Notes under the pieces: generated by a model
Seen by the model: only the letters and a program-made list of their open reading frames with translations
Told to the model about the DNA's origin: nothing
Database searches by the model: none
In this document: positions 1 to 58,779 of the stretch, one piece after another
How positions within the stretch are numbered: position 1 is the first letter of the stretch
How the letters are laid out: each line of letters opens with the position of its first letter
Origin: a bacterium
Lineage (GTDB): Bacteria; SZUA-182; DTGQ01
Length of the DNA stretch: 58,779 bases
Assembly (NCBI GenBank): GCA_023512255.1
Contig: JAILZY010000014.1
Location: 1 to 58,779, forward strand
Direction: 5' to 3'
Position numbers and translations under genes: made by a program

Positions 1-138
1 ATCGCTGGAAAGAAAAACAGTAGAAACTGCTTAAAGTAAATCTCTATGGCCTCTTTCCAGCCGCTGTCTGCCTCACTGCAGGCAGTCTCGTCGCTGGTCG
101 TAAGATCGCTGGTCGTAAGGTCGGTCTCCTCCATTAAG
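1..138. other. Left-edge non-coding sequence, possible eroded CRISPR unit
   Basis: No convincing gene is present. Positions 91-105 and 106-120 are a tandem 15-bp duplication (tcgctggtcgtaag core). At about 81-104, one period (60 bp) before the first recognisable CRISPR repeat, a weak partial match to the repeat (cgctg core) may be a further decayed copy. The window cuts the locus here, so an array or cas genes could continue to the left. Confidence 0.3.
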
Positions 139-334
139 CCTGCTCTCCATGCGCTGTAGGGTTAAGCCTCGGATGTGGCCAAAGCTGAGCGGCGGCGAAC
201 TGCTCTCCACGCGCTGTAGGGTTAACCGGGCAGGTGAGTTGCAGGACACTCAAGCCTCCCCTGCTCTCAATGTGTGCTGTAGGGTTAAGCTACACTGCCG
301 ACTGCCTCCCTGCTCTCCATGCGCTATAGGGTTA
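139..334 (+). CRISPR. Short degenerate CRISPR array (4 recognisable repeats)
   Basis: Four related copies of about 26-28 bp with core ctgctctccatgcgctgtag followed by ggttaa start near 139, 200, 261 and 310. The spacing is 60, 61 and 49 bp; 60-61 is the normal repeat+spacer period of type I-E (about 29+32). Copies 1 and 2 differ by one base, copy 3 carries a 2-bp insertion (tgtgtgctg), and copy 4 has gcgctatag and a changed 3' end. Read on the + strand the repeat resembles I-E repeats: a short C-rich arm, GCGC-like loop, G-rich arm (GTAGGG) and a TTAA tail where the 5' handle would be. The + strand hairpin, allowing G-U pairs, is better than the minus-strand one, so + transcription is favoured. 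The drift between copies suggests an old, inactive or end-of-array segment. It could instead be an unrelated degenerate tandem repeat. Confidence 0.6.
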
Positions 335-763
335 CCAAAACACCTATAAAAACACCCGCTAAAATTCCCTCACTCCCGTCGAGAAGAACTTTTAACTGTC
401 GAGTTAAATATTACTCAGGTTGAATTAAATATTACTCAACTGGTTTACTTAAGCGCTTATATTTATTATTTTACCATTCATGAACATCGGAATTCTAGTA
501 ACTTTTACCCCTGTATTCTCGCTTTTGTGGGAGTGAGGGAATTGTAAAGTGCGCAAGCTTGGGGCGGACCACAAGGTCTGCCCCTACAATTAGCTTATCC
601 GCACCTACAATTGATAGCGTAATTGATCCGCTGCGCGCTTTGTGTTACGCACTTAGCGAAAGAACCATCTGCTGATCCCTACACAATTGTGTAATTTGAT
701 CTGCTCTTGCGCCTAGAGCTTTTGCGCTTAGCAATAACCAATTAGTATTTATGAGCATCATCA
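335..763. other. Intergenic region between CRISPR repeats and cas1; no cas2
   Basis: AT-rich sequence (about 335-530) followed by a dispersed repeat (546-654). This is where cas2 normally sits, after cas1, but no reading frame resembling Cas2 (about 95 aa) is visible on the minus strand. The AT-rich part could be a leader if the array were transcribed leftward, although repeat orientation argues against that. Confidence 0.5.
545..655 (+). repeat. Dispersed repeat family B, copy 1 (MITE-like)
   Basis: Begins aaagtgcgcaa and ends ttgtgttacgcactt, which form imperfect terminal inverted repeats (AAGTGCGYAA). The internal segment (ggggcggacc, acaaggtctgcccctacaatt, aattgatccgctgcgc split over the element) recurs at 51081-51165 in inverted orientation and partly at 18666-18740. 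This copy contains an extra internal duplication of the cctacaatt segment. It has no coding capacity. Confidence 0.65.
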
Positions 764-1735
764 TTAGCCTCCGGGAAGGTTAAGTTTAGGTTTATCTGGA
801 TCAAGCGGCTGGATGCGGCCAGCTTCGACTTCTCCCACCTCAGGATCCCATAATGAGCCTGGGGAGGTAGGGTCCTGATCTAATAGTTCGGCCTCTTTTA
901 CCTGGTTTGGTGACAGCATCAGGGCTGATTGAATATCGGGAATAATCCTTTTGAGAAGACGCTTTTGCAGGAATTGGTCGCGGCAGGCGATTCGCACCTT
1001 TCGCTCCAGACTTTCAGTTTCTGTCGCGGCTGTTCTAAAGGCAACAGGGATGGTAATTTCTGCTTTGTAGATATCAGCGACATCGTAGACAAAGGAGAGC
1101 ATTCTGCCGGTGTGGATAAATCCAAGGGTAGGGGAGAAGCCAGCAGAGATAATGGCGGCATGACAGATTCCATAGAGGCAGGCATTAGCGGCTGAGAGGG
1201 CTCTGTTTACAGGGTCGGTTTTAGTCCAGTTATTTCGCTGATAATTTCGGCCTGACCAGGGGACGCCAGTTTCCTTGGCAGCCTTGGCGTATGCTTCTCG
1301 AACGCGGATTCCTTCCAGGCCACGGATTTGCCTAAGGGTTAAATCAGGGGCGAATTTTTCGGAAAATCGAAGCTGATAGAGACGGCGCACTACCTGCATC
1401 CGGGATTGATCATCTGCCCACATTCTGGCCTGGTGTAGAAAATTGGCAGCAGTTCTGGTTTCACCCATACCCGAGGCATAGAACCTAACTCCTTCTTCTC
1501 CGCACCAGGCGATAAGACAGCCGTGGTCTGACAAGACAAGAACGGCGGCGTGGGTGATGGAGACGCCAGGGCCTAGCATCAGAAGGGAGAGATTAGCACA
1601 GGGGACAGCTACCTTGCCTGTTTCTCTGTGGATAGCAATAGCCTGCTCCTCCTGGTCTATTCGGCAGTGCTCCAGATAGAGGTAGGACCAGCCGTCATTG
1701 AATTTAGGAAGGATATGTAGGTCTTGAATTCTCAT
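764..1735 (-). CDS. cas1: CRISPR-associated endonuclease Cas1, type I-E
   Basis: Spacer-integration nuclease/integrase of the CRISPR adaptation complex. The 323-residue protein aligns well by eye with E. coli Cas1. The four metal-binding residues fall at the same numbers as in E. coli: E141 (GLEGIR), H208 (FIHTG), D218 and D221 (VYDVADIYK). An SD-like AAAGGTGA precedes the ATG. The start overlaps the end of cas6e by 32 bp, implying translational coupling as the last gene of the operon. The partner gene cas2 is missing downstream, which is unusual because Cas1-Cas2 forms the integration complex. Cas1 therefore looks intact, but its adaptation function is uncertain unless Cas2 is encoded elsewhere. 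Confidence 0.95.
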   Translation of the reverse strand: MRIQDLHILPKFNDGWSYLYLEHCRIDQEEQAIAIHRETGKVAVPCANLSLLMLGPGVSITHAAVLVLSDHGCLIAWCGEEGVRFYASGMGETRTAANFLHQARMWADDQSRMQVVRRLYQLRFSEKFAPDLTLRQIRGLEGIRVREAYAKAAKETGVPWSGRNYQRNNWTKTDPVNRALSAANACLYGICHAAIISAGFSPTLGFIHTGRMLSFVYDVADIYKAEITIPVAFRTAATETESLERKVRIACRDQFLQKRLLKRIIPDIQSALMLSPNQVKEAELLDQDPTSPGSLWDPEVGEVEAGRIQPLDPDKPKLNLPGG

Positions 1736-2591
1736 ATTTCACCTTTAAGCAGATTTCACCTTCAGCGGAGCAATCAACCTCCAGCAGACCAAAGCCAAAG
1801 GCTTTGCCAGGGCCAAGGCCGCTGATAAGAGCTTGCCGCAGGCGGTCAGCATCGGTAACCTTGAGGATGCCTATATAGCGGGCAGAGCGAAGCCGGGCTT
1901 TGTGCTCCTTATGTTCCTCCTTATCGTTCTTAGATTCATAATATATTTTGCTGAAATAGACATAGCCAGTTTGAACGATGAGTCCCTGTGTTTCCACAGA
2001 GAAGCCATTTTCTTCGGCTCGCTTGATGAGCCACTCGTTGAGGTTATCGTCGCGGACAGGGACTCGCCTGCCTTGCTTAGCTTTTTGGCCGTCGGGGCCG
2101 ACTTTGGCGATCTTGCGGGTTGGATTGGCCAAGAGATGGAATCTGAGGCGTTGGCCATTTTCAAATTGCGGATTGAAGGGCTTTATTTCTGGCGGTGCAG
2201 CTAAGAGATATTCGGCATTATGGAAGGCATAGTCCCAGTCAGGTTCTAGCGCGGATTGAACGATGATTACCGGGTTTCTGGGAGGATATCTGTGAGGATA
2301 AATGCCAATCTCTCTGGGTGGATGAATGTCAATCCGAAAGAGGAAGCCGTGGTCAGGACCTCGGCGGACATGAACTTGATTAGGGTCGATGCTTTCTGGC
2401 TTATTTGGGCTAAAGTCTTCCGGTCTAAAGGGTTTTAGAAAGTGAGGATCATTACGCTTTTTAAAAGGGGCTGGGAAAGCCATAGACAGACGCTGGTGGA
2501 CGTGGTAGATGTTTCGCAGCCACAGCCGACCGGGTCTTGGGCGATCTGGATTATCGCCAACATCAATCAAGAGGATAGATCTATACAACAT
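1704..2591 (-). CDS. cas6e: CRISPR RNA-processing endoribonuclease Cas6e (Cse3)
   Basis: Cuts the CRISPR precursor transcript at the repeat hairpin and remains bound to the crRNA 3' end in Cascade. The 295-residue protein has the N-terminal YHVHQ motif (residues 29-33), whose His corresponds to the catalytic His of the Cse3 family (Y-x-x-HQ). It also has the C-terminal glycine-rich loop GLGPGKAFGFGLL (about 258-270) typical of Cas6e. It is somewhat longer than E. coli Cas6e (about 199 aa), with extra charged segments in the middle (about 65-85 and 165-220). The SD GAGGAGGTG lies inside the final codons of cas5, two bases after whose stop codon this ATG follows. Part of the minus-strand cas operon. 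Confidence 0.93.
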   Translation of the reverse strand: MLYRSILLIDVGDNPDRPRPGRLWLRNIYHVHQRLSMAFPAPFKKRNDPHFLKPFRPEDFSPNKPESIDPNQVHVRRGPDHGFLFRIDIHPPREIGIYPHRYPPRNPVIIVQSALEPDWDYAFHNAEYLLAAPPEIKPFNPQFENGQRLRFHLLANPTRKIAKVGPDGQKAKQGRRVPVRDDNLNEWLIKRAEENGFSVETQGLIVQTGYVYFSKIYYESKNDKEEHKEHKARLRSARYIGILKVTDADRLRQALISGLGPGKAFGFGLLEVDCSAEGEICLKVKYENSRPTYPS

Positions 2592-2593
2592 TA

Positions 2594-3961
2594 TTACACC
2601 TCCTCGGGAGCAAGACGGCGGCGGCGGGTACTTAAGGAGCGAAATTTGATAATCTCCGCTCTTTTTTTGATGATTTCCTGACGCCAGCGTTCCTCTTCGG
2701 GGTTTATCCTATCTAGGCCCATCCCTAAGCCGTATTCAATCATGGTTACGGCATCGTGGCAGAGGCGGCAGAGGGAGCGAAGGTCGTCTATGGCCTCATG
2801 GCCGCCAGCTCGGCTATAGGTGATATGCTGGACAGTGGTGGCCGGAGCTTTACAGAAGACACAGAGGTTATAGTCATATTTGAGGCGCTCCTTCCGACGC
2901 TTTTTGTATTCGCTGTTGGTGTAGTTAGCTCGAGGGCGAGGCGGCGGTTGGGGGAGGCTCTGGCTAGGCTTTTTGTCGATTTTGATCTGGCCGTTATCTC
3001 CTACAGTCAATATCTTGCGGATGACAATGCGGGGGAGATGAGCAGGGGGATCAAAGGTTATGGGCACATCATACCATATTTCTTCGGTTTCTTCGGGCCA
3101 GTTTTGTTCGGCTGAGGGCTCGGCGGCTGAGGCTGAGGGCTCGGTCTGCGGCAGCACCAGCTCAGGCGGTGGGGACTCATGCAGTGTGGATTCCTGAGCG
3201 AGCGGCTGAGATTCCTGATCACGGTCGAGGAGGCAGGTTATGGTTTTGGGCGGGGGATCTTTCTCAAGCCGCGGGCGCCAGGGGATGGCAGTAATGGCCG
3301 AAAGAAGATCAGGATAGTAGGCTGGATTGGAGTAAGAACAATTGGAGTAAGAATAAGAGGATGATTGAGGATATTCTAAGGGTTTTGAAGATTCTAAGGG
3401 TTTTGAAGGAGGGGATTCTGAGTACTCTGAGGGAGAAGAAGAAGATTCTGATGTTTTTGAGGGATAAGATTCAAAGATTGGCCGACTGGGCGGACAAGAC
3501 TTTCTGCCGAGGTAAAGCGTCCATTTAGGTTTTTGAACTGCTTCGGCCAGCTCAGCGATCAGAGCAGGATCCCCTTGGAGGGCGACTAGAAAAGAGGCAT
3601 CACAGAGATACTCACGATAGGTAAGCATTGTCTTTCCCTTTGGTTTGCCTTCAGCAGTAGGCATTGCCCTTTTGGCGCCGACAGTGTTATAGTCAGACCA
3701 AAGGAAGCCGGGGGCATCGAGGCGAGCGGCCATGCGAAGGCTTGCTAACTGTGCAATTTTAGCCACTTCGGAGCGAGGGACACCCAAGGCGGCACAGAGT
3801 ATGCCGATCACGCCAGATTTAGTAGGGGCCTTGGCTGTTCGTCGGACAATGAACTTTGAGCGATGATCACCCCAGGCTTGCAGTGGGCCTTCAAGCCGAA
3901 GAAAAAGAGTGTTTGGGGCATGGGAGGTTGATGCAGTAGAAAGATCGTAAGCAGCCATCAT
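2594..3961 (-). CDS. cas5: Cas5e fused to C-terminal HNH nuclease domain
   Basis: Cascade backbone subunit that caps the crRNA 5' handle, here carrying an added nuclease. Residues about 17-165 are a clear Cas5e core (LRLEGPLQAWG; YREYLCDASF; YLGRKSCP, all matching E. coli CasD positions). Residues about 165-290 are a Ser/Pro/Glu/Tyr-rich low-complexity insertion with in-frame micro-duplications (SKPLES-SKPLE; SYSNCSYSN). Residues about 290-320 (EIWYDVPITFD, PRIVIRKI) look like the displaced last Cas5 strands. After a Pro-rich linker an HNH fold follows (about 347-412): C367-x2-C370, Q378-H379 (general-base position), D392/D393, then C398-x2-C401-H402. The frame is continuous over 455 codons, against about 225-245 aa for usual Cas5e. 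The ATG at 3961 overlaps the cas7e stop; the next codon (3958) is better spaced from AGGAGGGG. No Cas3 is present, so the HNH is the only recognisable target-DNA nuclease encoded at the locus. Confidence 0.93.
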   Translation of the reverse strand: MMAAYDLSTASTSHAPNTLFLRLEGPLQAWGDHRSKFIVRRTAKAPTKSGVIGILCAALGVPRSEVAKIAQLASLRMAARLDAPGFLWSDYNTVGAKRAMPTAEGKPKGKTMLTYREYLCDASFLVALQGDPALIAELAEAVQKPKWTLYLGRKSCPPSRPIFESYPSKTSESSSSPSEYSESPPSKPLESSKPLEYPQSSSYSYSNCSYSNPAYYPDLLSAITAIPWRPRLEKDPPPKTITCLLDRDQESQPLAQESTLHESPPPELVLPQTEPSASAAEPSAEQNWPEETEEIWYDVPITFDPPAHLPRIVIRKILTVGDNGQIKIDKKPSQSLPQPPPRPRANYTNSEYKKRRKERLKYDYNLCVFCKAPATTVQHITYSRAGGHEAIDDLRSLCRLCHDAVTMIEYGLGMGLDRINPEEERWRQEIIKKRAEIIKFRSLSTRRRRLAPEEV

Positions 3962-5379
3962 CCCCTCCTATTCCTAATGGTTACTATACTCCCTATGTTT
4001 AGCACTTCTTTTTGGACCTCTTCCCAGGTCAGGTCAGGGTGGTTGATCTCCTGGCCGAGTTTTTTGATTAGGCTAGAGAGGGTTTCATCGAGCGAGGTAA
4101 CATCTGAATCTACAGCGACATTAACGGCGACATTAGCGGCGACATTAGCGGCGGCTGAATCTACAGCGACGTTAGCGGTGGCTGAATCTATAGCGACGTT
4201 AGCGGTGGCTGAATCTACAGCGACATTAGCGGCGGCGGTGGCCTTTAGGCCATTATCAATATTTTTTGGAGAATAGCGGCCGTTAGGTGAAAACCAGAGG
4301 CGCCAGTCGGGCCGGCCATACCCTTGGTCTATGTCGTTGATATAGGTAATCAATTGAGCGATGCTCTGCCAGATGAGATCACGATCGTCGTCTTGATTAA
4401 CCGGCTTAGCGAAGGCATTGGCGTAGTTAACAGGTGTATTTTTCTTTTTGAGCTCGATCACTAGACAAGAGGGTGGGTTATGAGCGGCGAAGCTGTTTTG
4501 CTTGCCGGTTGGGTTAACCAGAGCTGCGGCCTTGATAAATGCTCCGACTGTGTGGGCAGCGAGTTTTTTGTTGCCCTTGAGATTGGCGAGCAGTGTTTCC
4601 CAATTGATGGAAAAGTATTTGTAAAAGCAGGCTGAAGTAAACATAGCTTCATCAAGATAGCCTGCTCCTGCATCTTCACCTGGGATATCGTCAGCAGCTA
4701 CATAATAATCAATTTCAAGACGGGCCTCATGGGTACTTATGGCATGGGCAACCTGAAGAGCGGCTTCAACCTGAGTATTGAGGTTTTCCCTATCGAGCTT
4801 TTCCCAGATTTTAGCATTTTTACTAGGCTCCAACATCCGACCATAGAGGGCCATGTCTGGCGCTACTGTTAGCTCGGCGATCAGGCGGGCGAATTCTTCA
4901 GCTAAGGTTTTATTATCTTTCTTTTCATTCTTCAGGAGAAGCTCGGCCATCTTATCAATAGCCTCTTGGGTTGTGTAGACAAGCATTTTCGAGGACTTGG
5001 CCGGATCACTATCAGTACCGCTATCATCATCATTATCATCATTTACCTCACCATCCACATTTTTTTTGGCTTTCTTAGAGCTGGAGGTCTTAGGTTTAAT
5101 CCCACACTTATCCAGAATGTTCTCGATGCGGTCTTTCATCTTTTTGTTAGGATTAGCGGCGGTTATTCTTTTGTCGATCTCTTCAGCCAAACGTCGGGTG
5201 CGGACGCCGCCGAGCAGGTTTTCGAATTCTTTGCTTAGGCGAATACTGCGCTTTAGGCATTGGCTTGAGATGCGCGAGCGCAATACCCCTCCAAAATAGC
5301 ATGTTTTAGGTGCTCCGAGGTCATCCCGATTTAAATTGGCTGGACTGTGATTTTGAATAGCATGGATTTCGATCAGCAT
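3958..5379 (-). CDS. cas7e: Cascade backbone subunit Cas7e (Cse4/CasC) with internal repeats
   Basis: Forms the crRNA-binding filament of Cascade. The 473-residue protein matches CasC at its N-terminus (HSPANLNRDD; GGVLRSRISSQCLKRS) and in the middle (DMALYGRM; ALQVAHAISTHE; DYYVAADD; YANAFAKPV). It is about 100 residues longer than typical for two reasons. One is an acidic/Lys low-complexity insertion at about 97-132. The other is a run of 9-residue repeats (TANVAVDSA type, residues about 382-425) encoded by 27-bp tandem repeats around 4105-4235. The C-terminal strands (LTWEEVQKEVLN, GSIVTIRNR) follow the repeats. Its stop overlaps the cas5 start (TGATG). The ribosome-binding region is tandemly duplicated just upstream. 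Confidence 0.92.
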   Translation of the reverse strand: MLIEIHAIQNHSPANLNRDDLGAPKTCYFGGVLRSRISSQCLKRSIRLSKEFENLLGGVRTRRLAEEIDKRITAANPNKKMKDRIENILDKCGIKPKTSSSKKAKKNVDGEVNDDNDDDSGTDSDPAKSSKMLVYTTQEAIDKMAELLLKNEKKDNKTLAEEFARLIAELTVAPDMALYGRMLEPSKNAKIWEKLDRENLNTQVEAALQVAHAISTHEARLEIDYYVAADDIPGEDAGAGYLDEAMFTSACFYKYFSINWETLLANLKGNKKLAAHTVGAFIKAAALVNPTGKQNSFAAHNPPSCLVIELKKKNTPVNYANAFAKPVNQDDDRDLIWQSIAQLITYINDIDQGYGRPDWRLWFSPNGRYSPKNIDNGLKATAAANVAVDSATANVAIDSATANVAVDSAAANVAANVAVNVAVDSDVTSLDETLSSLIKKLGQEINHPDLTWEEVQKEVLNIGSIVTIRNRRG

Positions 5380-5411
5380 ATTAATTTTCCTCCTATATTA
5401 ATTTTCCTCCT
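5378..5411 (-). promoter_or_regulatory. Tandemly duplicated ribosome-binding site before cas7e
   Basis: On the minus strand the unit taggaggaaaattaata occurs twice in tandem (17-bp period). The copy next to the gene is followed by ATG (the cas7e start) and the upstream copy by ATA, so only one start is usable. Two consecutive AGGAGG sites could increase ribosome loading on the multi-copy Cas7 subunit. Confidence 0.7.
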
Positions 5412-5470
5412 ATTAGAGGTTTTTCATTGGTGTTCACTAGTATTCAGTAGTGTCCCTTTTTAACTATTTT

Positions 5471-5995
5471 TCAATGGTGTCTCAAGTTGTTCAAAAACTC
5501 CTCTGCCCACCTGAGGCGAACGGATTCACGTTCCCAGATGGAGAGATCATCTGTCAGCTTGACCCAATTTAGGCTCATATGGTTTGAATAGAGCAGAGCA
5601 AGAGCCCACCTGAGAGCAGGCTCTATATTGTGGAGCGGTAATATAAGGAGAGTGTCAAAGCGGTAGCGAAATTTTTCATCTTTTGGTGGGCATAATAGAG
5701 CCAGTTGCCGGGCCAGGGTTTTGGTTTCGTCTTCTGAGGAGTGAGCAATGGGATAGCAGGCGTAGAGTTTGGCTATCATCCAGGCCACCTGACGCCGCGG
5801 GGCTCTCTGGCTTTTCTGGCGCAATGGCCACCAGAGGCCGGTAAACAGGTCAAAGCCAGTGAGCGTGTGGTCTAGCCCTTGGTCAGCAGAAGAGCGTAGG
5901 AGACTGAGTTCCCCCTTTTTGACTGTGTTCTCCAAAATATGGATATATTGTTCAGTTGGGGTCATTTTATTTGACTTTTTTTCAGTTAGGGTCAT
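5471..5995 (-). CDS. cas11e: Cascade small subunit Cas11e (Cse2/CasB)
   Basis: Small helical subunit that bridges the inner face of type I-E Cascade. The 174-residue length is typical. Recognisable family features are the helical, basic-rich sequence, LWWPLRQ, the RQVAWMIAKLYACYP helix, and the terminal segment WAEEFLNNL. The ATG overlaps the cas8e stop by 4 bp (ATGA), with AGGAGG about 12 bp upstream. The start region contains a short duplication, encoding MTLTEK and then MTPTEQ; a second ATG at 5965 is possible but has no good SD. Identity rests on position between cas8e and cas7e together with these weak motifs. Confidence 0.85.
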   Translation of the reverse strand: MTLTEKKSNKMTPTEQYIHILENTVKKGELSLLRSSADQGLDHTLTGFDLFTGLWWPLRQKSQRAPRRQVAWMIAKLYACYPIAHSSEDETKTLARQLALLCPPKDEKFRYRFDTLLILPLHNIEPALRWALALLYSNHMSLNWVKLTDDLSIWERESVRLRWAEEFLNNLRHH

Positions 5996-7455
5996 TGGGT
6001 AATCGCCTCCTTTCCCCGGCGTGCTTGTGATTTACGCTTGCTGGACTTGGATTTACTCAGGTTAAGGCTAAGCTTATGCTGAGTTTTTTGGAAAAGGCTA
6101 TCTTGCTCCTCAAGGTATGAGAGATATGAGGGCTTAGGAGCCAGCTTAGGGGCCAGATTAGGAGCCAGAAATGATTTGACAATAGCTTTCACAACTGGGG
6201 CTACGGCTTCCATAACCTGAGGAGGCAGATCGACTTTTTTTCCCCCTCCTTTTCGGCCTTTGTCATCTTTGGGGGTAAATTTGTCTGCGGCGCTGCCTTC
6301 AGCGGTTAATTTATCCGCTGCTGCGGTGGCGTCGGCAGCGACATCTCTGATCATAGCACCCTCTTCGATCAGGGAATGAACAGGATGATGGATATATTTA
6401 AGGGAGCGATTAATAAGTTTTTCTTCTTTGGACTTATTTTTATTTTGGTAAAGGCTATCCACGTTTGAGAAGTTCTCGATCAGCCTCTTTTGCTGGTCGA
6501 TGCAATTTTGATGATGATCTGAGGGGATGGATGGAGGAATTCTATATTTATATTCCGAGGCCTCGAAATATTTAGCTTGATTTGTTGAGAAGTTGACCAG
6601 CCACCAGGTGGATGAATTTGCCTGGGGCATGGGGCTGATATGGGGATCGGTCCAGTTGGGCTTTTGAATTTTAGGTGCAGGTTCAAATATACAGTAGCGG
6701 ATCAGGGGCGCTTTTTGCCCACATGAGATGCAATTGGCAGGATGGTCATCAGGATCATCCAGCCACACCAGACGAGGCAGCCAGGTCAAGCCGAAGAGCA
6801 GAGGCAAAGGATCCTTAGAAGAGTCAGGAGACGGCAGCTCTTTTTCCCATTGTGGATAGCCTATATTTGCCGCCCGCTGCCATAAGAGGAGCAGAGTATC
6901 GGCAAGTGATGAGCCTGTAGGGAAAATGTAAATCGGCGGTGCCCCATTGATGCCACGAATATTTCCTGGTCCTCTAACAGTACTAAATGGAGGCAGTCTC
7001 AATAAGCCTATAGCACAGCAGGGTAGACATAAACCGTTTTGGCCATCGATTGAATGCCGAAAGTGCCACCAATTGCTACCAGTAGGTACTTCATGTATAA
7101 GATAGTTGGCACTTTTTTTCTCATTACTTTTTTTCTTCTTATAGCTAATTTCACGATGCTGATAGAATCTTTTGCTATCGCCCAGAAGATTAAAGCAGTC
7201 TTTGTTTTCTTTGAGTTTTGACCAGTCTGTAGGAAAGGAATTAGGGGATGAATGGCGGTCTGGCGGATTGCCGTGGCACCAATAGAGGAGGGCGAGCAAA
7301 AAGCGCAAGATAGCGGCGCGATCCATAGGGTTAGAGCTGGCTATTTGGCGAATGGCATGGGCTTCAGCTAGGGTCTGGGAAATGCCAAGACGATCAAATG
7401 CTCCATTTTTGAATAAAACTGGAATCCATTTTTCATCCAAAAGGTTATAGTTCAT
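5992..7455 (-). CDS. cas8e: Cascade large subunit Cas8e (Cse1/CasA)
   Basis: Large subunit of type I-E Cascade that reads the PAM and, in canonical systems, recruits Cas3. The N-terminus (YNLLDEKWIPVLFKNG; a leucine-rich helix with ISQTLAEAHAIRQIA) and the middle (FSTVRGPG; LLLLWQRAANIGYP; LTWLPRLVWLD; CISCGQ) are characteristic of Cse1. Length from this start is 487 aa, near the family norm. The start at 7455 is chosen because AAGGAG lies 8 bp upstream; a GTG 24 bp earlier is less likely. The C-terminal four-helix region is interrupted by low complexity (Ala/Asp/Lys-rich, about 365-410, and a repeated LAPK/LAPN segment near 435). First gene of the operon. No cas3 lies upstream; the next gene is rtcB. 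Confidence 0.9.
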   Translation of the reverse strand: MNYNLLDEKWIPVLFKNGAFDRLGISQTLAEAHAIRQIASSNPMDRAAILRFLLALLYWCHGNPPDRHSSPNSFPTDWSKLKENKDCFNLLGDSKRFYQHREISYKKKKSNEKKSANYLIHEVPTGSNWWHFRHSIDGQNGLCLPCCAIGLLRLPPFSTVRGPGNIRGINGAPPIYIFPTGSSLADTLLLLWQRAANIGYPQWEKELPSPDSSKDPLPLLFGLTWLPRLVWLDDPDDHPANCISCGQKAPLIRYCIFEPAPKIQKPNWTDPHISPMPQANSSTWWLVNFSTNQAKYFEASEYKYRIPPSIPSDHHQNCIDQQKRLIENFSNVDSLYQNKNKSKEEKLINRSLKYIHHPVHSLIEEGAMIRDVAADATAAADKLTAEGSAADKFTPKDDKGRKGGGKKVDLPPQVMEAVAPVVKAIVKSFLAPNLAPKLAPKPSYLSYLEEQDSLFQKTQHKLSLNLSKSKSSKRKSQARRGKEAITQ

Positions 7456-7789
7456 AGTCGTCTCCTTGGTATTTTTCACTATGGCACATTTTATATGGCA
7501 ACAGACATATTTTATAAAAGTTATAGCTTATAAAAGTTACAGCCGTCATTTTGAGCGAAAGCGGGAATCCAGACTTTTCAAAGGATTCTGGTTCTTTTCT
7601 TTCGCAGGTTAGCGAAAAATGCCAGCGGCTGCTTTCAAATTCTGCCGATAGACATGCCTGGTCATTAAAAAGTGCCTGACACAGTGAATATTTTTAGCTT
7701 ATTATTTTTATTTTTTATTTATTATAGTGTTTCAAACATAAATTTTCAAATTTAATTTAGAAAAAAATTTTTTGGTATATGTATTTTGG

Positions 7790-7904
7790 TCGCTCTTATT
7801 TATTAGCTACCATTGAGATAAATAACCCTAATAAGAGCTAAGCCCCTTCGAGGGGTTATGGTTGTTCTAATATAAGGTTTATGGTGTCTGATATATAAGA
7901 GCGA
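7790..7904 (+). repeat. MITE family A, copy 1 (long form)
   Basis: Starts tcgctcttatttat and ends atatataagagcga: 14-bp terminal inverted repeats with one mismatch. Flanked by ttttgg/ttttag, a near-perfect 6-bp target duplication. Internally it has a small CCCC-TTCG-GGGG hairpin and the conserved cctaataagagctaagcc segment. It is the long subtype, with an extra gttgttctaatata segment also present at 42436-42556. Confidence 0.85.
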
Positions 7905-8038
7905 TTTTAGTTTATGATTTATGGTTTGCCTAAGGGCTGGGGATAAGGGATAAATGGATAAGAGGAGAATATGGGTGGGTATATAAAAGATTCATAGGGG
8001 ATAAGAGCTTCAAGGAAAATGGAGATATGGAGATATCA

Positions 8039-8220
8039 GATAAATGATAAGGGAGGATAAGTATAACAGCAGGTATGCTAGGTATAACAGCAGGGAGGGA
8101 ATAATCGGTTATGAGTTATGAGTAAGACCAGATAAATGATAAGGGATGGTAGGTATAACAGTAGGGATGGTAGGTATAACAGCAGGGAGGAATAATCGGT
8201 TATGAGTTTGGTTATGAGTT
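8039..8220 (+). repeat. Tandem 92-bp direct duplication
   Basis: The segment beginning gataaatgataaggga at 8039 recurs at 8131 with few differences and includes internal smaller iterations (ggtataacagcaggga; ggttatgag). It lies in non-coding DNA downstream of rtcB and upstream of the cas operon. No coding role is visible. Confidence 0.7.
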
Positions 8221-8297
8221 AGTTGTGAGTTATGAGTAATTCGGCTATGAGTTATGAGTATGAGGGTATGGGCGATCTTGGCGATCGCCCCATTTTT

Positions 8298-9758
8298 TTA
8301 CCCTTTCAGCACGGCCAGGGGATTGAGTTTGGCCACCTTGCGGCTGATTCCTGCCTCGTGAGCTACCCTGACCACATCAGCCACATCCTTGTAGGCTTCA
8401 GAGATCTCTTCAACCACAGTGTGCTTTCCTGGAGCACGGACCAGAATACCCCGATCCTCCATTTCACGGACAATGGCCCGGCCCTTGGCTACTTTCACCG
8501 CCTGATGGCGGCTCATGAGCCGGCCTGCGCCGTGGCAGGTGCTGGCGAAGGTCTCAGCCATAGCTTTTTCCGTGCCCAGCAGGACAAAAGAGTAGCGGCC
8601 CATATCACCAGGGATAAGGACCGGCTGGCCAATGCTTTGGTAGTCTTTGGGGATGAGCGGATGATGAGCTGGAAAGGCTCGAGTGGCGCCTTTTCGATGG
8701 ACGCAGAGCTTTCGCCTTTGGCCATTGATTGTGAATTCCTCGATCTTGGCGATGTTATGGCAGACATCGTAGACAAGCTCTAGGCCGATTTCCTCTGGTT
8801 TTAGGCCAAGAGCCTGCTGGAAGCTCTGCCGTACCCAGTGGGTCATTAGTTGTCGGTTAGTAAAGGCGAAATTGGCCGCGCAGGCCATAGCCGAAAGATA
8901 ATTTTGTCCCTCCTTGGACTGAATCGGTGCACAGGCAAGTTGCGGATCAGGAAGTTCGATGCCATATTTTTGGGCCGCATCGAGCATAATCTCAAGGTTA
9001 TCCTCACAGATCTGATGCCCAAGCCCCCGTGAGCCTGAGTGAATCATGACCGTGATGCTGTCAGGTTCTAATCCGAGAACGCTAGCGGCCTGCTGGTCGA
9101 ATATTTCAGTTACTGAGGCGATCTCCACAAAGTGGTTCCCTGAGCCTAAGGTGCCGATCTCAGGTCTTCCCCGCTCAAGAGCCTTTTTTGACAAAAGCTC
9201 TGGGTTGGCTCCGGCAATACAGCCTCGATCCTCGATGTGGTCAAGGTCCTGCGGCAGCCCATACCCCTGCTCGATAGCCCAGGCTGCGCCCTTGGTCAGG
9301 ACCTGGAGCTCATCAGAGGGGCTAAGCTTAAGGTCTTTTCTCCGGGAGCCTACGCCGGAGGGGATGTTGTGAAAGATAGTCTCGATCAGCTTTCGCATCT
9401 GTGGTTGTACTTCATCCCTTTTTAGGTTTGACCGCATCAGCCTGACTCCACAGTTGATGTCGTAGCCGACCCCGCCTGGTGAGATCACACCCTCTTTCAG
9501 ATCAAAGGCAGCTACCCCGCCGATCGGAAAGCCATAGCCCCAGTGGATATCTGGCATGGCCAGCGAATAGCCGACAATACCGGGCAGACAGGCAACATTG
9601 GCTACCTGGACAAGGCTCATGTCCTTTTCCATGATATCCTCTAGCATCTTCTGATCGGCATAGACCAGGCCATCGGTTCTCATCTTCCCCTGACGGGGAA
9701 TTCGCCATCGGTAATCATCGACTTTTTGTACCTTTGGTTTTTCTGTTGCTTCTGGCAT
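8298..9758 (-). CDS. rtcB: RNA-splicing ligase RtcB
   Basis: GTP- and Mn-dependent RNA ligase joining 2',3'-cyclic phosphate (or 3'-phosphate) ends to 5'-OH ends, used in tRNA/RNA repair. The 486-residue product has the family metal and guanylylation motifs in order: MPDIHWGYGFPIGG, GGVGYDINCGVR (Asp and Cys ligands), GSGNHFVE, HSGSRGLGH, and the guanylylated-His region STCHGAGR. The start at 9758 (MPEATEK) is preferred over an in-frame TTG 27 bp upstream because AAAGGGT sits in front of it. It is followed on the same strand order by archease (upstream gene), its known activator, so the pair probably works together. Confidence 0.96.
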   Translation of the reverse strand: MPEATEKPKVQKVDDYRWRIPRQGKMRTDGLVYADQKMLEDIMEKDMSLVQVANVACLPGIVGYSLAMPDIHWGYGFPIGGVAAFDLKEGVISPGGVGYDINCGVRLMRSNLKRDEVQPQMRKLIETIFHNIPSGVGSRRKDLKLSPSDELQVLTKGAAWAIEQGYGLPQDLDHIEDRGCIAGANPELLSKKALERGRPEIGTLGSGNHFVEIASVTEIFDQQAASVLGLEPDSITVMIHSGSRGLGHQICEDNLEIMLDAAQKYGIELPDPQLACAPIQSKEGQNYLSAMACAANFAFTNRQLMTHWVRQSFQQALGLKPEEIGLELVYDVCHNIAKIEEFTINGQRRKLCVHRKGATRAFPAHHPLIPKDYQSIGQPVLIPGDMGRYSFVLLGTEKAMAETFASTCHGAGRLMSRHQAVKVAKGRAIVREMEDRGILVRAPGKHTVVEEISEAYKDVADVVRVAHEAGISRKVAKLNPLAVLKG

Positions 9759-9852
9759 GATTTTACCCTTTAAATTTAAATACAAAATTAAAAAATTTAA
9801 ATATAAAATTAATTTAATTTAATTTAAATTAATTAAAATATCAAAGATAAAA

Positions 9853-10326
9853 TTAAATATCAAAGATAATAGTTGCCTCCCAACGCTCATTTACCTTTTG
9901 CAGGCATAGCCGGTGATGAGTTACGGCTTTAATTGCGGTCTTTATCTCATGGCGGTCAGGATCATAAACTTCTCCAAGACAGATGGCCTCAAGCCGCTGA
10001 TCAGTAAGAGAGTTGATGTTGCAGGTTTGAAACAGCCAAAGATCTACCTCAAATAGGTAAAGGAGCTCACTCAGCCAGGCTACAAGCAGCCGCTCCCAGC
10101 CTCCTGATTTTTCCACCACAATTTGCTTTTTTTGGCAAGGGGTTATTTTCTCCCGTTCGGTAAGTATGTCAAAAAAGGCCTTGCTAGCGTTTTCAAATAG
10201 CTCTGCTAGATCAGAGCCGAAAACCCTTACCCCGATATCACCGGTGTGCTCGATATACTCATATTCCTTTTGGGGATTAACTTTGGTGTGGGAACTTTGA
10301 GCAGCTATCCGATCTTTTTCTTCCAT
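9853..10326 (-). CDS. Archease family protein
   Basis: Small protein that activates RtcB by promoting its guanylylation and turnover. The 157-residue sequence has the archease signature EYIEHTGDIGVRVFG near the N-terminus (about 21-35, with the conserved Asp), the LAELFENASKAFFDI helix, LLVAWLSELLYLFE, and the closing AVTHHRLCL...WEATIIFDI with the C-terminal Asp-Ile typical of the family's metal site. A good SD (AAGGGAAG) precedes the ATG. It lies 94 bp upstream of rtcB in the same direction; the gap is very AT-rich (taattt iterations). Confidence 0.93.
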   Translation of the reverse strand: MEEKDRIAAQSSHTKVNPQKEYEYIEHTGDIGVRVFGSDLAELFENASKAFFDILTEREKITPCQKKQIVVEKSGGWERLLVAWLSELLYLFEVDLWLFQTCNINSLTDQRLEAICLGEVYDPDRHEIKTAIKAVTHHRLCLQKVNERWEATIIFDI

Positions 10327-10395
10327 ATCTTCCCTTTAATTAAAAGCTGAATCTTCCCTCTAATTCAAAACCGATCCTCATCCTATCCAAGGATC

Positions 10396-11409
10396 CTATC
10401 CAAGACCCACTCCATCGATTTTCGCTCCACAGTTAGGGCAGTGAGCCTCTTTGATGATATTTTGCTTTAGAAAAAAGCCCCTTCGCTCGATCAGCAGCGT
10501 ATGGCATTGATAGCAGAAGGTGTTTTCTCCCATCTCTCCTGGGATATTTCCAGTATAGACATAGCGTAGACCAGCTGCAAGGCCAATTTCCCTGGCCTTT
10601 TGGAGAGTCTCGATCGGCGTTCTCGGCTCATCAATCAATTTATAGGCTGGAGAAAACCGGGTTACATGCCAGGGGATAGCTGGATCAAGATCTGCGAGGA
10701 AGTGGGCTATTTGGTCAAGCTCTTCGGGAGAATCATTATGATGGGGAATAACCAGAGTGGTAACTTCAATCCAGATTCCAAGGTCATGGTAGAGGCGAAT
10801 AGAGTCTAGAACGGGCTTTAGTTTAGCGCCGCAAAGCCTAAGATGCCGCTCCTCATTGAAGCCCTTGAGGTCAATATTGGCCGCGTCGATCAGAGGGGCG
10901 GCCTCCCTGAGAGCCTCCTCAGTGATGTAGCCATTGGTTACCAGGACATTTTTGATTCCCTTTGGTTTGGCTATCTTAGCGGTATCGAGAACATACTCCA
11001 GAAAGATAGTCGGCTCCGTATAAGTGTAGGCAATGCTTTCACAGCGGTTGAGCAGGGCTGATTCGACGATTTGCTCTGGCTTTAGTCCCTTGCCGATGAT
11101 CTGGCCGCCTTCATTGATGATTTGCGAGATTGAAAAATTTTGGCAGTTCAGACAGCGGAAATTGCAGCCAACAGTGGCTATGGAAAAGCTTAGGCTGCCT
11201 GGGTAGAAATGGAAAAAAGGTTTTTTTTCAATCGGATCTACTTGGTCAGCAATCGCCTTCCCATATACCAGGCTGTAGAGTGTGCCGTCAATATTTCTCC
11301 TTACCCCACAAATCCCAAGCTTATCCGGCGGAATCAGACATCGGTGACTGCATAGGTAGCAGCGGACCTTCTGATCAGGCTCTTTTTTGTAGAATTTCGC
11401 CTCTTCCAT
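10396..11409 (-). CDS. amrS: AmmeMemoRadiSam system radical SAM enzyme (AmrS-like)
   Basis: Radical SAM protein of the class usually linked with AMMECR1 and Memo proteins, related to pyruvate formate-lyase activating enzymes; the substrate is not settled. The 337-aa protein has an N-terminal Cys-rich motif (RCYLCSHRC, then LGICGVR), the 4Fe-4S radical SAM motif CNFRCLNCQ (about 82-90), YTYTEPTIF, and a C-terminal zinc-ribbon-like part with CYQCH and CPNCGAK. Its start is 1 kb upstream of archease on the same strand, so the three genes may form one transcription unit. Neither AMMECR1 nor Memo genes are present in the window. Confidence 0.88.
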   Translation of the reverse strand: MEEAKFYKKEPDQKVRCYLCSHRCLIPPDKLGICGVRRNIDGTLYSLVYGKAIADQVDPIEKKPFFHFYPGSLSFSIATVGCNFRCLNCQNFSISQIINEGGQIIGKGLKPEQIVESALLNRCESIAYTYTEPTIFLEYVLDTAKIAKPKGIKNVLVTNGYITEEALREAAPLIDAANIDLKGFNEERHLRLCGAKLKPVLDSIRLYHDLGIWIEVTTLVIPHHNDSPEELDQIAHFLADLDPAIPWHVTRFSPAYKLIDEPRTPIETLQKAREIGLAAGLRYVYTGNIPGEMGENTFCYQCHTLLIERRGFFLKQNIIKEAHCPNCGAKIDGVGLG

Positions 11410-11675
11410 GGCTAATTTATCCCCCTATGTTATCTTTGCGCACAAGATATCTCTCTTTGCGCGCCAAGAGCGCTCCCGGCCTTGCCGAATAAAGGCAAGA
11501 AAGAGCTCCCCCTGCCCCAGCCTCCCCGAATAAGTAAAGTCCCAAATTAACTAAAGCCAAAAATAAGTAAAGCATAGTGTGTAGATCTACTATCTTTCAG
11601 TTTCGGCTTGTTTAGGAAAAATTCCTTGCCCTCTCGGGCATTAAATTAAGGGTAGCTTAAGCTTTTAATTTGCTT

Positions 11676-13082
11676 TTAGGTTTGCGGCAGATAATCAGCA
11701 GGTTTAATGTGATATTTTCTAAGGTCTCGGTAGATTGTGGCCTGATTTAATCCTGATATTTTGGCCGCGGCGGTCTTATCACCTCCACAGGCTTGGAGGA
11801 GTTTTTTTAGATAGCTTATCTCAAACATTTTCTTGGCTTCTTTATAGTTAAGAGGAAAAGTATCAGTTTTTTCCGCAAGAGCAGGGTGTAAGTTGCGAAT
11901 TGTGTTCGGTAGGCAAGAGACATCAATTGTATCTCCTTCGCACAGGATAACACCCCGTTTAATCACATTTTCAAGCTCGCGGATATTTCCAGGCCAGGAG
12001 AAATCCTTCAATAAGTTCATGGCTTCAGGGGAGATAGTGGTTACATTTTTCTTTTCTTTTTCGGAAAATTTTTTGAGAAAGAAATAGGCCAGCAGGGGAA
12101 TATCCTCTTTCCTCTCTCGCAGGGGAGGCAGCTCGATGTTGATGACATTGATTCGAAAATAAAGGTCTTCTCGGAATTTTCCCTCCTCTACGGCCTTGGC
12201 CAGGTCCTTGTTGGTAGCACTTATAATGCGCACATCGGCGTACAGGGTCTCATGCCCGCCTACCCTTTGAAATTCACCTGTCTGGAGGACCCGCAGTAAT
12301 TTTACCTGAAAATTCAACGACGCCTCCCCGATTTCATCCAGAAACAGCGTTCCACCTTCGGCCAGGTCGAATCGGCCCAGCTTATCCTTATAGGCCTCGC
12401 TGAAAGCTCCTTTATTATAGCCAAATAGCTCTGATTCCAAAAGGGTGTCAGGCAGGGCACCACAGTTTATGGCCACGAAGGGTTTAGCTGCCCGCGGGCT
12501 GAGGTTGTGCAGGGTGCGGGCCAGCAGTTCCTTGCCTGTCCCGCTTTCCCCGGTCAGTAGCACGGTAGTATCGCTTGGGGCTACCCTTTTGATAAGCTCT
12601 TGGATTTCCCTCATTTTGGCAGATTTGCCAATCATGGTGCTGGTTTTGGTCTGGAGGGCCAGTTGTTCATACAAAAAGGCGTTTTCCATCAGAATTCTCT
12701 GATGCTCTAAGGCCTTTTCAATCCGCAGCAAAACCTCTTCAGGTGGGGGAAAGGGTTTAGAGATAAAATCCTCAGCCCCCATCTTGACCGCTTCGACCGC
12801 AATATCCGCTGTCCCATGCCCGCTCATCATAACGATCAGTGCATGTGGTTGCATGATCTTCAACTGCTGCAGGATCTGCATCCCATTCATACTGCCTGGC
12901 AATTTTAGATCAAGGAGGACCAGGTCGAACACCTCCTTTTTGAATAAATCTATCCCTTGCTCTCCATCATAAGCAGCGACTAACTGGTATCCTGCCGGCT
13001 CAAGGACCCTTTTTAAGAACCCTTGAGTGAAGTCTTCATCATCAATAATCAATATCTTCTTTTTTCTCTTCATTTTCATCAT
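11676..13082 (-). CDS. Sigma-54-dependent NtrC-family response regulator with variant GAFTGA loop
   Basis: Enhancer-binding activator that remodels sigma-54 RNA polymerase. The receiver domain spans about 8-125 (phospho-acceptor D58 in LVLLDLKLP; Lys in ISKPF). The AAA+ domain spans about 145-380 with Walker A GESGTGKE (178-185), Walker B GGTLFLDEIGEA and the arginine-finger FREDLYFRINVINI. The C-terminal Fis-type HTH ends in KISGLNQATIYRDLRKY. The loop that normally reads GAFTGA is GAFSEA (about 225-230), changing the two residues that contact sigma-54. An operon with the kinase gene upstream (96-bp gap) makes a cognate two-component pair likely. 468 aa is normal length. Confidence 0.93.
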   Translation of the reverse strand: MMKMKRKKKILIIDDEDFTQGFLKRVLEPAGYQLVAAYDGEQGIDLFKKEVFDLVLLDLKLPGSMNGMQILQQLKIMQPHALIVMMSGHGTADIAVEAVKMGAEDFISKPFPPPEEVLLRIEKALEHQRILMENAFLYEQLALQTKTSTMIGKSAKMREIQELIKRVAPSDTTVLLTGESGTGKELLARTLHNLSPRAAKPFVAINCGALPDTLLESELFGYNKGAFSEAYKDKLGRFDLAEGGTLFLDEIGEASLNFQVKLLRVLQTGEFQRVGGHETLYADVRIISATNKDLAKAVEEGKFREDLYFRINVINIELPPLRERKEDIPLLAYFFLKKFSEKEKKNVTTISPEAMNLLKDFSWPGNIRELENVIKRGVILCEGDTIDVSCLPNTIRNLHPALAEKTDTFPLNYKEAKKMFEISYLKKLLQACGGDKTAAAKISGLNQATIYRDLRKYHIKPADYLPQT

Positions 13083-13178
13083 TCCTGCCCCTTCACCTTT
13101 CTTGAATTCAGCAAGAGTCGATCATCGTTTGTGGGCTCAGTTTTGGGTTGTTTTCGATTTTGGGCCAGCGGTGGAGTT

Positions 13179-14798
13179 TTAAAAGCCATCCTTCGAATGG
13201 GCGATTGGAAAGTAAATCATGAATGTTGCTCCCTTTCCCTCTTCGCTCTCGACTTTAATTTTTCCATTATGAGCCTTGATAATACCATGAGCGATGCTGA
13301 GGCCGAGCCCGGTACCGTACTCTTTATCCTTGGTGGTGAAAAAGGGATCAAAGATCTTGTCGATGATGGATTTTGGGATGCCATGTCCTGAATCGGCAAA
13401 TTTTACAACTACATAATCCTGATGATCATCTGGATCATGAACGGTGTCAGCGGAAATCCTGATCTCCCCTCCCCCGGGCATGGCGTGCCGCGAATTCATC
13501 ATGAGATTTAAAAAGACTTGCTGGATCTGAGTCATATTTCCCTCTATGGGAGGCAGAGGCTGGCTTGGGTCTCGGATAATTTTTATATTCTCAACCTTGA
13601 GGGTATTTTCAATCAGCACCAGGGTGTTGTCGATCACAACCTGCAAGTCCAGCAGTTCAAAGTTAAAATGATGTGGCCGTGAAAAATTCAAGAGATTTTT
13701 GACAATATCTCGGCACTGGAGAGCCCCTCTTTCGACCGTATCAAGAAGCTCGCGGTTTGGATCATCCTTGCTGATTCTCCTCTGGAGCAGTTGGACATAG
13801 TTCAGGACACCCACCAGGGGATTGTTCAACTGATGGGCCAGGCCGCTAGCCAGCTCTCCGATGGCGGCCAGCTTACCAGTTTGGATCACCTTAAGCTGCA
13901 TACTAACCTGCTGGGTAATGTCCTGCACCAGACACAACACTTGAACAATATCGCCGTTGACATCCATCAGTGGTGTGGTTGTAAGTTGATAGTGTTTGCG
14001 CTCTCCGTCGTGGTTGATCAGGCTGTGCCTTACCCTTTGAATGGCCCCGGTTTCAAACGTAGCCCGCATCATGCACTTATCACAATTGCTAGAGCCTCGT
14101 TTGAACAGCACATAGCAAGGCATCCCTTTAATATCAGAGTCTGTTTTAAACCACTCCTCCATAGTCCGGTTTGACCAAGTGATCCGGTAGTTCCGATCGA
14201 CAATGATCAATCCTGCTCCGATAGCGCTGATGATATTCTCAAGTTTTCTTTTTTCCTGCTGCAAGCGCACATTGATATAAGCTGTCCGCTGCCGAAGCTC
14301 TTCCTGCTGTCTCTTGAGCTCATGTCGCTCCAGAGCTCTTTGAATAATCATATCAAGCTTATTCAAATAGTCTCCATCCTTATTTACATAGTCTGAAATT
14401 CCCATTTTCATGGCCTGGACAGCCACCTGCTCATTGCCGTGTCCGGTGATCATGATTGTTGGAATATTCAGCTCTCTCTTTCTCATGTTCCAGAGAAATT
14501 CGAGTCCGTTCATGTGAGGCAGAGAGTAATTGAGGAGAATGACATCGTATTGGTTCTTTTCTAATAACTCAAGGCCCTCCTCTCCACTGCCTGCCGTAGT
14601 GATATTCATTTTCATCAGGGTGCTTCTCATTAAAGCATCCTGGATAAGCTGTTGATGTTGAGGGCTGTCTTCGACCAGCAATAGGTGGATGGTGGTTGAG
14701 GAGCTCTCTTTCGTTTCCGTGGATAGCTCTTCTTTTATCTCTTCTTTTACCTCGGTATCCTTTATACTGTTCATAGGCTTTCTTTTTACCTTAATCAA
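13179..14798 (-). CDS. Soluble receiver-PAS-histidine kinase
   Basis: Hybrid-type cytoplasmic kinase of 539 aa without a transmembrane segment. The order is: N-terminal receiver (about 38-155; VILLNYSLPHMNG, where the usual phospho-acceptor Asp is replaced by Asn); coiled coil; PAS domain (about 195-310) with an internal CDKC and preceding Cys; HisKA with H-box LAHQLNNPLVG; and HATPase_c with N, G1 and G2 boxes (FLNLMMNSRHAM; FADSGHGIP; GTGLGLSIAHGI). The LLNYS replacement suggests the receiver is not phosphorylated normally and may be a sensing or docking module. It precedes the NtrC-type regulator in the same operon and probably phosphorylates it. Confidence 0.9.
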   Translation of the reverse strand: MIKVKRKPMNSIKDTEVKEEIKEELSTETKESSSTTIHLLLVEDSPQHQQLIQDALMRSTLMKMNITTAGSGEEGLELLEKNQYDVILLNYSLPHMNGLEFLWNMRKRELNIPTIMITGHGNEQVAVQAMKMGISDYVNKDGDYLNKLDMIIQRALERHELKRQQEELRQRTAYINVRLQQEKRKLENIISAIGAGLIIVDRNYRITWSNRTMEEWFKTDSDIKGMPCYVLFKRGSSNCDKCMMRATFETGAIQRVRHSLINHDGERKHYQLTTTPLMDVNGDIVQVLCLVQDITQQVSMQLKVIQTGKLAAIGELASGLAHQLNNPLVGVLNYVQLLQRRISKDDPNRELLDTVERGALQCRDIVKNLLNFSRPHHFNFELLDLQVVIDNTLVLIENTLKVENIKIIRDPSQPLPPIEGNMTQIQQVFLNLMMNSRHAMPGGGEIRISADTVHDPDDHQDYVVVKFADSGHGIPKSIIDKIFDPFFTTKDKEYGTGLGLSIAHGIIKAHNGKIKVESEEGKGATFMIYFPIAHSKDGF

Positions 14799-15108
14799 GT
14801 GATAATCATCAGCGTTCTATAAATTCTAAAGTCTGTTTGATTGAATATAACAAAATATCTCCTGTTTGTAAATGAGATTTACCAGACAAAAGCGGGGCAA
14901 TCTGGATTAATTAAAATTATGACATTGATATTTTACGGGAAATGTTGTAAAATTTTAATCAATAAACTAAAAGTCGCCATAATGTCGCTAGGGAATAAAC
15001 CCTATTGTGCCTTATTATAAAGCTGAATAGAAGCATTTTCTCAACATACAATAACAATTAATAGCCAAATATAATAGCGAAGATAGTGAAAATAAGGAAT
15101 CAAACTTC
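14799..15108. other. Divergent intergenic region
   Basis: About 310 bp of AT-rich DNA between the kinase operon (minus) and the secreted orphan (plus). It should contain promoters for both directions, but I could not identify a clear -35/-10 or -24/-12 pair. No repeat element recognised. Confidence 0.4.
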
Positions 15109-15705
15109 ATGAAAAAAACAGCGCTGCTTCTCTTGTTGATCAGTATCCTCCCTCTCTGGTTAAATAGTTTTTATTTTGGAAAAGCTTATGCCCAAATTTA
15201 TCCATATTTAGCTTCTGGATCATCAAGCCCGCTGCTATCTACAGCTTATCTGTCGGTTTATTTAAGCCCTTATTATTATAATACCCTGCTTCCCATGTCC
15301 TATTTTGGTCAGTTTGATCCATCCATTGACCTGGACGAGGTTAGTCTCTCTCTCGATATTCTCTACAGTCCGGGCCAGTATAGAACCTTCGATCCAAGCT
15401 CTCTGAAAGGTTTTTATCAGTTTTCTCCCTCTCCATTCAACTATTTGTGGAATTCTCTGCTCGCCGGTCAGGACGAGACAGTAGTGCTAAATCCCTTCTT
15501 TGCCACCCCATTTTACTATCCACTACTTAATAAAGGCTATTTTTCGACCCATCCGGCCGAGCGGACCGTTCCTCTTTCTCTCTATACCCTTTATTCTATT
15601 GCTCCCCATCTGCCTGAGCTGTTTTATACCGCCAGCCAGGCAGGGCTTGCACCTGTCCAGAGTTTTACGAATGCCTTAGGATTGTCTCTGCTACCAATTT
15701 TATAA
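15109..15705 (+). CDS. Secreted Tyr/Ser/Leu-rich protein of unknown function
   Basis: I do not recognise a family. The 198-residue product starts with a clear Sec signal peptide (MKK-ALLLLLISILPLW, likely cut after KAYAQ, about residue 28). The rest is rich in Tyr, Ser, Pro and Leu (YLSVYLSPYYYNTL; FATPFYYPLL), with no Cys. It lies alone between two signalling loci, oriented towards the REC-XRE-cupin regulator. The composition recalls the YGGLYGGL secreted proteins later in the window, but no sequence repeats are shared. It could be an envelope or extracellular structural protein. Confidence 0.7.
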   Translation: MKKTALLLLLISILPLWLNSFYFGKAYAQIYPYLASGSSSPLLSTAYLSVYLSPYYYNTLLPMSYFGQFDPSIDLDEVSLSLDILYSPGQYRTFDPSSLKGFYQFSPSPFNYLWNSLLAGQDETVVLNPFFATPFYYPLLNKGYFSTHPAERTVPLSLYTLYSIAPHLPELFYTASQAGLAPVQSFTNALGLSLLPIL

Positions 15706-16100
15706 TAAAATATTATACATTATTGCCAAAAGTATTTCAAAAAGCCGATGCTTTTTCTCCAATAATCCGAAAAGAAAAGATAAGGTGTTTTTTGAACCTT
15801 GAAGAAGTTTATAAAATATGTAGATTAAATAATGATATTTGGCTTCAATCAAGGTTGATTTTAAAATCTTAAAAAAACAGTAATTCAATTAGATATCTGT
15901 TTTTTATTAAGCCCTTACCCAAAAAATAAAATAGTCTGAATCGATCCCGACCTCCTAAATCAAATCTTATTTATAATATATTAAAAGAGGGTATTGCAAA
16001 AAAGTAATAATATGGTATAATCTATCTTGATCTTATAAAGGGTTTTATTAATTCAATAGAACCAAATGATTACCTTAAATTCTAAAAGAAGGAGAAAAAA
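15706..16100. other. Intergenic region upstream of regulator
   Basis: About 395 bp of AT-rich sequence with no gene supported. It contains the candidate promoter at 15994-16021. The 62-codon minus-strand frame here looks like chance. Confidence 0.4.
15994..16021 (+). promoter_or_regulatory. Candidate sigma-70 promoter for REC-XRE-cupin regulator
   Basis: ttgcaa (15994-15999) and a perfect tataat (16016-16021) are separated by 16 bp, ending about 80 bp before the ATG at 16101, in an otherwise gene-free stretch. Confidence 0.5.
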
Positions 16101-17030
16101 ATGGTATTTGACAAAGCAAACATTCTGGTGGTCGATGATGACCAGGATCTTAGCGAATTCATTGTCGAACTTCTGGTGAAGGATGGCTACAAGGTTTCTG
16201 CGGTAACCAATATTAATGATTCCCTCTCCAAACTGAAGAATGATATCTTCGATATTGTTTTACTTGACCTGAAATTGCCCGATGTTAATGGCAGCCAGGG
16301 AATAACCGAGATCAAAAAAGTATCTCCTCATTCCAAAGTGATTATCCTGACCGGATATCCGTCGGTAGACTCCGCTGTTTCGACCATGAAAAACGGGGCT
16401 ATCGATTATCTTAAGAAGCCGTTTAAGAATGAGGAATTACTCGATATCATCAGGAGCAACATCAACCTTGAGGTTAAAAACAATATCCTGAGCAAGCTGG
16501 GAGAGAAAATCAAGAGTATCCGAAAGAGCAAGGGCATCAAGATCAAACAGCTTAGCACTCGGTCGGGGTTAACTGAAAGCTCGATCTCAATGATCGAAAA
16601 CGGGAAAATATCTCCCTCGATTACAACCATCAACAAGATTGCTATGGCCCTGAGTGTTCACCCGATTGAATTTTTCGAGATCGAAAAGCATAAAAAATGG
16701 GTCGTAACCCGAAAAGGGGAGAGGGAAAAACTGCTGTTCGACAACTCTGACAACAAGCTGGAGTTTTTGATCAAAGACAAGAAAGACTACCGAAATGAGA
16801 TTTTTATCTCGTATTTGGGTGCAAACCAAAAGTCCTTTGAAGAGTATATTACCCACGAGGGATATAAGTTTGGCTATGTTCTCTCTGGGGCAGTTGAAGT
16901 GGAACTGGGCAATGAGAAGGTCAGGGTCAATGAAGGAGATACCATCTTCTTCGAGGCTATTATCCCCCACCTGTGGAAAAGTGCCGACAATCGAGAATCG
17001 AGTACTTTGTGGGTCGTAACCCGGGAGTAG
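16101..17030 (+). CDS. REC-XRE(HTH)-cupin fusion transcriptional regulator
   Basis: Unusual three-domain regulator of 309 aa. The receiver domain is about 1-120 (DDD at 12-14, phospho-acceptor D56 in IVLLDLKLP, Thr in ILTGYP, Lys in YLKKPF). An XRE/Cro-type helix-turn-helix is about 133-192 (IKSIRKSKGIKIKQLS; SSISMIENGKISPS). The cupin domain is about 235-307 (GYKFGYVLSGAVEVELG; VNEGDTIFF; PHLW). XRE-cupin proteins usually repress or activate metabolic genes on ligand binding; the receiver adds phosphorelay input. The start is set by AGAAGGAG just upstream. No kinase gene is adjacent, but the soluble kinase at 13179-14798 and its partner lie 1.3 kb upstream on the opposite strand. Confidence 0.92.
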   Translation: MVFDKANILVVDDDQDLSEFIVELLVKDGYKVSAVTNINDSLSKLKNDIFDIVLLDLKLPDVNGSQGITEIKKVSPHSKVIILTGYPSVDSAVSTMKNGAIDYLKKPFKNEELLDIIRSNINLEVKNNILSKLGEKIKSIRKSKGIKIKQLSTRSGLTESSISMIENGKISPSITTINKIAMALSVHPIEFFEIEKHKKWVVTRKGEREKLLFDNSDNKLEFLIKDKKDYRNEIFISYLGANQKSFEEYITHEGYKFGYVLSGAVEVELGNEKVRVNEGDTIFFEAIIPHLWKSADNRESSTLWVVTRE

Positions 17031-17128
17031 TCAATCTGAGCTCGAGCGGCTCTAATTCGGCAATTTTTAACTGGTTAGGAGGGGGGAAGAGCAGCTGCTT
17101 GTAGTCATGACCAGAGATGCTGAAAAAA

Positions 17129-17193
17129 GCCACGGGATAGGGGAAAGGAAGCTAACTTTTTATGGTATAGCCCCCTTTTCCCTTCTCCGTGGC
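17129..17193. terminator. Long inverted repeat between convergent genes (possible bidirectional terminator)
   Basis: Arms gccacgg (17129-17135) and ccgtggc (17187-17193) enclose a second paired segment, ggggaaagg with cccttttccc. It lies between the regulator (ends 17030) and the Trm112-like gene (ends 17277), which converge. There is no long T-run, so this is a structural call. Confidence 0.5.
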
Positions 17194-17276
17194 GAGAAGT
17201 TTTCCTTATCGCCGCCGGAGATATTGTCCAAAGGCTTGGAGATAGTGCCCAAAGGCTTGACCAGAGTTGGCAGGCC

Positions 17277-17450
17277 CTAATCTTTTAGCTTGATCGCTTC
17301 TTCAATTAGCATCACTGGGATACCATCCCGAATAGGGTATTTTAGCTTGCAATTTCGGCAGATAAATCCATCCTCTTCAGGCGTTAACTCAAGATCTCCC
17401 TTACATTTTGGACAAACTAAAATTTCTAGCAATTCCTTATCGATAGACAT
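17277..17450 (-). CDS. Trm112 family zinc-ribbon protein (57 aa)
   Basis: Short gene with translation beginning MSIDKELLEILVCPKCKG and ending in EEAIKLKD. It has two Cys pairs, CPKC (about 13-16) and CRNC (about 31-34), followed by YPIRDGIPVML, the standard Trm112/YcaR signature. Bacterial members are small zinc-ribbon proteins often located next to lipid A/LPS genes, and some Trm112 proteins activate methyltransferases; the role here is unproven. Its ATG overlaps the end of the epimerase gene by 14 bp, so it is the last gene of that unit. Confidence 0.88.
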   Translation of the reverse strand: MSIDKELLEILVCPKCKGDLELTPEEDGFICRNCKLKYPIRDGIPVMLIEEAIKLKD

Positions 17451-18420
17451 CTTCTTTCCCCTTATTTTTGTTCCAAAAATTCTTCAGCCAGACAAATTCT
17501 CTCTCAAGCCCTTCTCTGATCGAGACCATCGGCTGAAATCCTAGGATATTAGCTGCCTTGCTGATATCAGCATAGGTGTGGCTGGCATCCCCTTTCTGAG
17601 CTGGCCTGGTAGCAATAGTTAGCTTTCTTCCCACGATCTGTTCAATTACGGCAATCGCGCTGGCCAGATTGAGGCGATTGCCGCCACCAATATTGAAGAC
17701 TTCGCCCTCGGCTGAGCTTTCCACAGCCAGAATATGGGCTCTGACGATATCGGCAATGTAGGTGAAATCTCGCGTCTGCTCTCCCGAGCCGTAGAGTTCA
17801 ATAGGTTTGTTCATCAGGCTGGCAGCCAGAAATTTGTGGAAGGCCATATCGGGTCTCTGCCTTGGGCCAAAGACAGTGAAATAGCGCAGCGAGATGGTCG
17901 GGATGTTGAAATTTTTCCAGTAAAGATACACCAGATGCTCGGCAGCCAGCTTAGATACTCCGTAAGGGGAAACTGGGCTTGGATAATCAGTCTCTTTCAT
18001 GGGCAAAGAACGGACCTCGCCATAAACCGAGGAAGATGAGGCATAAATGAATTTTTTCAATTTGATATCCTTACAGGCCTCAAGCAGCCGCTGGGTAGCT
18101 CGGATATTGTTTTCCGTATAAATTTCAAAATTCTTCCCCCAACTGGCCCGCACTCCAGCCTGCGCGGCTAGATGGAAAACCACCTCTACCCCAGACAGCA
18201 ATGAGTCAAGGTCTGCCTCCAAAATAGATTGCTCGAGCAGGGTAAACTGGCTGCTTGCTCGCAATTGCTCAAGATTGGCCTCTTTGAACATCCGGGGATA
18301 GTAGTCAAGGAAACAATCGACTCCAACTACCTGATGGCCGAGTCTGATAAGTTCCTCCGACAGGCTTGAGCCGATAAAACCAGCCGCACCAGTAACTAGA
18401 CATTTCATCTTTTTTTTCAC
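17437..18420 (-). CDS. NAD-dependent nucleotide-sugar epimerase (extended SDR)
   Basis: Extended short-chain dehydrogenase of 327 aa, probably a UDP-sugar 4-epimerase (UDP-glucuronate/UDP-GlcNAc type) supplying sugars for surface glycans. It has the Rossmann motif GAAGFIGSSL (about 11-20), the D-binding VGVD, the HLAAQAGVR segment, the catalytic SSSVYG, and YGVSK (YxxxK). The substrate cannot be fixed from sequence alone. The start is either GTG at 18420 or ATG at 18408 (12 bp downstream). AAAGGG sits close before the GTG. It is co-directional with the LPS core gene block but separated from it by a repeat-filled 410-bp gap. Confidence 0.88.
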   Translation of the reverse strand: MKKKMKCLVTGAAGFIGSSLSEELIRLGHQVVGVDCFLDYYPRMFKEANLEQLRASSQFTLLEQSILEADLDSLLSGVEVVFHLAAQAGVRASWGKNFEIYTENNIRATQRLLEACKDIKLKKFIYASSSSVYGEVRSLPMKETDYPSPVSPYGVSKLAAEHLVYLYWKNFNIPTISLRYFTVFGPRQRPDMAFHKFLAASLMNKPIELYGSGEQTRDFTYIADIVRAHILAVESSAEGEVFNIGGGNRLNLASAIAVIEQIVGRKLTIATRPAQKGDASHTYADISKAANILGFQPMVSIREGLEREFVWLKNFWNKNKGKEDVYR

Positions 18421-18486
18421 TTACCCTTTCTTTTCTATATTTTTAACTCATTCTTCCTGGCGAGGGTTTAAAGTTTTTTTCACTCT

Positions 18487-18650
18487 TATAGTGCTTCAAC
18501 TTTGGTTTTTCCAGGCATGATTTTTGATTAGCTATTTTTGGTGAAAATTTATAGTTTATTTCAATATTGTATTCAGTTTACCATAAAAATATGTTCATCG
18601 GCGTGATTATCAATATTCATGCCAATCAAAACCTAACTTGAACGAGTATA
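18487..18650 (+). repeat. Dispersed repeat family C, copy 1 (164 bp, MITE-like)
   Basis: Begins tatagtgcttcaa and ends ttgaacgagtata, giving imperfect inverted ends (10 of 13 match). Nearly the same 164 bp is found in the opposite orientation at 54574-54737. Non-coding. It directly abuts a disrupted family A element. Confidence 0.75.
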
Positions 18651-18774
18651 TATCAGACACCGTAAAAAGTACGAAAACAGACCCAATTACCCAATCAATC
18701 GCAGGGACGGCCCCCTGTGGTCGCCAAAATTGCGCGCTTTGTTAGCGAGAGAGGACCGTTAAAAATAAGAGCGA
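18651..18774. repeat. Composite of family A MITE ends around a family B copy
   Basis: tatcagacacc (18651-18661) is the inner part of the family A right end, and aataagagcga (18764-18774) is its other end, inverted. Between them 18666-18740 matches family B (caattacccaatcaat; ttgcgcgcttt near the end). This looks like B inserted into A with loss of most of A, next to a family C element. Confidence 0.55.
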
Positions 18775-18831
18775 ATTTTTTTAACATTCGGTTTTTGACA
18801 ATGAGAGATAGCATTAACCCATCTCCCCCCC

Positions 18832-19908
18832 TCAGTGGGTTTCTGTAAGCATCTGGCGAGCGGCCTCCATTACCTGATCGACCGAGATTGCCCGCAGACA
18901 GGTTTTATGAGTGCAAAAGCGGCGAAAACATCCCCGGCAAGGCACTCCTTCGGCCTGCACCACCCGGTGATTAGCCCCGTAGGGGCCGTTTCGCTCTGGC
19001 GATGTAGGTCCATAGAGGCCAAGACAGGGAATGCCTAGGGCTGCGGCCATGTGTAGTGGTCCGGTATCGCCAGCGATGAAAAGCTGCGCCCGCCTCATCA
19101 GGGCCAGAGACTGCTTAAGGTTAGTTGGGCAGGCTCTGATTGAGGGCTGATGCATCTTTTTTTGGATAGCCTTAACCATTGGCAGCTCCGGAGGTCCCCA
19201 TAGGAAAATCACCACTCCCCCAAGGTCCGAAATAATCCGATCGGCCAGAGCGGCGTAATTTTCCTCACCCCACAGTTTAGTCTCCCATCCGGCCCCGGGA
19301 TTGATCACCACTGGCCGGCAGTCGTCTGATATTTTGTTGCGATCCAGGAATCGAGCAATATAGGCATGGTCCTCAGCTGGAATGTGGATCCTAAATCGCC
19401 TCTGCCCCCTATCTGCCCCTAGCTCCCGAACCAGGCTCAGGTATCGGTCAACGATATGGACATCACTGGCTGAGGGAGTAACATGCCAGTTGGTGAACCT
19501 GGCGCTGGCTGGCTCGCGGCAGTAGTCGGCACTGAATCCAATCCTCACCCTGGCTCCGGTCAGCCAGGTTATGAGGCCGCTTTTAATCAATCCCTGAAGA
19601 TCGATGGCCAGCTCAAAGCCCGCTCGCCGCAAAGATCGGCCAAAGCGGTAAATCTCTCGAAGAACCGAGGCGGTCTTGTGAACATAGGGAAGCTCTAGTA
19701 GCCAGCGGTCTTTATCAAAAACGATGATGTCATCAAGATCGGGATTTCCTTCTAGGATCTGCTGGCATTTTCCTTGCACAATCCAGGAAAGCCGGGCTTT
19801 TGGGTAGCGCTCCCGCAAGGCGCTGGCCACAGGCAGGGCATGAACCACATCTCCGATGGCGCTCAGTTTGACGATGGCGATGTTAGTGAATTCAGTCTGT
19901 TTCATCAT
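18832..19908 (-). CDS. waaC: LPS heptosyltransferase I-like (glycosyltransferase family 9)
   Basis: Transfers L-glycero-D-manno-heptose to Kdo-lipid A in the inner core, acting at the inner membrane. The 358-aa GT9 fold includes IVKLSAIGDVVHALP (N-terminal Rossmann start), LAIDLQGLIKSGL, RIGFSADYCREP and the C-terminal donor-site segment FIAGDTGPLHMAAALGIPCLGLYGPTSP in pieces typical of WaaC (including GDTGPLH). AAGG precedes the start. It is the last gene of the waaA-to-waaC minus-strand block, 96 bp after rfaE2. The I versus II assignment rests on overall likeness (the SAIGDVVHALP motif is WaaC-like) and on the presence of a second GT9 gene at 22168. Confidence 0.88.
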   Translation of the reverse strand: MMKQTEFTNIAIVKLSAIGDVVHALPVASALRERYPKARLSWIVQGKCQQILEGNPDLDDIIVFDKDRWLLELPYVHKTASVLREIYRFGRSLRRAGFELAIDLQGLIKSGLITWLTGARVRIGFSADYCREPASARFTNWHVTPSASDVHIVDRYLSLVRELGADRGQRRFRIHIPAEDHAYIARFLDRNKISDDCRPVVINPGAGWETKLWGEENYAALADRIISDLGGVVIFLWGPPELPMVKAIQKKMHQPSIRACPTNLKQSLALMRRAQLFIAGDTGPLHMAAALGIPCLGLYGPTSPERNGPYGANHRVVQAEGVPCRGCFRRFCTHKTCLRAISVDQVMEAARQMLTETH

Positions 19909-20004
19909 CTCGACCTTGTTGGCCTAAAAATTGCTCTTAAAACCCGGCCTTCACTCGCTTATTCACCGATCAGTGCACCTCTTTCTCTTCCTTGCTTGGC
20001 GTGT

Positions 20005-20517
20005 TCACTGCTTCAGCGCACTTCCCCCTGCCTTAAAGCCCAGCTTTAGGATAATATCGCTTGATGAGTGGCTTTTCGGATCACCCACAATGGCTACCCT
20101 TCCTCCATAGGAGCGGACAATAGCGGCTTCAGGAACGCTTTCTTCGGTATAGTCTGTTCCTTTAGCCTGGATGTCAGGTTTTAGCGCCAGGATAAGGTTT
20201 TCAACCGTAAGCTCAGGGAAAATGGTAATATAGTCAACACAGGCCAGGGCGGCCAGCATCTCTGCCCGCTCATCCTGGGGAAAGAGAGGCCGGCTTTGAC
20301 CTTTGAGGATGCGGGCAGATTGATCGCTATTTAGACCCACAATCAGGATATCCCCAAGCTCCTTGGCTCCTTGGAGGTAGCGAATATGGCCGACGTGCAA
20401 AAGATCAAAGCAGCCATTGGCCAGAACGATCCGCTTCCCCTCGGCCCGAAGCTCCTTGGAAAGGTGAGATAATTCTTCTCTAGTTTTGAGCTTTCTGATT
20501 AGATATTGACTACTCAT
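20005..20517 (-). CDS. rfaE2: Heptose 1-phosphate adenylyltransferase (HldE C-domain type)
   Basis: Adds AMP to D-glycero-beta-D-manno-heptose 1-phosphate in the ADP-heptose pathway. The nucleotidyltransferase signature [17 protein letters not shown] (about 25-41, HxGH) and [14 protein letters not shown] are present. A frame extends upstream to 20610, but the start at 20517 ([10 protein letters not shown]) is preferred: it gives the normal 170-aa length and overlaps rfaE1 by only 8 bp. In many proteobacteria this domain is fused to the kinase (HldE); here the two are separate, adjacent genes. Confidence 0.92.
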
Positions 20518-21526
20518 GCTCTCCTGCCCCTTCCCCCTCGACCGCATCCCGTAGCTCTTGCCAGAATACAGGAGCGGTTCCACTTTTGGTAACCTTAATC
20601 CCTCCGGCATAATTGGCTAGCTGGGCGGCTTCAAGTGGGGTGGCCCCTGCGCTCAGAGCTAGGGTAAAGGTGCTGATGACCGTATCACCAGCTCCGGTAA
20701 CATCGGCCACCTCATCCTGGCCATAGATTGGGATAAAGTGAAAGTCTCCGGTTTGCTCAAGGAGAAACATACCGCGCTGGCCGCGGGTAATCAGGATATT
20801 TTTGCTGCCGGTTTTATCAAGAGCCATCTGGCCACAGAGTTTCAGGTCATCCTCGGTCTTTAGCTTGCGGCCTAGGGCTTGCTCGATCTCAGGCTCATTG
20901 GGAGTCAGAGCAGTTGCTCTACGATAAGAGAGAAGTTCATAGCGAGAGTCTATAGTGATGATTCTCGATGGCTGCTCGGCGGCCAATTGACTCACTGCCT
21001 CTCTGACCCTGGCCGAGCAGACTCCAAGGCCGTAGTCTGAAACCAGCAGAGCATCGACCAGATCAATATTTTCCGCAAGTGATTGGATGATAAATTCTTC
21101 CACTTCACCATCCACCGGCGTTTGCATCTCTCGATCAATTCGCACCACTTGCTGTTTGGCCGTGTGGTGGCTTCCAGCCAAAACTCGCGTCTTGGTTGTG
21201 GTCTGATACCCCCTGGCTCGATAGACTAGATCAGTTGAAATACCCTTACCCTGCATTAGGCTAAGTAGATATTCTCCCATCTCATCCTCTCCGACTACAG
21301 AGAGCGGCACTACCTTGGCTCCAAGGGAGCAGACATTGTGAACAGCGTTAGCCCCGCCGCCTAGGACTATTTTCCTTGATTCATACTTTAGAATCAGCAC
21401 CGGAGCTTCCCGTGAGATGCGGCTACAGTGGGTAAAAAGATATTCATCAGCGATCAGATCACCCAAGACCATGATTTTTTTTGAGGAAAAACGATCCAAA
21501 ATAGCAGTCAAGCGCCGAGCATTCAT
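20510..21526 (-). CDS. rfaE1: D-glycero-beta-D-manno-heptose-7-phosphate kinase
   Basis: PfkB-family sugar kinase of the ADP-heptose pathway. It has [14 protein letters not shown] near the N-terminus, [18 protein letters not shown], and the C-terminal catalytic signature [17 protein letters not shown] with the Asp base. The start at 21526 (MNARRL, 338 aa) is chosen because it overlaps the gmhB stop by one base (TGATG) and has AGGAGGAG upstream; an upstream in-frame start at 21568 would overlap gmhB by 43 bp. It is followed by rfaE2 with an 8-bp overlap. Confidence 0.93.
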
Positions 21527-22131
21527 CAGGAGTGCTTCTCCTCCTGTAACTCCTGCTGCAGGATCCACTTGACAGCAGCCAGGAGGTCTTCGGCCACAAA
21601 ATCAGGTTTTTGCTCCCACTGATCGCCATAGAGCTCATACTCACCTATTCCGTAGCCAGTGAGAACCAGAATTGACTTTATTCCCGCCCTATGCCCCATG
21701 ATCACTTCGGTATGTTTATCGCCGATGATATAGGATGTTGACAGGTCGATCTTAAGATCGCGAGCTGCTTTTTCCAACATGCCGATCTTTGGTTTGCGGC
21801 AGTCGCAGTCAATCCGGTATTGGGGCGGCCCCACCTGGGGATGATGGGGACAGTAGTAAATCCGATCAACATGCGCTCCCTCCTGACTAAGGAGCAATTG
21901 CATTTTAGTATGCACTTCCCGAACTAGAAGCTCAGGGAAATAGCCGCGGGCTACCCCTGACTGATTGGTAACCACTATGGCCTTAAAGCCGCTTTTGTTG
22001 ATCAGTCTGATTGCCTCGGCAGTTCTTGGCAGCAAGCGAAAGCGGCTCAGGTGGTTCACATATCCTACTTCTTCACTGATCGTTCCATCACGGTCCATAA
22101 ATATGGCCCGACACTTTTCTTCTTTTTCCAT
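21526..22131 (-). CDS. gmhB: D,D-heptose 1,7-bisphosphate phosphatase
   Basis: HAD-superfamily phosphatase removing the 7-phosphate in ADP-heptose synthesis. The 201-aa protein has the HAD motif I FMDRDGTISEEVGY (about 11-24), motif II VTNQSGVARG, the zinc-binding CPHHPQ...CDCRKPKIGM and motif IV YIIGDKHTE. Its gene order (gmhB-rfaE1-rfaE2) gives three consecutive pathway steps; gmhA (isomerase) is not in the window. Confidence 0.94.
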   Translation of the reverse strand: MEKEEKCRAIFMDRDGTISEEVGYVNHLSRFRLLPRTAEAIRLINKSGFKAIVVTNQSGVARGYFPELLVREVHTKMQLLLSQEGAHVDRIYYCPHHPQVGPPQYRIDCDCRKPKIGMLEKAARDLKIDLSTSYIIGDKHTEVIMGHRAGIKSILVLTGYGIGEYELYGDQWEQKPDFVAEDLLAAVKWILQQELQEEKHS

Positions 22132-22167
22132 CTTACTTTTTTACCTTCTCTTTGTTTTGTCTATAGT

Positions 22168-23235
22168 TTATCTCGTTATCTTTATTTCTTCCATCTTTCC
22201 CGCCATTGCCTGCCAGACATCATCCACACTGATTGCCTTCATGCATCTGTGATCCGTAGGGCAGTCTCTGAGCAGACAGGGGCTGCATGGGACCTGACGC
22301 CTGATAACGGTATGTTCATCACCATAGGGTGCGGTGGTCTTGGGGTCGGTAGAGCCGAAAATGGCGATTACCCGAACCCCTACCGCCGCGGCCATGTGCA
22401 TTAGGCCAGAGTCATTGGTAACCAGGAGCAAACACCTGCTTAGGAGACCGGGCAGCTCATCCAATCGGGTTTCTCCAGCGGCCAGAATGGGTGAGGTCTC
22501 CATTCGGGAGGCCATTTCTCTGGCTGCGGGCAGATCATGGGTGCTGCCGAAGATGATACAGCGTGCTCCCCACTCTTTGGCTGCTCGGTCAGCCACGGCC
22601 GCAAAACGCTCCGGGAACCACCGCTTGGCAGAGCCAAAAAAAGCACCGGGATTAAATCCCAAAAGGGGCTCTTGACCACTATACCCTTTGACGGATAAGT
22701 AGCGGTTTGCCTTATCTCTTTGGTGGTCACAGATGGTAATCCGAGGAGCTGAGCTTTCCGCCGAGCAGCCAATAGCCTTTAGAATCCCCAGATAGTAGTG
22801 AACCTGATGGACTCTTAGGATTTCTTTCGAGATCATTGCTCGGTGAGTCAAAAGCCAGCTGCGGCCATCCGTATTATACCCTACTCGCCGGGGAATACCA
22901 GACAAAAAGGTTATTAGGGCCGCATCAAAGGAATTCGGCAGCAAGATGGCTAGATCAAACCGCTGATTACGGAGCTTTTTAATTATAGCATAGCGGGAGC
23001 CTAAAAAGCCGGCTTGCTGATCGAAGATTATCGTGCCGTCAACATCAGGGCAATGAGCATAGACGCCCTCTACCCAGGGTTTGGCCAGAACGGTGATTTT
23101 GGCCTGCGGAAAGTTTTGGCGGACGGCTGACAGGGTTGGAAGCGTCATGACTGCATCGCCAACCCAGTTGGTCCCCCTGACCAGGATATTTCTGACCTTA
23201 TTCCGCATGATCGAAAAGTTCCCTTCCGTGCTCAT
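22168..23235 (-). CDS. waaF: LPS heptosyltransferase II-like (glycosyltransferase family 9)
   Basis: GT9 enzyme adding the second heptose to the inner core. The 355-aa protein has ILVRGTNWVGDAVMTLP (WaaF-type N-terminus), LLPNSFDAALITFLSGIPRRVGY, and LVTNDSGLMHMAAAVGV with IFGSTDPKTTAPYG at the C-terminal donor site. Cysteines in VPCSPCLLRDCP near the end are common in this family. An alternative start at 23208 (MRNKVRN) has GAAGGGAA upstream and may be the true one. It is in the LPS block between the acyltransferase and gmhB. Confidence 0.91.
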   Translation of the reverse strand: MSTEGNFSIMRNKVRNILVRGTNWVGDAVMTLPTLSAVRQNFPQAKITVLAKPWVEGVYAHCPDVDGTIIFDQQAGFLGSRYAIIKKLRNQRFDLAILLPNSFDAALITFLSGIPRRVGYNTDGRSWLLTHRAMISKEILRVHQVHYYLGILKAIGCSAESSAPRITICDHQRDKANRYLSVKGYSGQEPLLGFNPGAFFGSAKRWFPERFAAVADRAAKEWGARCIIFGSTHDLPAAREMASRMETSPILAAGETRLDELPGLLSRCLLLVTNDSGLMHMAAAVGVRVIAIFGSTDPKTTAPYGDEHTVIRRQVPCSPCLLRDCPTDHRCMKAISVDDVWQAMAGKMEEIKITR

Positions 23236-23260
23236 GACTTTTTTACCTTAAACTTTTATT

Positions 23261-24259
23261 TTACGGTTCTTTAATCTTTTGTGGTTCTTTAATCTGCGGC
23301 TCTTTTTCCATTTGCCGGACCCTGCCCCACTCCCGCCTCTGATCCTCAGGCCGGACCTTCCACCGCCGATGCATCCAGAACCAGCAGTGGGGATAGCAGC
23401 GTACATACTCTTCGATGATGCGGGTGAAGCGGGCGGTATTAGCAATCAGGTCCTTCTCCTTGTTGCCGGTTTCGATCAGGGGTAGCGGCTTTCCCACTTC
23501 GATTACATAGCCGCTTTTCCCTTGTTTTGGCACCATGAAAATCGGGACAACTGGCGCTCCGGTTTTCTGGCTCAGAGCAGCCAGAATAGGAGTGGTTGAG
23601 GCCGGAGTGTTGAAAAAGTCGACAAACACTCCCTCGCGGGCTGAAACATTCTGATCCATCAATATGCCCACTCGTCCCCCACTGGCCAGATATTTGACAA
23701 TTTCCCTAACCGCGCCCTTCTTGGCGATCACCCGGTTACCGAATCGAGTCCTTTGGCGCTCGACCAGCCGATCGAGATAGGGATTATCGAGAGGTCTGGC
23801 CACCACCGCTGAGGGAAATCCATACAGGCTAAAAGCAAGTCCCATCAATTCCCAGTTGCCGAAATGAGCGGTCAAAAACAAGACTCCCTTCCCCCTGCTT
23901 TGGGCCTCATAGAGGTGATCCCTGCCGCTTATGGACACGTAATCCCGAATGATTTCGGGCTTGCGTGTGGGCAGGCAGATGCACTCTATCAGTATCCGAC
24001 CAAGATTGCGGTAGGTTTTTTTGGCCAGACGGATCCGCTGAGCTGGCGATAACTCATGGCGGAAGGCCCGCTCAAGGTTCTCCAGGGTAATGAGCCGGTG
24101 CCTTCGATCCAGATAAAACAAGAGATTCCCCGCAAGCTCTCCGATCAGACAGCTTACGGCAAAAGGGAGAAGGTTCAAAAACCTCATTAGGCTTACAATC
24201 AGCCAGTAGGAGAGAAGATCCCCTAGCCTTCTCTCTGCTCCTTTAACCTTTCTTCCCAT
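23261..24259 (-). CDS. lpxL: Lipid A late acyltransferase (LpxL/HtrB family)
   Basis: Inner-membrane acyltransferase adding a secondary acyl chain to lipid A. The 332-aa protein has an N-terminal membrane helix (YWLIVSLMRFLNLLPFAVSCLI), the family motif FLTAHFGNWELMG (HxxxxE catalytic pair), VARPLDNPYLD, and GRVGILMDQNV. The tail after about residue 305 is Lys/Glu/Pro-rich with a short repeat (KEPQIKEPQKIKEP) and is probably dispensable. The start overlaps lpxK by 37 bp. The acyl chain and LpxL versus LpxM preference are not decidable from sequence. Confidence 0.9.
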   Translation of the reverse strand: MGRKVKGAERRLGDLLSYWLIVSLMRFLNLLPFAVSCLIGELAGNLLFYLDRRHRLITLENLERAFRHELSPAQRIRLAKKTYRNLGRILIECICLPTRKPEIIRDYVSISGRDHLYEAQSRGKGVLFLTAHFGNWELMGLAFSLYGFPSAVVARPLDNPYLDRLVERQRTRFGNRVIAKKGAVREIVKYLASGGRVGILMDQNVSAREGVFVDFFNTPASTTPILAALSQKTGAPVVPIFMVPKQGKSGYVIEVGKPLPLIETGNKEKDLIANTARFTRIIEEYVRCYPHCWFWMHRRWKVRPEDQRREWGRVRQMEKEPQIKEPQKIKEP

Positions 24260-25353
24260 AGCTTCTTTCCATCCGCCAGAAGGACCATGTCAACGCGCAG
24301 CATCCAGGCAGGACATTGAAGCCACTGTGGCTGCATTCGGACCGCGTCCTTTTCCGTAGTTACCAAGCCCCAGCTCTTTGTGGCCAGAACCCGCTTGCTT
24401 GCCTGCCGAAGCTCAGCTGCTGAGTACCAATGATGATCAGCAAAAGCCATAGCCTCTGCTATTTCGGCAGACAAAGACCTGAGAGTGGCTAAAAAGGCAC
24501 CCGGATCAGCAATTCCACATAAGGCAACGACTGATTTTCCTGCCAGGGCTGAAAGAGGCAGGGTTTGATCAGTCTGAAGCGACATAAGATCTCTTGGCTT
24601 ATGGTTACCAAAGATCACGGGAGCTTTGGAATTATATCGTCTGATTTCTTTCTCAACCCTTTGCCTATCCTCTTGAGTCGAGGTCCTGGTTACCAGGATT
24701 AGGTCAGCCCTCATCAGGGCCTGTGGCGGCTCCCGCAGGCTCCCTGCGGGCAGACAATGCCCGTTGCCAAAGGGTTTTCGCCCATCCAGCACCAGTATGT
24801 TGACATCCCTAGCCAGGTGCAGGTGCTGAAACCCATCATCTAAAACCAGGGTCTTGAGGTTGAAGCGGCGAAGAGCTTCTTGTCCGGCCCGCAGGCGGCT
24901 TTTCCCAACCACCACGGGAACACCAGAAAGCCTTCTGGCCAGCATCATCGGCTCATCGCCGGCTGCTTGCACCGGAGCGCAAACCCTCCGGCCATCTGAA
25001 ACCACCAGCACATCGCTGCTCTTTTGGCTAGCAGGGAAAGTGTGCCTTCCATACCCCCGGCTGATGATTCCCACCTGTTCGCCTCTGTGCTGCAAGGTTC
25101 GACAGACCAACTCCACCGTCGGCGTTTTCCCCGTTCCGCCAACCGTCAGATTCCCAACACAGATGACCCGGCAGGGAAGTTTGGCTACCGGCCGAAGACC
25201 GAGCCGATAGGCCATCTGTCGGCAATGGATGGCAGCCAGATAGATTTGGGAGAGAAGAACTAGGGGGGCATGGCACAATTTCTGCCAAAGTTTCAGATCC
25301 CTATCTTCTTTCTCAAGGAATTGCTGAATACGCAGCCGCCAGGGCTTATTCAT
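24223..25353 (-). CDS. lpxK: Tetraacyldisaccharide 4'-kinase
   Basis: Phosphorylates the lipid A precursor at the 4' position, at the inner membrane. The 376-aa protein has an N-terminal membrane-associated helix (APLVLLSQIYLAAIHCRQMAYRLG), the Walker A motif VGNLTVGGTGKTP (about 66-78), ISRGYGR, DEPMMLARR, LVLDDGFQHLHLARD and the C-terminal LVTTEKDAVR. The start overlaps the waaA stop by 8 bp, showing translational coupling. Confidence 0.95.
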   Translation of the reverse strand: MNKPWRLRIQQFLEKEDRDLKLWQKLCHAPLVLLSQIYLAAIHCRQMAYRLGLRPVAKLPCRVICVGNLTVGGTGKTPTVELVCRTLQHRGEQVGIISRGYGRHTFPASQKSSDVLVVSDGRRVCAPVQAAGDEPMMLARRLSGVPVVVGKSRLRAGQEALRRFNLKTLVLDDGFQHLHLARDVNILVLDGRKPFGNGHCLPAGSLREPPQALMRADLILVTRTSTQEDRQRVEKEIRRYNSKAPVIFGNHKPRDLMSLQTDQTLPLSALAGKSVVALCGIADPGAFLATLRSLSAEIAEAMAFADHHWYSAAELRQASKRVLATKSWGLVTTEKDAVRMQPQWLQCPAWMLRVDMVLLADGKKLWEERLKEQREG

Positions 25354-26728
25354 AGCCTACCAATTTGCTCTCCGGCTTAATAACATACCGTTCGATCAGG
25401 TTAATGGTCTTGCCCGTGGCCCCGCGATTTTCCTCTACTGCCCGCCAAGCCGCGCGGCCAGCCTGATCACGGGCCGCCCGGTCTTGCAAAAGCTCTTCAA
25501 TCTTTGCTTTAAGCTCCTGGCCGCTTTTGACCTCAAATCCGGCTCCACAACCTTTCAAAAGCTCTGAAATCTGTCGGAAATTATCTATATAGGGACCAAA
25601 CAGAACCGGCTTTCCATAAGTGGCCGGCTCAAGCAGATTATGCCCACCGACCGGCACCAGGCTTCCACCGACAAAAACCACTGTGGCCAGGCTGTACATC
25701 TTAGACAGCTCACCGATGGTATCGAGGATAATCAGCCGGCCAATCTTTTGACTATCAGCCGGCTTTAGGGATTGACCCTGTAAGAGGAGGCTTTTGCGCT
25801 CACAATACACCCCTGCCTGCCTACATAAAGCCTCAATGGCTTGAGCCTGCGGCAGATAGCGGGGAGCGATCAGGAGAGCCAGATTAGGAAATTGTGAAAG
25901 GAGCTGTCGGTAGATGCCGATCAGTACTTCCTCCTCTCCCCGGTGGGTACTTCCGGCAACCAGCAGCGCCGCATCAGCAGAAAGGCGCAAACCCTGGGCC
26001 AGACTCTCCTGCTCAAGAGGCGAGATTCTGCTAGCTGCCTGATCAAACTTTAGGTTTCCAGTAACAAAGACCCGCTTTGGGTCAGCGCCCAAGCTGATGA
26101 TTCGGGCCGCATCGCGGTCAGACTGCATACCGAAAACCCTGATCTTGTCAAGGACCGGACGAAGCCAGCTCCTCACCAGTCGATAGCGCTGATAGGAGCG
26201 GGAGGAGATGCGGCCATTGACCAACATGATTGGAGCTTTGTGTCTGGCGGCTGAATGGATGAGATTGGGCCAAATCTCGGTCTCGGTCAGCAGGAGAAAA
26301 CGGGGCCGGATCAGCCTCATGACCCGCTCGGTAATCCATTGAAAATCAAAGGGGAGAAAGATACTCTGATCACCTTGTGGGCCGAGTGATTTTTTAACCA
26401 TTTGCCGACCCGATCTGGTAACAGTGGAAATGATCAAGGGAAAATCAGGGTAGCGGGCGGATAATTCCCGAATCAGCGGAGTTGCGGCTACCACCTCACC
26501 TACGGAAACTGCATGAATCCAGGCCGCTGGCCGCAGGTTTTGAAATTGCCGCCGTAGTGCCGGCGAATAGATGCCAAACCGCTGCCCCAGGTCTTCCTTG
26601 TACTTGGTGGTAGTGAAATATTCGAATAAAAATCTTGGCATCTGGCCAAGACAGAATCCAAGCAGCAGAAGATCATACAACCACAAAGGAGCTTTTGAAC
26701 TTACGTTTTGAGATTGTAGCAGGTTCAT
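25346..26728 (-). CDS. waaA: 3-deoxy-D-manno-octulosonic acid transferase
   Basis: Transfers Kdo residues to the lipid A precursor. The 460-aa protein has an N-terminal membrane anchor (LYDLLLLGFCLGQMPRF), AAWIHAVSVGEVVAATPLI, TETEIWPNL, LVNGRISSRSYQRY, GNLKFD, VAGSTHRGEEE and FVGGSLVPVGGHNLLEPA, all diagnostic of WaaA/KdtA. First gene of the LPS block (waaA-lpxK-lpxL-waaF-gmhB-rfaE1-rfaE2-waaC). Confidence 0.96.
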   Translation of the reverse strand: MNLLQSQNVSSKAPLWLYDLLLLGFCLGQMPRFLFEYFTTTKYKEDLGQRFGIYSPALRRQFQNLRPAAWIHAVSVGEVVAATPLIRELSARYPDFPLIISTVTRSGRQMVKKSLGPQGDQSIFLPFDFQWITERVMRLIRPRFLLLTETEIWPNLIHSAARHKAPIMLVNGRISSRSYQRYRLVRSWLRPVLDKIRVFGMQSDRDAARIISLGADPKRVFVTGNLKFDQAASRISPLEQESLAQGLRLSADAALLVAGSTHRGEEEVLIGIYRQLLSQFPNLALLIAPRYLPQAQAIEALCRQAGVYCERKSLLLQGQSLKPADSQKIGRLIILDTIGELSKMYSLATVVFVGGSLVPVGGHNLLEPATYGKPVLFGPYIDNFRQISELLKGCGAGFEVKSGQELKAKIEELLQDRAARDQAGRAAWRAVEENRGATGKTINLIERYVIKPESKLVGYE

Positions 26729-26808
26729 GTTGCGGATAGTTTTCCATTATACCTTCTTAATTTTGTGCTTATCATATCTGCTCCCTTCCGGCTTGTCAAT
26801 CTATTTGA

Positions 26809-26935
26809 GGGGAAAAACCTTTTTGAAAAAGGGTTTTTCTCCTTATACCCCTTTCCCAAAACTTTAATTAATATTAATTAAAGTTTTGGGAGGATGGTTT
26901 GGAAGGAACCTTTTTTCAAAAAGGTTCCTTCCAAA
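26809..26935. repeat. Triple-palindrome intergenic element, copy 1
   Basis: Three consecutive inverted repeats. The first is gaaaaacctttttg with aaaaagggtttttc (about 26812-26840). The second is a perfect 36-bp palindrome at 26855-26890 with half CCCAAAACTTTAATTAAT. The third is an 18-bp perfect stem (26898-26915 with 26918-26935; half tttggaaggaaccttttt) with a 2-nt loop. It sits directly after the stop of the small OMP gene (26940, minus) and could end its transcript. The same three modules recur inverted at 36936-37078. Confidence 0.8.
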
Positions 26936-26939
26936 ATCG

Positions 26940-27455
26940 TTAATTCAAATAAAATATCATCCCAAGCCTTCCACCTGTACCGAACTCATCCTCATCGCCG
27001 AATCTAAGTTTTAGGAGCGCCTCAGCAGATAGGCTAAATCTTTCGGCCAGAAAATACTCTCCACCGAATTTGCCGTCGAGTTCAGAAGTGGTGTCGGTTT
27101 CACCTTTTCGAAGATCATCGGCTCTCACCAGGAAATCAAGACCGACAAAGGGGTTGAATTTTTGTGGACCAAGCAGGTATTGGTTTAGGCCTATCCCGAA
27201 TAAAAACCGCTTATAGTCATTTGCTTTATCATCATTAACATCTATATATCGAAAGCCAAAGTTCCCATCTAGGGCCAGACGATCAGAGAACCAGTAGCGG
27301 CCAATAACTGTAAATGCCTCCTCTGGATCGACCGTATCCTTAATGCCAAAACCATATTTGCCTGCTTTCCCCTGGGCAGCACAGGGATTGATCCAAGCGC
27401 AAAAAAATAGCCCGCAGCAGCATAGGGTGAGGCACAGTTTCAGGAAAGACTTCAT
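26940..27455 (-). CDS. Small outer-membrane beta-barrel protein
   Basis: The 171-aa protein has a Sec signal peptide (MKSFLKLCLTLCCCGLFFCAW, likely cut after CAAQG, about residue 29). Alternating amphipathic strands follow (YGFGIKD; FTVIGRYWFSDRLALDGNFGFRYIDV; RFLFGIGLNQYLLG; FGGEYFLAERFSLSAEALLKLRFG; GGRLGMIFYLN). This fits an 8-stranded OmpA/OmpW-type barrel used as a structural or minor porin-like protein. No OmpA peptidoglycan-binding domain is present. The N-terminal Cys cluster (TLCCCGLFFC) is within the signal and is not a clear lipobox. Confidence 0.75.
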   Translation of the reverse strand: MKSFLKLCLTLCCCGLFFCAWINPCAAQGKAGKYGFGIKDTVDPEEAFTVIGRYWFSDRLALDGNFGFRYIDVNDDKANDYKRFLFGIGLNQYLLGPQKFNPFVGLDFLVRADDLRKGETDTTSELDGKFGGEYFLAERFSLSAEALLKLRFGDEDEFGTGGRLGMIFYLN

Positions 27456-27786
27456 TTTTTTCCTCCTTCAATTTTAGTCAGTTTTTCACCCCTCAGTTAA
27501 CGAGTAGTTAATAAGTATTTAAAACGATTATGATTTTTGGTCAAAAATCTCTTTCCTTCCACCTCCTTGGTTTGAATTTAACATTTTTTCAGCCACTTGG
27601 GCAGGATGTGATTGAAAATCACTATTTCCTATCTCTTGTTTTCATCGGGAAAAATAATCATATACCTGGAGTTTTGATTTTTCAACCATAATAAAAAAAT
27701 TTCCCCTTTACGAGAATTATAAATATGGTATAATGACTATAAAACGAAAATGGACATAGGTCAGCAGACAAGATGGGGAGGCCATA
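27456..27786. other. Divergent intergenic region between OMP and tetR
   Basis: About 330 bp without a gene. It contains the candidate tetR promoter (27707-27734) and, on the other strand, the presumed OMP promoter, not resolved. Confidence 0.4.
27707..27734 (+). promoter_or_regulatory. Candidate sigma-70 promoter of tetR-efflux operon
   Basis: tttacg (27707-27712) and a perfect tataat (27729-27734) with a 16-bp spacer, about 50 bp before the TetR start codon. The adjacent ctataaaacgaaaatggacatag may hold an operator, but no clear palindrome was seen. Confidence 0.5.
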
Positions 27787-28362
27787 ATGGAGGATCAGGT
27801 CAAAAATGCCATCCTGAATGCAGCCATGAGGCTCTTTCAGCGATTCGGCTACAAAAAGACCACAATCGAGGAGATCGCCCGGGCGGCCCAAATCGGCAAG
27901 GGAACCGTCTACCTTCACTTTGCCAGCAAGGAGGAAATTTTTATGACCCTGGTCCAAAATCACCTTCAGGAAATAACCGAAGAGTGGATCAAGATCGTTT
28001 CCCAAAAGTGGCCGCCGGACAAAAAGGTTTCCGCCATGCTAAGATCCTGCATCTCTACGACTCAGAGGAAAAAAGAGGAGCTTTCTCTGGCTACCCTGCC
28101 CACACATTTGGTGCAGTCAGTGATTGAAATAGCTGAATCGAGCAGAGAGCAGCGGCTGGCTTTGCTATCTACGGTGCTCGATCCTCTCTTTGCCACAGGA
28201 GAAGAGAGGTCGCGGGCTGAAAGCCGCAATAAACTAGCCGAGGTTTTGCTCGAGCAGGCGAATAATATTCTTTTTCGTCTTGATATGGATAAGAATTTTT
28301 GCTGGGAAAAATTTTTGGATGCATCCCTGGAGTTACTCCTGCCAACATCCGAAAAGGAATAA
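27787..28362 (+). CDS. TetR/AcrR family transcriptional regulator
   Basis: Likely repressor of the downstream efflux operon. The 191-aa protein has an N-terminal TetR HTH (about 20-52: FQRFGYKKTTIEEIARAAQIG and the recognition part KGTVYLHFASKEEIF) and a helical C-terminal ligand-binding half without recognisable family features. The start follows GGGGAGG by 6 bp. It is 113 bp upstream of tolC in the same direction, so it is probably autoregulated with tolC-adaptor-RND. Confidence 0.93.
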   Translation: MEDQVKNAILNAAMRLFQRFGYKKTTIEEIARAAQIGKGTVYLHFASKEEIFMTLVQNHLQEITEEWIKIVSQKWPPDKKVSAMLRSCISTTQRKKEELSLATLPTHLVQSVIEIAESSREQRLALLSTVLDPLFATGEERSRAESRNKLAEVLLEQANNILFRLDMDKNFCWEKFLDASLELLLPTSEKE

Positions 28363-28475
28363 GAGCAGGAAGGGGATGGGGTTTGAAATTAATTTTTTTG
28401 ACTAGAAAAACTTTTTGGTCAATATTCATAATAGATTAGTCAATATTCATAACCTAGAAGAAATAGACAAAACCA

Positions 28476-29774
28476 ATGAAAAAAAATACTCGCCTTTGCC
28501 AAAACATGCTGATCATTTTCCTACTCGGCTGGATCTTTGGCCTGGCCGCAAGACAAGCCCTTGCCCAGCCTCCTGCTACCACGGCCTCTCTCCTTACTCT
28601 GGATGAGGCCCGACAAATAGCCAGAGCCCGCAACCGCGACCTCAAAACCCTTCGCCTGAACCTCCAGCTTGCCCGCGAAAAAACCCAAGAGGCGCGATCT
28701 AAGGCCTGGCCGCAGATTAACTCATCTGCCGGATATATGGCTCATAACAAGCCGATGCTTCCTCACGGTGATCAAGAATACGCCGATACTCACCTTACCT
28801 TAGAGCAGACCCTGTTTCACCTTGGTATCTGGGCCGGCATTCGGGCAGCCAAGCAGTATCAGAAGTTAGAAGAGCTGGCCGCTGAGCGGTATGAGGAAAC
28901 TCTCGATTTTCTTGTTACTGAAGCTTATCTGCAAATTTTGCGAGAGCAGAAAGGGATAGATGTGCTGAAGGAGCTAGAGAAAAATACCCAAGATCATCTG
29001 CGGGATACCCAAAACTTCTACGCTGAGGGAATAGTCCCAAAGACTGATCTTTTAAAGACTGAGCTGGCCTTAAGTCAGGTTCAAAGAGACCTTCTGGCTG
29101 CTGAGAACCAGCAGCAGAAATCTTGGACCATATTCAAGATTCTCCTTGGGGTAGACCTTGATCAGGCCTATCAACTCCAAGAGGTAGGGGCACCACCCTC
29201 TATATCATTGGAGCAACCCCTCAGTGAGCTTCAGCAAAAGGCCCTTCGCCGGCGAGCAGATTTAAAGAAGCTTATAGCCGAGCAAGCTTATTTGGAGAAT
29301 ATCCTCCAAGCTTACCAGTCAAGACACTATCCTGTCATCTCAGCCTTTGGCTCTTGGGACTATACCACCAATGAAAGCGAATATCAGGATCAGTCGATGA
29401 CTGGAGGGGTTCGAATTACTTGGCCCCTTTTTGCTGGCTTTGGCATCAGTGCCCAGGTAGCTCAGGGACGCAGTCAATTGAGCCTAAATCAGGTAAGGCG
29501 CATGGAGCTTGAGGCTCAAATCCGCAAAGAGGTGGAATCGGCCTGGCTGGATATTCAAAAGGCTCGCCAGGATCTTGAAACTGCCCAGAAAGAGGTTGCT
29601 CAGGCCGAAGAGAATCTTCGGATCACCACTGAGCTTTATAAAGAATCTATGGCTACTAACACTGATGTGTTGGATGCTCAAACCTTATTGGCCCAGGCCA
29701 GAAATCATCTGAACAATGCCCGCTATGATCAGATTCTGGCTGTTCAGAGATTATCTCTGGCTACCGGGGATTGA
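28476..29774 (+). CDS. TolC family outer-membrane efflux protein
   Basis: Outer-membrane channel of a tripartite efflux pump. The 432-aa protein has a signal peptide (CQNMLIIFLLGWIFGLAARQALAQ, cut about residue 31) and the two repeated TolC halves. These have long alpha-helical coiled-coil segments (LTLDEARQIARARNRDLKTL; YAEGIVPKTDLLKTELALSQ; AQEENLRITTELYKESMATN-like near the end, with TNTDVLDAQTLLAQ) and beta strands (FGSWDYTTNES; GGVRITWPLFAGF). It is followed by the adaptor and RND genes. Confidence 0.93.
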   Translation: MKKNTRLCQNMLIIFLLGWIFGLAARQALAQPPATTASLLTLDEARQIARARNRDLKTLRLNLQLAREKTQEARSKAWPQINSSAGYMAHNKPMLPHGDQEYADTHLTLEQTLFHLGIWAGIRAAKQYQKLEELAAERYEETLDFLVTEAYLQILREQKGIDVLKELEKNTQDHLRDTQNFYAEGIVPKTDLLKTELALSQVQRDLLAAENQQQKSWTIFKILLGVDLDQAYQLQEVGAPPSISLEQPLSELQQKALRRRADLKKLIAEQAYLENILQAYQSRHYPVISAFGSWDYTTNESEYQDQSMTGGVRITWPLFAGFGISAQVAQGRSQLSLNQVRRMELEAQIRKEVESAWLDIQKARQDLETAQKEVAQAEENLRITTELYKESMATNTDVLDAQTLLAQARNHLNNARYDQILAVQRLSLATGD

Positions 29775-29843
29775 AGAATCAGGGAAGAGTTATTACATAG
29801 AAAATTATGATATTACAGAAGAAGATATAATGAGGGAATAAAC

Positions 29844-31139
29844 ATGAAAAAAATATTCACTGCCGCCATATACGCCACAGGTGCCGCCTCCCTGGCTCTT
29901 TTCCTGGTGCTCACTGCCTGCAAGCCACGGGAGGGGCAGACTAATACTCGGCCGCTGTCGGATCAAAAGCGGATTGCCGTCGTGGTCCAGCCTGTTCATC
30001 GGGAGGATGTGGCTCAAAAGATCATCACCAGCGGTACTTTTCAGGCTGATGAGAAGGTCATAATCAGCCCCAAGGCATCGGGCAAGATCATGGAGATTAG
30101 CGTTGATGAGGGGGATCGGGTGGAGAAAGGGCAGATTTTGGTCCGAATGGATGATAGCCAGCTTCAATTGGATGTTAAACGGGCTGAGTCCACAGTTGAG
30201 GAACTGCGGGCACGGCTTGAGGCCGCCGGCACTGAGGTGGAAAATGCTAAAGCGAGGCTTGCTGCGGCCCAAGCAGCGGCTAGCCGTGCTCAGGCTGATT
30301 TGAATCTGAAGGGTCTGGAAGAGGAGCGGATCGAGCGGCTGGTTAAAAGCAACTCCCTGCCCCAGCAAAAGTATGATTATGCCAAGAGCGCGCTTGATAT
30401 GGCCAAGGCTTCTCTCAAAGCCGCTCAGGCAGAGCTTGAGAGTACTCAGGCTGGTTTAAAAGCGGCTGAAGCAGGCCTTAAGACTACTCGAGCCTCACTA
30501 GTCAGCGGAGAGAAACTGCTGGCTATTGCCAGACAGCGGCTTGAGGATACAAAAATTCCTGCTCCCATTTCAGGAGTGATCAGTAAAAAGGTCATGAACG
30601 TTGGTGAAATGGCTGACCCAGGCAAGCCTATCCTGGTTTTGGAAAAGGTTGACTTGCTTGAGCTTCGGGCCAGAGTATCTTCCGAGTACCTCCAGCAGCT
30701 TAAAGCAGGTCTTGAGGTAACTATCTATCCCGATGGTTTCAGCCATCCACTTCAGGCCAGGATCGATCGGGTAAATCCAGCCATTGATCCGGTGGACCGC
30801 TCGGTTGAGGTGATCTGCATGGTTCCTAACCCTACCGGAATCTTAAAGCCAGGTCTTTTTGCCAAGCTAGAAATTACGGCCAGGGTTTTTCAGCAGGCGG
30901 TGGTTGTGCCAAGCTTTGCCATTGTCGAGCGAAACCGTCAGCGAGTGGTTTTTGTGGCTGACCAGGGGGAGCGGGCCAAGATGGTTGCGGTGGAAGTGGC
31001 CGATTATGAGGCGGATGAGAAAAATATTATCCTCAAAGGGCTGGCAGGAGATGAGCTTTTGATTGTCGAGGGACAGCATGAGCTAGCGGGCAGTGAGCCT
31101 TTGCTGATTACCAAAGGAAGCTGTGGGGGAAAATCATGA
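29844..31139 (+). CDS. RND efflux periplasmic adaptor subunit (lipoprotein)
   Basis: Membrane-fusion protein linking the inner-membrane pump to TolC. The 431-aa protein has a lipoprotein signal (FLVLTAC lipobox, Cys about residue 27). A biotinyl-lipoyl half follows (VIISPKASGKIMEISVDEGDRVEKGQ). A very long Ala-rich coiled-coil hairpin (about 100-225) contains the repeated ALKAAQAELESTQAGLKAAEAGL pattern in pieces. The second lipoyl half is IPAPISGVISKKVMNVGEMADPG, and the beta-barrel follows. SD GAGGGA. It overlaps the RND gene by 4 bp (ATGA). Confidence 0.95.
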   Translation: MKKIFTAAIYATGAASLALFLVLTACKPREGQTNTRPLSDQKRIAVVVQPVHREDVAQKIITSGTFQADEKVIISPKASGKIMEISVDEGDRVEKGQILVRMDDSQLQLDVKRAESTVEELRARLEAAGTEVENAKARLAAAQAAASRAQADLNLKGLEEERIERLVKSNSLPQQKYDYAKSALDMAKASLKAAQAELESTQAGLKAAEAGLKTTRASLVSGEKLLAIARQRLEDTKIPAPISGVISKKVMNVGEMADPGKPILVLEKVDLLELRARVSSEYLQQLKAGLEVTIYPDGFSHPLQARIDRVNPAIDPVDRSVEVICMVPNPTGILKPGLFAKLEITARVFQQAVVVPSFAIVERNRQRVVFVADQGERAKMVAVEVADYEADEKNIILKGLAGDELLIVEGQHELAGSEPLLITKGSCGGKS

Positions 31140-34100
31140 ACCCGGTTTCTTTTTCAGTCAAGCGTCCGGTAGCGACTACGGTTTTCTATCTAGCCATTTT
31201 GGTTATCGGCCTCTTTTCCTTGGCCAAAATCGGAGTAGACCTCTTCCCTCCGGTGGAATTCCCCTTTGTCAGTATAACTACGGTCTATCGGGGAGCAAGC
31301 CCGGCAGATATCGAGACATTGATCTCGAAAAAGATTGAAGATACTGTCAGTGAGATTGACGGCATCAGGCACATCAGCTCTCTCTCTATGGAGGATGTGT
31401 CTCAAGTGTTTATCGAGTTTGAGATGAGCAAAAAACTGGATGCCGTGGCTCAGGATGTGCGGGAGAAGATTGACTTGATAAAGAATGAGCTCCCAGATGA
31501 GGCCGATGCTCCTATTATCCAAAAACTTGATCTCAAGGCCAAGCCGATCATGAATCTGGTTCTTAGCGGAGGAGATCGGAATATGGTTGAGCTCTATACC
31601 TTGGCTGATGAGGTCATCAAGGAAAGGCTTTCAAGGGCTGAAGGGGTGGCCTCGGTGGACATTCTGGGAGGACAGAAGAGGGAAATTCTCATTGCTGTTG
31701 ACCAGGATAAGCTCGCGGCCCGCCATCTTAGCTTAGATAGCCTGATTATGGCTTTAAATGCCGCCAATTTGGATGTTCCGGGCGGACACATCACTCAGGT
31801 TGGCCGGGAGTATACCTTGAGGGTTGAGGGGGAATTTGACACCGTGGCTCAGATGCGGCAGCTTTATTTGACCAATTTGCAGGGCGAGGCGGTGCCCATC
31901 ACTGATGTGTGCACTATCTCTGACACCCATGCTGAGCAGCGGATGATGACTATTATCAATGGCCAGGAGGGGATAGGGCTGTCAGTGAAAAAGCGGGCGG
32001 ACGCCAATGTGGTGGCTGTGGTTAAGTCTTTGCGGGAAAAAATAGCTGAAATTCAACAGATGCTGCCAGCGGGGGTCCGGCTTGAGATCATCAATGATGA
32101 CTCTGATTTCATTATGGCCTCGATCAATGATGTACGAGATAGTATCATCATTGGTATTGCTCTGACTACGCTGGTCCTTTTCCTCTTCCTCCATAATGTT
32201 TGGTTAACGATTATTGCTGCTCTGACCATGCCGATTTCCATCATCGCCACCTTTATTCTGTTGCGTTTTGCCGGCTTCACCTTTAATATGATGAGCCTAA
32301 TGGCCCTTGGGCTGGCCGTTGGTGTTTTGGTGGATAATGCTATTGTGGTTTTGGAGAATATTTTCAACTTTCGGCAAAAGAATATGTCGGCAGCTCAGGC
32401 CGCTGAGCAAGGAGCAGGCGAGATTGCCCTGGCTGTGGCTGCCTCGACCATGACTAACCTGGTGGTCTTTTTGCCCATTGCCTTCATGAGCGGAATCATT
32501 GAGCAGTTTTTCCGACAGTTTGGCCTAACCACCATCTTTGTTACTCTTGTCTCTCTGGCGATTTCCTTTACCCTTACTCCTATGCTGTATGCTGTTTTGA
32601 CCAAAAGGGAAAAGAAAGCTGCCCGCAGCATCTTCACTCCCTTCTATCAGCTCTGGGACCGTGGCTATGAAGCCTTAGCCAAGGTTTATGGGAATCTGGT
32701 GAGTAAATCTTTGCAAAAGCGCTGGTTGGTGGTAGTGATTTCCCTGGGGCTGTTTTTTGCCTCAACCCGTCTGGTTCCCTTCATTGGCTCAGAATTCATT
32801 ACCCAGTCGGATAAAGCCGAGCTTTCGGTTTCTCTTGAGCTTCCACCTGGAACGCCGCTTGAGAAAACCAGGATGGTCATGAATTGCATTGATCGAATTG
32901 TAAAGAAAGATCCGGCGGTTCAAAAGCGGCTTATAACCCTAGGGATGCTAACTGGGGGATTAGGCAAAAATGTGCAGGGGCCCCATGTCGGGCAGATGCT
33001 GATTAAGCTCTCTGATAAGACCGCTCGGCAGAGGAGCGCCTTCCAGATTCAGGATGAGCTTCGGGCAAAGCTCAGGGATATCCCCGAAGCCATTATCTCG
33101 ATTGGCGTTCCGAATATCTCGGGTGGAAGTGAGGCCCCGCTTCAGATCGAAATCTCTGGGGATGATTTTGCGAAACTGGAAGAGTTAGCCACCAAGATAG
33201 TGTCTTTGGCTAGCAGCACGCCTGGTACAACCGATGTTACTAGCAGTTGGAAGCCGGGCAAACCCCAGGTTTCCATTTATCCTGACCGGATAAGGATCAA
33301 GGACCTTGGTCTGTCGGTGGCTCAAGTGGCTTCGGTGATCAGAACCTCAGTAGAAGGAAGTGTAGCCTCGAAATTTCGGGTCAGAGATAAAGAGTATGAT
33401 ATGCGGGTAAAGCTTACCAGCCAGCAACGGCAGGATATCTCCCAGATTAGGGATTTTAAGCTCTTTTTACCCACCGGGGGCTACATTCCCCTCTCCCAGG
33501 TTACCAGGATAGAAAAGACCTCTGGCCCGGCCTCTATTATCCGCAAGGATAAACAGCGGGTGATCATTGTCTCGGCTAATCTTACCTCTGGAGCACATCT
33601 TGGAGATATGATCGAGAAAATTAAGGCTCAATCCGCTTCTCTATTCCACGGCGGATATCGCCTCTTTTTTGCCGGACAGGCCGAGCATATGGCTGAGTCT
33701 TTCGGTGAAATCTTCTCAGCCCTTATTCTGGCCGTCATCCTGACCTACCTGGTCATGGCTGCCCTGCTTGAATCCTTCTTGCAGCCCCTGGCCATCATGT
33801 TTACCTTTCCCTTGGCCATGATCGGGGTTTGGGGATCGCTCTTTTTGACTGGCATGACCTTCAGTCTCTTCTCTCTGATGGCCATAGTCATGCTCGTAGG
33901 TTATGTGGTCAATGTGGCTATTCTGATTCTCGACTATACGGCCATTCTCAAGGGGCGGGGGATGGATAGGAACGCTGCCTTGGCCGAGGCCTGTCGGGTG
34001 CGTCTGCGGCCTATTCTCATGACCACCCTGACCACCATTTTCGGCATGTTGCCTCTTGCCCTTGCTATCGGCTGGGGTGCGGAAACCAGAGCCCCGATGG

Positions 34101-34234
34101 CTGTAGTGTTCATCGGCGGTATGATTGCCTCAACCTTGATGACCCTGTTTGTTATCCCTGTGGTCTCCACCTATATGGAGGATGTAGCCGCCTGGCCGGG
34201 AAAGCTTATCCAGCGGATTCGAGGTGGGAAATAG
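31136..34234 (+). CDS. RND family inner-membrane efflux transporter (HAE1 type)
   Basis: Proton-driven multidrug/hydrophobe exporter. The 1032-aa protein has 12 transmembrane segments in two halves (N-terminal VATTVFYLAILVIGLFSLA; clusters about 335-540 and 860-1020) and two large periplasmic loops. The TM4 proton-relay segment reads LAVGVLVDNAIVVLEN, with a single Asp followed by Asn where AcrB has two Asp. TM10 has GYVVNVAILILDY with no Lys equivalent. Both variants are common in this non-AcrB HAE1 subgroup. Full length and intact; last gene of the tetR-tolC-adaptor-RND unit. Confidence 0.95.
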   Translation: MNPVSFSVKRPVATTVFYLAILVIGLFSLAKIGVDLFPPVEFPFVSITTVYRGASPADIETLISKKIEDTVSEIDGIRHISSLSMEDVSQVFIEFEMSKKLDAVAQDVREKIDLIKNELPDEADAPIIQKLDLKAKPIMNLVLSGGDRNMVELYTLADEVIKERLSRAEGVASVDILGGQKREILIAVDQDKLAARHLSLDSLIMALNAANLDVPGGHITQVGREYTLRVEGEFDTVAQMRQLYLTNLQGEAVPITDVCTISDTHAEQRMMTIINGQEGIGLSVKKRADANVVAVVKSLREKIAEIQQMLPAGVRLEIINDDSDFIMASINDVRDSIIIGIALTTLVLFLFLHNVWLTIIAALTMPISIIATFILLRFAGFTFNMMSLMALGLAVGVLVDNAIVVLENIFNFRQKNMSAAQAAEQGAGEIALAVAASTMTNLVVFLPIAFMSGIIEQFFRQFGLTTIFVTLVSLAISFTLTPMLYAVLTKREKKAARSIFTPFYQLWDRGYEALAKVYGNLVSKSLQKRWLVVVISLGLFFASTRLVPFIGSEFITQSDKAELSVSLELPPGTPLEKTRMVMNCIDRIVKKDPAVQKRLITLGMLTGGLGKNVQGPHVGQMLIKLSDKTARQRSAFQIQDELRAKLRDIPEAIISIGVPNISGGSEAPLQIEISGDDFAKLEELATKIVSLASSTPGTTDVTSSWKPGKPQVSIYPDRIRIKDLGLSVAQVASVIRTSVEGSVASKFRVRDKEYDMRVKLTSQQRQDISQIRDFKLFLPTGGYIPLSQVTRIEKTSGPASIIRKDKQRVIIVSANLTSGAHLGDMIEKIKAQSASLFHGGYRLFFAGQAEHMAESFGEIFSALILAVILTYLVMAALLESFLQPLAIMFTFPLAMIGVWGSLFLTGMTFSLFSLMAIVMLVGYVVNVAILILDYTAILKGRGMDRNAALAEACRVRLRPILMTTLTTIFGMLPLALAIGWGAETRAPMAVVFIGGMIASTLMTLFVIPVVSTYMEDVAAWPGKLIQRIRGGK

Positions 34235-34242
34235 GGCCGCGC

Positions 34243-35136
34243 GTGAGACTGCTTGGCGCTCACCTGTCGATTGCCGGAGGAGTGTCTAAAAGCATAGAGC
34301 GAGGGGTATCTCTTGGCTGTGCGGCTATCCAGATCTTTACCGGCTTTAGTAACCGCTGGCACTCAAAACCTATCCCTGATGAGCAGCTGTGTGCCTTTCG
34401 GCAGCAGAGAGATCGGCTCAAGGTTATCTTTGCTCACAATAATTATCTGATCAACCTAGCCTCCCCTGAGCCTGTTATATCTAGCCGATCATATGAATCT
34501 ATGCTGGAGGAGATGGAGCGGGCACAAGCTCTGGGGCTTCCCTATCTGGTCATACACCCTGGCTCGCACCTTGGCCGTGGAGAAGAAGAGGGCTTGCGAG
34601 CAGTTGCCCAGCATCTTAATAGCCTCTTTGCAGACACGAGAGGATCTTGCCTTCGGATACTGCTTGAGACCACTGCTGGTCAGGGGAGCAATCTAGGATA
34701 TCGGTTTGAGCATCTGGCTAAGATCATCTCATCTGTTCACTCACCCGAGCGTGTTGGAATCTGCTTTGATACCTGCCATGTCTTTGCTGCCGGATACGAC
34801 CTTCGCACCCAGCAGGGGTATGAGAAAACCTTTCTAGAGTTTGATCGTCTGATCGGAACTTCTGCTATCTTTGCCTTTCATCTGAATGACTCAAAGTATG
34901 AGCTTGGGTCCCGAAAAGACCGTCATGAGCATATCGGGCAGGGACTGCTTGGGATGGAAGCCTTTCGGCTGCTGCTCAATGATGAGCGGTTTGCTCATGT
35001 TCCGATGGTCATCGAGACGCCCAAGGGAAAAGGTGGCTTCAGCGGCGGACTTTCCGAGGATAAGAGGAACCTTGCGGTTTTGCGCTCTTTAATCATAACA
35101 GAGGCCTTTCCTTCCCTGCCGGACGAAAGTCTTTGA
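34243..35136 (+). CDS. nfo: Deoxyribonuclease IV (endonuclease IV)
   Basis: AP endonuclease for base-excision repair. The 297-aa TIM barrel with three-zinc site motifs shows LGAHLSIAGG (about 3-12), YLVIHPGSHLG, GICFDTCHVFAAGYD, FHLNDSKYELGSRKDRHEHIG and MVIETPKG, all characteristic of Nfo. Translation starts at GTG (34243), 9 bp after the RND stop, so it may be co-transcribed with the pump. Its 3' end overlaps the convergent recJ 3' end by 44 bp. Confidence 0.94.
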   Translation: MRLLGAHLSIAGGVSKSIERGVSLGCAAIQIFTGFSNRWHSKPIPDEQLCAFRQQRDRLKVIFAHNNYLINLASPEPVISSRSYESMLEEMERAQALGLPYLVIHPGSHLGRGEEEGLRAVAQHLNSLFADTRGSCLRILLETTAGQGSNLGYRFEHLAKIISSVHSPERVGICFDTCHVFAAGYDLRTQQGYEKTFLEFDRLIGTSAIFAFHLNDSKYELGSRKDRHEHIGQGLLGMEAFRLLLNDERFAHVPMVIETPKGKGGFSGGLSEDKRNLAVLRSLIITEAFPSLPDESL

Positions 35137-36808
35137 TTTCTAATTGGATACTCCGCTGGCCATTCCATTCATTAATATATGGTCTGAAGGCAATATCCAA
35201 GGAGTGAACCTTGCACTCGGCAATCCGATTAGCCATATTCCAGCCAAGGCAATCGAACGATCGGCCCAAGGCGTCCGAGAGGCGGAATTTCAGGTGCCTT
35301 CCTCCTTGACCGAAGCAGCGAGGAGCAGATTTGAGTCGGCAGCCAAAGGCAGCCAGTACCGGTGCCGGGTTTCCATAGCCAAAGGGTTGTAAAAGATCAA
35401 GTTGTTCAACATCGTGAATGTTCAATTCGGTGAGGTCAACAGCCAGATCAATATCTAATTTAGGGACAAGGTCGCTTGCGGCCAGGAGTTCATCGGCGAT
35501 TTGGTTGATTTTCTGGCGAAAGAGGCCGATTCGGCCGCCTTCAATGGTCAATCCCGCAGCCTGCCTGTGTCCCCCGAATTTCAGCAGCATCGGCGCCAGC
35601 TGCTGTAAGACATTGAAGATGTGAAACTCAGGGATACTGCGGGCTGATCCGTGGCCGATCCCCTCCTCGGTGGCAATGACAATCGCTGGCCGGTAATAGG
35701 TCTCCTGGAGTTGAGAAGCAACCAGACCAATAACCCCGGGATGCCATCCTTCACCAGAAATCACCAGAACCTTACCACTGTGAATTTCAGGATGTTTTTC
35801 AATCTCCCGGATCGCAATTTCAGTCATCTCCTCCTGGAGCGATCTTCTCCTCGTATTTTCTGCCTCCAGCAGGGAGGCAATTTCAGCGATTTTCTTTTCA
35901 TCCGAGGCAAGAAGTAGCTCCGTAGCTAGCCTGGCCATAGACAAGCGCCCGGCTGCATTAAGTCGCGGGCCGATTTGAAATCCAATATGTCCGCAATTAA
36001 TGTTCTTGCCCCAAAGACCAGCTAGCTTGCGGATAGCGACAATCCCCTGATTTAGTTGATTGTCCATGACCTCCAACCCCAGCCTGGTAATGATCCTGTT
36101 TTCTCCGGTGATTGGAACTACATCGACTACGGTTCCCAAAGCGGCGATTTCAAGATACTCATCCAGTGGGGGATGAGGGGTTAGCTGCTGAAAAATCGCC
36201 TGGACCAGCTTTAGGACAACACCTACGCCCGCCAGGTGTTTGTAAGGATATGGGCAATCTTCTCGCTGTGGATTGATGACCGCTACAGCATCTGGAATTT
36301 TGCCGATCACCTTGTGGTGGTCAGTAATAATCACATCAATGCCCATAGCCCGGGCGGCTTCGACTGTCTCATGATTGGTAATTCCGCAGTCAGCCGTAAT
36401 GACCAGACTGGCTCCCTCGGCTTTGGCCATTTCCACCCCAGAGAGATGAAACCCATACCCTTCATTCACACGGTCGGGATGATGATAGGAAAATGGAAGA
36501 CCAAGCTCATAAAAGAGCTTTGACAGCAAAACCACTGAGGTTACGCCATCAACATCATAATCTCCATAGAGAAGCACCCGCTCCTTTCTCTCCCTAGCCT
36601 GGAGAATTCTGGCTACGGCCTTGTCCATATCCCGCAAGAGCATCGGCTGATGCAAATCTGACTGTGAGCCATGCAGGAAACTCTGGATCTTTTCGCCCGT
36701 ATCCACCCCTCGAATCACCAAAAGTCGTAAAATAAGAGGGGAGAGATTAAAGCTGTGGGCAAGATCTAGTGGAATATCTGCTTGTTTGATTCTCCAGAGT
36801 TTCGGCAT
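35093..36808 (-). CDS. recJ: Single-stranded-DNA-specific 5'-3' exonuclease RecJ
   Basis: Exonuclease of recombination and mismatch/base-excision repair. The 571-aa protein has the DHH motifs: LLYGDYDVDGVTSVVLL (about 78-94), ITADCGITNHE and IITDHHKV. The DHHA1 part has GHGSARS and LLKFGGHRQAAGLTIE. Length is typical for RecJ. The SD before the ATG is weak. Tail-to-tail overlap with nfo; divergent from uvrC across the triple-palindrome element. Confidence 0.95.
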   Translation of the reverse strand: MPKLWRIKQADIPLDLAHSFNLSPLILRLLVIRGVDTGEKIQSFLHGSQSDLHQPMLLRDMDKAVARILQARERKERVLLYGDYDVDGVTSVVLLSKLFYELGLPFSYHHPDRVNEGYGFHLSGVEMAKAEGASLVITADCGITNHETVEAARAMGIDVIITDHHKVIGKIPDAVAVINPQREDCPYPYKHLAGVGVVLKLVQAIFQQLTPHPPLDEYLEIAALGTVVDVVPITGENRIITRLGLEVMDNQLNQGIVAIRKLAGLWGKNINCGHIGFQIGPRLNAAGRLSMARLATELLLASDEKKIAEIASLLEAENTRRRSLQEEMTEIAIREIEKHPEIHSGKVLVISGEGWHPGVIGLVASQLQETYYRPAIVIATEEGIGHGSARSIPEFHIFNVLQQLAPMLLKFGGHRQAAGLTIEGGRIGLFRQKINQIADELLAASDLVPKLDIDLAVDLTELNIHDVEQLDLLQPFGYGNPAPVLAAFGCRLKSAPRCFGQGGRHLKFRLSDALGRSFDCLGWNMANRIAECKVHSLDIAFRPYINEWNGQRSIQLEIKDFRPAGKERPLL

Positions 36809-36935
36809 TTTAGTTTAACTATTTGATAATTTACATAAATTATACTGAAATTTGAAGCTGACTATTTTGCCTACCAGTATAGTACGCTCCAATTTTTTTG
36901 TATAGCTCTTTTTTCGCTGAATCGATTTTTTTATT

Positions 36936-37078
36936 TTTGGAAGGAACCCTTTTGAAAAAGGGTTCCTTCCAAACCATCCTCCCAAAACTTTAATTAATTA
37001 AATATTAATTAAATATTAATTAAAGTTTTAGGAAAAGGGTGATAAGAGGAAAACCCTTTTTCAAAAGGGTTTTCCCCT
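36936..37078. repeat. Triple-palindrome intergenic element, copy 2 (inverted)
   Basis: The same three modules as 26809-26935 in reverse order and orientation: ttttggaaggaaccc hairpin (about 36936-36973), an AT-rich cccaaaactttaatta palindrome enlarged by extra attaaat units (about 36981-37031), and a ggaaaaccctttttc hairpin (about 37047-37078). It lies between divergent recJ and uvrC, so it cannot be serving as a simple terminator for either. Confidence 0.8.
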
Positions 37079-37137
37079 TGTAATGATGATTGCAATCCGA
37101 TAGTATAATGCCTATAATAAAATAAGGGAATTTTGTT

Positions 37138-38973
37138 ATGGTTGTTTCAGAACCGAAAGCTTTTGATGTTGATAAGGTTGTCCGGAACCTGCCGGATGAG
37201 CCAGGCGTTTACCTGATGAAGGATGAAGGGGGCGGGATTTTGTATGTTGGCAAGGCTGTCTCGCTCCGAAAACGGGTAAGCTCTTATTTTCGGAAAACTG
37301 CGGCCCAGGATCCCAAAGTTGAATCTTTGGTTTCGCAGATTCAGGGCATCGACTATATCGTTACCTCCACTGAGCTGGAAGCCTTGATCCTGGAAAACAG
37401 CCTGATTAAAAAGCATAAGCCAAAATATAATATTGTTCTCAGGGATGATAAAAATTATCCCTATCTTTGTCTGACCGTGAAGGAGAAGTATCCACGGCTG
37501 ATCGTTACTAGAAGGGTTCAAAGAGATGGAAATCTCTATTTTGGCCCCTATATTCCAGCCGCTGCCCTGCGAAAAACGTTAAGACTCATCTATCAGCTTT
37601 TCCCCTTGCGGCAATGCCGAGCCATGTCCAAGAGAGAGCGGCCCTGCTTGCAGTATCAGATGAGGAGGTGTGCTGGACCATGTGCTGGGGCGACCGATCC
37701 TGAAGAATACCGAGCTATTGTTCAGAAAGTGAAGCTGTTTCTGTTGGGGAAGAAGGATCATCTTTTGGCCTCGATGGAAAAGCAGATGCAGGAGGCTTCC
37801 GATCGGCTAGAGTATGAGAAGGCGGCTCAGATTAGAGATCAGATTCGGGCTATCCGCCAAACGCTTCAGTCTCAGGATGTATTTAGCACGCAGTTGAAAA
37901 ATAAGGATATTATCAGCCTGGCACGATCAGCAGATCTTATCTGTTTTGTCGTTTTCTTTGTTCGCTACGGCCAACTGATGGGGAAAAAAGACTTTCTGAT
38001 TCGTGTTCCGAGGGAAGTTTCCGACGAAGAAGCTCTCCAATCCTTTATTGAGCAATTCTACAGCAGCCAAGATGTAGCCATTCCCAAAAGCATCCTTATC
38101 GGGCTGGAGATTCCTGAAGCCAGGATGATTGAGGATTGGCTGTCTGACCGTCGTGGGGCAGCGGTTAGTTTGATGAACCCAAGGAGCGGTGAGGGGAAGA
38201 GGCAGCTTGATTTGGCCAGCCAGAATGCTCGGATTCTCATTGAGTCTCATATCGCTAGGGAGCTGCATGAGGATCTAACCCTTAGAGCCGTGCGGGATGA
38301 TCTCAATCTCCCCAGGCTGCCGTCTCGGATTGAAGGCTTTGATATCTCCAATCTGGCTGGAGAGGAAGCGGTTGGGTCTATGGTGGTCTGGATTGATAAT
38401 CAGCCTGCCAAGTCGCAATACCGCAGGTTCAAGATCAAAAGGGTGAGCGGTATTGATGACTATGCCATGATCAGGGAGGTCGTACATCGCCGCTACGCCA
38501 GGCTCCTTCAGGAGGGAGGAAGCCGGCCGGACCTTATCCTGATCGACGGCGGCAAGGGGCATTTGCAGGCTGGACGGTCAGCCCTGCAGGAGCTTGGCCT
38601 TTTGGACATTCCGGTTATTGCCCTGGCCAAACGGGAGGAAGAGATCTATCTGACTGATCAGGAGAGTCCTTTGCGCCTTTGCAGGCATTCTCCAAGCCTG
38701 CAACTTTTGCAGAGGATCAGGGATGAGGCGCATCGCTACGCTATTGCCTATCACCGCAAGCTCAGAGGACAGAGCCTGACGCGCTCGCCGATCTTAGACA
38801 TCGAAGGGATTGGCCCAGCTAGACAAAAAGCCCTGCTTCGCCACTTTGGGAGTCTGTCCAAGGTCAGAGAGGCTAACCTGAGCCAGTTGGCTGAAGTTCC
38901 GGGGATTAACAGCCGCATCGCCAAGCGGATCTTCCACTTCTTTCACCCTTTAGAGACAGGAGGGGATAATTGA
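37138..38973 (+). CDS. uvrC: Excinuclease ABC subunit C
   Basis: Dual-incision nuclease of nucleotide-excision repair. The 611-aa protein has the GIY-YIG domain (about 12-95: EPGVYLMKDE, LYVGKAVSLRKRVSSYF), a Cys patch (CRAMSKRERPCLQYQMRRCAGPC, about 160-182) consistent with a possible Fe-S site in this family, a UVR motif (ASDRLEYEKAAQIRDQI), the RNase H-like half (RIEGFDISNLAG; LILIDGGKGH) and C-terminal HhH repeats (EGIGPARQKALLRHFGS). A tataat at 37104-37109 is a candidate -10 box. The next gene starts inside its stop codon. Confidence 0.96.
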   Translation: MVVSEPKAFDVDKVVRNLPDEPGVYLMKDEGGGILYVGKAVSLRKRVSSYFRKTAAQDPKVESLVSQIQGIDYIVTSTELEALILENSLIKKHKPKYNIVLRDDKNYPYLCLTVKEKYPRLIVTRRVQRDGNLYFGPYIPAAALRKTLRLIYQLFPLRQCRAMSKRERPCLQYQMRRCAGPCAGATDPEEYRAIVQKVKLFLLGKKDHLLASMEKQMQEASDRLEYEKAAQIRDQIRAIRQTLQSQDVFSTQLKNKDIISLARSADLICFVVFFVRYGQLMGKKDFLIRVPREVSDEEALQSFIEQFYSSQDVAIPKSILIGLEIPEARMIEDWLSDRRGAAVSLMNPRSGEGKRQLDLASQNARILIESHIARELHEDLTLRAVRDDLNLPRLPSRIEGFDISNLAGEEAVGSMVVWIDNQPAKSQYRRFKIKRVSGIDDYAMIREVVHRRYARLLQEGGSRPDLILIDGGKGHLQAGRSALQELGLLDIPVIALAKREEEIYLTDQESPLRLCRHSPSLQLLQRIRDEAHRYAIAYHRKLRGQSLTRSPILDIEGIGPARQKALLRHFGSLSKVREANLSQLAEVPGINSRIAKRIFHFFHPLETGGDN

Positions 38974-39815
38974 GCCGGCACATCTCAAGTCAGTCTTACG
39001 AGCTGAGTCAATCTTGCCCGATCAGTCAGTCTGACTTTATCAAGTTCCTCGGCACTGGTGGAGCCCGTTTTGTCGTCTCTCAGCAAATGCGGGCCTCAGG
39101 GGGAATCTGGCTCTCCTTCCAGGGTACTCAGGTGCACATAGACCCAGGGCCAGGTGCCCTGCTAAGATGTCTTTCCAGTCGGCCTAAACTTGACCCTGCC
39201 CAGCTCGATGGAATTATTTTGACCCATCGGCACCTTGATCATGCCTCTGATGTCAATATTATGATCGAGGCCATGACCAAGGGAGGATTCCAGAAGAAGG
39301 GAGTGGTGTTTGCGCCTCAAGATGCGCTTGAGCATGATCCGGTTGTCTTGCACTATGTGCGCTCCTACCTGGCCCGGATCGAAACCCTGTATGAGGGGGG
39401 AAGTTATGAGCTTGGATCAATCCGCTTTTCAACCCCTGTGCGGCATGAGCATCCGGTAGAAACCTATGGTCTGAGGATCTGTCTTGCAGGGAGGGTAATT
39501 TCACTCATTGCCGATACGCTCTTTTTCGATGAGCTGGCTAGGCACTATTATCAGTCCGACTGTCTGATTATCAACGTGGTTCGCTTGCATCAGACCCAAG
39601 CCTCAGAGCAGATCATATATCATCTCTGCCTTGAGGATGCCAAGAGGATCATGACCGAGGTCAGGCCAAAGAGGGTTCTTCTGACTCATTTTGGGTCGAT
39701 GATCCTTCAGGCTAAACCTTGGCTTTTGGCCGAAGAGCTCTCTCAAAGTACTGGCCTTCAGGTTACGGCTTGCTCCGATGGGCTGAGGCTTTCGATGGAT
39801 GAGCTGTTTGGCTAA
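38970..39815 (+). CDS. MBL-fold metallo-hydrolase
   Basis: Metallo-beta-lactamase-fold hydrolase, 281 aa, of the RNase Z/phosphonate PhnP-like superfamily. It has FLGTGGARFV, the metal motif LTHRHLDHASD (HxHxDH), PVRHEHP (His), IADTLFFDEL (Asp) and LTHFGSM (His). The substrate is unknown. The start is TTG (38970), preceded by a strong AGGAGGGG, and it overlaps the uvrC TGA, so the two are translationally coupled. Confidence 0.88.
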   Translation: MSRHISSQSYELSQSCPISQSDFIKFLGTGGARFVVSQQMRASGGIWLSFQGTQVHIDPGPGALLRCLSSRPKLDPAQLDGIILTHRHLDHASDVNIMIEAMTKGGFQKKGVVFAPQDALEHDPVVLHYVRSYLARIETLYEGGSYELGSIRFSTPVRHEHPVETYGLRICLAGRVISLIADTLFFDELARHYYQSDCLIINVVRLHQTQASEQIIYHLCLEDAKRIMTEVRPKRVLLTHFGSMILQAKPWLLAEELSQSTGLQVTACSDGLRLSMDELFG

Positions 39816-39837
39816 GCAGGCTTTTAACTTTTAATTT

Positions 39838-40242
39838 TTAATCATTATCCTGAGCTCGGCTCTGAATCCCATACTGTTCTTTCAGGCATTTAGAGCACAA
39901 ACCGTGAGAGAATTCCGTTTCAGTATAATGGCTTTGGAGAAATTGTTCCATTGGGACCCATTCGTTTCCGACCCGTACCTTTTTACAAAATGAGCAGACA
40001 CGGACAAAACTTTCCAGGTACTTAATCCTTTTCAGATATCGTTTTGTGGCCAGGATTACAGGTACGGCCAGAGCGGTAACATAGAGTGTTTCCAAGAGAC
40101 ATTCCTGCCAGTTGATGATTGTTTTGGGGGCGCCGCAAAGATGGGGGAGATCGAGTAATTCATCTATCCATAATAAAATTAAAACAATTCCAAACCCAAG
40201 CAGTTCATACTGAATTACTCTTTTGGTTATTTTCTTTCCCAT
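39838..40242 (-). CDS. Two-TM membrane protein with C-terminal Cys4 signalling motif
   Basis: The 134-aa protein has two N-terminal transmembrane helices (about 12-27 LLGFGIVLILLWID and 47-66 CLLETLYVTALAVPVILATK). A conserved C-terminal module of about 50 residues follows: VCSFCKKVRVGNEWVPMEQF...EFSHGLCSKCLKEQYG. This module normally ends receiver or PAS signalling proteins (CxxCKK-x-W-x-SHGxCxxC); finding it on a bare membrane anchor is unusual. Four Cys could bind a metal. Convergent with the MBL gene. Function unknown. Confidence 0.75.
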   Translation of the reverse strand: MGKKITKRVIQYELLGFGIVLILLWIDELLDLPHLCGAPKTIINWQECLLETLYVTALAVPVILATKRYLKRIKYLESFVRVCSFCKKVRVGNEWVPMEQFLQSHYTETEFSHGLCSKCLKEQYGIQSRAQDND

Positions 40243-40570
40243 TATTTATCTCCTTAATATTTCTATCTTTCACCGTACATTCTCTCCTCAACTCAAGAAT
40301 TGGCAGCGGCAGAATCAGAGAATAAGAATCACAGAGAATAAGATTTTGCACCGAGAAAAAGTATACTGTAATAGTTTATCCATATTGGTACGAAATTTCA
40401 AAAATTTCTCAAAAAATTTTTTCAAATTCTCACTGTCAAGTCTTTAGCCAGTCAAAGCTCATAATTTCCTAACATTGATGGTTTATTAATCAGGGGAAAA
40501 ATAAATTGACTCAAAAATCCTGACTGGCTTTTTCCATTGGTAAATCATCGGAGGAGGAGAATACCGCCCT
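40243..40570. other. Divergent intergenic region
   Basis: About 330 bp with repeated agaataagaatcacagagaataaga and A/T-rich tracts. No gene and no clear promoter pair found. Confidence 0.35.
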
Positions 40571-42277
40571 ATGCACTTTTACCAGAAGCAAAAAAACCGC
40601 AAGGCGATCGAGCAAGTTATTATTCATCGTCCCACAGGCTCACTGCTTGTGTCTCTCATCTTGCCTTTGGCCGGAGCCGGCCTGGCCACTTTTTTAATTT
40701 TTCTGTTGTCTCTAGCCCCCTGGGGTTCCCCTTCCTTGGCCCAGCCTCAAGCCGCCGCGCCGCTACAGGGGCAGGCAGCAGCCGCAGGCCGTGGCCGTTG
40801 GATGGCCGGCGATTTTCATCAGCATACCTTATATACCGATGGCAGCTTCAGTATGGGTGAGGTCATGGCGAGCGGTTTTCGGTTTGGCCTAGATTGGCAA
40901 GCCAATGCCGACCATGGCGGCACTTCCCAGTGGAATGAGCACAAGGTCTTCTGGGATGATCCTAGCCTCAATGTCCTTTTCCTGGGCGATCCTGTCTTCA
41001 AGGATGGCCACAGGCTCATGTGGCGCTGGCAGAATTTGCGGGATTATGCTTATCCGCAGATTCTGGCCCAGCGGGCAGCCTATCCTGACAAATTGATCGC
41101 TCTGAGCCTTGAGTGGAACATCCCTGGCCATGAGCACTGCCTGGTGGGGATAATCAGCCACGATGGTCAGGCAATCAGTGATTTTGAGTACATGTTCGAT
41201 CGCCAGGCTCGGGATACCAGCCGCAATCTGCCCAAGCAAAATGGTGGCCACCACTGCCTGTCTCTTGCCAGAGACAGGGAGGCCGGCCACCGTGATGCCA
41301 TCGCCGCGGCCGCCTGGCTTCAGGCCAATCACCGCTACACCAGTTGGCTTATCCCTGCCCACCCTGAGCGCCTTCGCAGCTATGATATTGTCCATTTTCG
41401 CGACCTCAATAATGCAGCTCCCGATGTCGCCTTTGGATTTGAAGGCATACCGGGTCATCAGAAGGCGACTACTCGCGGTGATTACAGCCTCCAGGCAGAT
41501 GGGGGCGGCACCTTTGGTGGGGCAGGCTACTATGTGGCTAAGATAGGAGGGGTGTGGGATGCTCTTTTGGGCGAAGGCCGCGTCTGGTCAGTTTTTGCCA
41601 ATTCAGACTTTCATAATATTGACCGAGACTTTTGGCCAGGGGAATATGCCAAAAACTATACCTTTGTCCAGGACAAAAATGGCGATGGCCACATCTGCCT
41701 TGAAGAATTGGTGGCTGGCCTACGCTCAGGCAATTCTTTCTGTGTCCTTGGCGATCTTATCAATGCTCTTGATTTTTATCTGCAGGGCCGCGACGGGGCT
41801 CTTGCCTTTATGGGCCAAACACTTAAGGTTGCCCGGGGTGAGGGGATCAAGATCATCATTAGGTTTAAGAGCCCAGCCTTCAATCATCATCATGATCCGG
41901 TTAGGGTTGACCACATTGATCTTATCGCCGGCAAGGTAAGTGGCAAAGTCTCCCCCAGCAACAAAAGAGCCTATCGTAAGGCCACTAATCGGAGCAGTCG
42001 GGTGATAGCTCGGTTTACGGAAGCGGATTGGAGGGAAGATGAAGCCGGTTGGAAAACGATCGAATACTACCTTGAGCGCGTTAGCCAGGATATGTACTTT
42101 AGGCTGAGAGGCACAAACCTCGGCCTGGGGGTCAAGGGAGAGACTGATGAGGAGGGAAACCCGCTTCGAGACAGCTTAAGAGCCGCATCTGCCGACGGCC
42201 CTGAAGCCGCGGCTTGGGCTGATTTGTGGTTTTATTCAAACGCTATCTTTCTGGATGTTCAAGGCCTCTCTCATTAA
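40571..42277 (+). CDS. Exported PHP-type (CehA/McbA-like) metallohydrolase
   Basis: Predicted metal-dependent phosphoesterase/hydrolase of the PHP fold, 568 aa. An N-terminal hydrophobic segment (about 27-55, SLLVSLILPLAGAGLATFLIFLLSL) may export or anchor it, followed by an Ala/Gln linker. The PHP active site reads GDFHQHTLYTDGS (about 80-92), then WQANADHGG, SLEWNIPGHEHCL, LIPAHPER and FANSDFHNID, giving the expected His/Asp ligands. The C-terminal part (about 420-560) includes LRGTNLGLG and is typical of CehA/McbA-like proteins. The substrate is unknown. A single gene flanked by divergent and repeat-filled spaces. Confidence 0.82.
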   Translation: MHFYQKQKNRKAIEQVIIHRPTGSLLVSLILPLAGAGLATFLIFLLSLAPWGSPSLAQPQAAAPLQGQAAAAGRGRWMAGDFHQHTLYTDGSFSMGEVMASGFRFGLDWQANADHGGTSQWNEHKVFWDDPSLNVLFLGDPVFKDGHRLMWRWQNLRDYAYPQILAQRAAYPDKLIALSLEWNIPGHEHCLVGIISHDGQAISDFEYMFDRQARDTSRNLPKQNGGHHCLSLARDREAGHRDAIAAAAWLQANHRYTSWLIPAHPERLRSYDIVHFRDLNNAAPDVAFGFEGIPGHQKATTRGDYSLQADGGGTFGGAGYYVAKIGGVWDALLGEGRVWSVFANSDFHNIDRDFWPGEYAKNYTFVQDKNGDGHICLEELVAGLRSGNSFCVLGDLINALDFYLQGRDGALAFMGQTLKVARGEGIKIIIRFKSPAFNHHHDPVRVDHIDLIAGKVSGKVSPSNKRAYRKATNRSSRVIARFTEADWREDEAGWKTIEYYLERVSQDMYFRLRGTNLGLGVKGETDEEGNPLRDSLRAASADGPEAAAWADLWFYSNAIFLDVQGLSH

Positions 42278-42660
42278 ACCCTAAAACCTGCTTTAAAAAA
42301 CCCTGCTTTGAATCTGGCCTTGATCATCATCGAAGGCCAATAGTCCCTTACGATTACTATGGTGGGGTTCCTCTCGTTTCGACAAATAGGCCCACCTTCT
42401 GATAGCCCTCTTCCTTAACCTGGGAGAAAAGAAAATCGCTCTTATTTATTAGCTACCATTGAGAGACATAATCCTAATAAGAGCTAAGCCCCTTCGAGGG
42501 TTTATTGTTGTTCTGATATACCTTGAGGGTTTATGGTGTCTGATATATAAGAGCGAAGAAAATTTAATTTTCCCCCTGCAATATTTGATTTTTTGATTTT
42601 TAGCTTTGTCTTTAATTTTTAGCCTTAGCTTTAGCGCTCTAAACGCTCTTTTAGAGTTTC
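42278..42660. other. Intergenic region with MITE family A
   Basis: About 380 bp between convergent genes. It contains the family A element (42436-42556) and short iterated segments near 42596-42660 (ttttagc; gcgctctaaacgctcttttagag). No gene supported. Confidence 0.5.
42436..42556 (+). repeat. MITE family A, copy 2 (long form)
   Basis: Starts tcgctcttatttat, ends atatataagagcga, and is flanked on both sides by an exact agaaaa, a 6-bp target duplication. 121 bp, the long subtype with the internal ttgttctgatataccttgag segment. Confidence 0.9.
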
Positions 42661-43257
42661 TTAGAGCTTGTTAATCCTTGAATTTTTTAAAAGAAGGGTT
42701 TCAATTTTTCGATTGATTTCATCCAGGTCAAAAGCCTCAGGATCAAAATCTCCTCCTATCCAGTCCAGCATTTCATCATGTTCAGGATGATCATGATTCT
42801 GAATGGCTTCCAGAAAGTGTTTATATCCCTGAATACCCCCGCAATCTTCAGGCGGACAGGCGCGCTGGCCTGCAACACAGATGGGGTATCTTACCGTTTC
42901 AGAGAGCGGCAGAATCTTTTCTATCACCAGCTCATGTTCCCAATTATCACCAAAATCGTACTCATATATAGCTCGCTCTCCTACACCAGAAATGACTTGG
43001 TTTAACCTTACCATTTTCTCATTTTTTACTTCAGGATCATACTCCGGGTCAGGTTCAGCAAAATATTTTCCACCAATAACAAACTGGTGGAGATGAGAAT
43101 TGCTCCACCCCATGACTATCTGCAGAATCTCGTGAAGTTTCTTTAGACTGATGTCGTTGGGAATCTGAATCCTTCTCCAGATTGGCGGCTCAATACCTAT
43201 GAGAGTAACTTTTATTTGATAGACACAAAGGTCGGTTGTCTGTTTTCGTAAGACCAT
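42661..43257 (-). CDS. Plasmid pRiA4b ORF-3-like protein
   Basis: The 198-aa protein belongs to the IS1096/pRiA4b ORF-3-like family. It has YQIKVTLIGIEPPIWRRIQIP at the N-terminus, LHEILQIVMGWSNSHLHQF, YEYDFGDNWEHEL (about 98-110) and CPPEDCGGIQGY (about 133-144). The family is common on plasmids and mobile elements and as a stand-alone chromosomal gene; its biochemical role is not established. The SD region is GGAGGAAG just before the ATG. No transposase is nearby, and a MITE lies about 100 bp beyond its 3' end. Confidence 0.88.
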   Translation of the reverse strand: MVLRKQTTDLCVYQIKVTLIGIEPPIWRRIQIPNDISLKKLHEILQIVMGWSNSHLHQFVIGGKYFAEPDPEYDPEVKNEKMVRLNQVISGVGERAIYEYDFGDNWEHELVIEKILPLSETVRYPICVAGQRACPPEDCGGIQGYKHFLEAIQNHDHPEHDEMLDWIGGDFDPEAFDLDEINRKIETLLLKNSRINKL

Positions 43258-43460
43258 CTTTCTTCCTCCTTATTATTAACTAATTTATTATTTATTAATT
43301 ATTATTTTTTAATTATTAAATATTAAATTAATTATCCCAATTTATTCTATCTGCTTCAATAAAAAATCGTTTTAATCAGGTAGATACTTTTCGGAAAAAA
43401 TCGGTTTGAAATTAGCCTAATATTCATAAAAATTAGAAAACAAATCTGTCATGAGACTCC

Positions 43461-43982
43461 TTACTGCTGATGCTCCTCTATAATCGTAATCGCATTGGTG
43501 AAGAGCGTAGAATTCGGTATGAGAATTTTGCGATTCTTGTCCTGAAGGGTCGTATATCGAAGGTCGATTTCGATTACTGTCCCCTCAAGGCCAGCTATCG
43601 AGATTCGGTCGTGTTGGTGAAAAGGAGCGAAAATAATAATCAATAGCCCTGCCAGAAGATTAGATAGGATATCCTTGAAGGCAAATCCAAGGGCAAAACC
43701 CGCAAGCCCAAGCCCGGCGGCTAAAGCTAAAACATCTATTCCTGCCGTTCCAAGGGCAATTATTGTTCCGAAAACCAAGAAGGCGACTTTGTTTGCCTTC
43801 TGAGCCAGGCTAAGGATATCCTTCCTGAAATTGCTTTTGGAGAAAATCCAGTTGATGATTTTGGTAGCTATCATACTAGCAAGCACAAACAGAAGGAAAA
43901 CAAAGAAACTTATCGAAGCCCTGGGGATAAAAAATCTAATTCTCTCGCTCAGCTTTTTGAGCAGCTCTCCCATTACTCCCAT
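43461..43982 (-). CDS. Compact MscS-type mechanosensitive channel
   Basis: Short small-conductance mechanosensitive channel of 173 aa (E. coli MscS has 286). It has transmembrane segments at about 20-45 and 64-85, followed by the pore helix TM3 with the Gly/Ala pattern (GLGLAGFALGFAFKDILSNLLAG, about 90-112) and the first beta domain (DRISIAGLEGTVIEIDLRYTTLQ; ILIPNSTLF). It lacks the C-terminal alpha/beta cage domain. The stop is genuine in frame. It could be a natural minimal channel or a 3'-truncated one. Confidence 0.85.
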   Translation of the reverse strand: MGVMGELLKKLSERIRFFIPRASISFFVFLLFVLASMIATKIINWIFSKSNFRKDILSLAQKANKVAFLVFGTIIALGTAGIDVLALAAGLGLAGFALGFAFKDILSNLLAGLLIIIFAPFHQHDRISIAGLEGTVIEIDLRYTTLQDKNRKILIPNSTLFTNAITIIEEHQQ

Positions 43983-44249
43983 TCTCTGTTGCTCTCCCTG
44001 CCCTGTTTTTTTTCCTACCCTTGACTTGAAAGCCTATGGTTTTTCTTTCTCAATAAATCGGTGATTTAGGCTCGTCCTTATTAGTTCTCTTCTACTCTTT
44101 CGGCGGAGACAGACTCTTTGCATTTCTTTTGCTCTTTAGCGAATCCAGCACGAGAGATTGCCGCTTCTGTGCCGATGAGAAGATATACCAGATGTCCTCG
44201 ACAAGCATATACAAGCTGATCTGCATCAGATTACAACAGGATAAGCAAA
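43983..44249. other. Intergenic region upstream of soluble kinase
   Basis: About 270 bp between divergent mscS-like and kinase genes. No element recognised. The first codons of the kinase frame (Pro/Gly-rich) read like continuation of non-coding sequence. Confidence 0.3.
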
Positions 44250-45881
44250 ATGTTCATGAAGATTGATGAAACCATAAGATCTCAAAGCGGCACAAGAGGG
44301 CATGAGAAGCTTCCGCTCTCCCCCCTTCCCCAAGGCGGGGGAGGTGGATTTTCTGATGAGTCGGCATCGCCTTCAGTGGCTCGTCTCCTTTTGGTTGATG
44401 GCAATCGGGAGCTTGATCAGCAGGTTCACAGCCTCCTTGAGAAGGAAGGCTTTAGGATACATCTGGCGGCGCGGGCCGATGACGCCTTGAATCTTTTCCG
44501 AAAAGAATCCTTTGATCTTCTGTTGGTGGATGCGACCTCATTAAATCAAAGTGGATTGGATTTTCTGCATTCCCTTCAGGGCTTTGGCGAGGAGGAGCTT
44601 GCGCTGGTCCTGATTATTGGCACAAGGTCTGGGCAGGAGGAGGAAGATCCGGTCATTGAGAGCTGGAAAACAAGAGCCTGGGAGTCTATGGTCAAGCCTA
44701 TCCAGCCATCGGAGCTGATTCAGGCAGTTCGAAGAGCTATAGCCAGAAAGTCCATCATTGATGAACGGAACCGACTACGAAGGAAACTTGAGGAGATGGA
44801 GATCCAGGCTGAGCAGAGAACCAGCCAGTTGCTGGAGAATCAGCGCATTCTTGAGGCTATATTTAATGGGCTGGAGGTAGGCATTACCCTGATTGACAGA
44901 GAGTTCAATATCATCAAGGCTAACCGCTACATCGCCCACCTGTTCAAAAAACAGCCCCAGGATTTAATCGGGAAAAAATGTTATAAGGTGTTCGGTGGGG
45001 ATAAGGACTGGAAATGTCTTGCCTGTCCGGCAGAGAATTGTCTCAATACGGCTTTGCCGATTTCGGTCGATCGAAAGATAAAGACTCCTAGCGGGGATAT
45101 ACTTTATTTGCAACATACTACCTTTCCCCTGCTGGATGAAGCTCAAGGGATTACGGGTTTTATCCATTTTACCGAAAATATCACGCAACATGTCCAGCTA
45201 GAAAATCAACTGATTCAGTCTGAAAAATTCACCGCTCTTGGCAAACTGGCTTCCTGCATTTCTCATGACCTACGGAATCCCCTGACGGTGATTAGAAATG
45301 CTAGCTATTATCTCAAGCGGAAGGTGGACCAGAAGGAGGATAAGGTCGTTCGGTATCTGGAGATCATAGAGCGGGAAGCCGATCAGGCCGAGCGGATCGT
45401 TTCCGATCTCCTGACCTTCTGTCATCCTCAGCCTGTGGAGCTTAAGGAATCTGACATCCCTGAACTCGTGGAAAATCTGCTGACCACCATGCCTATCCCA
45501 CCTCATATTACCATTAGGAAGGAATTTAGCCCTGACCTGCCTCCCCTGTGTGTGGATCCAGATCAGATTTGCCGAGTATTTGGCAATCTTGCTAAAAATG
45601 CCTTTGATGCCATGTCCTCTGAAGGAGAGCTTACCATCCGCGGCTATGAGGAAAATGAACACGTGGTGATCGAATTTCAGGATACAGGCCCTGGGATCCC
45701 TGAAAAATACCTGCCGGGACTATTTGAACCCTTTTTTACTACCAAAAGTAAAGGCATCGGCCTTGGATTGTATATTTGCAAATCAATCATTGAACAGCAC
45801 CGAGGAACGATCAGGGTAAAAAGCCAGCCTGGGCAGGGCAGCTCTTTTTATATCATTCTGCCTAAAAAGGCAGGCAAGTAA
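44250..45881 (+). CDS. Soluble receiver-PAS-histidine kinase
   Basis: Cytoplasmic kinase of 543 aa with no transmembrane segment. It has a receiver-like domain (about 45-165; RLLLVDGNREL, FDLLLVDATSL) and a PAS domain (about 205-320) with a Cys cluster (WKCLACPAENC, residues about 251-261). HisKA has H-box ISHDLRNPLTVI, and HATPase_c has N, G1 and G2 boxes (FGNLAKNAFDAM; FQDTGPGIPE; GIGLGLYICKSI). The first 40 residues (Gly/Pro-rich) may not be translated; no good SD precedes 44250. No response regulator is adjacent, so it is an orphan kinase. Overall design matches the kinase at 13179-14798. Confidence 0.88.
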   Translation: MFMKIDETIRSQSGTRGHEKLPLSPLPQGGGGGFSDESASPSVARLLLVDGNRELDQQVHSLLEKEGFRIHLAARADDALNLFRKESFDLLLVDATSLNQSGLDFLHSLQGFGEEELALVLIIGTRSGQEEEDPVIESWKTRAWESMVKPIQPSELIQAVRRAIARKSIIDERNRLRRKLEEMEIQAEQRTSQLLENQRILEAIFNGLEVGITLIDREFNIIKANRYIAHLFKKQPQDLIGKKCYKVFGGDKDWKCLACPAENCLNTALPISVDRKIKTPSGDILYLQHTTFPLLDEAQGITGFIHFTENITQHVQLENQLIQSEKFTALGKLASCISHDLRNPLTVIRNASYYLKRKVDQKEDKVVRYLEIIEREADQAERIVSDLLTFCHPQPVELKESDIPELVENLLTTMPIPPHITIRKEFSPDLPPLCVDPDQICRVFGNLAKNAFDAMSSEGELTIRGYEENEHVVIEFQDTGPGIPEKYLPGLFEPFFTTKSKGIGLGLYICKSIIEQHRGTIRVKSQPGQGSSFYIILPKKAGK

Positions 45882-46201
45882 GGACAAAAACAAGTGGTAG
45901 TGCCTGATTCAAGTGGCAGGCCCTGACCTATTGGTGGAGATGGCAGAATAAAGACTGCGATAGGAGCTACACTTTTGCAAAAATCTCTCCATGTCTTGAA
46001 GTTATTTGAAAGTTATCTTTCATACCAAACCCGGTAAATAGATGGTTCGGAGAAAGAGTGCCAAAATATAGATAATAGATAGTAGAAAAAACCTTGCGAT
46101 AGTAGAAAAAAACCTGGCGAAGTAATAAGAGCCCCAAACGAAAAACGGGGTGAGGGAGCTCATCTCAATCTCTTTTTGTGCTTGATTTTCATATGCTGTC
46201 T

Positions 46202-46241
46202 CCCATTCCCCTCATACTGGAGAGAGTATGAGGGGAATGGG
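46202..46241. terminator. Strong 17-bp stem hairpin after YGGLYGGL gene A
   Basis: cccattcccctcatact (46202-46218) pairs perfectly with agtatgaggggaatggg (46225-46241) across a 6-nt loop. It is located 24 bp beyond the stop of the gene at 46265 (minus). There is no T-run, so it may end or protect the transcript. Comparable hairpins follow the other two paralogs. Confidence 0.7.
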
Positions 46242-46264
46242 CGAGTTAAAGAGAGAGATTTAGG

Positions 46265-47116
46265 TTAAATAACTGCCGGCGTCAGTGTCGCCGTGAAAGA
46301 GCCGTTTGAAACAATGGTTGAGCTTTGGGTCATGGAGAAGGTGCCGAACATGTCAGAAGCTGTGGTCAGCGTGCAGGCTAGATCTAGTCGAATCGTTTGA
46401 CCAGCAGCATTGAGACCTGATCCGGTGAGAATGACCTGATTGTTGAGCACTGTTCCGGTTACATCAATCACTGATCCGAGAATCGGATGATTGACCAGTT
46501 GAGCAACACCTGTAACATTGCTTGGCAGAACCGGATCTTGAATGATATTGATGGTTATGGGGCCATTAGCCACAACCACTGCCCCTTTGGTAAAGATGTT
46601 TGACCAGGTACCTGCCCATGATCCGGCCTGCTCGGCCAAGCCGTATCGTAGTCTGCCAAGGCCGCCGTATAGGCCGCCAAGACCGCCGTATAGGCCACCA
46701 TAGAGCCCGCCATATAGCCCATATCCGCCATACAATCCGCCGCCATAGAGGCCGTATAAGCCACCGTACAGCCCGCCGTACAGGCCTCTGCCATAGAGCC
46801 CTGCTCCATATAGCCCGCCGTACAGGCCGCCATAGAGCCCGCCATATCCATACAGGCCACCTAGGCCGCCATAGAGTCCGCCATATAAGCCGCCTAAGCC
46901 GCCATAACCGTAGTAGACGCTGCCCAGAGAGCTTCCACTACCTGAGAAGCTGCCAATACCATAGAGCCCACCATAATAAGCTTGAGCAGTTTTCTGAGGA
47001 AAAGTTATAACCAGTGTAGCCAATAGCCAGGAAACAAGAATCAAGCGCCAAGAACAAGAACAAGAATAAGAACGAGAAGGAGACGCTGCAAACCACCTAT
47101 TCATTATCATCATCAT
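46265..47116 (-). CDS. Secreted YGGLYGGL-repeat protein, paralog A
   Basis: I do not recognise a named family. The 283-aa protein has a long N-terminal segment and signal (SWRLILVSWLLATLVITFPQKTAQA, cut about residue 46). A Gly/Tyr/Leu repeat region follows (about 47-165; units YGGLYGG, LYGGLGGLYGG). The C-terminal domain of about 110 residues begins YGLAEQAGSWAGTW, contains NIIQDPVLPSNVTG, VIDVTGTVLNNQV and FTATL, and ends in TPAVI. The repeat region may form a beta-solenoid or fibre and the C-terminal domain may be a small beta fold. It is a paralog of the genes at 47302 and 51263. There is no SD at the first ATG; MNRWF at 47104 is an alternative start. Confidence 0.8.
   Translation of the reverse strand: MMMIMNRWFAASPSRSYSCSCSWRLILVSWLLATLVITFPQKTAQAYYGGLYGIGSFSGSGSSLGSVYYGYGGLGGLYGGLYGGLGGLYGYGGLYGGLYGGLYGAGLYGRGLYGGLYGGLYGLYGGGLYGGYGLYGGLYGGLYGGLGGLYGGLGRLRYGLAEQAGSWAGTWSNIFTKGAVVVANGPITINIIQDPVLPSNVTGVAQLVNHPILGSVIDVTGTVLNNQVILTGSGLNAAGQTIRLDLACTLTTASDMFGTFSMTQSSTIVSNGSFTATLTPAVI
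46625..46963. repeat. Near-identical 339-bp block shared with 47641-47979
   Basis: By eye the YGGLYGGL-coding DNA of paralog A here is identical to that of paralog B (offset 1016 bp), while sequence on both sides differs strongly. This indicates recent gene conversion or copying limited to the repeat region. Confidence 0.85.
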
Positions 47117-47221
47117 CGTCGTATCAATCCTGAAAAAACCGTATTAGGAAAAATCCGTTTACCAATTCAATTCTCAAGAGAAAACCGCGTTGTCAGAAAA
47201 CCCTCTGCTATTTTTCCCTTC

Positions 47222-47243
47222 GGATCGCAAGGCTTTGCGATCC
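47222..47243. terminator. Hairpin after YGGLYGGL gene B
   Basis: ggatcgcaa (47222-47230) pairs with ttgcgatcc (47235-47243), about 60 bp downstream of the stop of paralog B (47302, minus). It lies in the gap before paralog A. Confidence 0.5.
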
Positions 47244-47301
47244 ATATTCAATGTTCCCCGAATATCTGATCCATAATCAAAAATTAAAGGGGCACAAAAG
47301 A

Positions 47302-48120
47302 CTAAATCGTCGGTGTTATTAAGCTAGCCGTAAAGGAGCCGGTTTCAAGCACCAGTGCGCCGCTCTTGCCAAGGGTATAATTACCTTTCATCTCTGTAGA
47401 AGAAACGAGAGTAGCCACAATGTCAAGGACCACGGCGCCGCCAGCACCGGAATAGGAGCCGTTGAGATAGATCTGATTGTTAAGCACGGTGCCGGTAACC
47501 TCCACCAGGACTGGCAAGACAGCGTTTCCAACGAGCTGGACATATCCGTAAAGATTGCTCGTCAAGACCGGATCCTGAACAATATTGAGGCTGATTGGTC
47601 CACTGGCAAGCGAGGAGTACCATAGCCCCTCCCAGGTTCCGGCCTGCTCGGCCAAGCCGTATCGTAGTCTGCCAAGGCCGCCGTATAGGCCGCCAAGACC
47701 GCCGTATAGGCCACCATAGAGCCCGCCATATAGCCCATATCCGCCATACAATCCGCCGCCATAGAGGCCGTATAAGCCACCGTACAGCCCGCCGTACAGG
47801 CCTCTGCCATAGAGCCCTGCTCCATATAGCCCGCCGTACAGGCCGCCATAGAGCCCGCCATATCCATACAGGCCACCTAGGCCGCCATAGAGTCCGCCAT
47901 ATAAGCCGCCTAAGCCGCCATAACCGTAGTAGACGCTGCCCAGAGAGCTTCCACTACCTGAGAAGCTGCCAATACCATATAGCCCACCATATAGACCGCC
48001 GTAGCCATAGTAGGCCCAGGCATTCCCTTGAGGCGAAATTATGCTCGAGGTAAATAACACTACCGAAGCCATGATCAAAAGTTGAAATACGGAAGGGAAA
48101 TTCAAGATCCTCTTTTCCAT
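47302..48120 (-). CDS. Secreted YGGLYGGL-repeat protein, paralog B
   Basis: 272-aa exported protein of the same undescribed-looking family as 46265 and 51263. The signal peptide (LLIMASVVLFTSSIISPQGNAWA) is cut about residue 36. Tyr/Gly/Leu repeats (about 37-153) follow, and then the C-terminal domain with AEQAGTWEGLW, LNIVQDPVLTSNLYGYVQLVG, VEVTGTVLNNQI and the end FTASLITPTI. It has a good SD (AGGAGAG). A sigma-54-like site lies 214 bp upstream (48334-48350). Its repeat DNA is almost identical to that of paralog A. Confidence 0.83.
   Translation of the reverse strand: MEKRILNFPSVFQLLIMASVVLFTSSIISPQGNAWAYYGYGGLYGGLYGIGSFSGSGSSLGSVYYGYGGLGGLYGGLYGGLGGLYGYGGLYGGLYGGLYGAGLYGRGLYGGLYGGLYGLYGGGLYGGYGLYGGLYGGLYGGLGGLYGGLGRLRYGLAEQAGTWEGLWYSSLASGPISLNIVQDPVLTSNLYGYVQLVGNAVLPVLVEVTGTVLNNQIYLNGSYSGAGGAVVLDIVATLVSSTEMKGNYTLGKSGALVLETGSFTASLITPTI
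47641..47979. repeat. Near-identical 339-bp block shared with 46625-46963
   Basis: Second copy of the conserved block encoding the YGGLYGGL region; see the partner at 46625-46963. The direct-repeat orientation of the two genes makes deletion by recombination possible. Confidence 0.85.
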
Positions 48121-48808
48121 CGCTCTCCTAGCCTCTTTGTGGATAATTCTCCCCTAGTCACTTAACTTATTGATTTGGAAAATGCTCATCATCTTCTGGA
48201 GTCGTCTCAAGCAAACCTGCCTGCATCTTAGCTTCGGTTATATTACACCTCCCTTCTTTATCTTCACGAGGCGAATTAGTGTCCTTGAAGAATGTGCTCT
48301 CGTATTGGAGATAAACACTTTTCTCTAAAGATCAGCAATATTGATACCAGGCCGCAAGATAAAATGAGTTGAGACCGCCGATGTGCTTGCCTCCCCCTGC
48401 CGGGGGATGAGCCGAGAATATCTCGTACCTCAAATCTTGCCCGCTCATGCCAACTCATTGGTGCCAGGGGACGAGCTTTTATTTGTCCTTGATAGTTCTT
48501 TTTTTCTCTAAATGGTTATCTTGGAAAGAGAGCAGGTAGTAGCTTTATGCAGGGTGGATTCTTAAGTCTGTCATATGGTTCTGTCATATAAAGTATAAAG
48601 CTTCTGTATAAAATCTATCCTCTATTGGACTCTATTGGATAGAGGACAGCTAGTCTAGGGATAGAGGACGGCCAGTTTAGCAGGATAGGCTCTATTGCCA
48701 GGGGAGGCTATTTTTTATGCTCTAATTTTTATTGGATGCCATGCTTACAGAATAATGATTAGGGATAGCTCTTTTTATAAAGTCGGAGAATATGCAAATC
48801 AATGTTTG
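48121..48808. other. Intergenic region upstream of YGGLYGGL gene B
   Basis: About 690 bp with no supported gene. It holds the sigma-54-like motif (48334-48350) and a short iterated segment (ggatagaggac at about 48636-48670, three copies). The 60-codon frame on the minus strand appears to be chance. Confidence 0.45.
48334..48350 (-). promoter_or_regulatory. Sigma-54-like (-24/-12) promoter upstream of YGGLYGGL gene B
   Basis: On the minus strand the sequence reads CTGGTATCAATATTGCT: GG and GC separated by 10 nt, matching the -24/-12 pattern (TGGYAY-N5-TTGC). The identical 17-mer precedes paralog C at 52148-52164 at a similar distance from the start codon. Leader about 200 nt. Confidence 0.6.
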
Positions 48809-50563
48809 TCAGGGTGATTCAGGATGATTATCAGGGTGGTTATGGTTAGCACTAGTGAGATAGGCATTTTCTAGATACTGGAGCACCATGCGCTGGGCAT
48901 TGAAAAACGAAGCGTTTATGGCGATCGTCGAACGCATGACCTCGGTGAAGGCTTTGTGCCGGCCATAAAACATGGGAATGATGATATGTTCTAACTTGTT
49001 ATATAGAAATACGTAATCCTTAGAAGGGTTGCTTTCAAGCCCCCAATCTTCTCCAATAGACCATCCGGTAACTCCCTCAACATGTCCTTCGATCCACCAG
49101 CCATCCAGAATGCTAAAGCTGGGCACACCATTGAGCGCGGCCTTCATGCCGCTTGTGCCCGAGGCCTCCTGCGGCCTTTTGGGGGTATTTACCCAAAGGT
49201 CAACTCCAGCACACATTAATCTTGCCAGGGCCATATCGTATTCTTCCAGATACACCACCGGCACTATTCCCCGCAGGGCATTGGCAGCCTCGAAGATCCG
49301 CCTGATCAGGGCCTTGCCGCCCTCATCATGTGGGTGAGCCTTGCCTCCATAAATGATTTGCAGAGGGCCGATCTGCTGGGCAATCGTTTTCAGGCGGTCT
49401 AGATTAGAAAACAAAAGGTCAGAGCGCTTATAAGCCGTAGCTCGGCGGGCAAATCCTAGGGTCATGACCGAAGGGTTTAGACGTACTCCACTGCGGCGGT
49501 CTACCTCAGCTAGGAGCTCCTGCTTGGCCTCGGCATGGGCTTCTCTTATCTTTTCTAGGGGAATGCTGATAGCATAGCGCAGGTAGAGATTGTCGTGGCG
49601 CCACTCGGAAATATAATGGTCATATAGGCGGCAGAAAGGCATTGATGTCCAGGTGGTGGCATGAACTCCATTAGTTATGGAGTTAATCGGGTAGTTAGGA
49701 AACATGCTCCGCGAGACCTCTTCGTGGCGCATTGAGACTCCGTTGATGTAGCGTGAAAAAAAGAGGGCTAGATAGGTCATATTCAAGGTATCGTTTGAGC
49801 AGCAGTTGATTCTTTGCAGAAAGCGGATCACTTCCTCACCCAGCACCTGTTGGGCCATCTCCAGGGGGAAGATATCGTGTCCTGCCGGCACTGGCGTATG
49901 AGTTGTGAATATGCATCGGTGGCGGATGGCTTCGATATCTGCGCTGGTAGTAGCCTGGAGGCTGCCCCCTTGGGTTCTCTCAGACAGCAAGGCCAGGGCA
50001 AGGAGAGCCGAGTGCCCTTCATTCATGTGGTAAGCCTGCACTCTCCGATGGCCTAGTGCCCGTAGCATGGCTATCCCTCCAAGTCCCAATACCGCCTCCT
50101 GGCATAGGCGGTATAATTCATCTCCACCGTAGAGGCAATCGGTAAGGGTACGATCCCACTGGTTGTTTTCATCCAGGGCTGTGTCGAGAAAGTAGACAGG
50201 TACAATATGGCCAGACAGCCCATGCAGCATATAGCGCCAGGCGCGGATACTCACTTTTCGGCCATTGATGGTTATTGAGACCCAAGGCGGCAGAGGCTCT
50301 AGGAATTCCTCCGGCGACCAGACAGCAGGGCTTTCGGTTTGATTGCCTTGAGCATCGAGATGCTGTCTAAAATACCCCTTGCGGTGCAGCAGGGTTACTC
50401 CAACCATCGGTATGCTCAGGTCAGCGGCAGCACGGAGGGTGTCGCCAGCTAATACCCCAAGGCCACCGCTATAGGTAGGAATGGCCGGATCAAGGCCAAC
50501 CTCCATGGAAAAGTAGGCGACCAAAGAGGTAAATAAATATATCTGAGACATCGGCTTAATCAT
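48809..50563 (-). CDS. glgP: Alpha-glucan (glycogen/maltodextrin) phosphorylase
   Basis: PLP-dependent phosphorolysis of alpha-1,4-glucans to glucose 1-phosphate. The 584-aa protein is of the short alpha-glucan phosphorylase subfamily (about 600 aa, lacking the N-terminal DUF3417-type extension and the eukaryote-like 800-aa form). It has YFSMEVGLDPAIPTYSGGLGVLAGD at the N-terminus, HMNEGHSALLAL, FTTHTPVPAGHD, NSITNGVHATTW, and the PLP-lysine segment EASGTSGMKAALNG. It is the only central-carbon enzyme here, sitting between two YGGLYGGL genes; the relation to them is unknown. Confidence 0.93.
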   Translation of the reverse strand: MIKPMSQIYLFTSLVAYFSMEVGLDPAIPTYSGGLGVLAGDTLRAAADLSIPMVGVTLLHRKGYFRQHLDAQGNQTESPAVWSPEEFLEPLPPWVSITINGRKVSIRAWRYMLHGLSGHIVPVYFLDTALDENNQWDRTLTDCLYGGDELYRLCQEAVLGLGGIAMLRALGHRRVQAYHMNEGHSALLALALLSERTQGGSLQATTSADIEAIRHRCIFTTHTPVPAGHDIFPLEMAQQVLGEEVIRFLQRINCCSNDTLNMTYLALFFSRYINGVSMRHEEVSRSMFPNYPINSITNGVHATTWTSMPFCRLYDHYISEWRHDNLYLRYAISIPLEKIREAHAEAKQELLAEVDRRSGVRLNPSVMTLGFARRATAYKRSDLLFSNLDRLKTIAQQIGPLQIIYGGKAHPHDEGGKALIRRIFEAANALRGIVPVVYLEEYDMALARLMCAGVDLWVNTPKRPQEASGTSGMKAALNGVPSFSILDGWWIEGHVEGVTGWSIGEDWGLESNPSKDYVFLYNKLEHIIIPMFYGRHKAFTEVMRSTIAINASFFNAQRMVLQYLENAYLTSANHNHPDNHPESP

Positions 50564-51190
50564 AATATGACCTTACCTCACTTTATCCTTAAAGACTATC
50601 CTTTAGATTATCTTTAGAAAAAGCAATCTGTCCTCATGGGCAAATCCTGCCTTCTCTAAGCGGATAGTCTCAACGTCGCCGGGCGATTATATTATATAAA
50701 ATGATCGTCAGTTTTGGCTATAATCGGGTAGTTGACGATCAACTATTTGCCAGGGGGCAAATTAGCTGGGATTGGTTTTTAATACTAATACCTTGTTTTT
50801 CATTGACATAGGCGTGGACATAGGCGTGGCATTGGTTCAGTTTGATTTAAAATCGTATTGACTATACTTGCTACCGGACACATTTTATCTTCGGTTTTGT
50901 ATATGCCTTCTAATATTACAACGAGAATTGTTCCTTTGTTATTATGGGGGTAGGTTTTATGCGGGGTGGTATAAAATTTTAACTTACCGGCTGCCATTTC
51001 TTTGTGGGGGGCCTTGTGTGATTAAGATCCGAATGGTCCTTAACTTGAGCTGGGTAAGCTGTCTTAGGGATTATTTCGCCAAGTGCGTAACACAAAGTGC
51101 GCAGCGGATCAATTACCCAATCAATTGTAGGGGCGGACCTTGTGCCGCGGCAGTTTGCGCACTTTATTAGCGAAAAGACTACTAAGAGGG
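50564..51190. other. Intergenic region with family B repeat
   Basis: About 630 bp between glgP and YGGLYGGL gene C. It contains a tandem acataggcgtgg pair (about 50806-50830) and family B copy 3 (51081-51165). No gene supported. Confidence 0.5.
51081..51165 (-). repeat. Dispersed repeat family B, copy 3
   Basis: Starts aagtgcgtaacacaa and ends ttgcgcacttt; the inverted ends match those of 545-655. The internal segments aattacccaatcaattg, aggggcggacc and ttgtgccgcgg are shared. Inverted relative to copy 1. Confidence 0.7.
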
Positions 51191-51232
51191 CATCCCCCCT
51201 CATCACTTTGCTTAGGGTGATGAGGGGGGATG
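51191..51232. terminator. Strong 16-bp stem hairpin after YGGLYGGL gene C
   Basis: catcccccctcatcac (51191-51206) pairs with gtgatgaggggggatg (51217-51232), 31 bp beyond the stop of the gene at 51263 (minus). No T-run is present. Parallels the hairpin after paralog A. Confidence 0.7.
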
Positions 51233-51262
51233 GATACCGTGCTGTTCAAAATGCGGCAAGGG

Positions 51263-51907
51263 TTAGATAACCGGGGTAAGTAATGTCAACTGGAATACGC
51301 CGGTTTCCCTGATAGACGAGGCCTGAGTTAGGGTATAGTTACCCTGCATGGTCGTTGGCGAGGTCAGGGTTCCAACGATGTCGATTTTATATGTCGTGCT
51401 GCCGGCACCGACACCGCTACCTGAGACAATGATCTGATTGTTGAGTATTTGACCTGTTACGTCAACCAGGGTTGCTAGGTAAGTATTGCCGATCAGCTGG
51501 ACATAACCACTAACGACGGTGGTAAGTACAGGATCTTGGACAATGTTCAGGGTCATGGGGCCGTTAGTCAGGCCGGAAGACCAGGTTCCTTGCCAGGTTC
51601 CAAACTGCTCGGCCAATCCATATCTCAGGCCATAGAGCCCACCAAGGCCACCGTATAGACCGCCATAGAGACCATATAGGCCGCCATATAAGCCACCATA
51701 CAGCCCGCCGTAGAGCCCGTACAATCCTCCATAGAGCCCATATCCGCCGTATAGGCCGCCATACAGCCCGCCGTAGAGCCCGTAACCGTATAGGCCACCA
51801 TAACCATAGCTATAATATCCTTGAGCAGGTCCAGCAGACATTACAGTGAAGAAAAGCAAGAGAATGGAAGATAGAATGAAAGATTTAGATTTGCTAATGT
51901 GAGACAT
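51263..51907 (-). CDS. Secreted YGGLYGGL-repeat protein, paralog C
   Basis: 214-aa member of the same family. The signal peptide (FILSSILLLFFTVMSAGPAQG) is cut about residue 30. A shorter repeat region follows (about 31-98; YGYGLYGG, LYGLYGG). The conserved C-terminal domain has AEQFGTWQGTW, LNIVQDPVLTTVVSGYVQLIG, LVDVTGQILNNQI and the end LTLLTPVI. AGGAGGG is 10 bp before the ATG. A sigma-54-like motif lies 241 bp upstream (52148-52164). Confidence 0.83.
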   Translation of the reverse strand: MSHISKSKSFILSSILLLFFTVMSAGPAQGYYSYGYGGLYGYGLYGGLYGGLYGGYGLYGGLYGLYGGLYGGLYGGLYGLYGGLYGGLGGLYGLRYGLAEQFGTWQGTWSSGLTNGPMTLNIVQDPVLTTVVSGYVQLIGNTYLATLVDVTGQILNNQIIVSGSGVGAGSTTYKIDIVGTLTSPTTMQGNYTLTQASSIRETGVFQLTLLTPVI

Positions 51908-52333
51908 AATTATTATCCCTCCTCAAACCACTTTTTTAACTCCCACCTAACAGACACAGAAGCGAAACAACCTTCAAAATTACCTAATTTCTCATACTCA
52001 CGTACTCACGCGAACCCTAAATCGAGATCTCACAGGGAAATCTCACCAGCTTTTTCTTTATTTCTTTCAGTACACCTCCTTTTTGTGAGCTCTATCTAGG
52101 TGAATAAGGTTAATAAGCCGGATAGCAGCAGCACTCACTAAAGTGTAAGCAATATTGATACCAGACCTTTCGATCTGAAATTATCAATTGGGGTAAAATT
52201 AAAGTTGCTTGAACGAGATCTCTATGTTAAGGTATAGATCATCTTGTTTGTCGATCGTGGCTTTGAGCGATGAAGCCGATGGGTCTTTAAGCGATAAGTA
52301 AGTGATAAACAAGACAAGGTTTTTACGTGAAAC
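51908..52333. other. Intergenic region upstream of YGGLYGGL gene C
   Basis: About 425 bp holding the sigma-54-like motif (52148-52164). No gene supported; it divides YGGLYGGL gene C (minus) from the Mut7-C gene (plus). Confidence 0.45.
52148..52164 (-). promoter_or_regulatory. Sigma-54-like (-24/-12) promoter upstream of YGGLYGGL gene C
   Basis: Same 17-mer as 48334-48350; the minus strand reads CTGGTATCAATATTGCT with GG-N10-GC geometry, 241 bp before the start codon of the gene at 51907. Confidence 0.6.
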
Positions 52334-52813
52334 ATGACCTCAGAGATAAGATTCATTGCCGACTGTATGCTGGGGAAATTGAGCCGCTGGCTGAGGATAT
52401 GCGGCTTTGATACTTTGTACTACCGGCAGATCAGTGATCTTGATCTTCTGGCGCAAGCCGAGCAGGAAAACCGTGTGATTTTGACCCGTGATCATGTCCT
52501 GTTGAAGCTTAGCCAGCAGAGAAACTTAAAAACCATCCTCATAACTTACGACCTGTGGGAGGATCAGTTGAAACAGGTCGTCCAGGAGCTCAACCTCAAG
52601 ACCCCTTCGCAGGTCTTGAGACGCTGTCTGAATTGCAATGAGCCATTGATAAAAGTGGACAAGACGCAAATTGAAACCCAAGTCCCCGCTTATGTTCTTG
52701 ACACTGAGCGGGAATTTTCTCTCTGCCCGCGCTGTGGCAAGGTCTTTTGGCCAGGGACCCATTGGGTGGAGATGCGCAGAAGTTTGAATAAGCTTTTCGG
52801 AGAAGAGAAATGA
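52334..52813 (+). CDS. Mut7-C RNase domain protein
   Basis: The 159-aa protein has an N-terminal PIN-like Mut7-C domain (ADCMLGKLSRWLRICGFDT, about 9-27; VILTRDHVLL, with conserved Asp) and a C-terminal zinc ribbon (CLNC at about 98-101 and CPRC at about 131-134, then WPGTHW). The family is predicted to be an RNase; its targets in bacteria are unknown. It overlaps the next gene by 4 bp (ATGA). Confidence 0.9.
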   Translation: MTSEIRFIADCMLGKLSRWLRICGFDTLYYRQISDLDLLAQAEQENRVILTRDHVLLKLSQQRNLKTILITYDLWEDQLKQVVQELNLKTPSQVLRRCLNCNEPLIKVDKTQIETQVPAYVLDTEREFSLCPRCGKVFWPGTHWVEMRRSLNKLFGEEK

Positions 52814-54360
52814 AAGTGGTTACTGGACAACAGATGCAAGCCCTGGACCGGTATACGATTGAGGAGATCGGCTTGCCCGGGGTGGTATTGATGGAAAATG
52901 CTGGCCGCCAGGTGGTGGCTAAGATGCTTGAGCATTTCCCCAACCTGTGCCAGTGTAAGGTCAATGTCATTTGCGGCAAGGGGAACAATGGGGGCGACGG
53001 GCTGGTTATTGCCAGATACCTCTCGGCCCTTGGGGTCAGGGTGCAGATCTTTCTTTTGGCTCAATTAGAGTCACTGTCGGCTGAGGCCGGGATTAACGCG
53101 GCGATTGTCCGCAATCTTGGCCTTGCGGTCAGTGAGATCCTCTCGGCCCAGGACCTTGCCTCTCAAAGAGAGGCTATAGCTAGGGCGGATATTCTGGTAG
53201 ATGCCATATTCGGCACCGGGCTTACTCCTCCGGTCAGGGGACTGGCCGCTGAGGTGATTGAGCTCCTCAATGCGGCGGGGAAACCGATCGTCTGTGTCGA
53301 TCTTCCTTCTGGTCTGAGCGCGGACTCAAGTCAGATTCAGGGGCCACATATTATAGGCTATCTGACCGTTACCTTTGCCCTACCTAAGCTAGCTCATTTG
53401 CTTCCTCCAGCCTGTCAGGCCGCAGGCAAATTGGAGATTGTCGATATCGGCATCCCGCAAAAAGCCATTGATCGGGAAAATATCCAAGTTGAGCTGATCG
53501 AGCCAGGCCCAATCCGGCAATGGTGGCCACCTCGGCCAGCCGATTCCCATAAGGGGACCTATGGGCATCTTCTGGTTTTAGCCGGCTCGGTGGGCAAAAC
53601 CGGAGCCGCCTATCTGACGAGTCAGGCTGCTGCCAGGTGCGGCGCAGGGCTTGTTACCCTGGGGATCCCTGAAAGCCTTAATGCCATAATGGAGGTGAAG
53701 CTCACCGAGGTGATGACCCTGCCTCTGCCTGAGACCGCAGATAAGACCATCTCAGCTAGAGCCGCATCTGTTATCGAGGGATTTTTGCCCCGCGCTTTGG
53801 CGCTGGCTGTTGGCCCTGGCCTAGGTGTGCACCCTGAGTGTCTGGAGCTCATCAGGTGGATAATCCGAAGTGCCCAGATACCTATGGTCCTTGATGCCGA
53901 TGGCATCAATGTCCTGGCCGGACAGGCGCATATTTTGAAAGAGGCTAAACAGCCGCCTATTTTGACCCCTCATCCTAAGGAGCTATCAAGGCTTTTGGGT
54001 ATCGAGCTTAAGGAGGTTTTAGAAGATCGGCTCTCGATTGCCCGTCGAGCAGCCAGGGAATTGAATGCTTATATTGTCCTGAAGGGATTTCGTACCCTGA
54101 TCGCGGACCCTGAGGGGAATGTGCTGATTAATCCGACGGGAAATCCCGGCATGGCTACGGGAGGGACAGGGGATGTGCTAACCGGAGTGATTGGCGGGCT
54201 TTTGGCCCAGAAGTTTTCGAAAAATCAGGCTCTTGCGGCAGGTGTCTATCTGCATGGTTTGGCCGGTGATCTGGTTCGGGAGCAGAAGGGAGAATGCGGT
54301 CTGCTGGCTCAGGACCTGATTGATTGTCTGCCGGTGGCTATTAATCGGCTGAGAAGATGA
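52810..54360 (+). CDS. nnr: Bifunctional NAD(P)H-hydrate repair enzyme
   Basis: Repairs hydrated NAD(P)H. The N-terminal YjeF_N epimerase domain (about 1-215) has QALDRYTIEEIGLPG, GKGNNGGDGLVIARYL, AIFGTG and VDLPSGLSADS. The C-terminal ADP-dependent dehydratase domain (about 235-510) has GSVGKTGAAYL, GPGLG, VLDADGINVL, LTPHPKELSRLLG and MATGGTGDVLTG. 516 aa is normal for the fused form. It is coupled to the Mut7-C gene by a 4-bp overlap. Confidence 0.95.
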   Translation: MKVVTGQQMQALDRYTIEEIGLPGVVLMENAGRQVVAKMLEHFPNLCQCKVNVICGKGNNGGDGLVIARYLSALGVRVQIFLLAQLESLSAEAGINAAIVRNLGLAVSEILSAQDLASQREAIARADILVDAIFGTGLTPPVRGLAAEVIELLNAAGKPIVCVDLPSGLSADSSQIQGPHIIGYLTVTFALPKLAHLLPPACQAAGKLEIVDIGIPQKAIDRENIQVELIEPGPIRQWWPPRPADSHKGTYGHLLVLAGSVGKTGAAYLTSQAAARCGAGLVTLGIPESLNAIMEVKLTEVMTLPLPETADKTISARAASVIEGFLPRALALAVGPGLGVHPECLELIRWIIRSAQIPMVLDADGINVLAGQAHILKEAKQPPILTPHPKELSRLLGIELKEVLEDRLSIARRAARELNAYIVLKGFRTLIADPEGNVLINPTGNPGMATGGTGDVLTGVIGGLLAQKFSKNQALAAGVYLHGLAGDLVREQKGECGLLAQDLIDCLPVAINRLRR

Positions 54361-54405
54361 AAAGATATCATAAATTGGTTGATATAACTGATTGATATAT
54401 AAAAT

Positions 54406-54497
54406 TCGCTCTTATTTATTAGCTACCATTGAGAGACATAACCCTAATAAGAGCTAAGCCCCTTCGAGGGTTTATGGTGTCTGATATATAAGAGCGA
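54406..54497 (+). repeat. MITE family A, copy 3 (short form)
   Basis: 92 bp, tcgctcttatttat to atatataagagcga, flanked on both sides by an exact taaaat (6-bp target duplication). Short subtype. Located just after the nnr gene. Confidence 0.9.
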
Positions 54498-54573
54498 TAA
54501 AATTATATCCCAAAATGATATCTATAAAAAATGATAAATGATAAAATGATACCCCAAAATGATACCCAGAATG

Positions 54574-54737
54574 TATACTCGTTCAAGTTAGGTTTTGATT
54601 GGCATGAATATTGATAATCACGTCAATTAACATATTTTTTATGGTAAACTGAACACAATATTGAAATAAACTATAAATTTTTATAAAAATAGCTAATCAA
54701 AAATCATGCTTGGAAAAACCAAAATGTAAGCACTATA
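54574..54737 (-). repeat. Dispersed repeat family C, copy 2 (164 bp)
   Basis: Inverted copy of 18487-18650: starts tatactcgttcaa and ends gcactata. Its right end lies 13 bp before the hflK start and ends at a tataat (54734-54739), so it makes up the 5' region of that gene. Confidence 0.75.
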
Positions 54738-54750
54738 ATAAGTAGGGCGT

Positions 54751-55872
54751 ATGGAATGGCAAGATCTTAGCTTTAAGAGAAATAGAGCAAAGCGCATCGG
54801 TCAAAAGGCGAATCATCCTGAATCTCGTCTACCGTTGCCGGATGGCCTGAGCTGGCATTTTCTCCTTGGCATGGTGGCGGCAGTTATTCTTATCTGGCTG
54901 GCCAGCGGTTTTTATCTTATCAGACCGGGTGAGGTGGCGCTCATCCAGCGATTCGGCAAGGGAGATGAGATCAGCAAGCAAGAGGGGATACACTATCATC
55001 TGCCCGCACCGATTGAGAAGGTGGTGCGCCTTCAGGTTAAGGGAATAAAGAGCCTTGAGATTGGCTTTCGGACGACCGATCCGGGGCCGCCGGCCCGGTA
55101 TCGGGAAATTCCCGCTGAGGCCAGTATGCTGCTCAGGGGGGAAAATATCATGCTGATTAAGGCTGCCGTACAATACCAGATTAGCGATCCTCATGACTAT
55201 CTTCTTAATATCGAGGATCAGGAAAAAACGGTCCGCAATGCGGCTGAATCAGCCCTGCGGCAGGTAATTGGCCAGCATACGGTCGAGAGCGTCCTAAGTA
55301 GCGCAAAACAACAGATTCAGCAGCAGACTCAAAGGCTCCTGCAGCAGATTCTGGACCGCTACCGGGCAGGGATCAAGGTCGCCTCTATAGAGCTGCGGGA
55401 GGTTCATCCTCCGGCTGAGGTGGCTGAGGTCTTGAAAAAGGTCGACGCGGCCAAAGATGAGCGAGACAGGTTGATCAGCAAGGCTTGGGAATACTTGAAT
55501 GAGGAAATGTCAAAGGCTCGGGCTGAGGCTGAGCGGATGGTGAGCGAAGCCGAAAGTTACCGGGATGAAATTATCCGCCGTGCTGAGGGTGATACGGCCC
55601 GCTTTTTAAAGAATTATGCTCAATATCGGGGGGCTGAGGAAATTAGCCGAAAAAAATTATACCTTGAGGCCATGGAGCAGATACTGTCAGAGGCTCAAAA
55701 GTATGTTTTGATGGATACAGATCAAAGATTTATTGGGCTTCTTCCGCTTGGCTCACCGGGGCTTTTCAGCACTTTGGCTGAAAAGCCCACTTTGGTTGAA
55801 AAGCCAGGAATTAGCCTGAGTGAAAAAACTCAGATAGAGCCGCTCCGTGATCCAAACCAGCTCAAACGATAG
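54751..55872 (+). CDS. hflK: FtsH protease modulator HflK
   Basis: Membrane-anchored band-7/SPFH protein forming the HflKC complex around FtsH. The 373-aa protein has an N-terminal cytoplasmic stretch, a TM helix (about 33-53, FLLGMVAAVILIWLASGFYLI), then RPGEVALIQRFGKG and the prohibitin domain. A long charged coiled coil (about 220-310; EEMSKARAEAERMVSEAESYRDEII in pieces) precedes a variable tail with a short repeat (AEKPTLVEKPG). A family C element forms its upstream region. Confidence 0.9.
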   Translation: MEWQDLSFKRNRAKRIGQKANHPESRLPLPDGLSWHFLLGMVAAVILIWLASGFYLIRPGEVALIQRFGKGDEISKQEGIHYHLPAPIEKVVRLQVKGIKSLEIGFRTTDPGPPARYREIPAEASMLLRGENIMLIKAAVQYQISDPHDYLLNIEDQEKTVRNAAESALRQVIGQHTVESVLSSAKQQIQQQTQRLLQQILDRYRAGIKVASIELREVHPPAEVAEVLKKVDAAKDERDRLISKAWEYLNEEMSKARAEAERMVSEAESYRDEIIRRAEGDTARFLKNYAQYRGAEEISRKKLYLEAMEQILSEAQKYVLMDTDQRFIGLLPLGSPGLFSTLAEKPTLVEKPGISLSEKTQIEPLRDPNQLKR

Positions 55873-56092
55873 GGTAGTATTCGCTGCCATAAGGAAAGAC
55901 TCAAAAATAATTCTTAATTATAATTCTTAATTCTTCTGGCATTCTTACAGCTGCATTTTACGGCAGACTGAGCGAAAGTGCAGAATCCATAATATACAAG
56001 TACATAATCCATAATATAAAATTTAATATCTCAAACAGTTATAAAAAGTACAAAAGAAAGTACAAAAGAATAATCCCTCTGGAGAAGGTCTT

Positions 56093-56992
56093 ATGGAGAA
56101 AAAACAGCCGATGGCCATGATAGCTCTTATCGTCCTTATTGTTGCCGTCTTGGTCGGTTTGTCCCATACCTTTTTTGTGGTAGATCAGACCGAGCAAGCC
56201 GCACTCATGCACATGGGGAATCCGCTCAGGATGATTACCGAGCCCGGCCTTTATATAAAGCTGCCCTTTATTCAGCAGGTGGTTAAATTTGATCGTCGGC
56301 TTTTGACCTCTACCTTCGGACCTGATGAAATTTCCACCAAGGATCAAAAGAGCCTGGTGATTGACTGCTATTGCCAGTGGAAAATAGTAAACCCTAGGGC
56401 ATTTCTGGAATCTGTTGGCACAAAGATGCAGGCTCAAAGTCGGCTTGAAGATATTGTTCGGGCCGAGCTGCGGGCTCAGGCCGGGCTGTATGAGCTGGCT
56501 GAGTTTGTGTCTGATGCTCAAGAATCTATCTTGAAAAAGATAACTGAGGTGGTGAGAGAGAGATCAGCCGGCCTGGGAGTAGAAATCTTAGATATTCGCC
56601 CTAAGAGGATCGCTCTTTCTCCTGAATATGAAAAGCGCAGCCTTGACAGGATGAAGGAGGAAGGGGAAAGATGGGCTCGAGACTGCCGCAGGCAAGGCGA
56701 GGAGGAAGCCATGAAAATCAGGACCCAGGCAGAGAGGGAAAAGAAGGCCACGCTGGCTGAGGCCTATAAAAAGGCTCAGGAAATCCGCGGTGATGGAGAA
56801 GCCAGGGCACTTAAGATCTGCACTGAGGCTTACGGCCAGGCCCCTGACTTTTATGCTTTTTTCAGGACGCTCGAAGCCTACCGCAATTCTCTTAAAGCCA
56901 ATACAACCTTTATTTTTTCGGAAGATAACGAATTCTTTGCCTACTTGAAGGGAAGCTATGGACAACAAAAATCGGCCCGCAAGGGAAAATAG
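56093..56992 (+). CDS. hflC: FtsH protease modulator HflC
   Basis: Partner of HflK in the SPFH complex. The 299-aa protein has an N-terminal TM (MAMIALIVLIVAVLVGLSHTFFVV, about 6-29), TEQAALMHMGNPLRMITEPGLYIKLPFIQ, the SPFH core (about 75-190), EILDIRPKRIALSP, a coiled coil with EREKKATLAEAYKKAQEIRGDGEA and the end TFIFSEDNEFFAYL. It lies 220 bp after hflK and overlaps purM by 35 bp. Confidence 0.93.
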   Translation: MEKKQPMAMIALIVLIVAVLVGLSHTFFVVDQTEQAALMHMGNPLRMITEPGLYIKLPFIQQVVKFDRRLLTSTFGPDEISTKDQKSLVIDCYCQWKIVNPRAFLESVGTKMQAQSRLEDIVRAELRAQAGLYELAEFVSDAQESILKKITEVVRERSAGLGVEILDIRPKRIALSPEYEKRSLDRMKEEGERWARDCRRQGEEEAMKIRTQAEREKKATLAEAYKKAQEIRGDGEARALKICTEAYGQAPDFYAFFRTLEAYRNSLKANTTFIFSEDNEFFAYLKGSYGQQKSARKGK

Positions 56993-58103
56993 CCAAAATC
57001 ATCATCAAACTAATCCATCAAGCCTCTCCTACCAGGAAGCAGGTGTTGATATTTCCAAAGAAGAAAAGTCGCTTGCTAAGTTTATCAAACATGTAACCAA
57101 GAGCTTTCAATTCATTGGCCAAGGTCCTGGCCAGGTGCTCAGCTCCATCGGATATTTTGCTAACATCGTCAGGATCAGCGATAGTCTTGGCCTGGCTGTT
57201 TCAGCCGATGGGGTGGGCACAAAGGTTTTGATCGCCCAGATGATGAATAAGTATGATACTGTTGGCATTGACTGTGTGGCCATGAATGTCAATGATTTGA
57301 TTTGCGTAGGAGCAAAACCGATCTGTTTTCTTGACTATATCGCCCTTCAGGACCCAGCGGAGGATTTGCTTGATCAACTGGGGCAGGGCCTGCTGGAGGG
57401 GGCTAGGCAGGCTGGGGTAACTATTCCGGGAGGTGAGACCGCGCAGGTGCGGGATCTAATTCAGGGAGTCAGACCCGGCTACGGATTTGATCTGGCCGGC
57501 ATGGGTATTGGCCTGATCGATCCTGGCCGGATCATTGAGGGTCAGAATCTGACCAGCGGGGACCTTATCATTGGGCTGGCCAGCAGTGGCCTCCACAGCA
57601 ATGGCTATTCGCTAGCCAGGAAGGTCTTTTTCACTCAGGAGGCGCTCGGGGTAGACAGCTACATTCCAGAGCTTGGCAAAACCTTGGGTGATGAGCTGCT
57701 GACCCCGACCATCATCTATGTGCCGCTGGTCAATGAGCTTTTGGCCCAAAATTTGCGGATCAAGGCCCTGATAAATATCACCGGTGACGGATTGCTCAAT
57801 CTTCTGAGGGTCCGGGCACAGGTCAAGTTCACGATTAGCTCTCTGCCTGAGCCTCCGCCCGTTTTCTCACTAATTCAGCGACTTGGTAGAATTAGCGATA
57901 ATGAAATGTTTCGGGTTTTCAATATGGGGATCGGCTTTTGTGTCCTTGTCCATCCTGATGACCAGGATACTGTCAAGGACATCTGCCATCGATTCGGCAT
58001 TGCTTGCTCTGTAATCGGCCATGTTGAAGAGTCGCCGGAGAAGGTGCTCGATGTGGTTTCAAAGAAATTGTGGGGAGTGGGCAGGTTTTTTTACAAGGTT
58101 TAA
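56958..58103 (+). CDS. purM: Phosphoribosylformylglycinamidine cyclo-ligase
   Basis: Purine biosynthesis step forming aminoimidazole ribonucleotide (AIR synthetase). The 381-aa protein has a nonconserved Gln/Asn-rich N-terminus (about 1-22), then the family core SYQEAGVDISKEEK, the substrate-binding SADGVGTKVLIAQ, DCVAMNVNDLICVGAKP, IPGGETAQV, DLAGMGIGLID and SSGLHSNGYSLARKV. The start is preceded by GAAGGGAAG and lies inside hflC, suggesting coupling. It has no adjacent pur genes. Confidence 0.94.
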   Translation: MDNKNRPARENSQNHHQTNPSSLSYQEAGVDISKEEKSLAKFIKHVTKSFQFIGQGPGQVLSSIGYFANIVRISDSLGLAVSADGVGTKVLIAQMMNKYDTVGIDCVAMNVNDLICVGAKPICFLDYIALQDPAEDLLDQLGQGLLEGARQAGVTIPGGETAQVRDLIQGVRPGYGFDLAGMGIGLIDPGRIIEGQNLTSGDLIIGLASSGLHSNGYSLARKVFFTQEALGVDSYIPELGKTLGDELLTPTIIYVPLVNELLAQNLRIKALINITGDGLLNLLRVRAQVKFTISSLPEPPPVFSLIQRLGRISDNEMFRVFNMGIGFCVLVHPDDQDTVKDICHRFGIACSVIGHVEESPEKVLDVVSKKLWGVGRFFYKV

Positions 58104-58601
58104 TAAAAACGCTATAGGCATGGAATCATCACTCTCCATGGCATGGAATCATAAATCGGAGGGGCTGGTTTTGAAACCTGCCCTTACCAAAAGTTTTAAA
58201 CCGCCACTACAAGCAGGGTCGCCGGATAAGCCGCCTAAGCCGCCATAACGTTTTGCCCCTACAAGCAGGGTTGCCGGGGCAGTGGGCAGTAAGTAGAAAC
58301 CGCGCCTGTGGCAGGGTGTGCTGGATTGAAGAGATTGCCCAGGCAGCCAATATCGGGAACCGCTCCTGTGGCACAGCGGTGTGCCGGATTATTCGCTAGT
58401 GTGAGTAAGTTTTGCCGCGATTAATCCTTCCCGATGCCGTAAATTTTGTCGCGATCAATCCTTCCCGATGCGATCAATCCTCCCTTACTTATAAGAGAAT
58501 GTCGGGCGAAGCAGTTTTTAATTTTTAACCCTCCTCAACTCTTATTATTCTGTAACTATGGCATATAATATATCAATAAATGAAAATGCAATAAATAAAA
58601 A
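58104..58601. other. Intergenic region after purM with short repeats
   Basis: About 500 bp with no gene. Repeated pieces: ctacaagcagggtcgccgg (58207 and 58259 regions); cgcctgtggcagggtgtgctgg and a variant 62 bp later; cgatcaatccttcccgatgc iterated three times (about 58418-58475). Positions 58226-58249 match the YGGLYGGL gene DNA for 24 bp. Confidence 0.45.
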
Positions 58602-58693
58602 TCGCTCTTATATATCAGACACCATAAACCCTCAAAGGAGCTTAGCTCTTATTAGGGTTATGTCTCTTAATGGTAGCTAATAAATAAGAGCGA
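58602..58693 (-). repeat. MITE family A, copy 4 (short form, inverted)
   Basis: Reverse orientation of 54406-54497; starts tcgctcttatatat and ends aaataagagcga, flanked by an exact taaaaa on both sides (6-bp target duplication). Confidence 0.9.
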
Positions 58694-58779
58694 TAAAAAT
58701 TACTATACTTTTGCACTTTTGGTATGGAGCATTTTGGATATGGGTAAAAAAATTGAATGGCACACCCTGTTAAGGGAAG

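Follow-up and report, generated by a model that had tools for sequence, protein, structure and literature searches.

The gene analysed here encodes, with a probability that we put at about 0.88, an ordinary Cas5-HNH nuclease subunit of a known type I-E2 (HNH-Cascade) system. By alignment, the Gln-His pair of its HNH site is the norm in the Cas5-HNH family, the active solved member included. The stretch of DNA that was analysed (58,779 nucleotides, hereafter the window) carries cas8e-cas11-cas7-cas5HNH-cas6e-cas1 in this order on one strand, and the I-E-type Cascade set is complete (Table 1). The N-terminal part of the protein was matched by Cas5 (Pfam Cas_Cas5d, 3.6e-42) and its C-terminal part by the HNH family PF01844 (24.7 bits; cut-off, 21.4). 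The layout comprises a Cas5e domain (residues ~18-185), low-complexity linkers (~165-290) and the HNH domain (~345-430), then a C-terminal helix. The HNH catalytic triad is present as H379, D393 and H402, and every residue named in the first-pass annotation (C367-x2-C370, Q378-H379, D392-D393, C398-x2-C401-H402 and T406) lies exactly where it had been placed.

Table 1. Positions in the window of the Cas5-HNH gene, its active-site motifs and the neighbouring features.
Feature	Position	Strand	Evidence or reading
Probable relic array	139..334	.	four diverged ~26-nt repeats, uneven spacing (60, 63, 47)
cas1	764..1735	-	PF01867, 4.8e-20
cas6e	1704..2591	-	PF08798, 8e-39
Cas5-HNH, 455 aa	2594..3961	-	PF09704 + PF01844; PDB 8yb6 chain A, 4e-106
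T406	2744..2746	-	at the final His of CHxxxH-type HNHs; Thr family-wide
CRLCH (398-402)	2756..2770	-	C398-x2-C401, zinc knuckle half 2; H402, third HNH residue, predicted metal ligand
DDLRSLC (392-398)	2768-2788	-	
D392-D393	2783..2788	-	D393, middle (N/D) position of the HNH triad
TVQHITY (376-382)	2816-2836	-	
Q378-H379	2825..2830	-	H379, predicted general base; Q378 at the usual Asp/His metal-ligand position
CVFC (C367 + C370)	2852..2863	-	structural zinc knuckle half 1; C367 60/60, C370 59/60
cas7e	3958..5379	-	PF09344, 6.3e-93
cas11e (cse2)	5471..5995	-	PF09485, 1.9e-15
cas8e (cse1)	5992..7479	-	end-to-end alignment with relatives; C-terminal third diverged

No cas3 was detected by tblastn within the 14 kb tested around the window gene or in any Cas5-HNH locus tested, including the distant locus L092, where 17.5 kb were covered, and the same search recovered cas3 in all four canonical I-E loci at 2e-54 or better. 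One of these controls came from a genome of the same genus (G001, L094), in which a canonical I-E locus carries cas3 and a Cas5 without an HNH domain. A cas3 hidden elsewhere in the genome (96.6% complete) was rejected, as the genome-wide Cas3_HD search gave a single sub-threshold match, the HD domain of a Cas10-like protein. The latter (L070 1477-3249, G000:C144) suggests a separate type III system in the same genome. A Cas5-HNH fusion together with an I-E Cascade and without Cas3 corresponds to the published I-E2 variant (PMC10910872; PMC12669027).

The top PDB match of the window protein was the Cas5-HNH of Ca. Cloacimonetes, whose I-E2 system (PDB 8yb6, 8zlu, 8zp7, 9jxs; Altae-Tran 2023) has the gene content, the Cas5-HNH fusion and the lack of cas3 in common with our locus. 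Identity across the HNH region is about 55%, and the relative, solved by cryo-EM (8yb6/8zlu/8zp7), has the same TTVQH...EDLRALCRLCHDACT site, also written TTVQH / DLR-LCRLCHDA-T; the solved Cas5-HNH chain in 9jxs carries Ala at the equivalent of H402. The window protein has 455 aa and the relative 388 aa, the surplus of 67 aa over the solved homologue being low-complexity linker sequence (window about 3095-3470). A tandem expansion of 9-aa units was also seen in cas7 (window 4088-4236). A structural study of a type I-E Cas5-HNH complex has reportedly been presented by Zhang et al. in 2024 (Mol Cell). For cleavage and the architecture of the complex we rely on published work on the close relative; the gene content, the lack of cas3, the fold and the family-wide conservation come from the present analysis. 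The Ca. Cloacimonetes system cleaves dsDNA in a PAM-dependent manner, leaving 3' overhangs PAM-distally, and also shows ssDNA and collateral ssDNA cleavage; editing was lost when the HNH catalytic residues were mutated (PMC10910872). Its HNH domain is lodged between Cas6 and Cas11 and is repositioned upon R-loop formation (PMC11822464).

Scanning 84,980 species genomes with the seed peptides TTVQH[VI][TN]Y and LCRLCHDA yielded 54 Cas5-HNH loci spanning at least ten phyla, including Planctomycetota, Chloroflexota, Armatimonadota, Nitrospirota, Nitrospinota, Hydrogenedentota, Sumerlaeota, Cloacimonadota, Myxococcota, Thermodesulfobacteriota and others. When 60 sequences were aligned, H379, H402 and Y382 were found in all of them and the four zinc cysteines in 59-60 of 60. 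Gln stands at position 378 in 58 sequences (His in the other two) and Thr at 406 in 59 (Ser in one), while position 393 is Asp in 46, Glu in 13 and another residue in one, and is thus acidic in 59/60. Given that seeds containing QH could inflate the Gln count, as indicated by the His variant L180 that the pattern scan missed, a profile-only set of 19 loci (window included) was used as a check; it showed Gln in 17 and His in 2, Thr in 18 and Ser in 1, and both catalytic His residues in 19/19. AlphaFold2 modelled the HNH region as a confident beta-beta-alpha fold (pLDDT 86.5; strands at 77-80 and 95-98 and a helix at 100-113 of the modelled piece), for which Foldseek ranked the Ca. Cloacimonetes Cas5-HNH complexes (8yb6 among them) first (1.8e-14) and the phage GVE2 HNH (5h0m) next. 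Given its confident fold and its conservation in 60 homologues that span ten or more phyla, the HNH block is not a product of chance.

Several further observations were made in the family. All 60 sequences, the zinc-less one included, share E409, Y410, R418 and P421 (window 2699-2737; E409-Y410 at 2732-2737). His-His replaces Gln-His in L047 (3477-3932) and L180, both of which retain the terminal Thr of the CHDA-T motif, and also in L092 (1477-2673, minus; contig L093), a distant Cas5-HNH in which the zinc cysteines are largely gone (CALT, LSRIA) and both catalytic His residues and the Asp are retained. A Cloacimonadota genome bin (G065) contains two different Cas5-HNH loci (L062, L064), and in Ca. 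Magnetomicrobium (L014 6311-7324) the cas8e frame ends early at 338 aa, possibly reflecting a broken copy.

Outside the family the picture differs. The comparison with HNH families and other Cas5-HNH proteins, which had been proposed as a check, showed Gln-His as the Cas5-HNH norm and in 0/76 of the other HNH domains sampled. The census of PF01844 and HNH_5 matches in other genomes was corrected by hand, favours best-scoring matches and lost 4 of 66 rows as regex artefacts; its 62 readable sites comprise 55 Asp-His, six His-His, one Gly-His and no Gln-His pair. Likewise, the 14 non-Cas5 HNHs matched by the Cas5-HNH profile carry Asp-His or His-His, with Gln-His in 0/14. The Gln is therefore unusual among HNHs in general and, in Cas5-HNH, compatible with activity. 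The HH...CHxxxH subclass pattern is absent, as the window protein and nearly all of its relatives have Gln and Thr at the two positions where His occurs in the HNHs of this type that we inspected (IscB-like L087; L181, L185, L186), which have a CHDAV- or CHxxxH-like helix and, in most cases, zinc knuckles.

Among solved HNHs other than Cas5-HNH, that of phage GVE2 is the closest by profile as well as by fold. It shares the beta-beta-alpha fold, two CxxC zinc motifs, the triad H93/N109/H118 and a Thr four residues past the third His; it differs in having Asp-His instead of Gln-His and Asn instead of Asp, and in being a free-standing nickase. This well-studied HNHE nicks DNA with Mn as its best metal, and its third His is followed by N-R-K-T (PMC5304195; residues read from a printed mutagenic primer). 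Given the Thr in its CHNRKT motif, a terminal Thr does not count as a loss against every HNH subclass. The His-to-Thr change was read correctly as a residue, yet it is no oddity, being shared by the family and by GVE2 HNHE. In the type I-F4 Cas8-HNH of Selenomonas sp., where an HNH also replaces Cas3, the triad H304/N318/H327 has the same +14/+9 spacing as H379/D393/H402, but the domain sits in Cas8f, not in Cas5, and the middle residue is Asn instead of Asp. The +9 step of D393/H402 recurs in DinG-HNH (D514/H523).

Whether the window copy works has to be judged from its site and from the state of its locus. A weakened or dead HNH, leaving the complex as a crRNA-guided binder, would fit the change of two metal-binding positions of His-rich HNHs (Q378, T406) as well as the absent cas2 and the degenerate array. 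We regard this as very unlikely, since the same changes occur in the active Ca. Cloacimonetes enzyme and are kept in distant members with intact arrays, and the catalytic residues are invariant. The description of the site as "active but divergent" in the first-pass annotation is consequently upheld in its first half by analogy, the catalytic His, the acidic middle residue and the zinc cysteines being kept and an active relative having the same Q/D/H/T. The second half fails within Cas5-HNH, where the site is standard, and applies only in comparison with HNHs in general. Nor do all active homologues have an essential ligand in place of this Gln, as the active Cas5-HNH itself carries Gln. We therefore infer by analogy that the window copy is probably an active nuclease.

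The adaptation part of the locus is less complete. Where the contigs of relatives reach far enough, cas1 is followed by cas2, and most relatives then carry a regular I-E array. An adjacent cas1-cas2 pair with an I-E repeat array is usual, not required, in I-E2; here cas1 is present, cas2 beside it was absent from window positions 1-763, and tblastn with the Cas2 proteins of eight relatives gave no convincing match. The genome-wide cas2 profile search (PF09707) also gave no match, a weak result on its own given that the profile missed the E. coli control. Unlike the Ca. Cloacimonetes locus, the window locus thus lacks cas2 and an intact array. With cas2 missing and the repeats near cas1 apparently decayed, spacer acquisition may have ceased at this locus, or its supply of crRNA may be poor. 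With open interference genes that align over their full length, the window copy is probably able to act, its spacer supply being doubtful. A frameshift in the Cas8e C-terminus was considered and rejected, as the protein aligns to its end with relatives in one frame.

What the Gln does in the site is a more speculative matter. Tentatively, Q378 might shift the metal preference of the whole Cas5-HNH family (e.g. Mn, Ni or Zn over Mg) relative to Asp-His HNHs. It occupies the place of Asp40 of T4 EndoVII, which binds Mg, and of Asp1020 of ZRANB3, where D1020A abolished activity (PMC5481773), and it was not seen in the other HNH domains sampled. Metal choice does vary among HNHs: GVE2 HNHE and the Geobacter enzyme (Gme HNHE), in which Asp53 is thought to stabilise the metal ion, both favour Mn (PMC3765158 for the latter). 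However, the discovery paper does not say in its main text which metal was used, and a neutral ligand alone does not fix metal choice. It is also conceivable, with a chance well below even, that Q378 is no ligand and instead contacts DNA or tunes H379, with H402, D393, water and phosphate holding the metal; Gln coordinates metals weakly, and the acidic residue at position 393 means that an acidic group is always near. Against this, the sole natural replacement seen for Q378 is His (L047, L092, L180), a ligand-type residue, which fits a ligand role without proving it. As a cautious proposal that we hold to be possible and not probable, the Cas5-HNH proteins would constitute an HNH subclass marked by a Gln-His catalytic pair: a neutral Gln would stand in for the metal-binding Asp or His and confer a distinct metal dependence on the effector, with rare members carrying His.

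In the mechanism that we favour for the I-E2 nuclease subunit, Cas5 would anchor the HNH domain within Cascade, and upon crRNA-guided R-loop formation the HNH would cut both strands PAM-distally in place of Cas3; such crRNA-guided cleavage has been demonstrated in the Ca. Cloacimonetes system alone. By homology with His304 of Cas8-HNH, H379 would act as the general base. H402 is predicted to bind the catalytic divalent metal, and from its alignment position the side-chain oxygen of Q378 is the most likely substitute for the usual Asp or His co-ligand; D393 would fill the middle orienting position, and C367, C370, C398 and C401 would hold a structural zinc.

Searches of phage records gave no match to Cas5-HNH, and among the plasmid matches listed only Cas5e-domain matches occurred, each spanning roughly one third of the query. 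A single 8-kb contig from the viral set was matched (L066), too short to be called viral. The present analysis extends the I-E2 variant, which has been described as rare, by dozens of loci, and what looked like a peculiarity of one protein becomes a rule for the family, an active-site Gln that is nearly fixed in I-E2 effectors of at least ten phyla. This raises a clear, testable question on the use of metals by an HNH effector that is being explored for genome editing, with natural His variants to hand. An altered metal preference, if true, would be a trait of the whole Cas5-HNH family.
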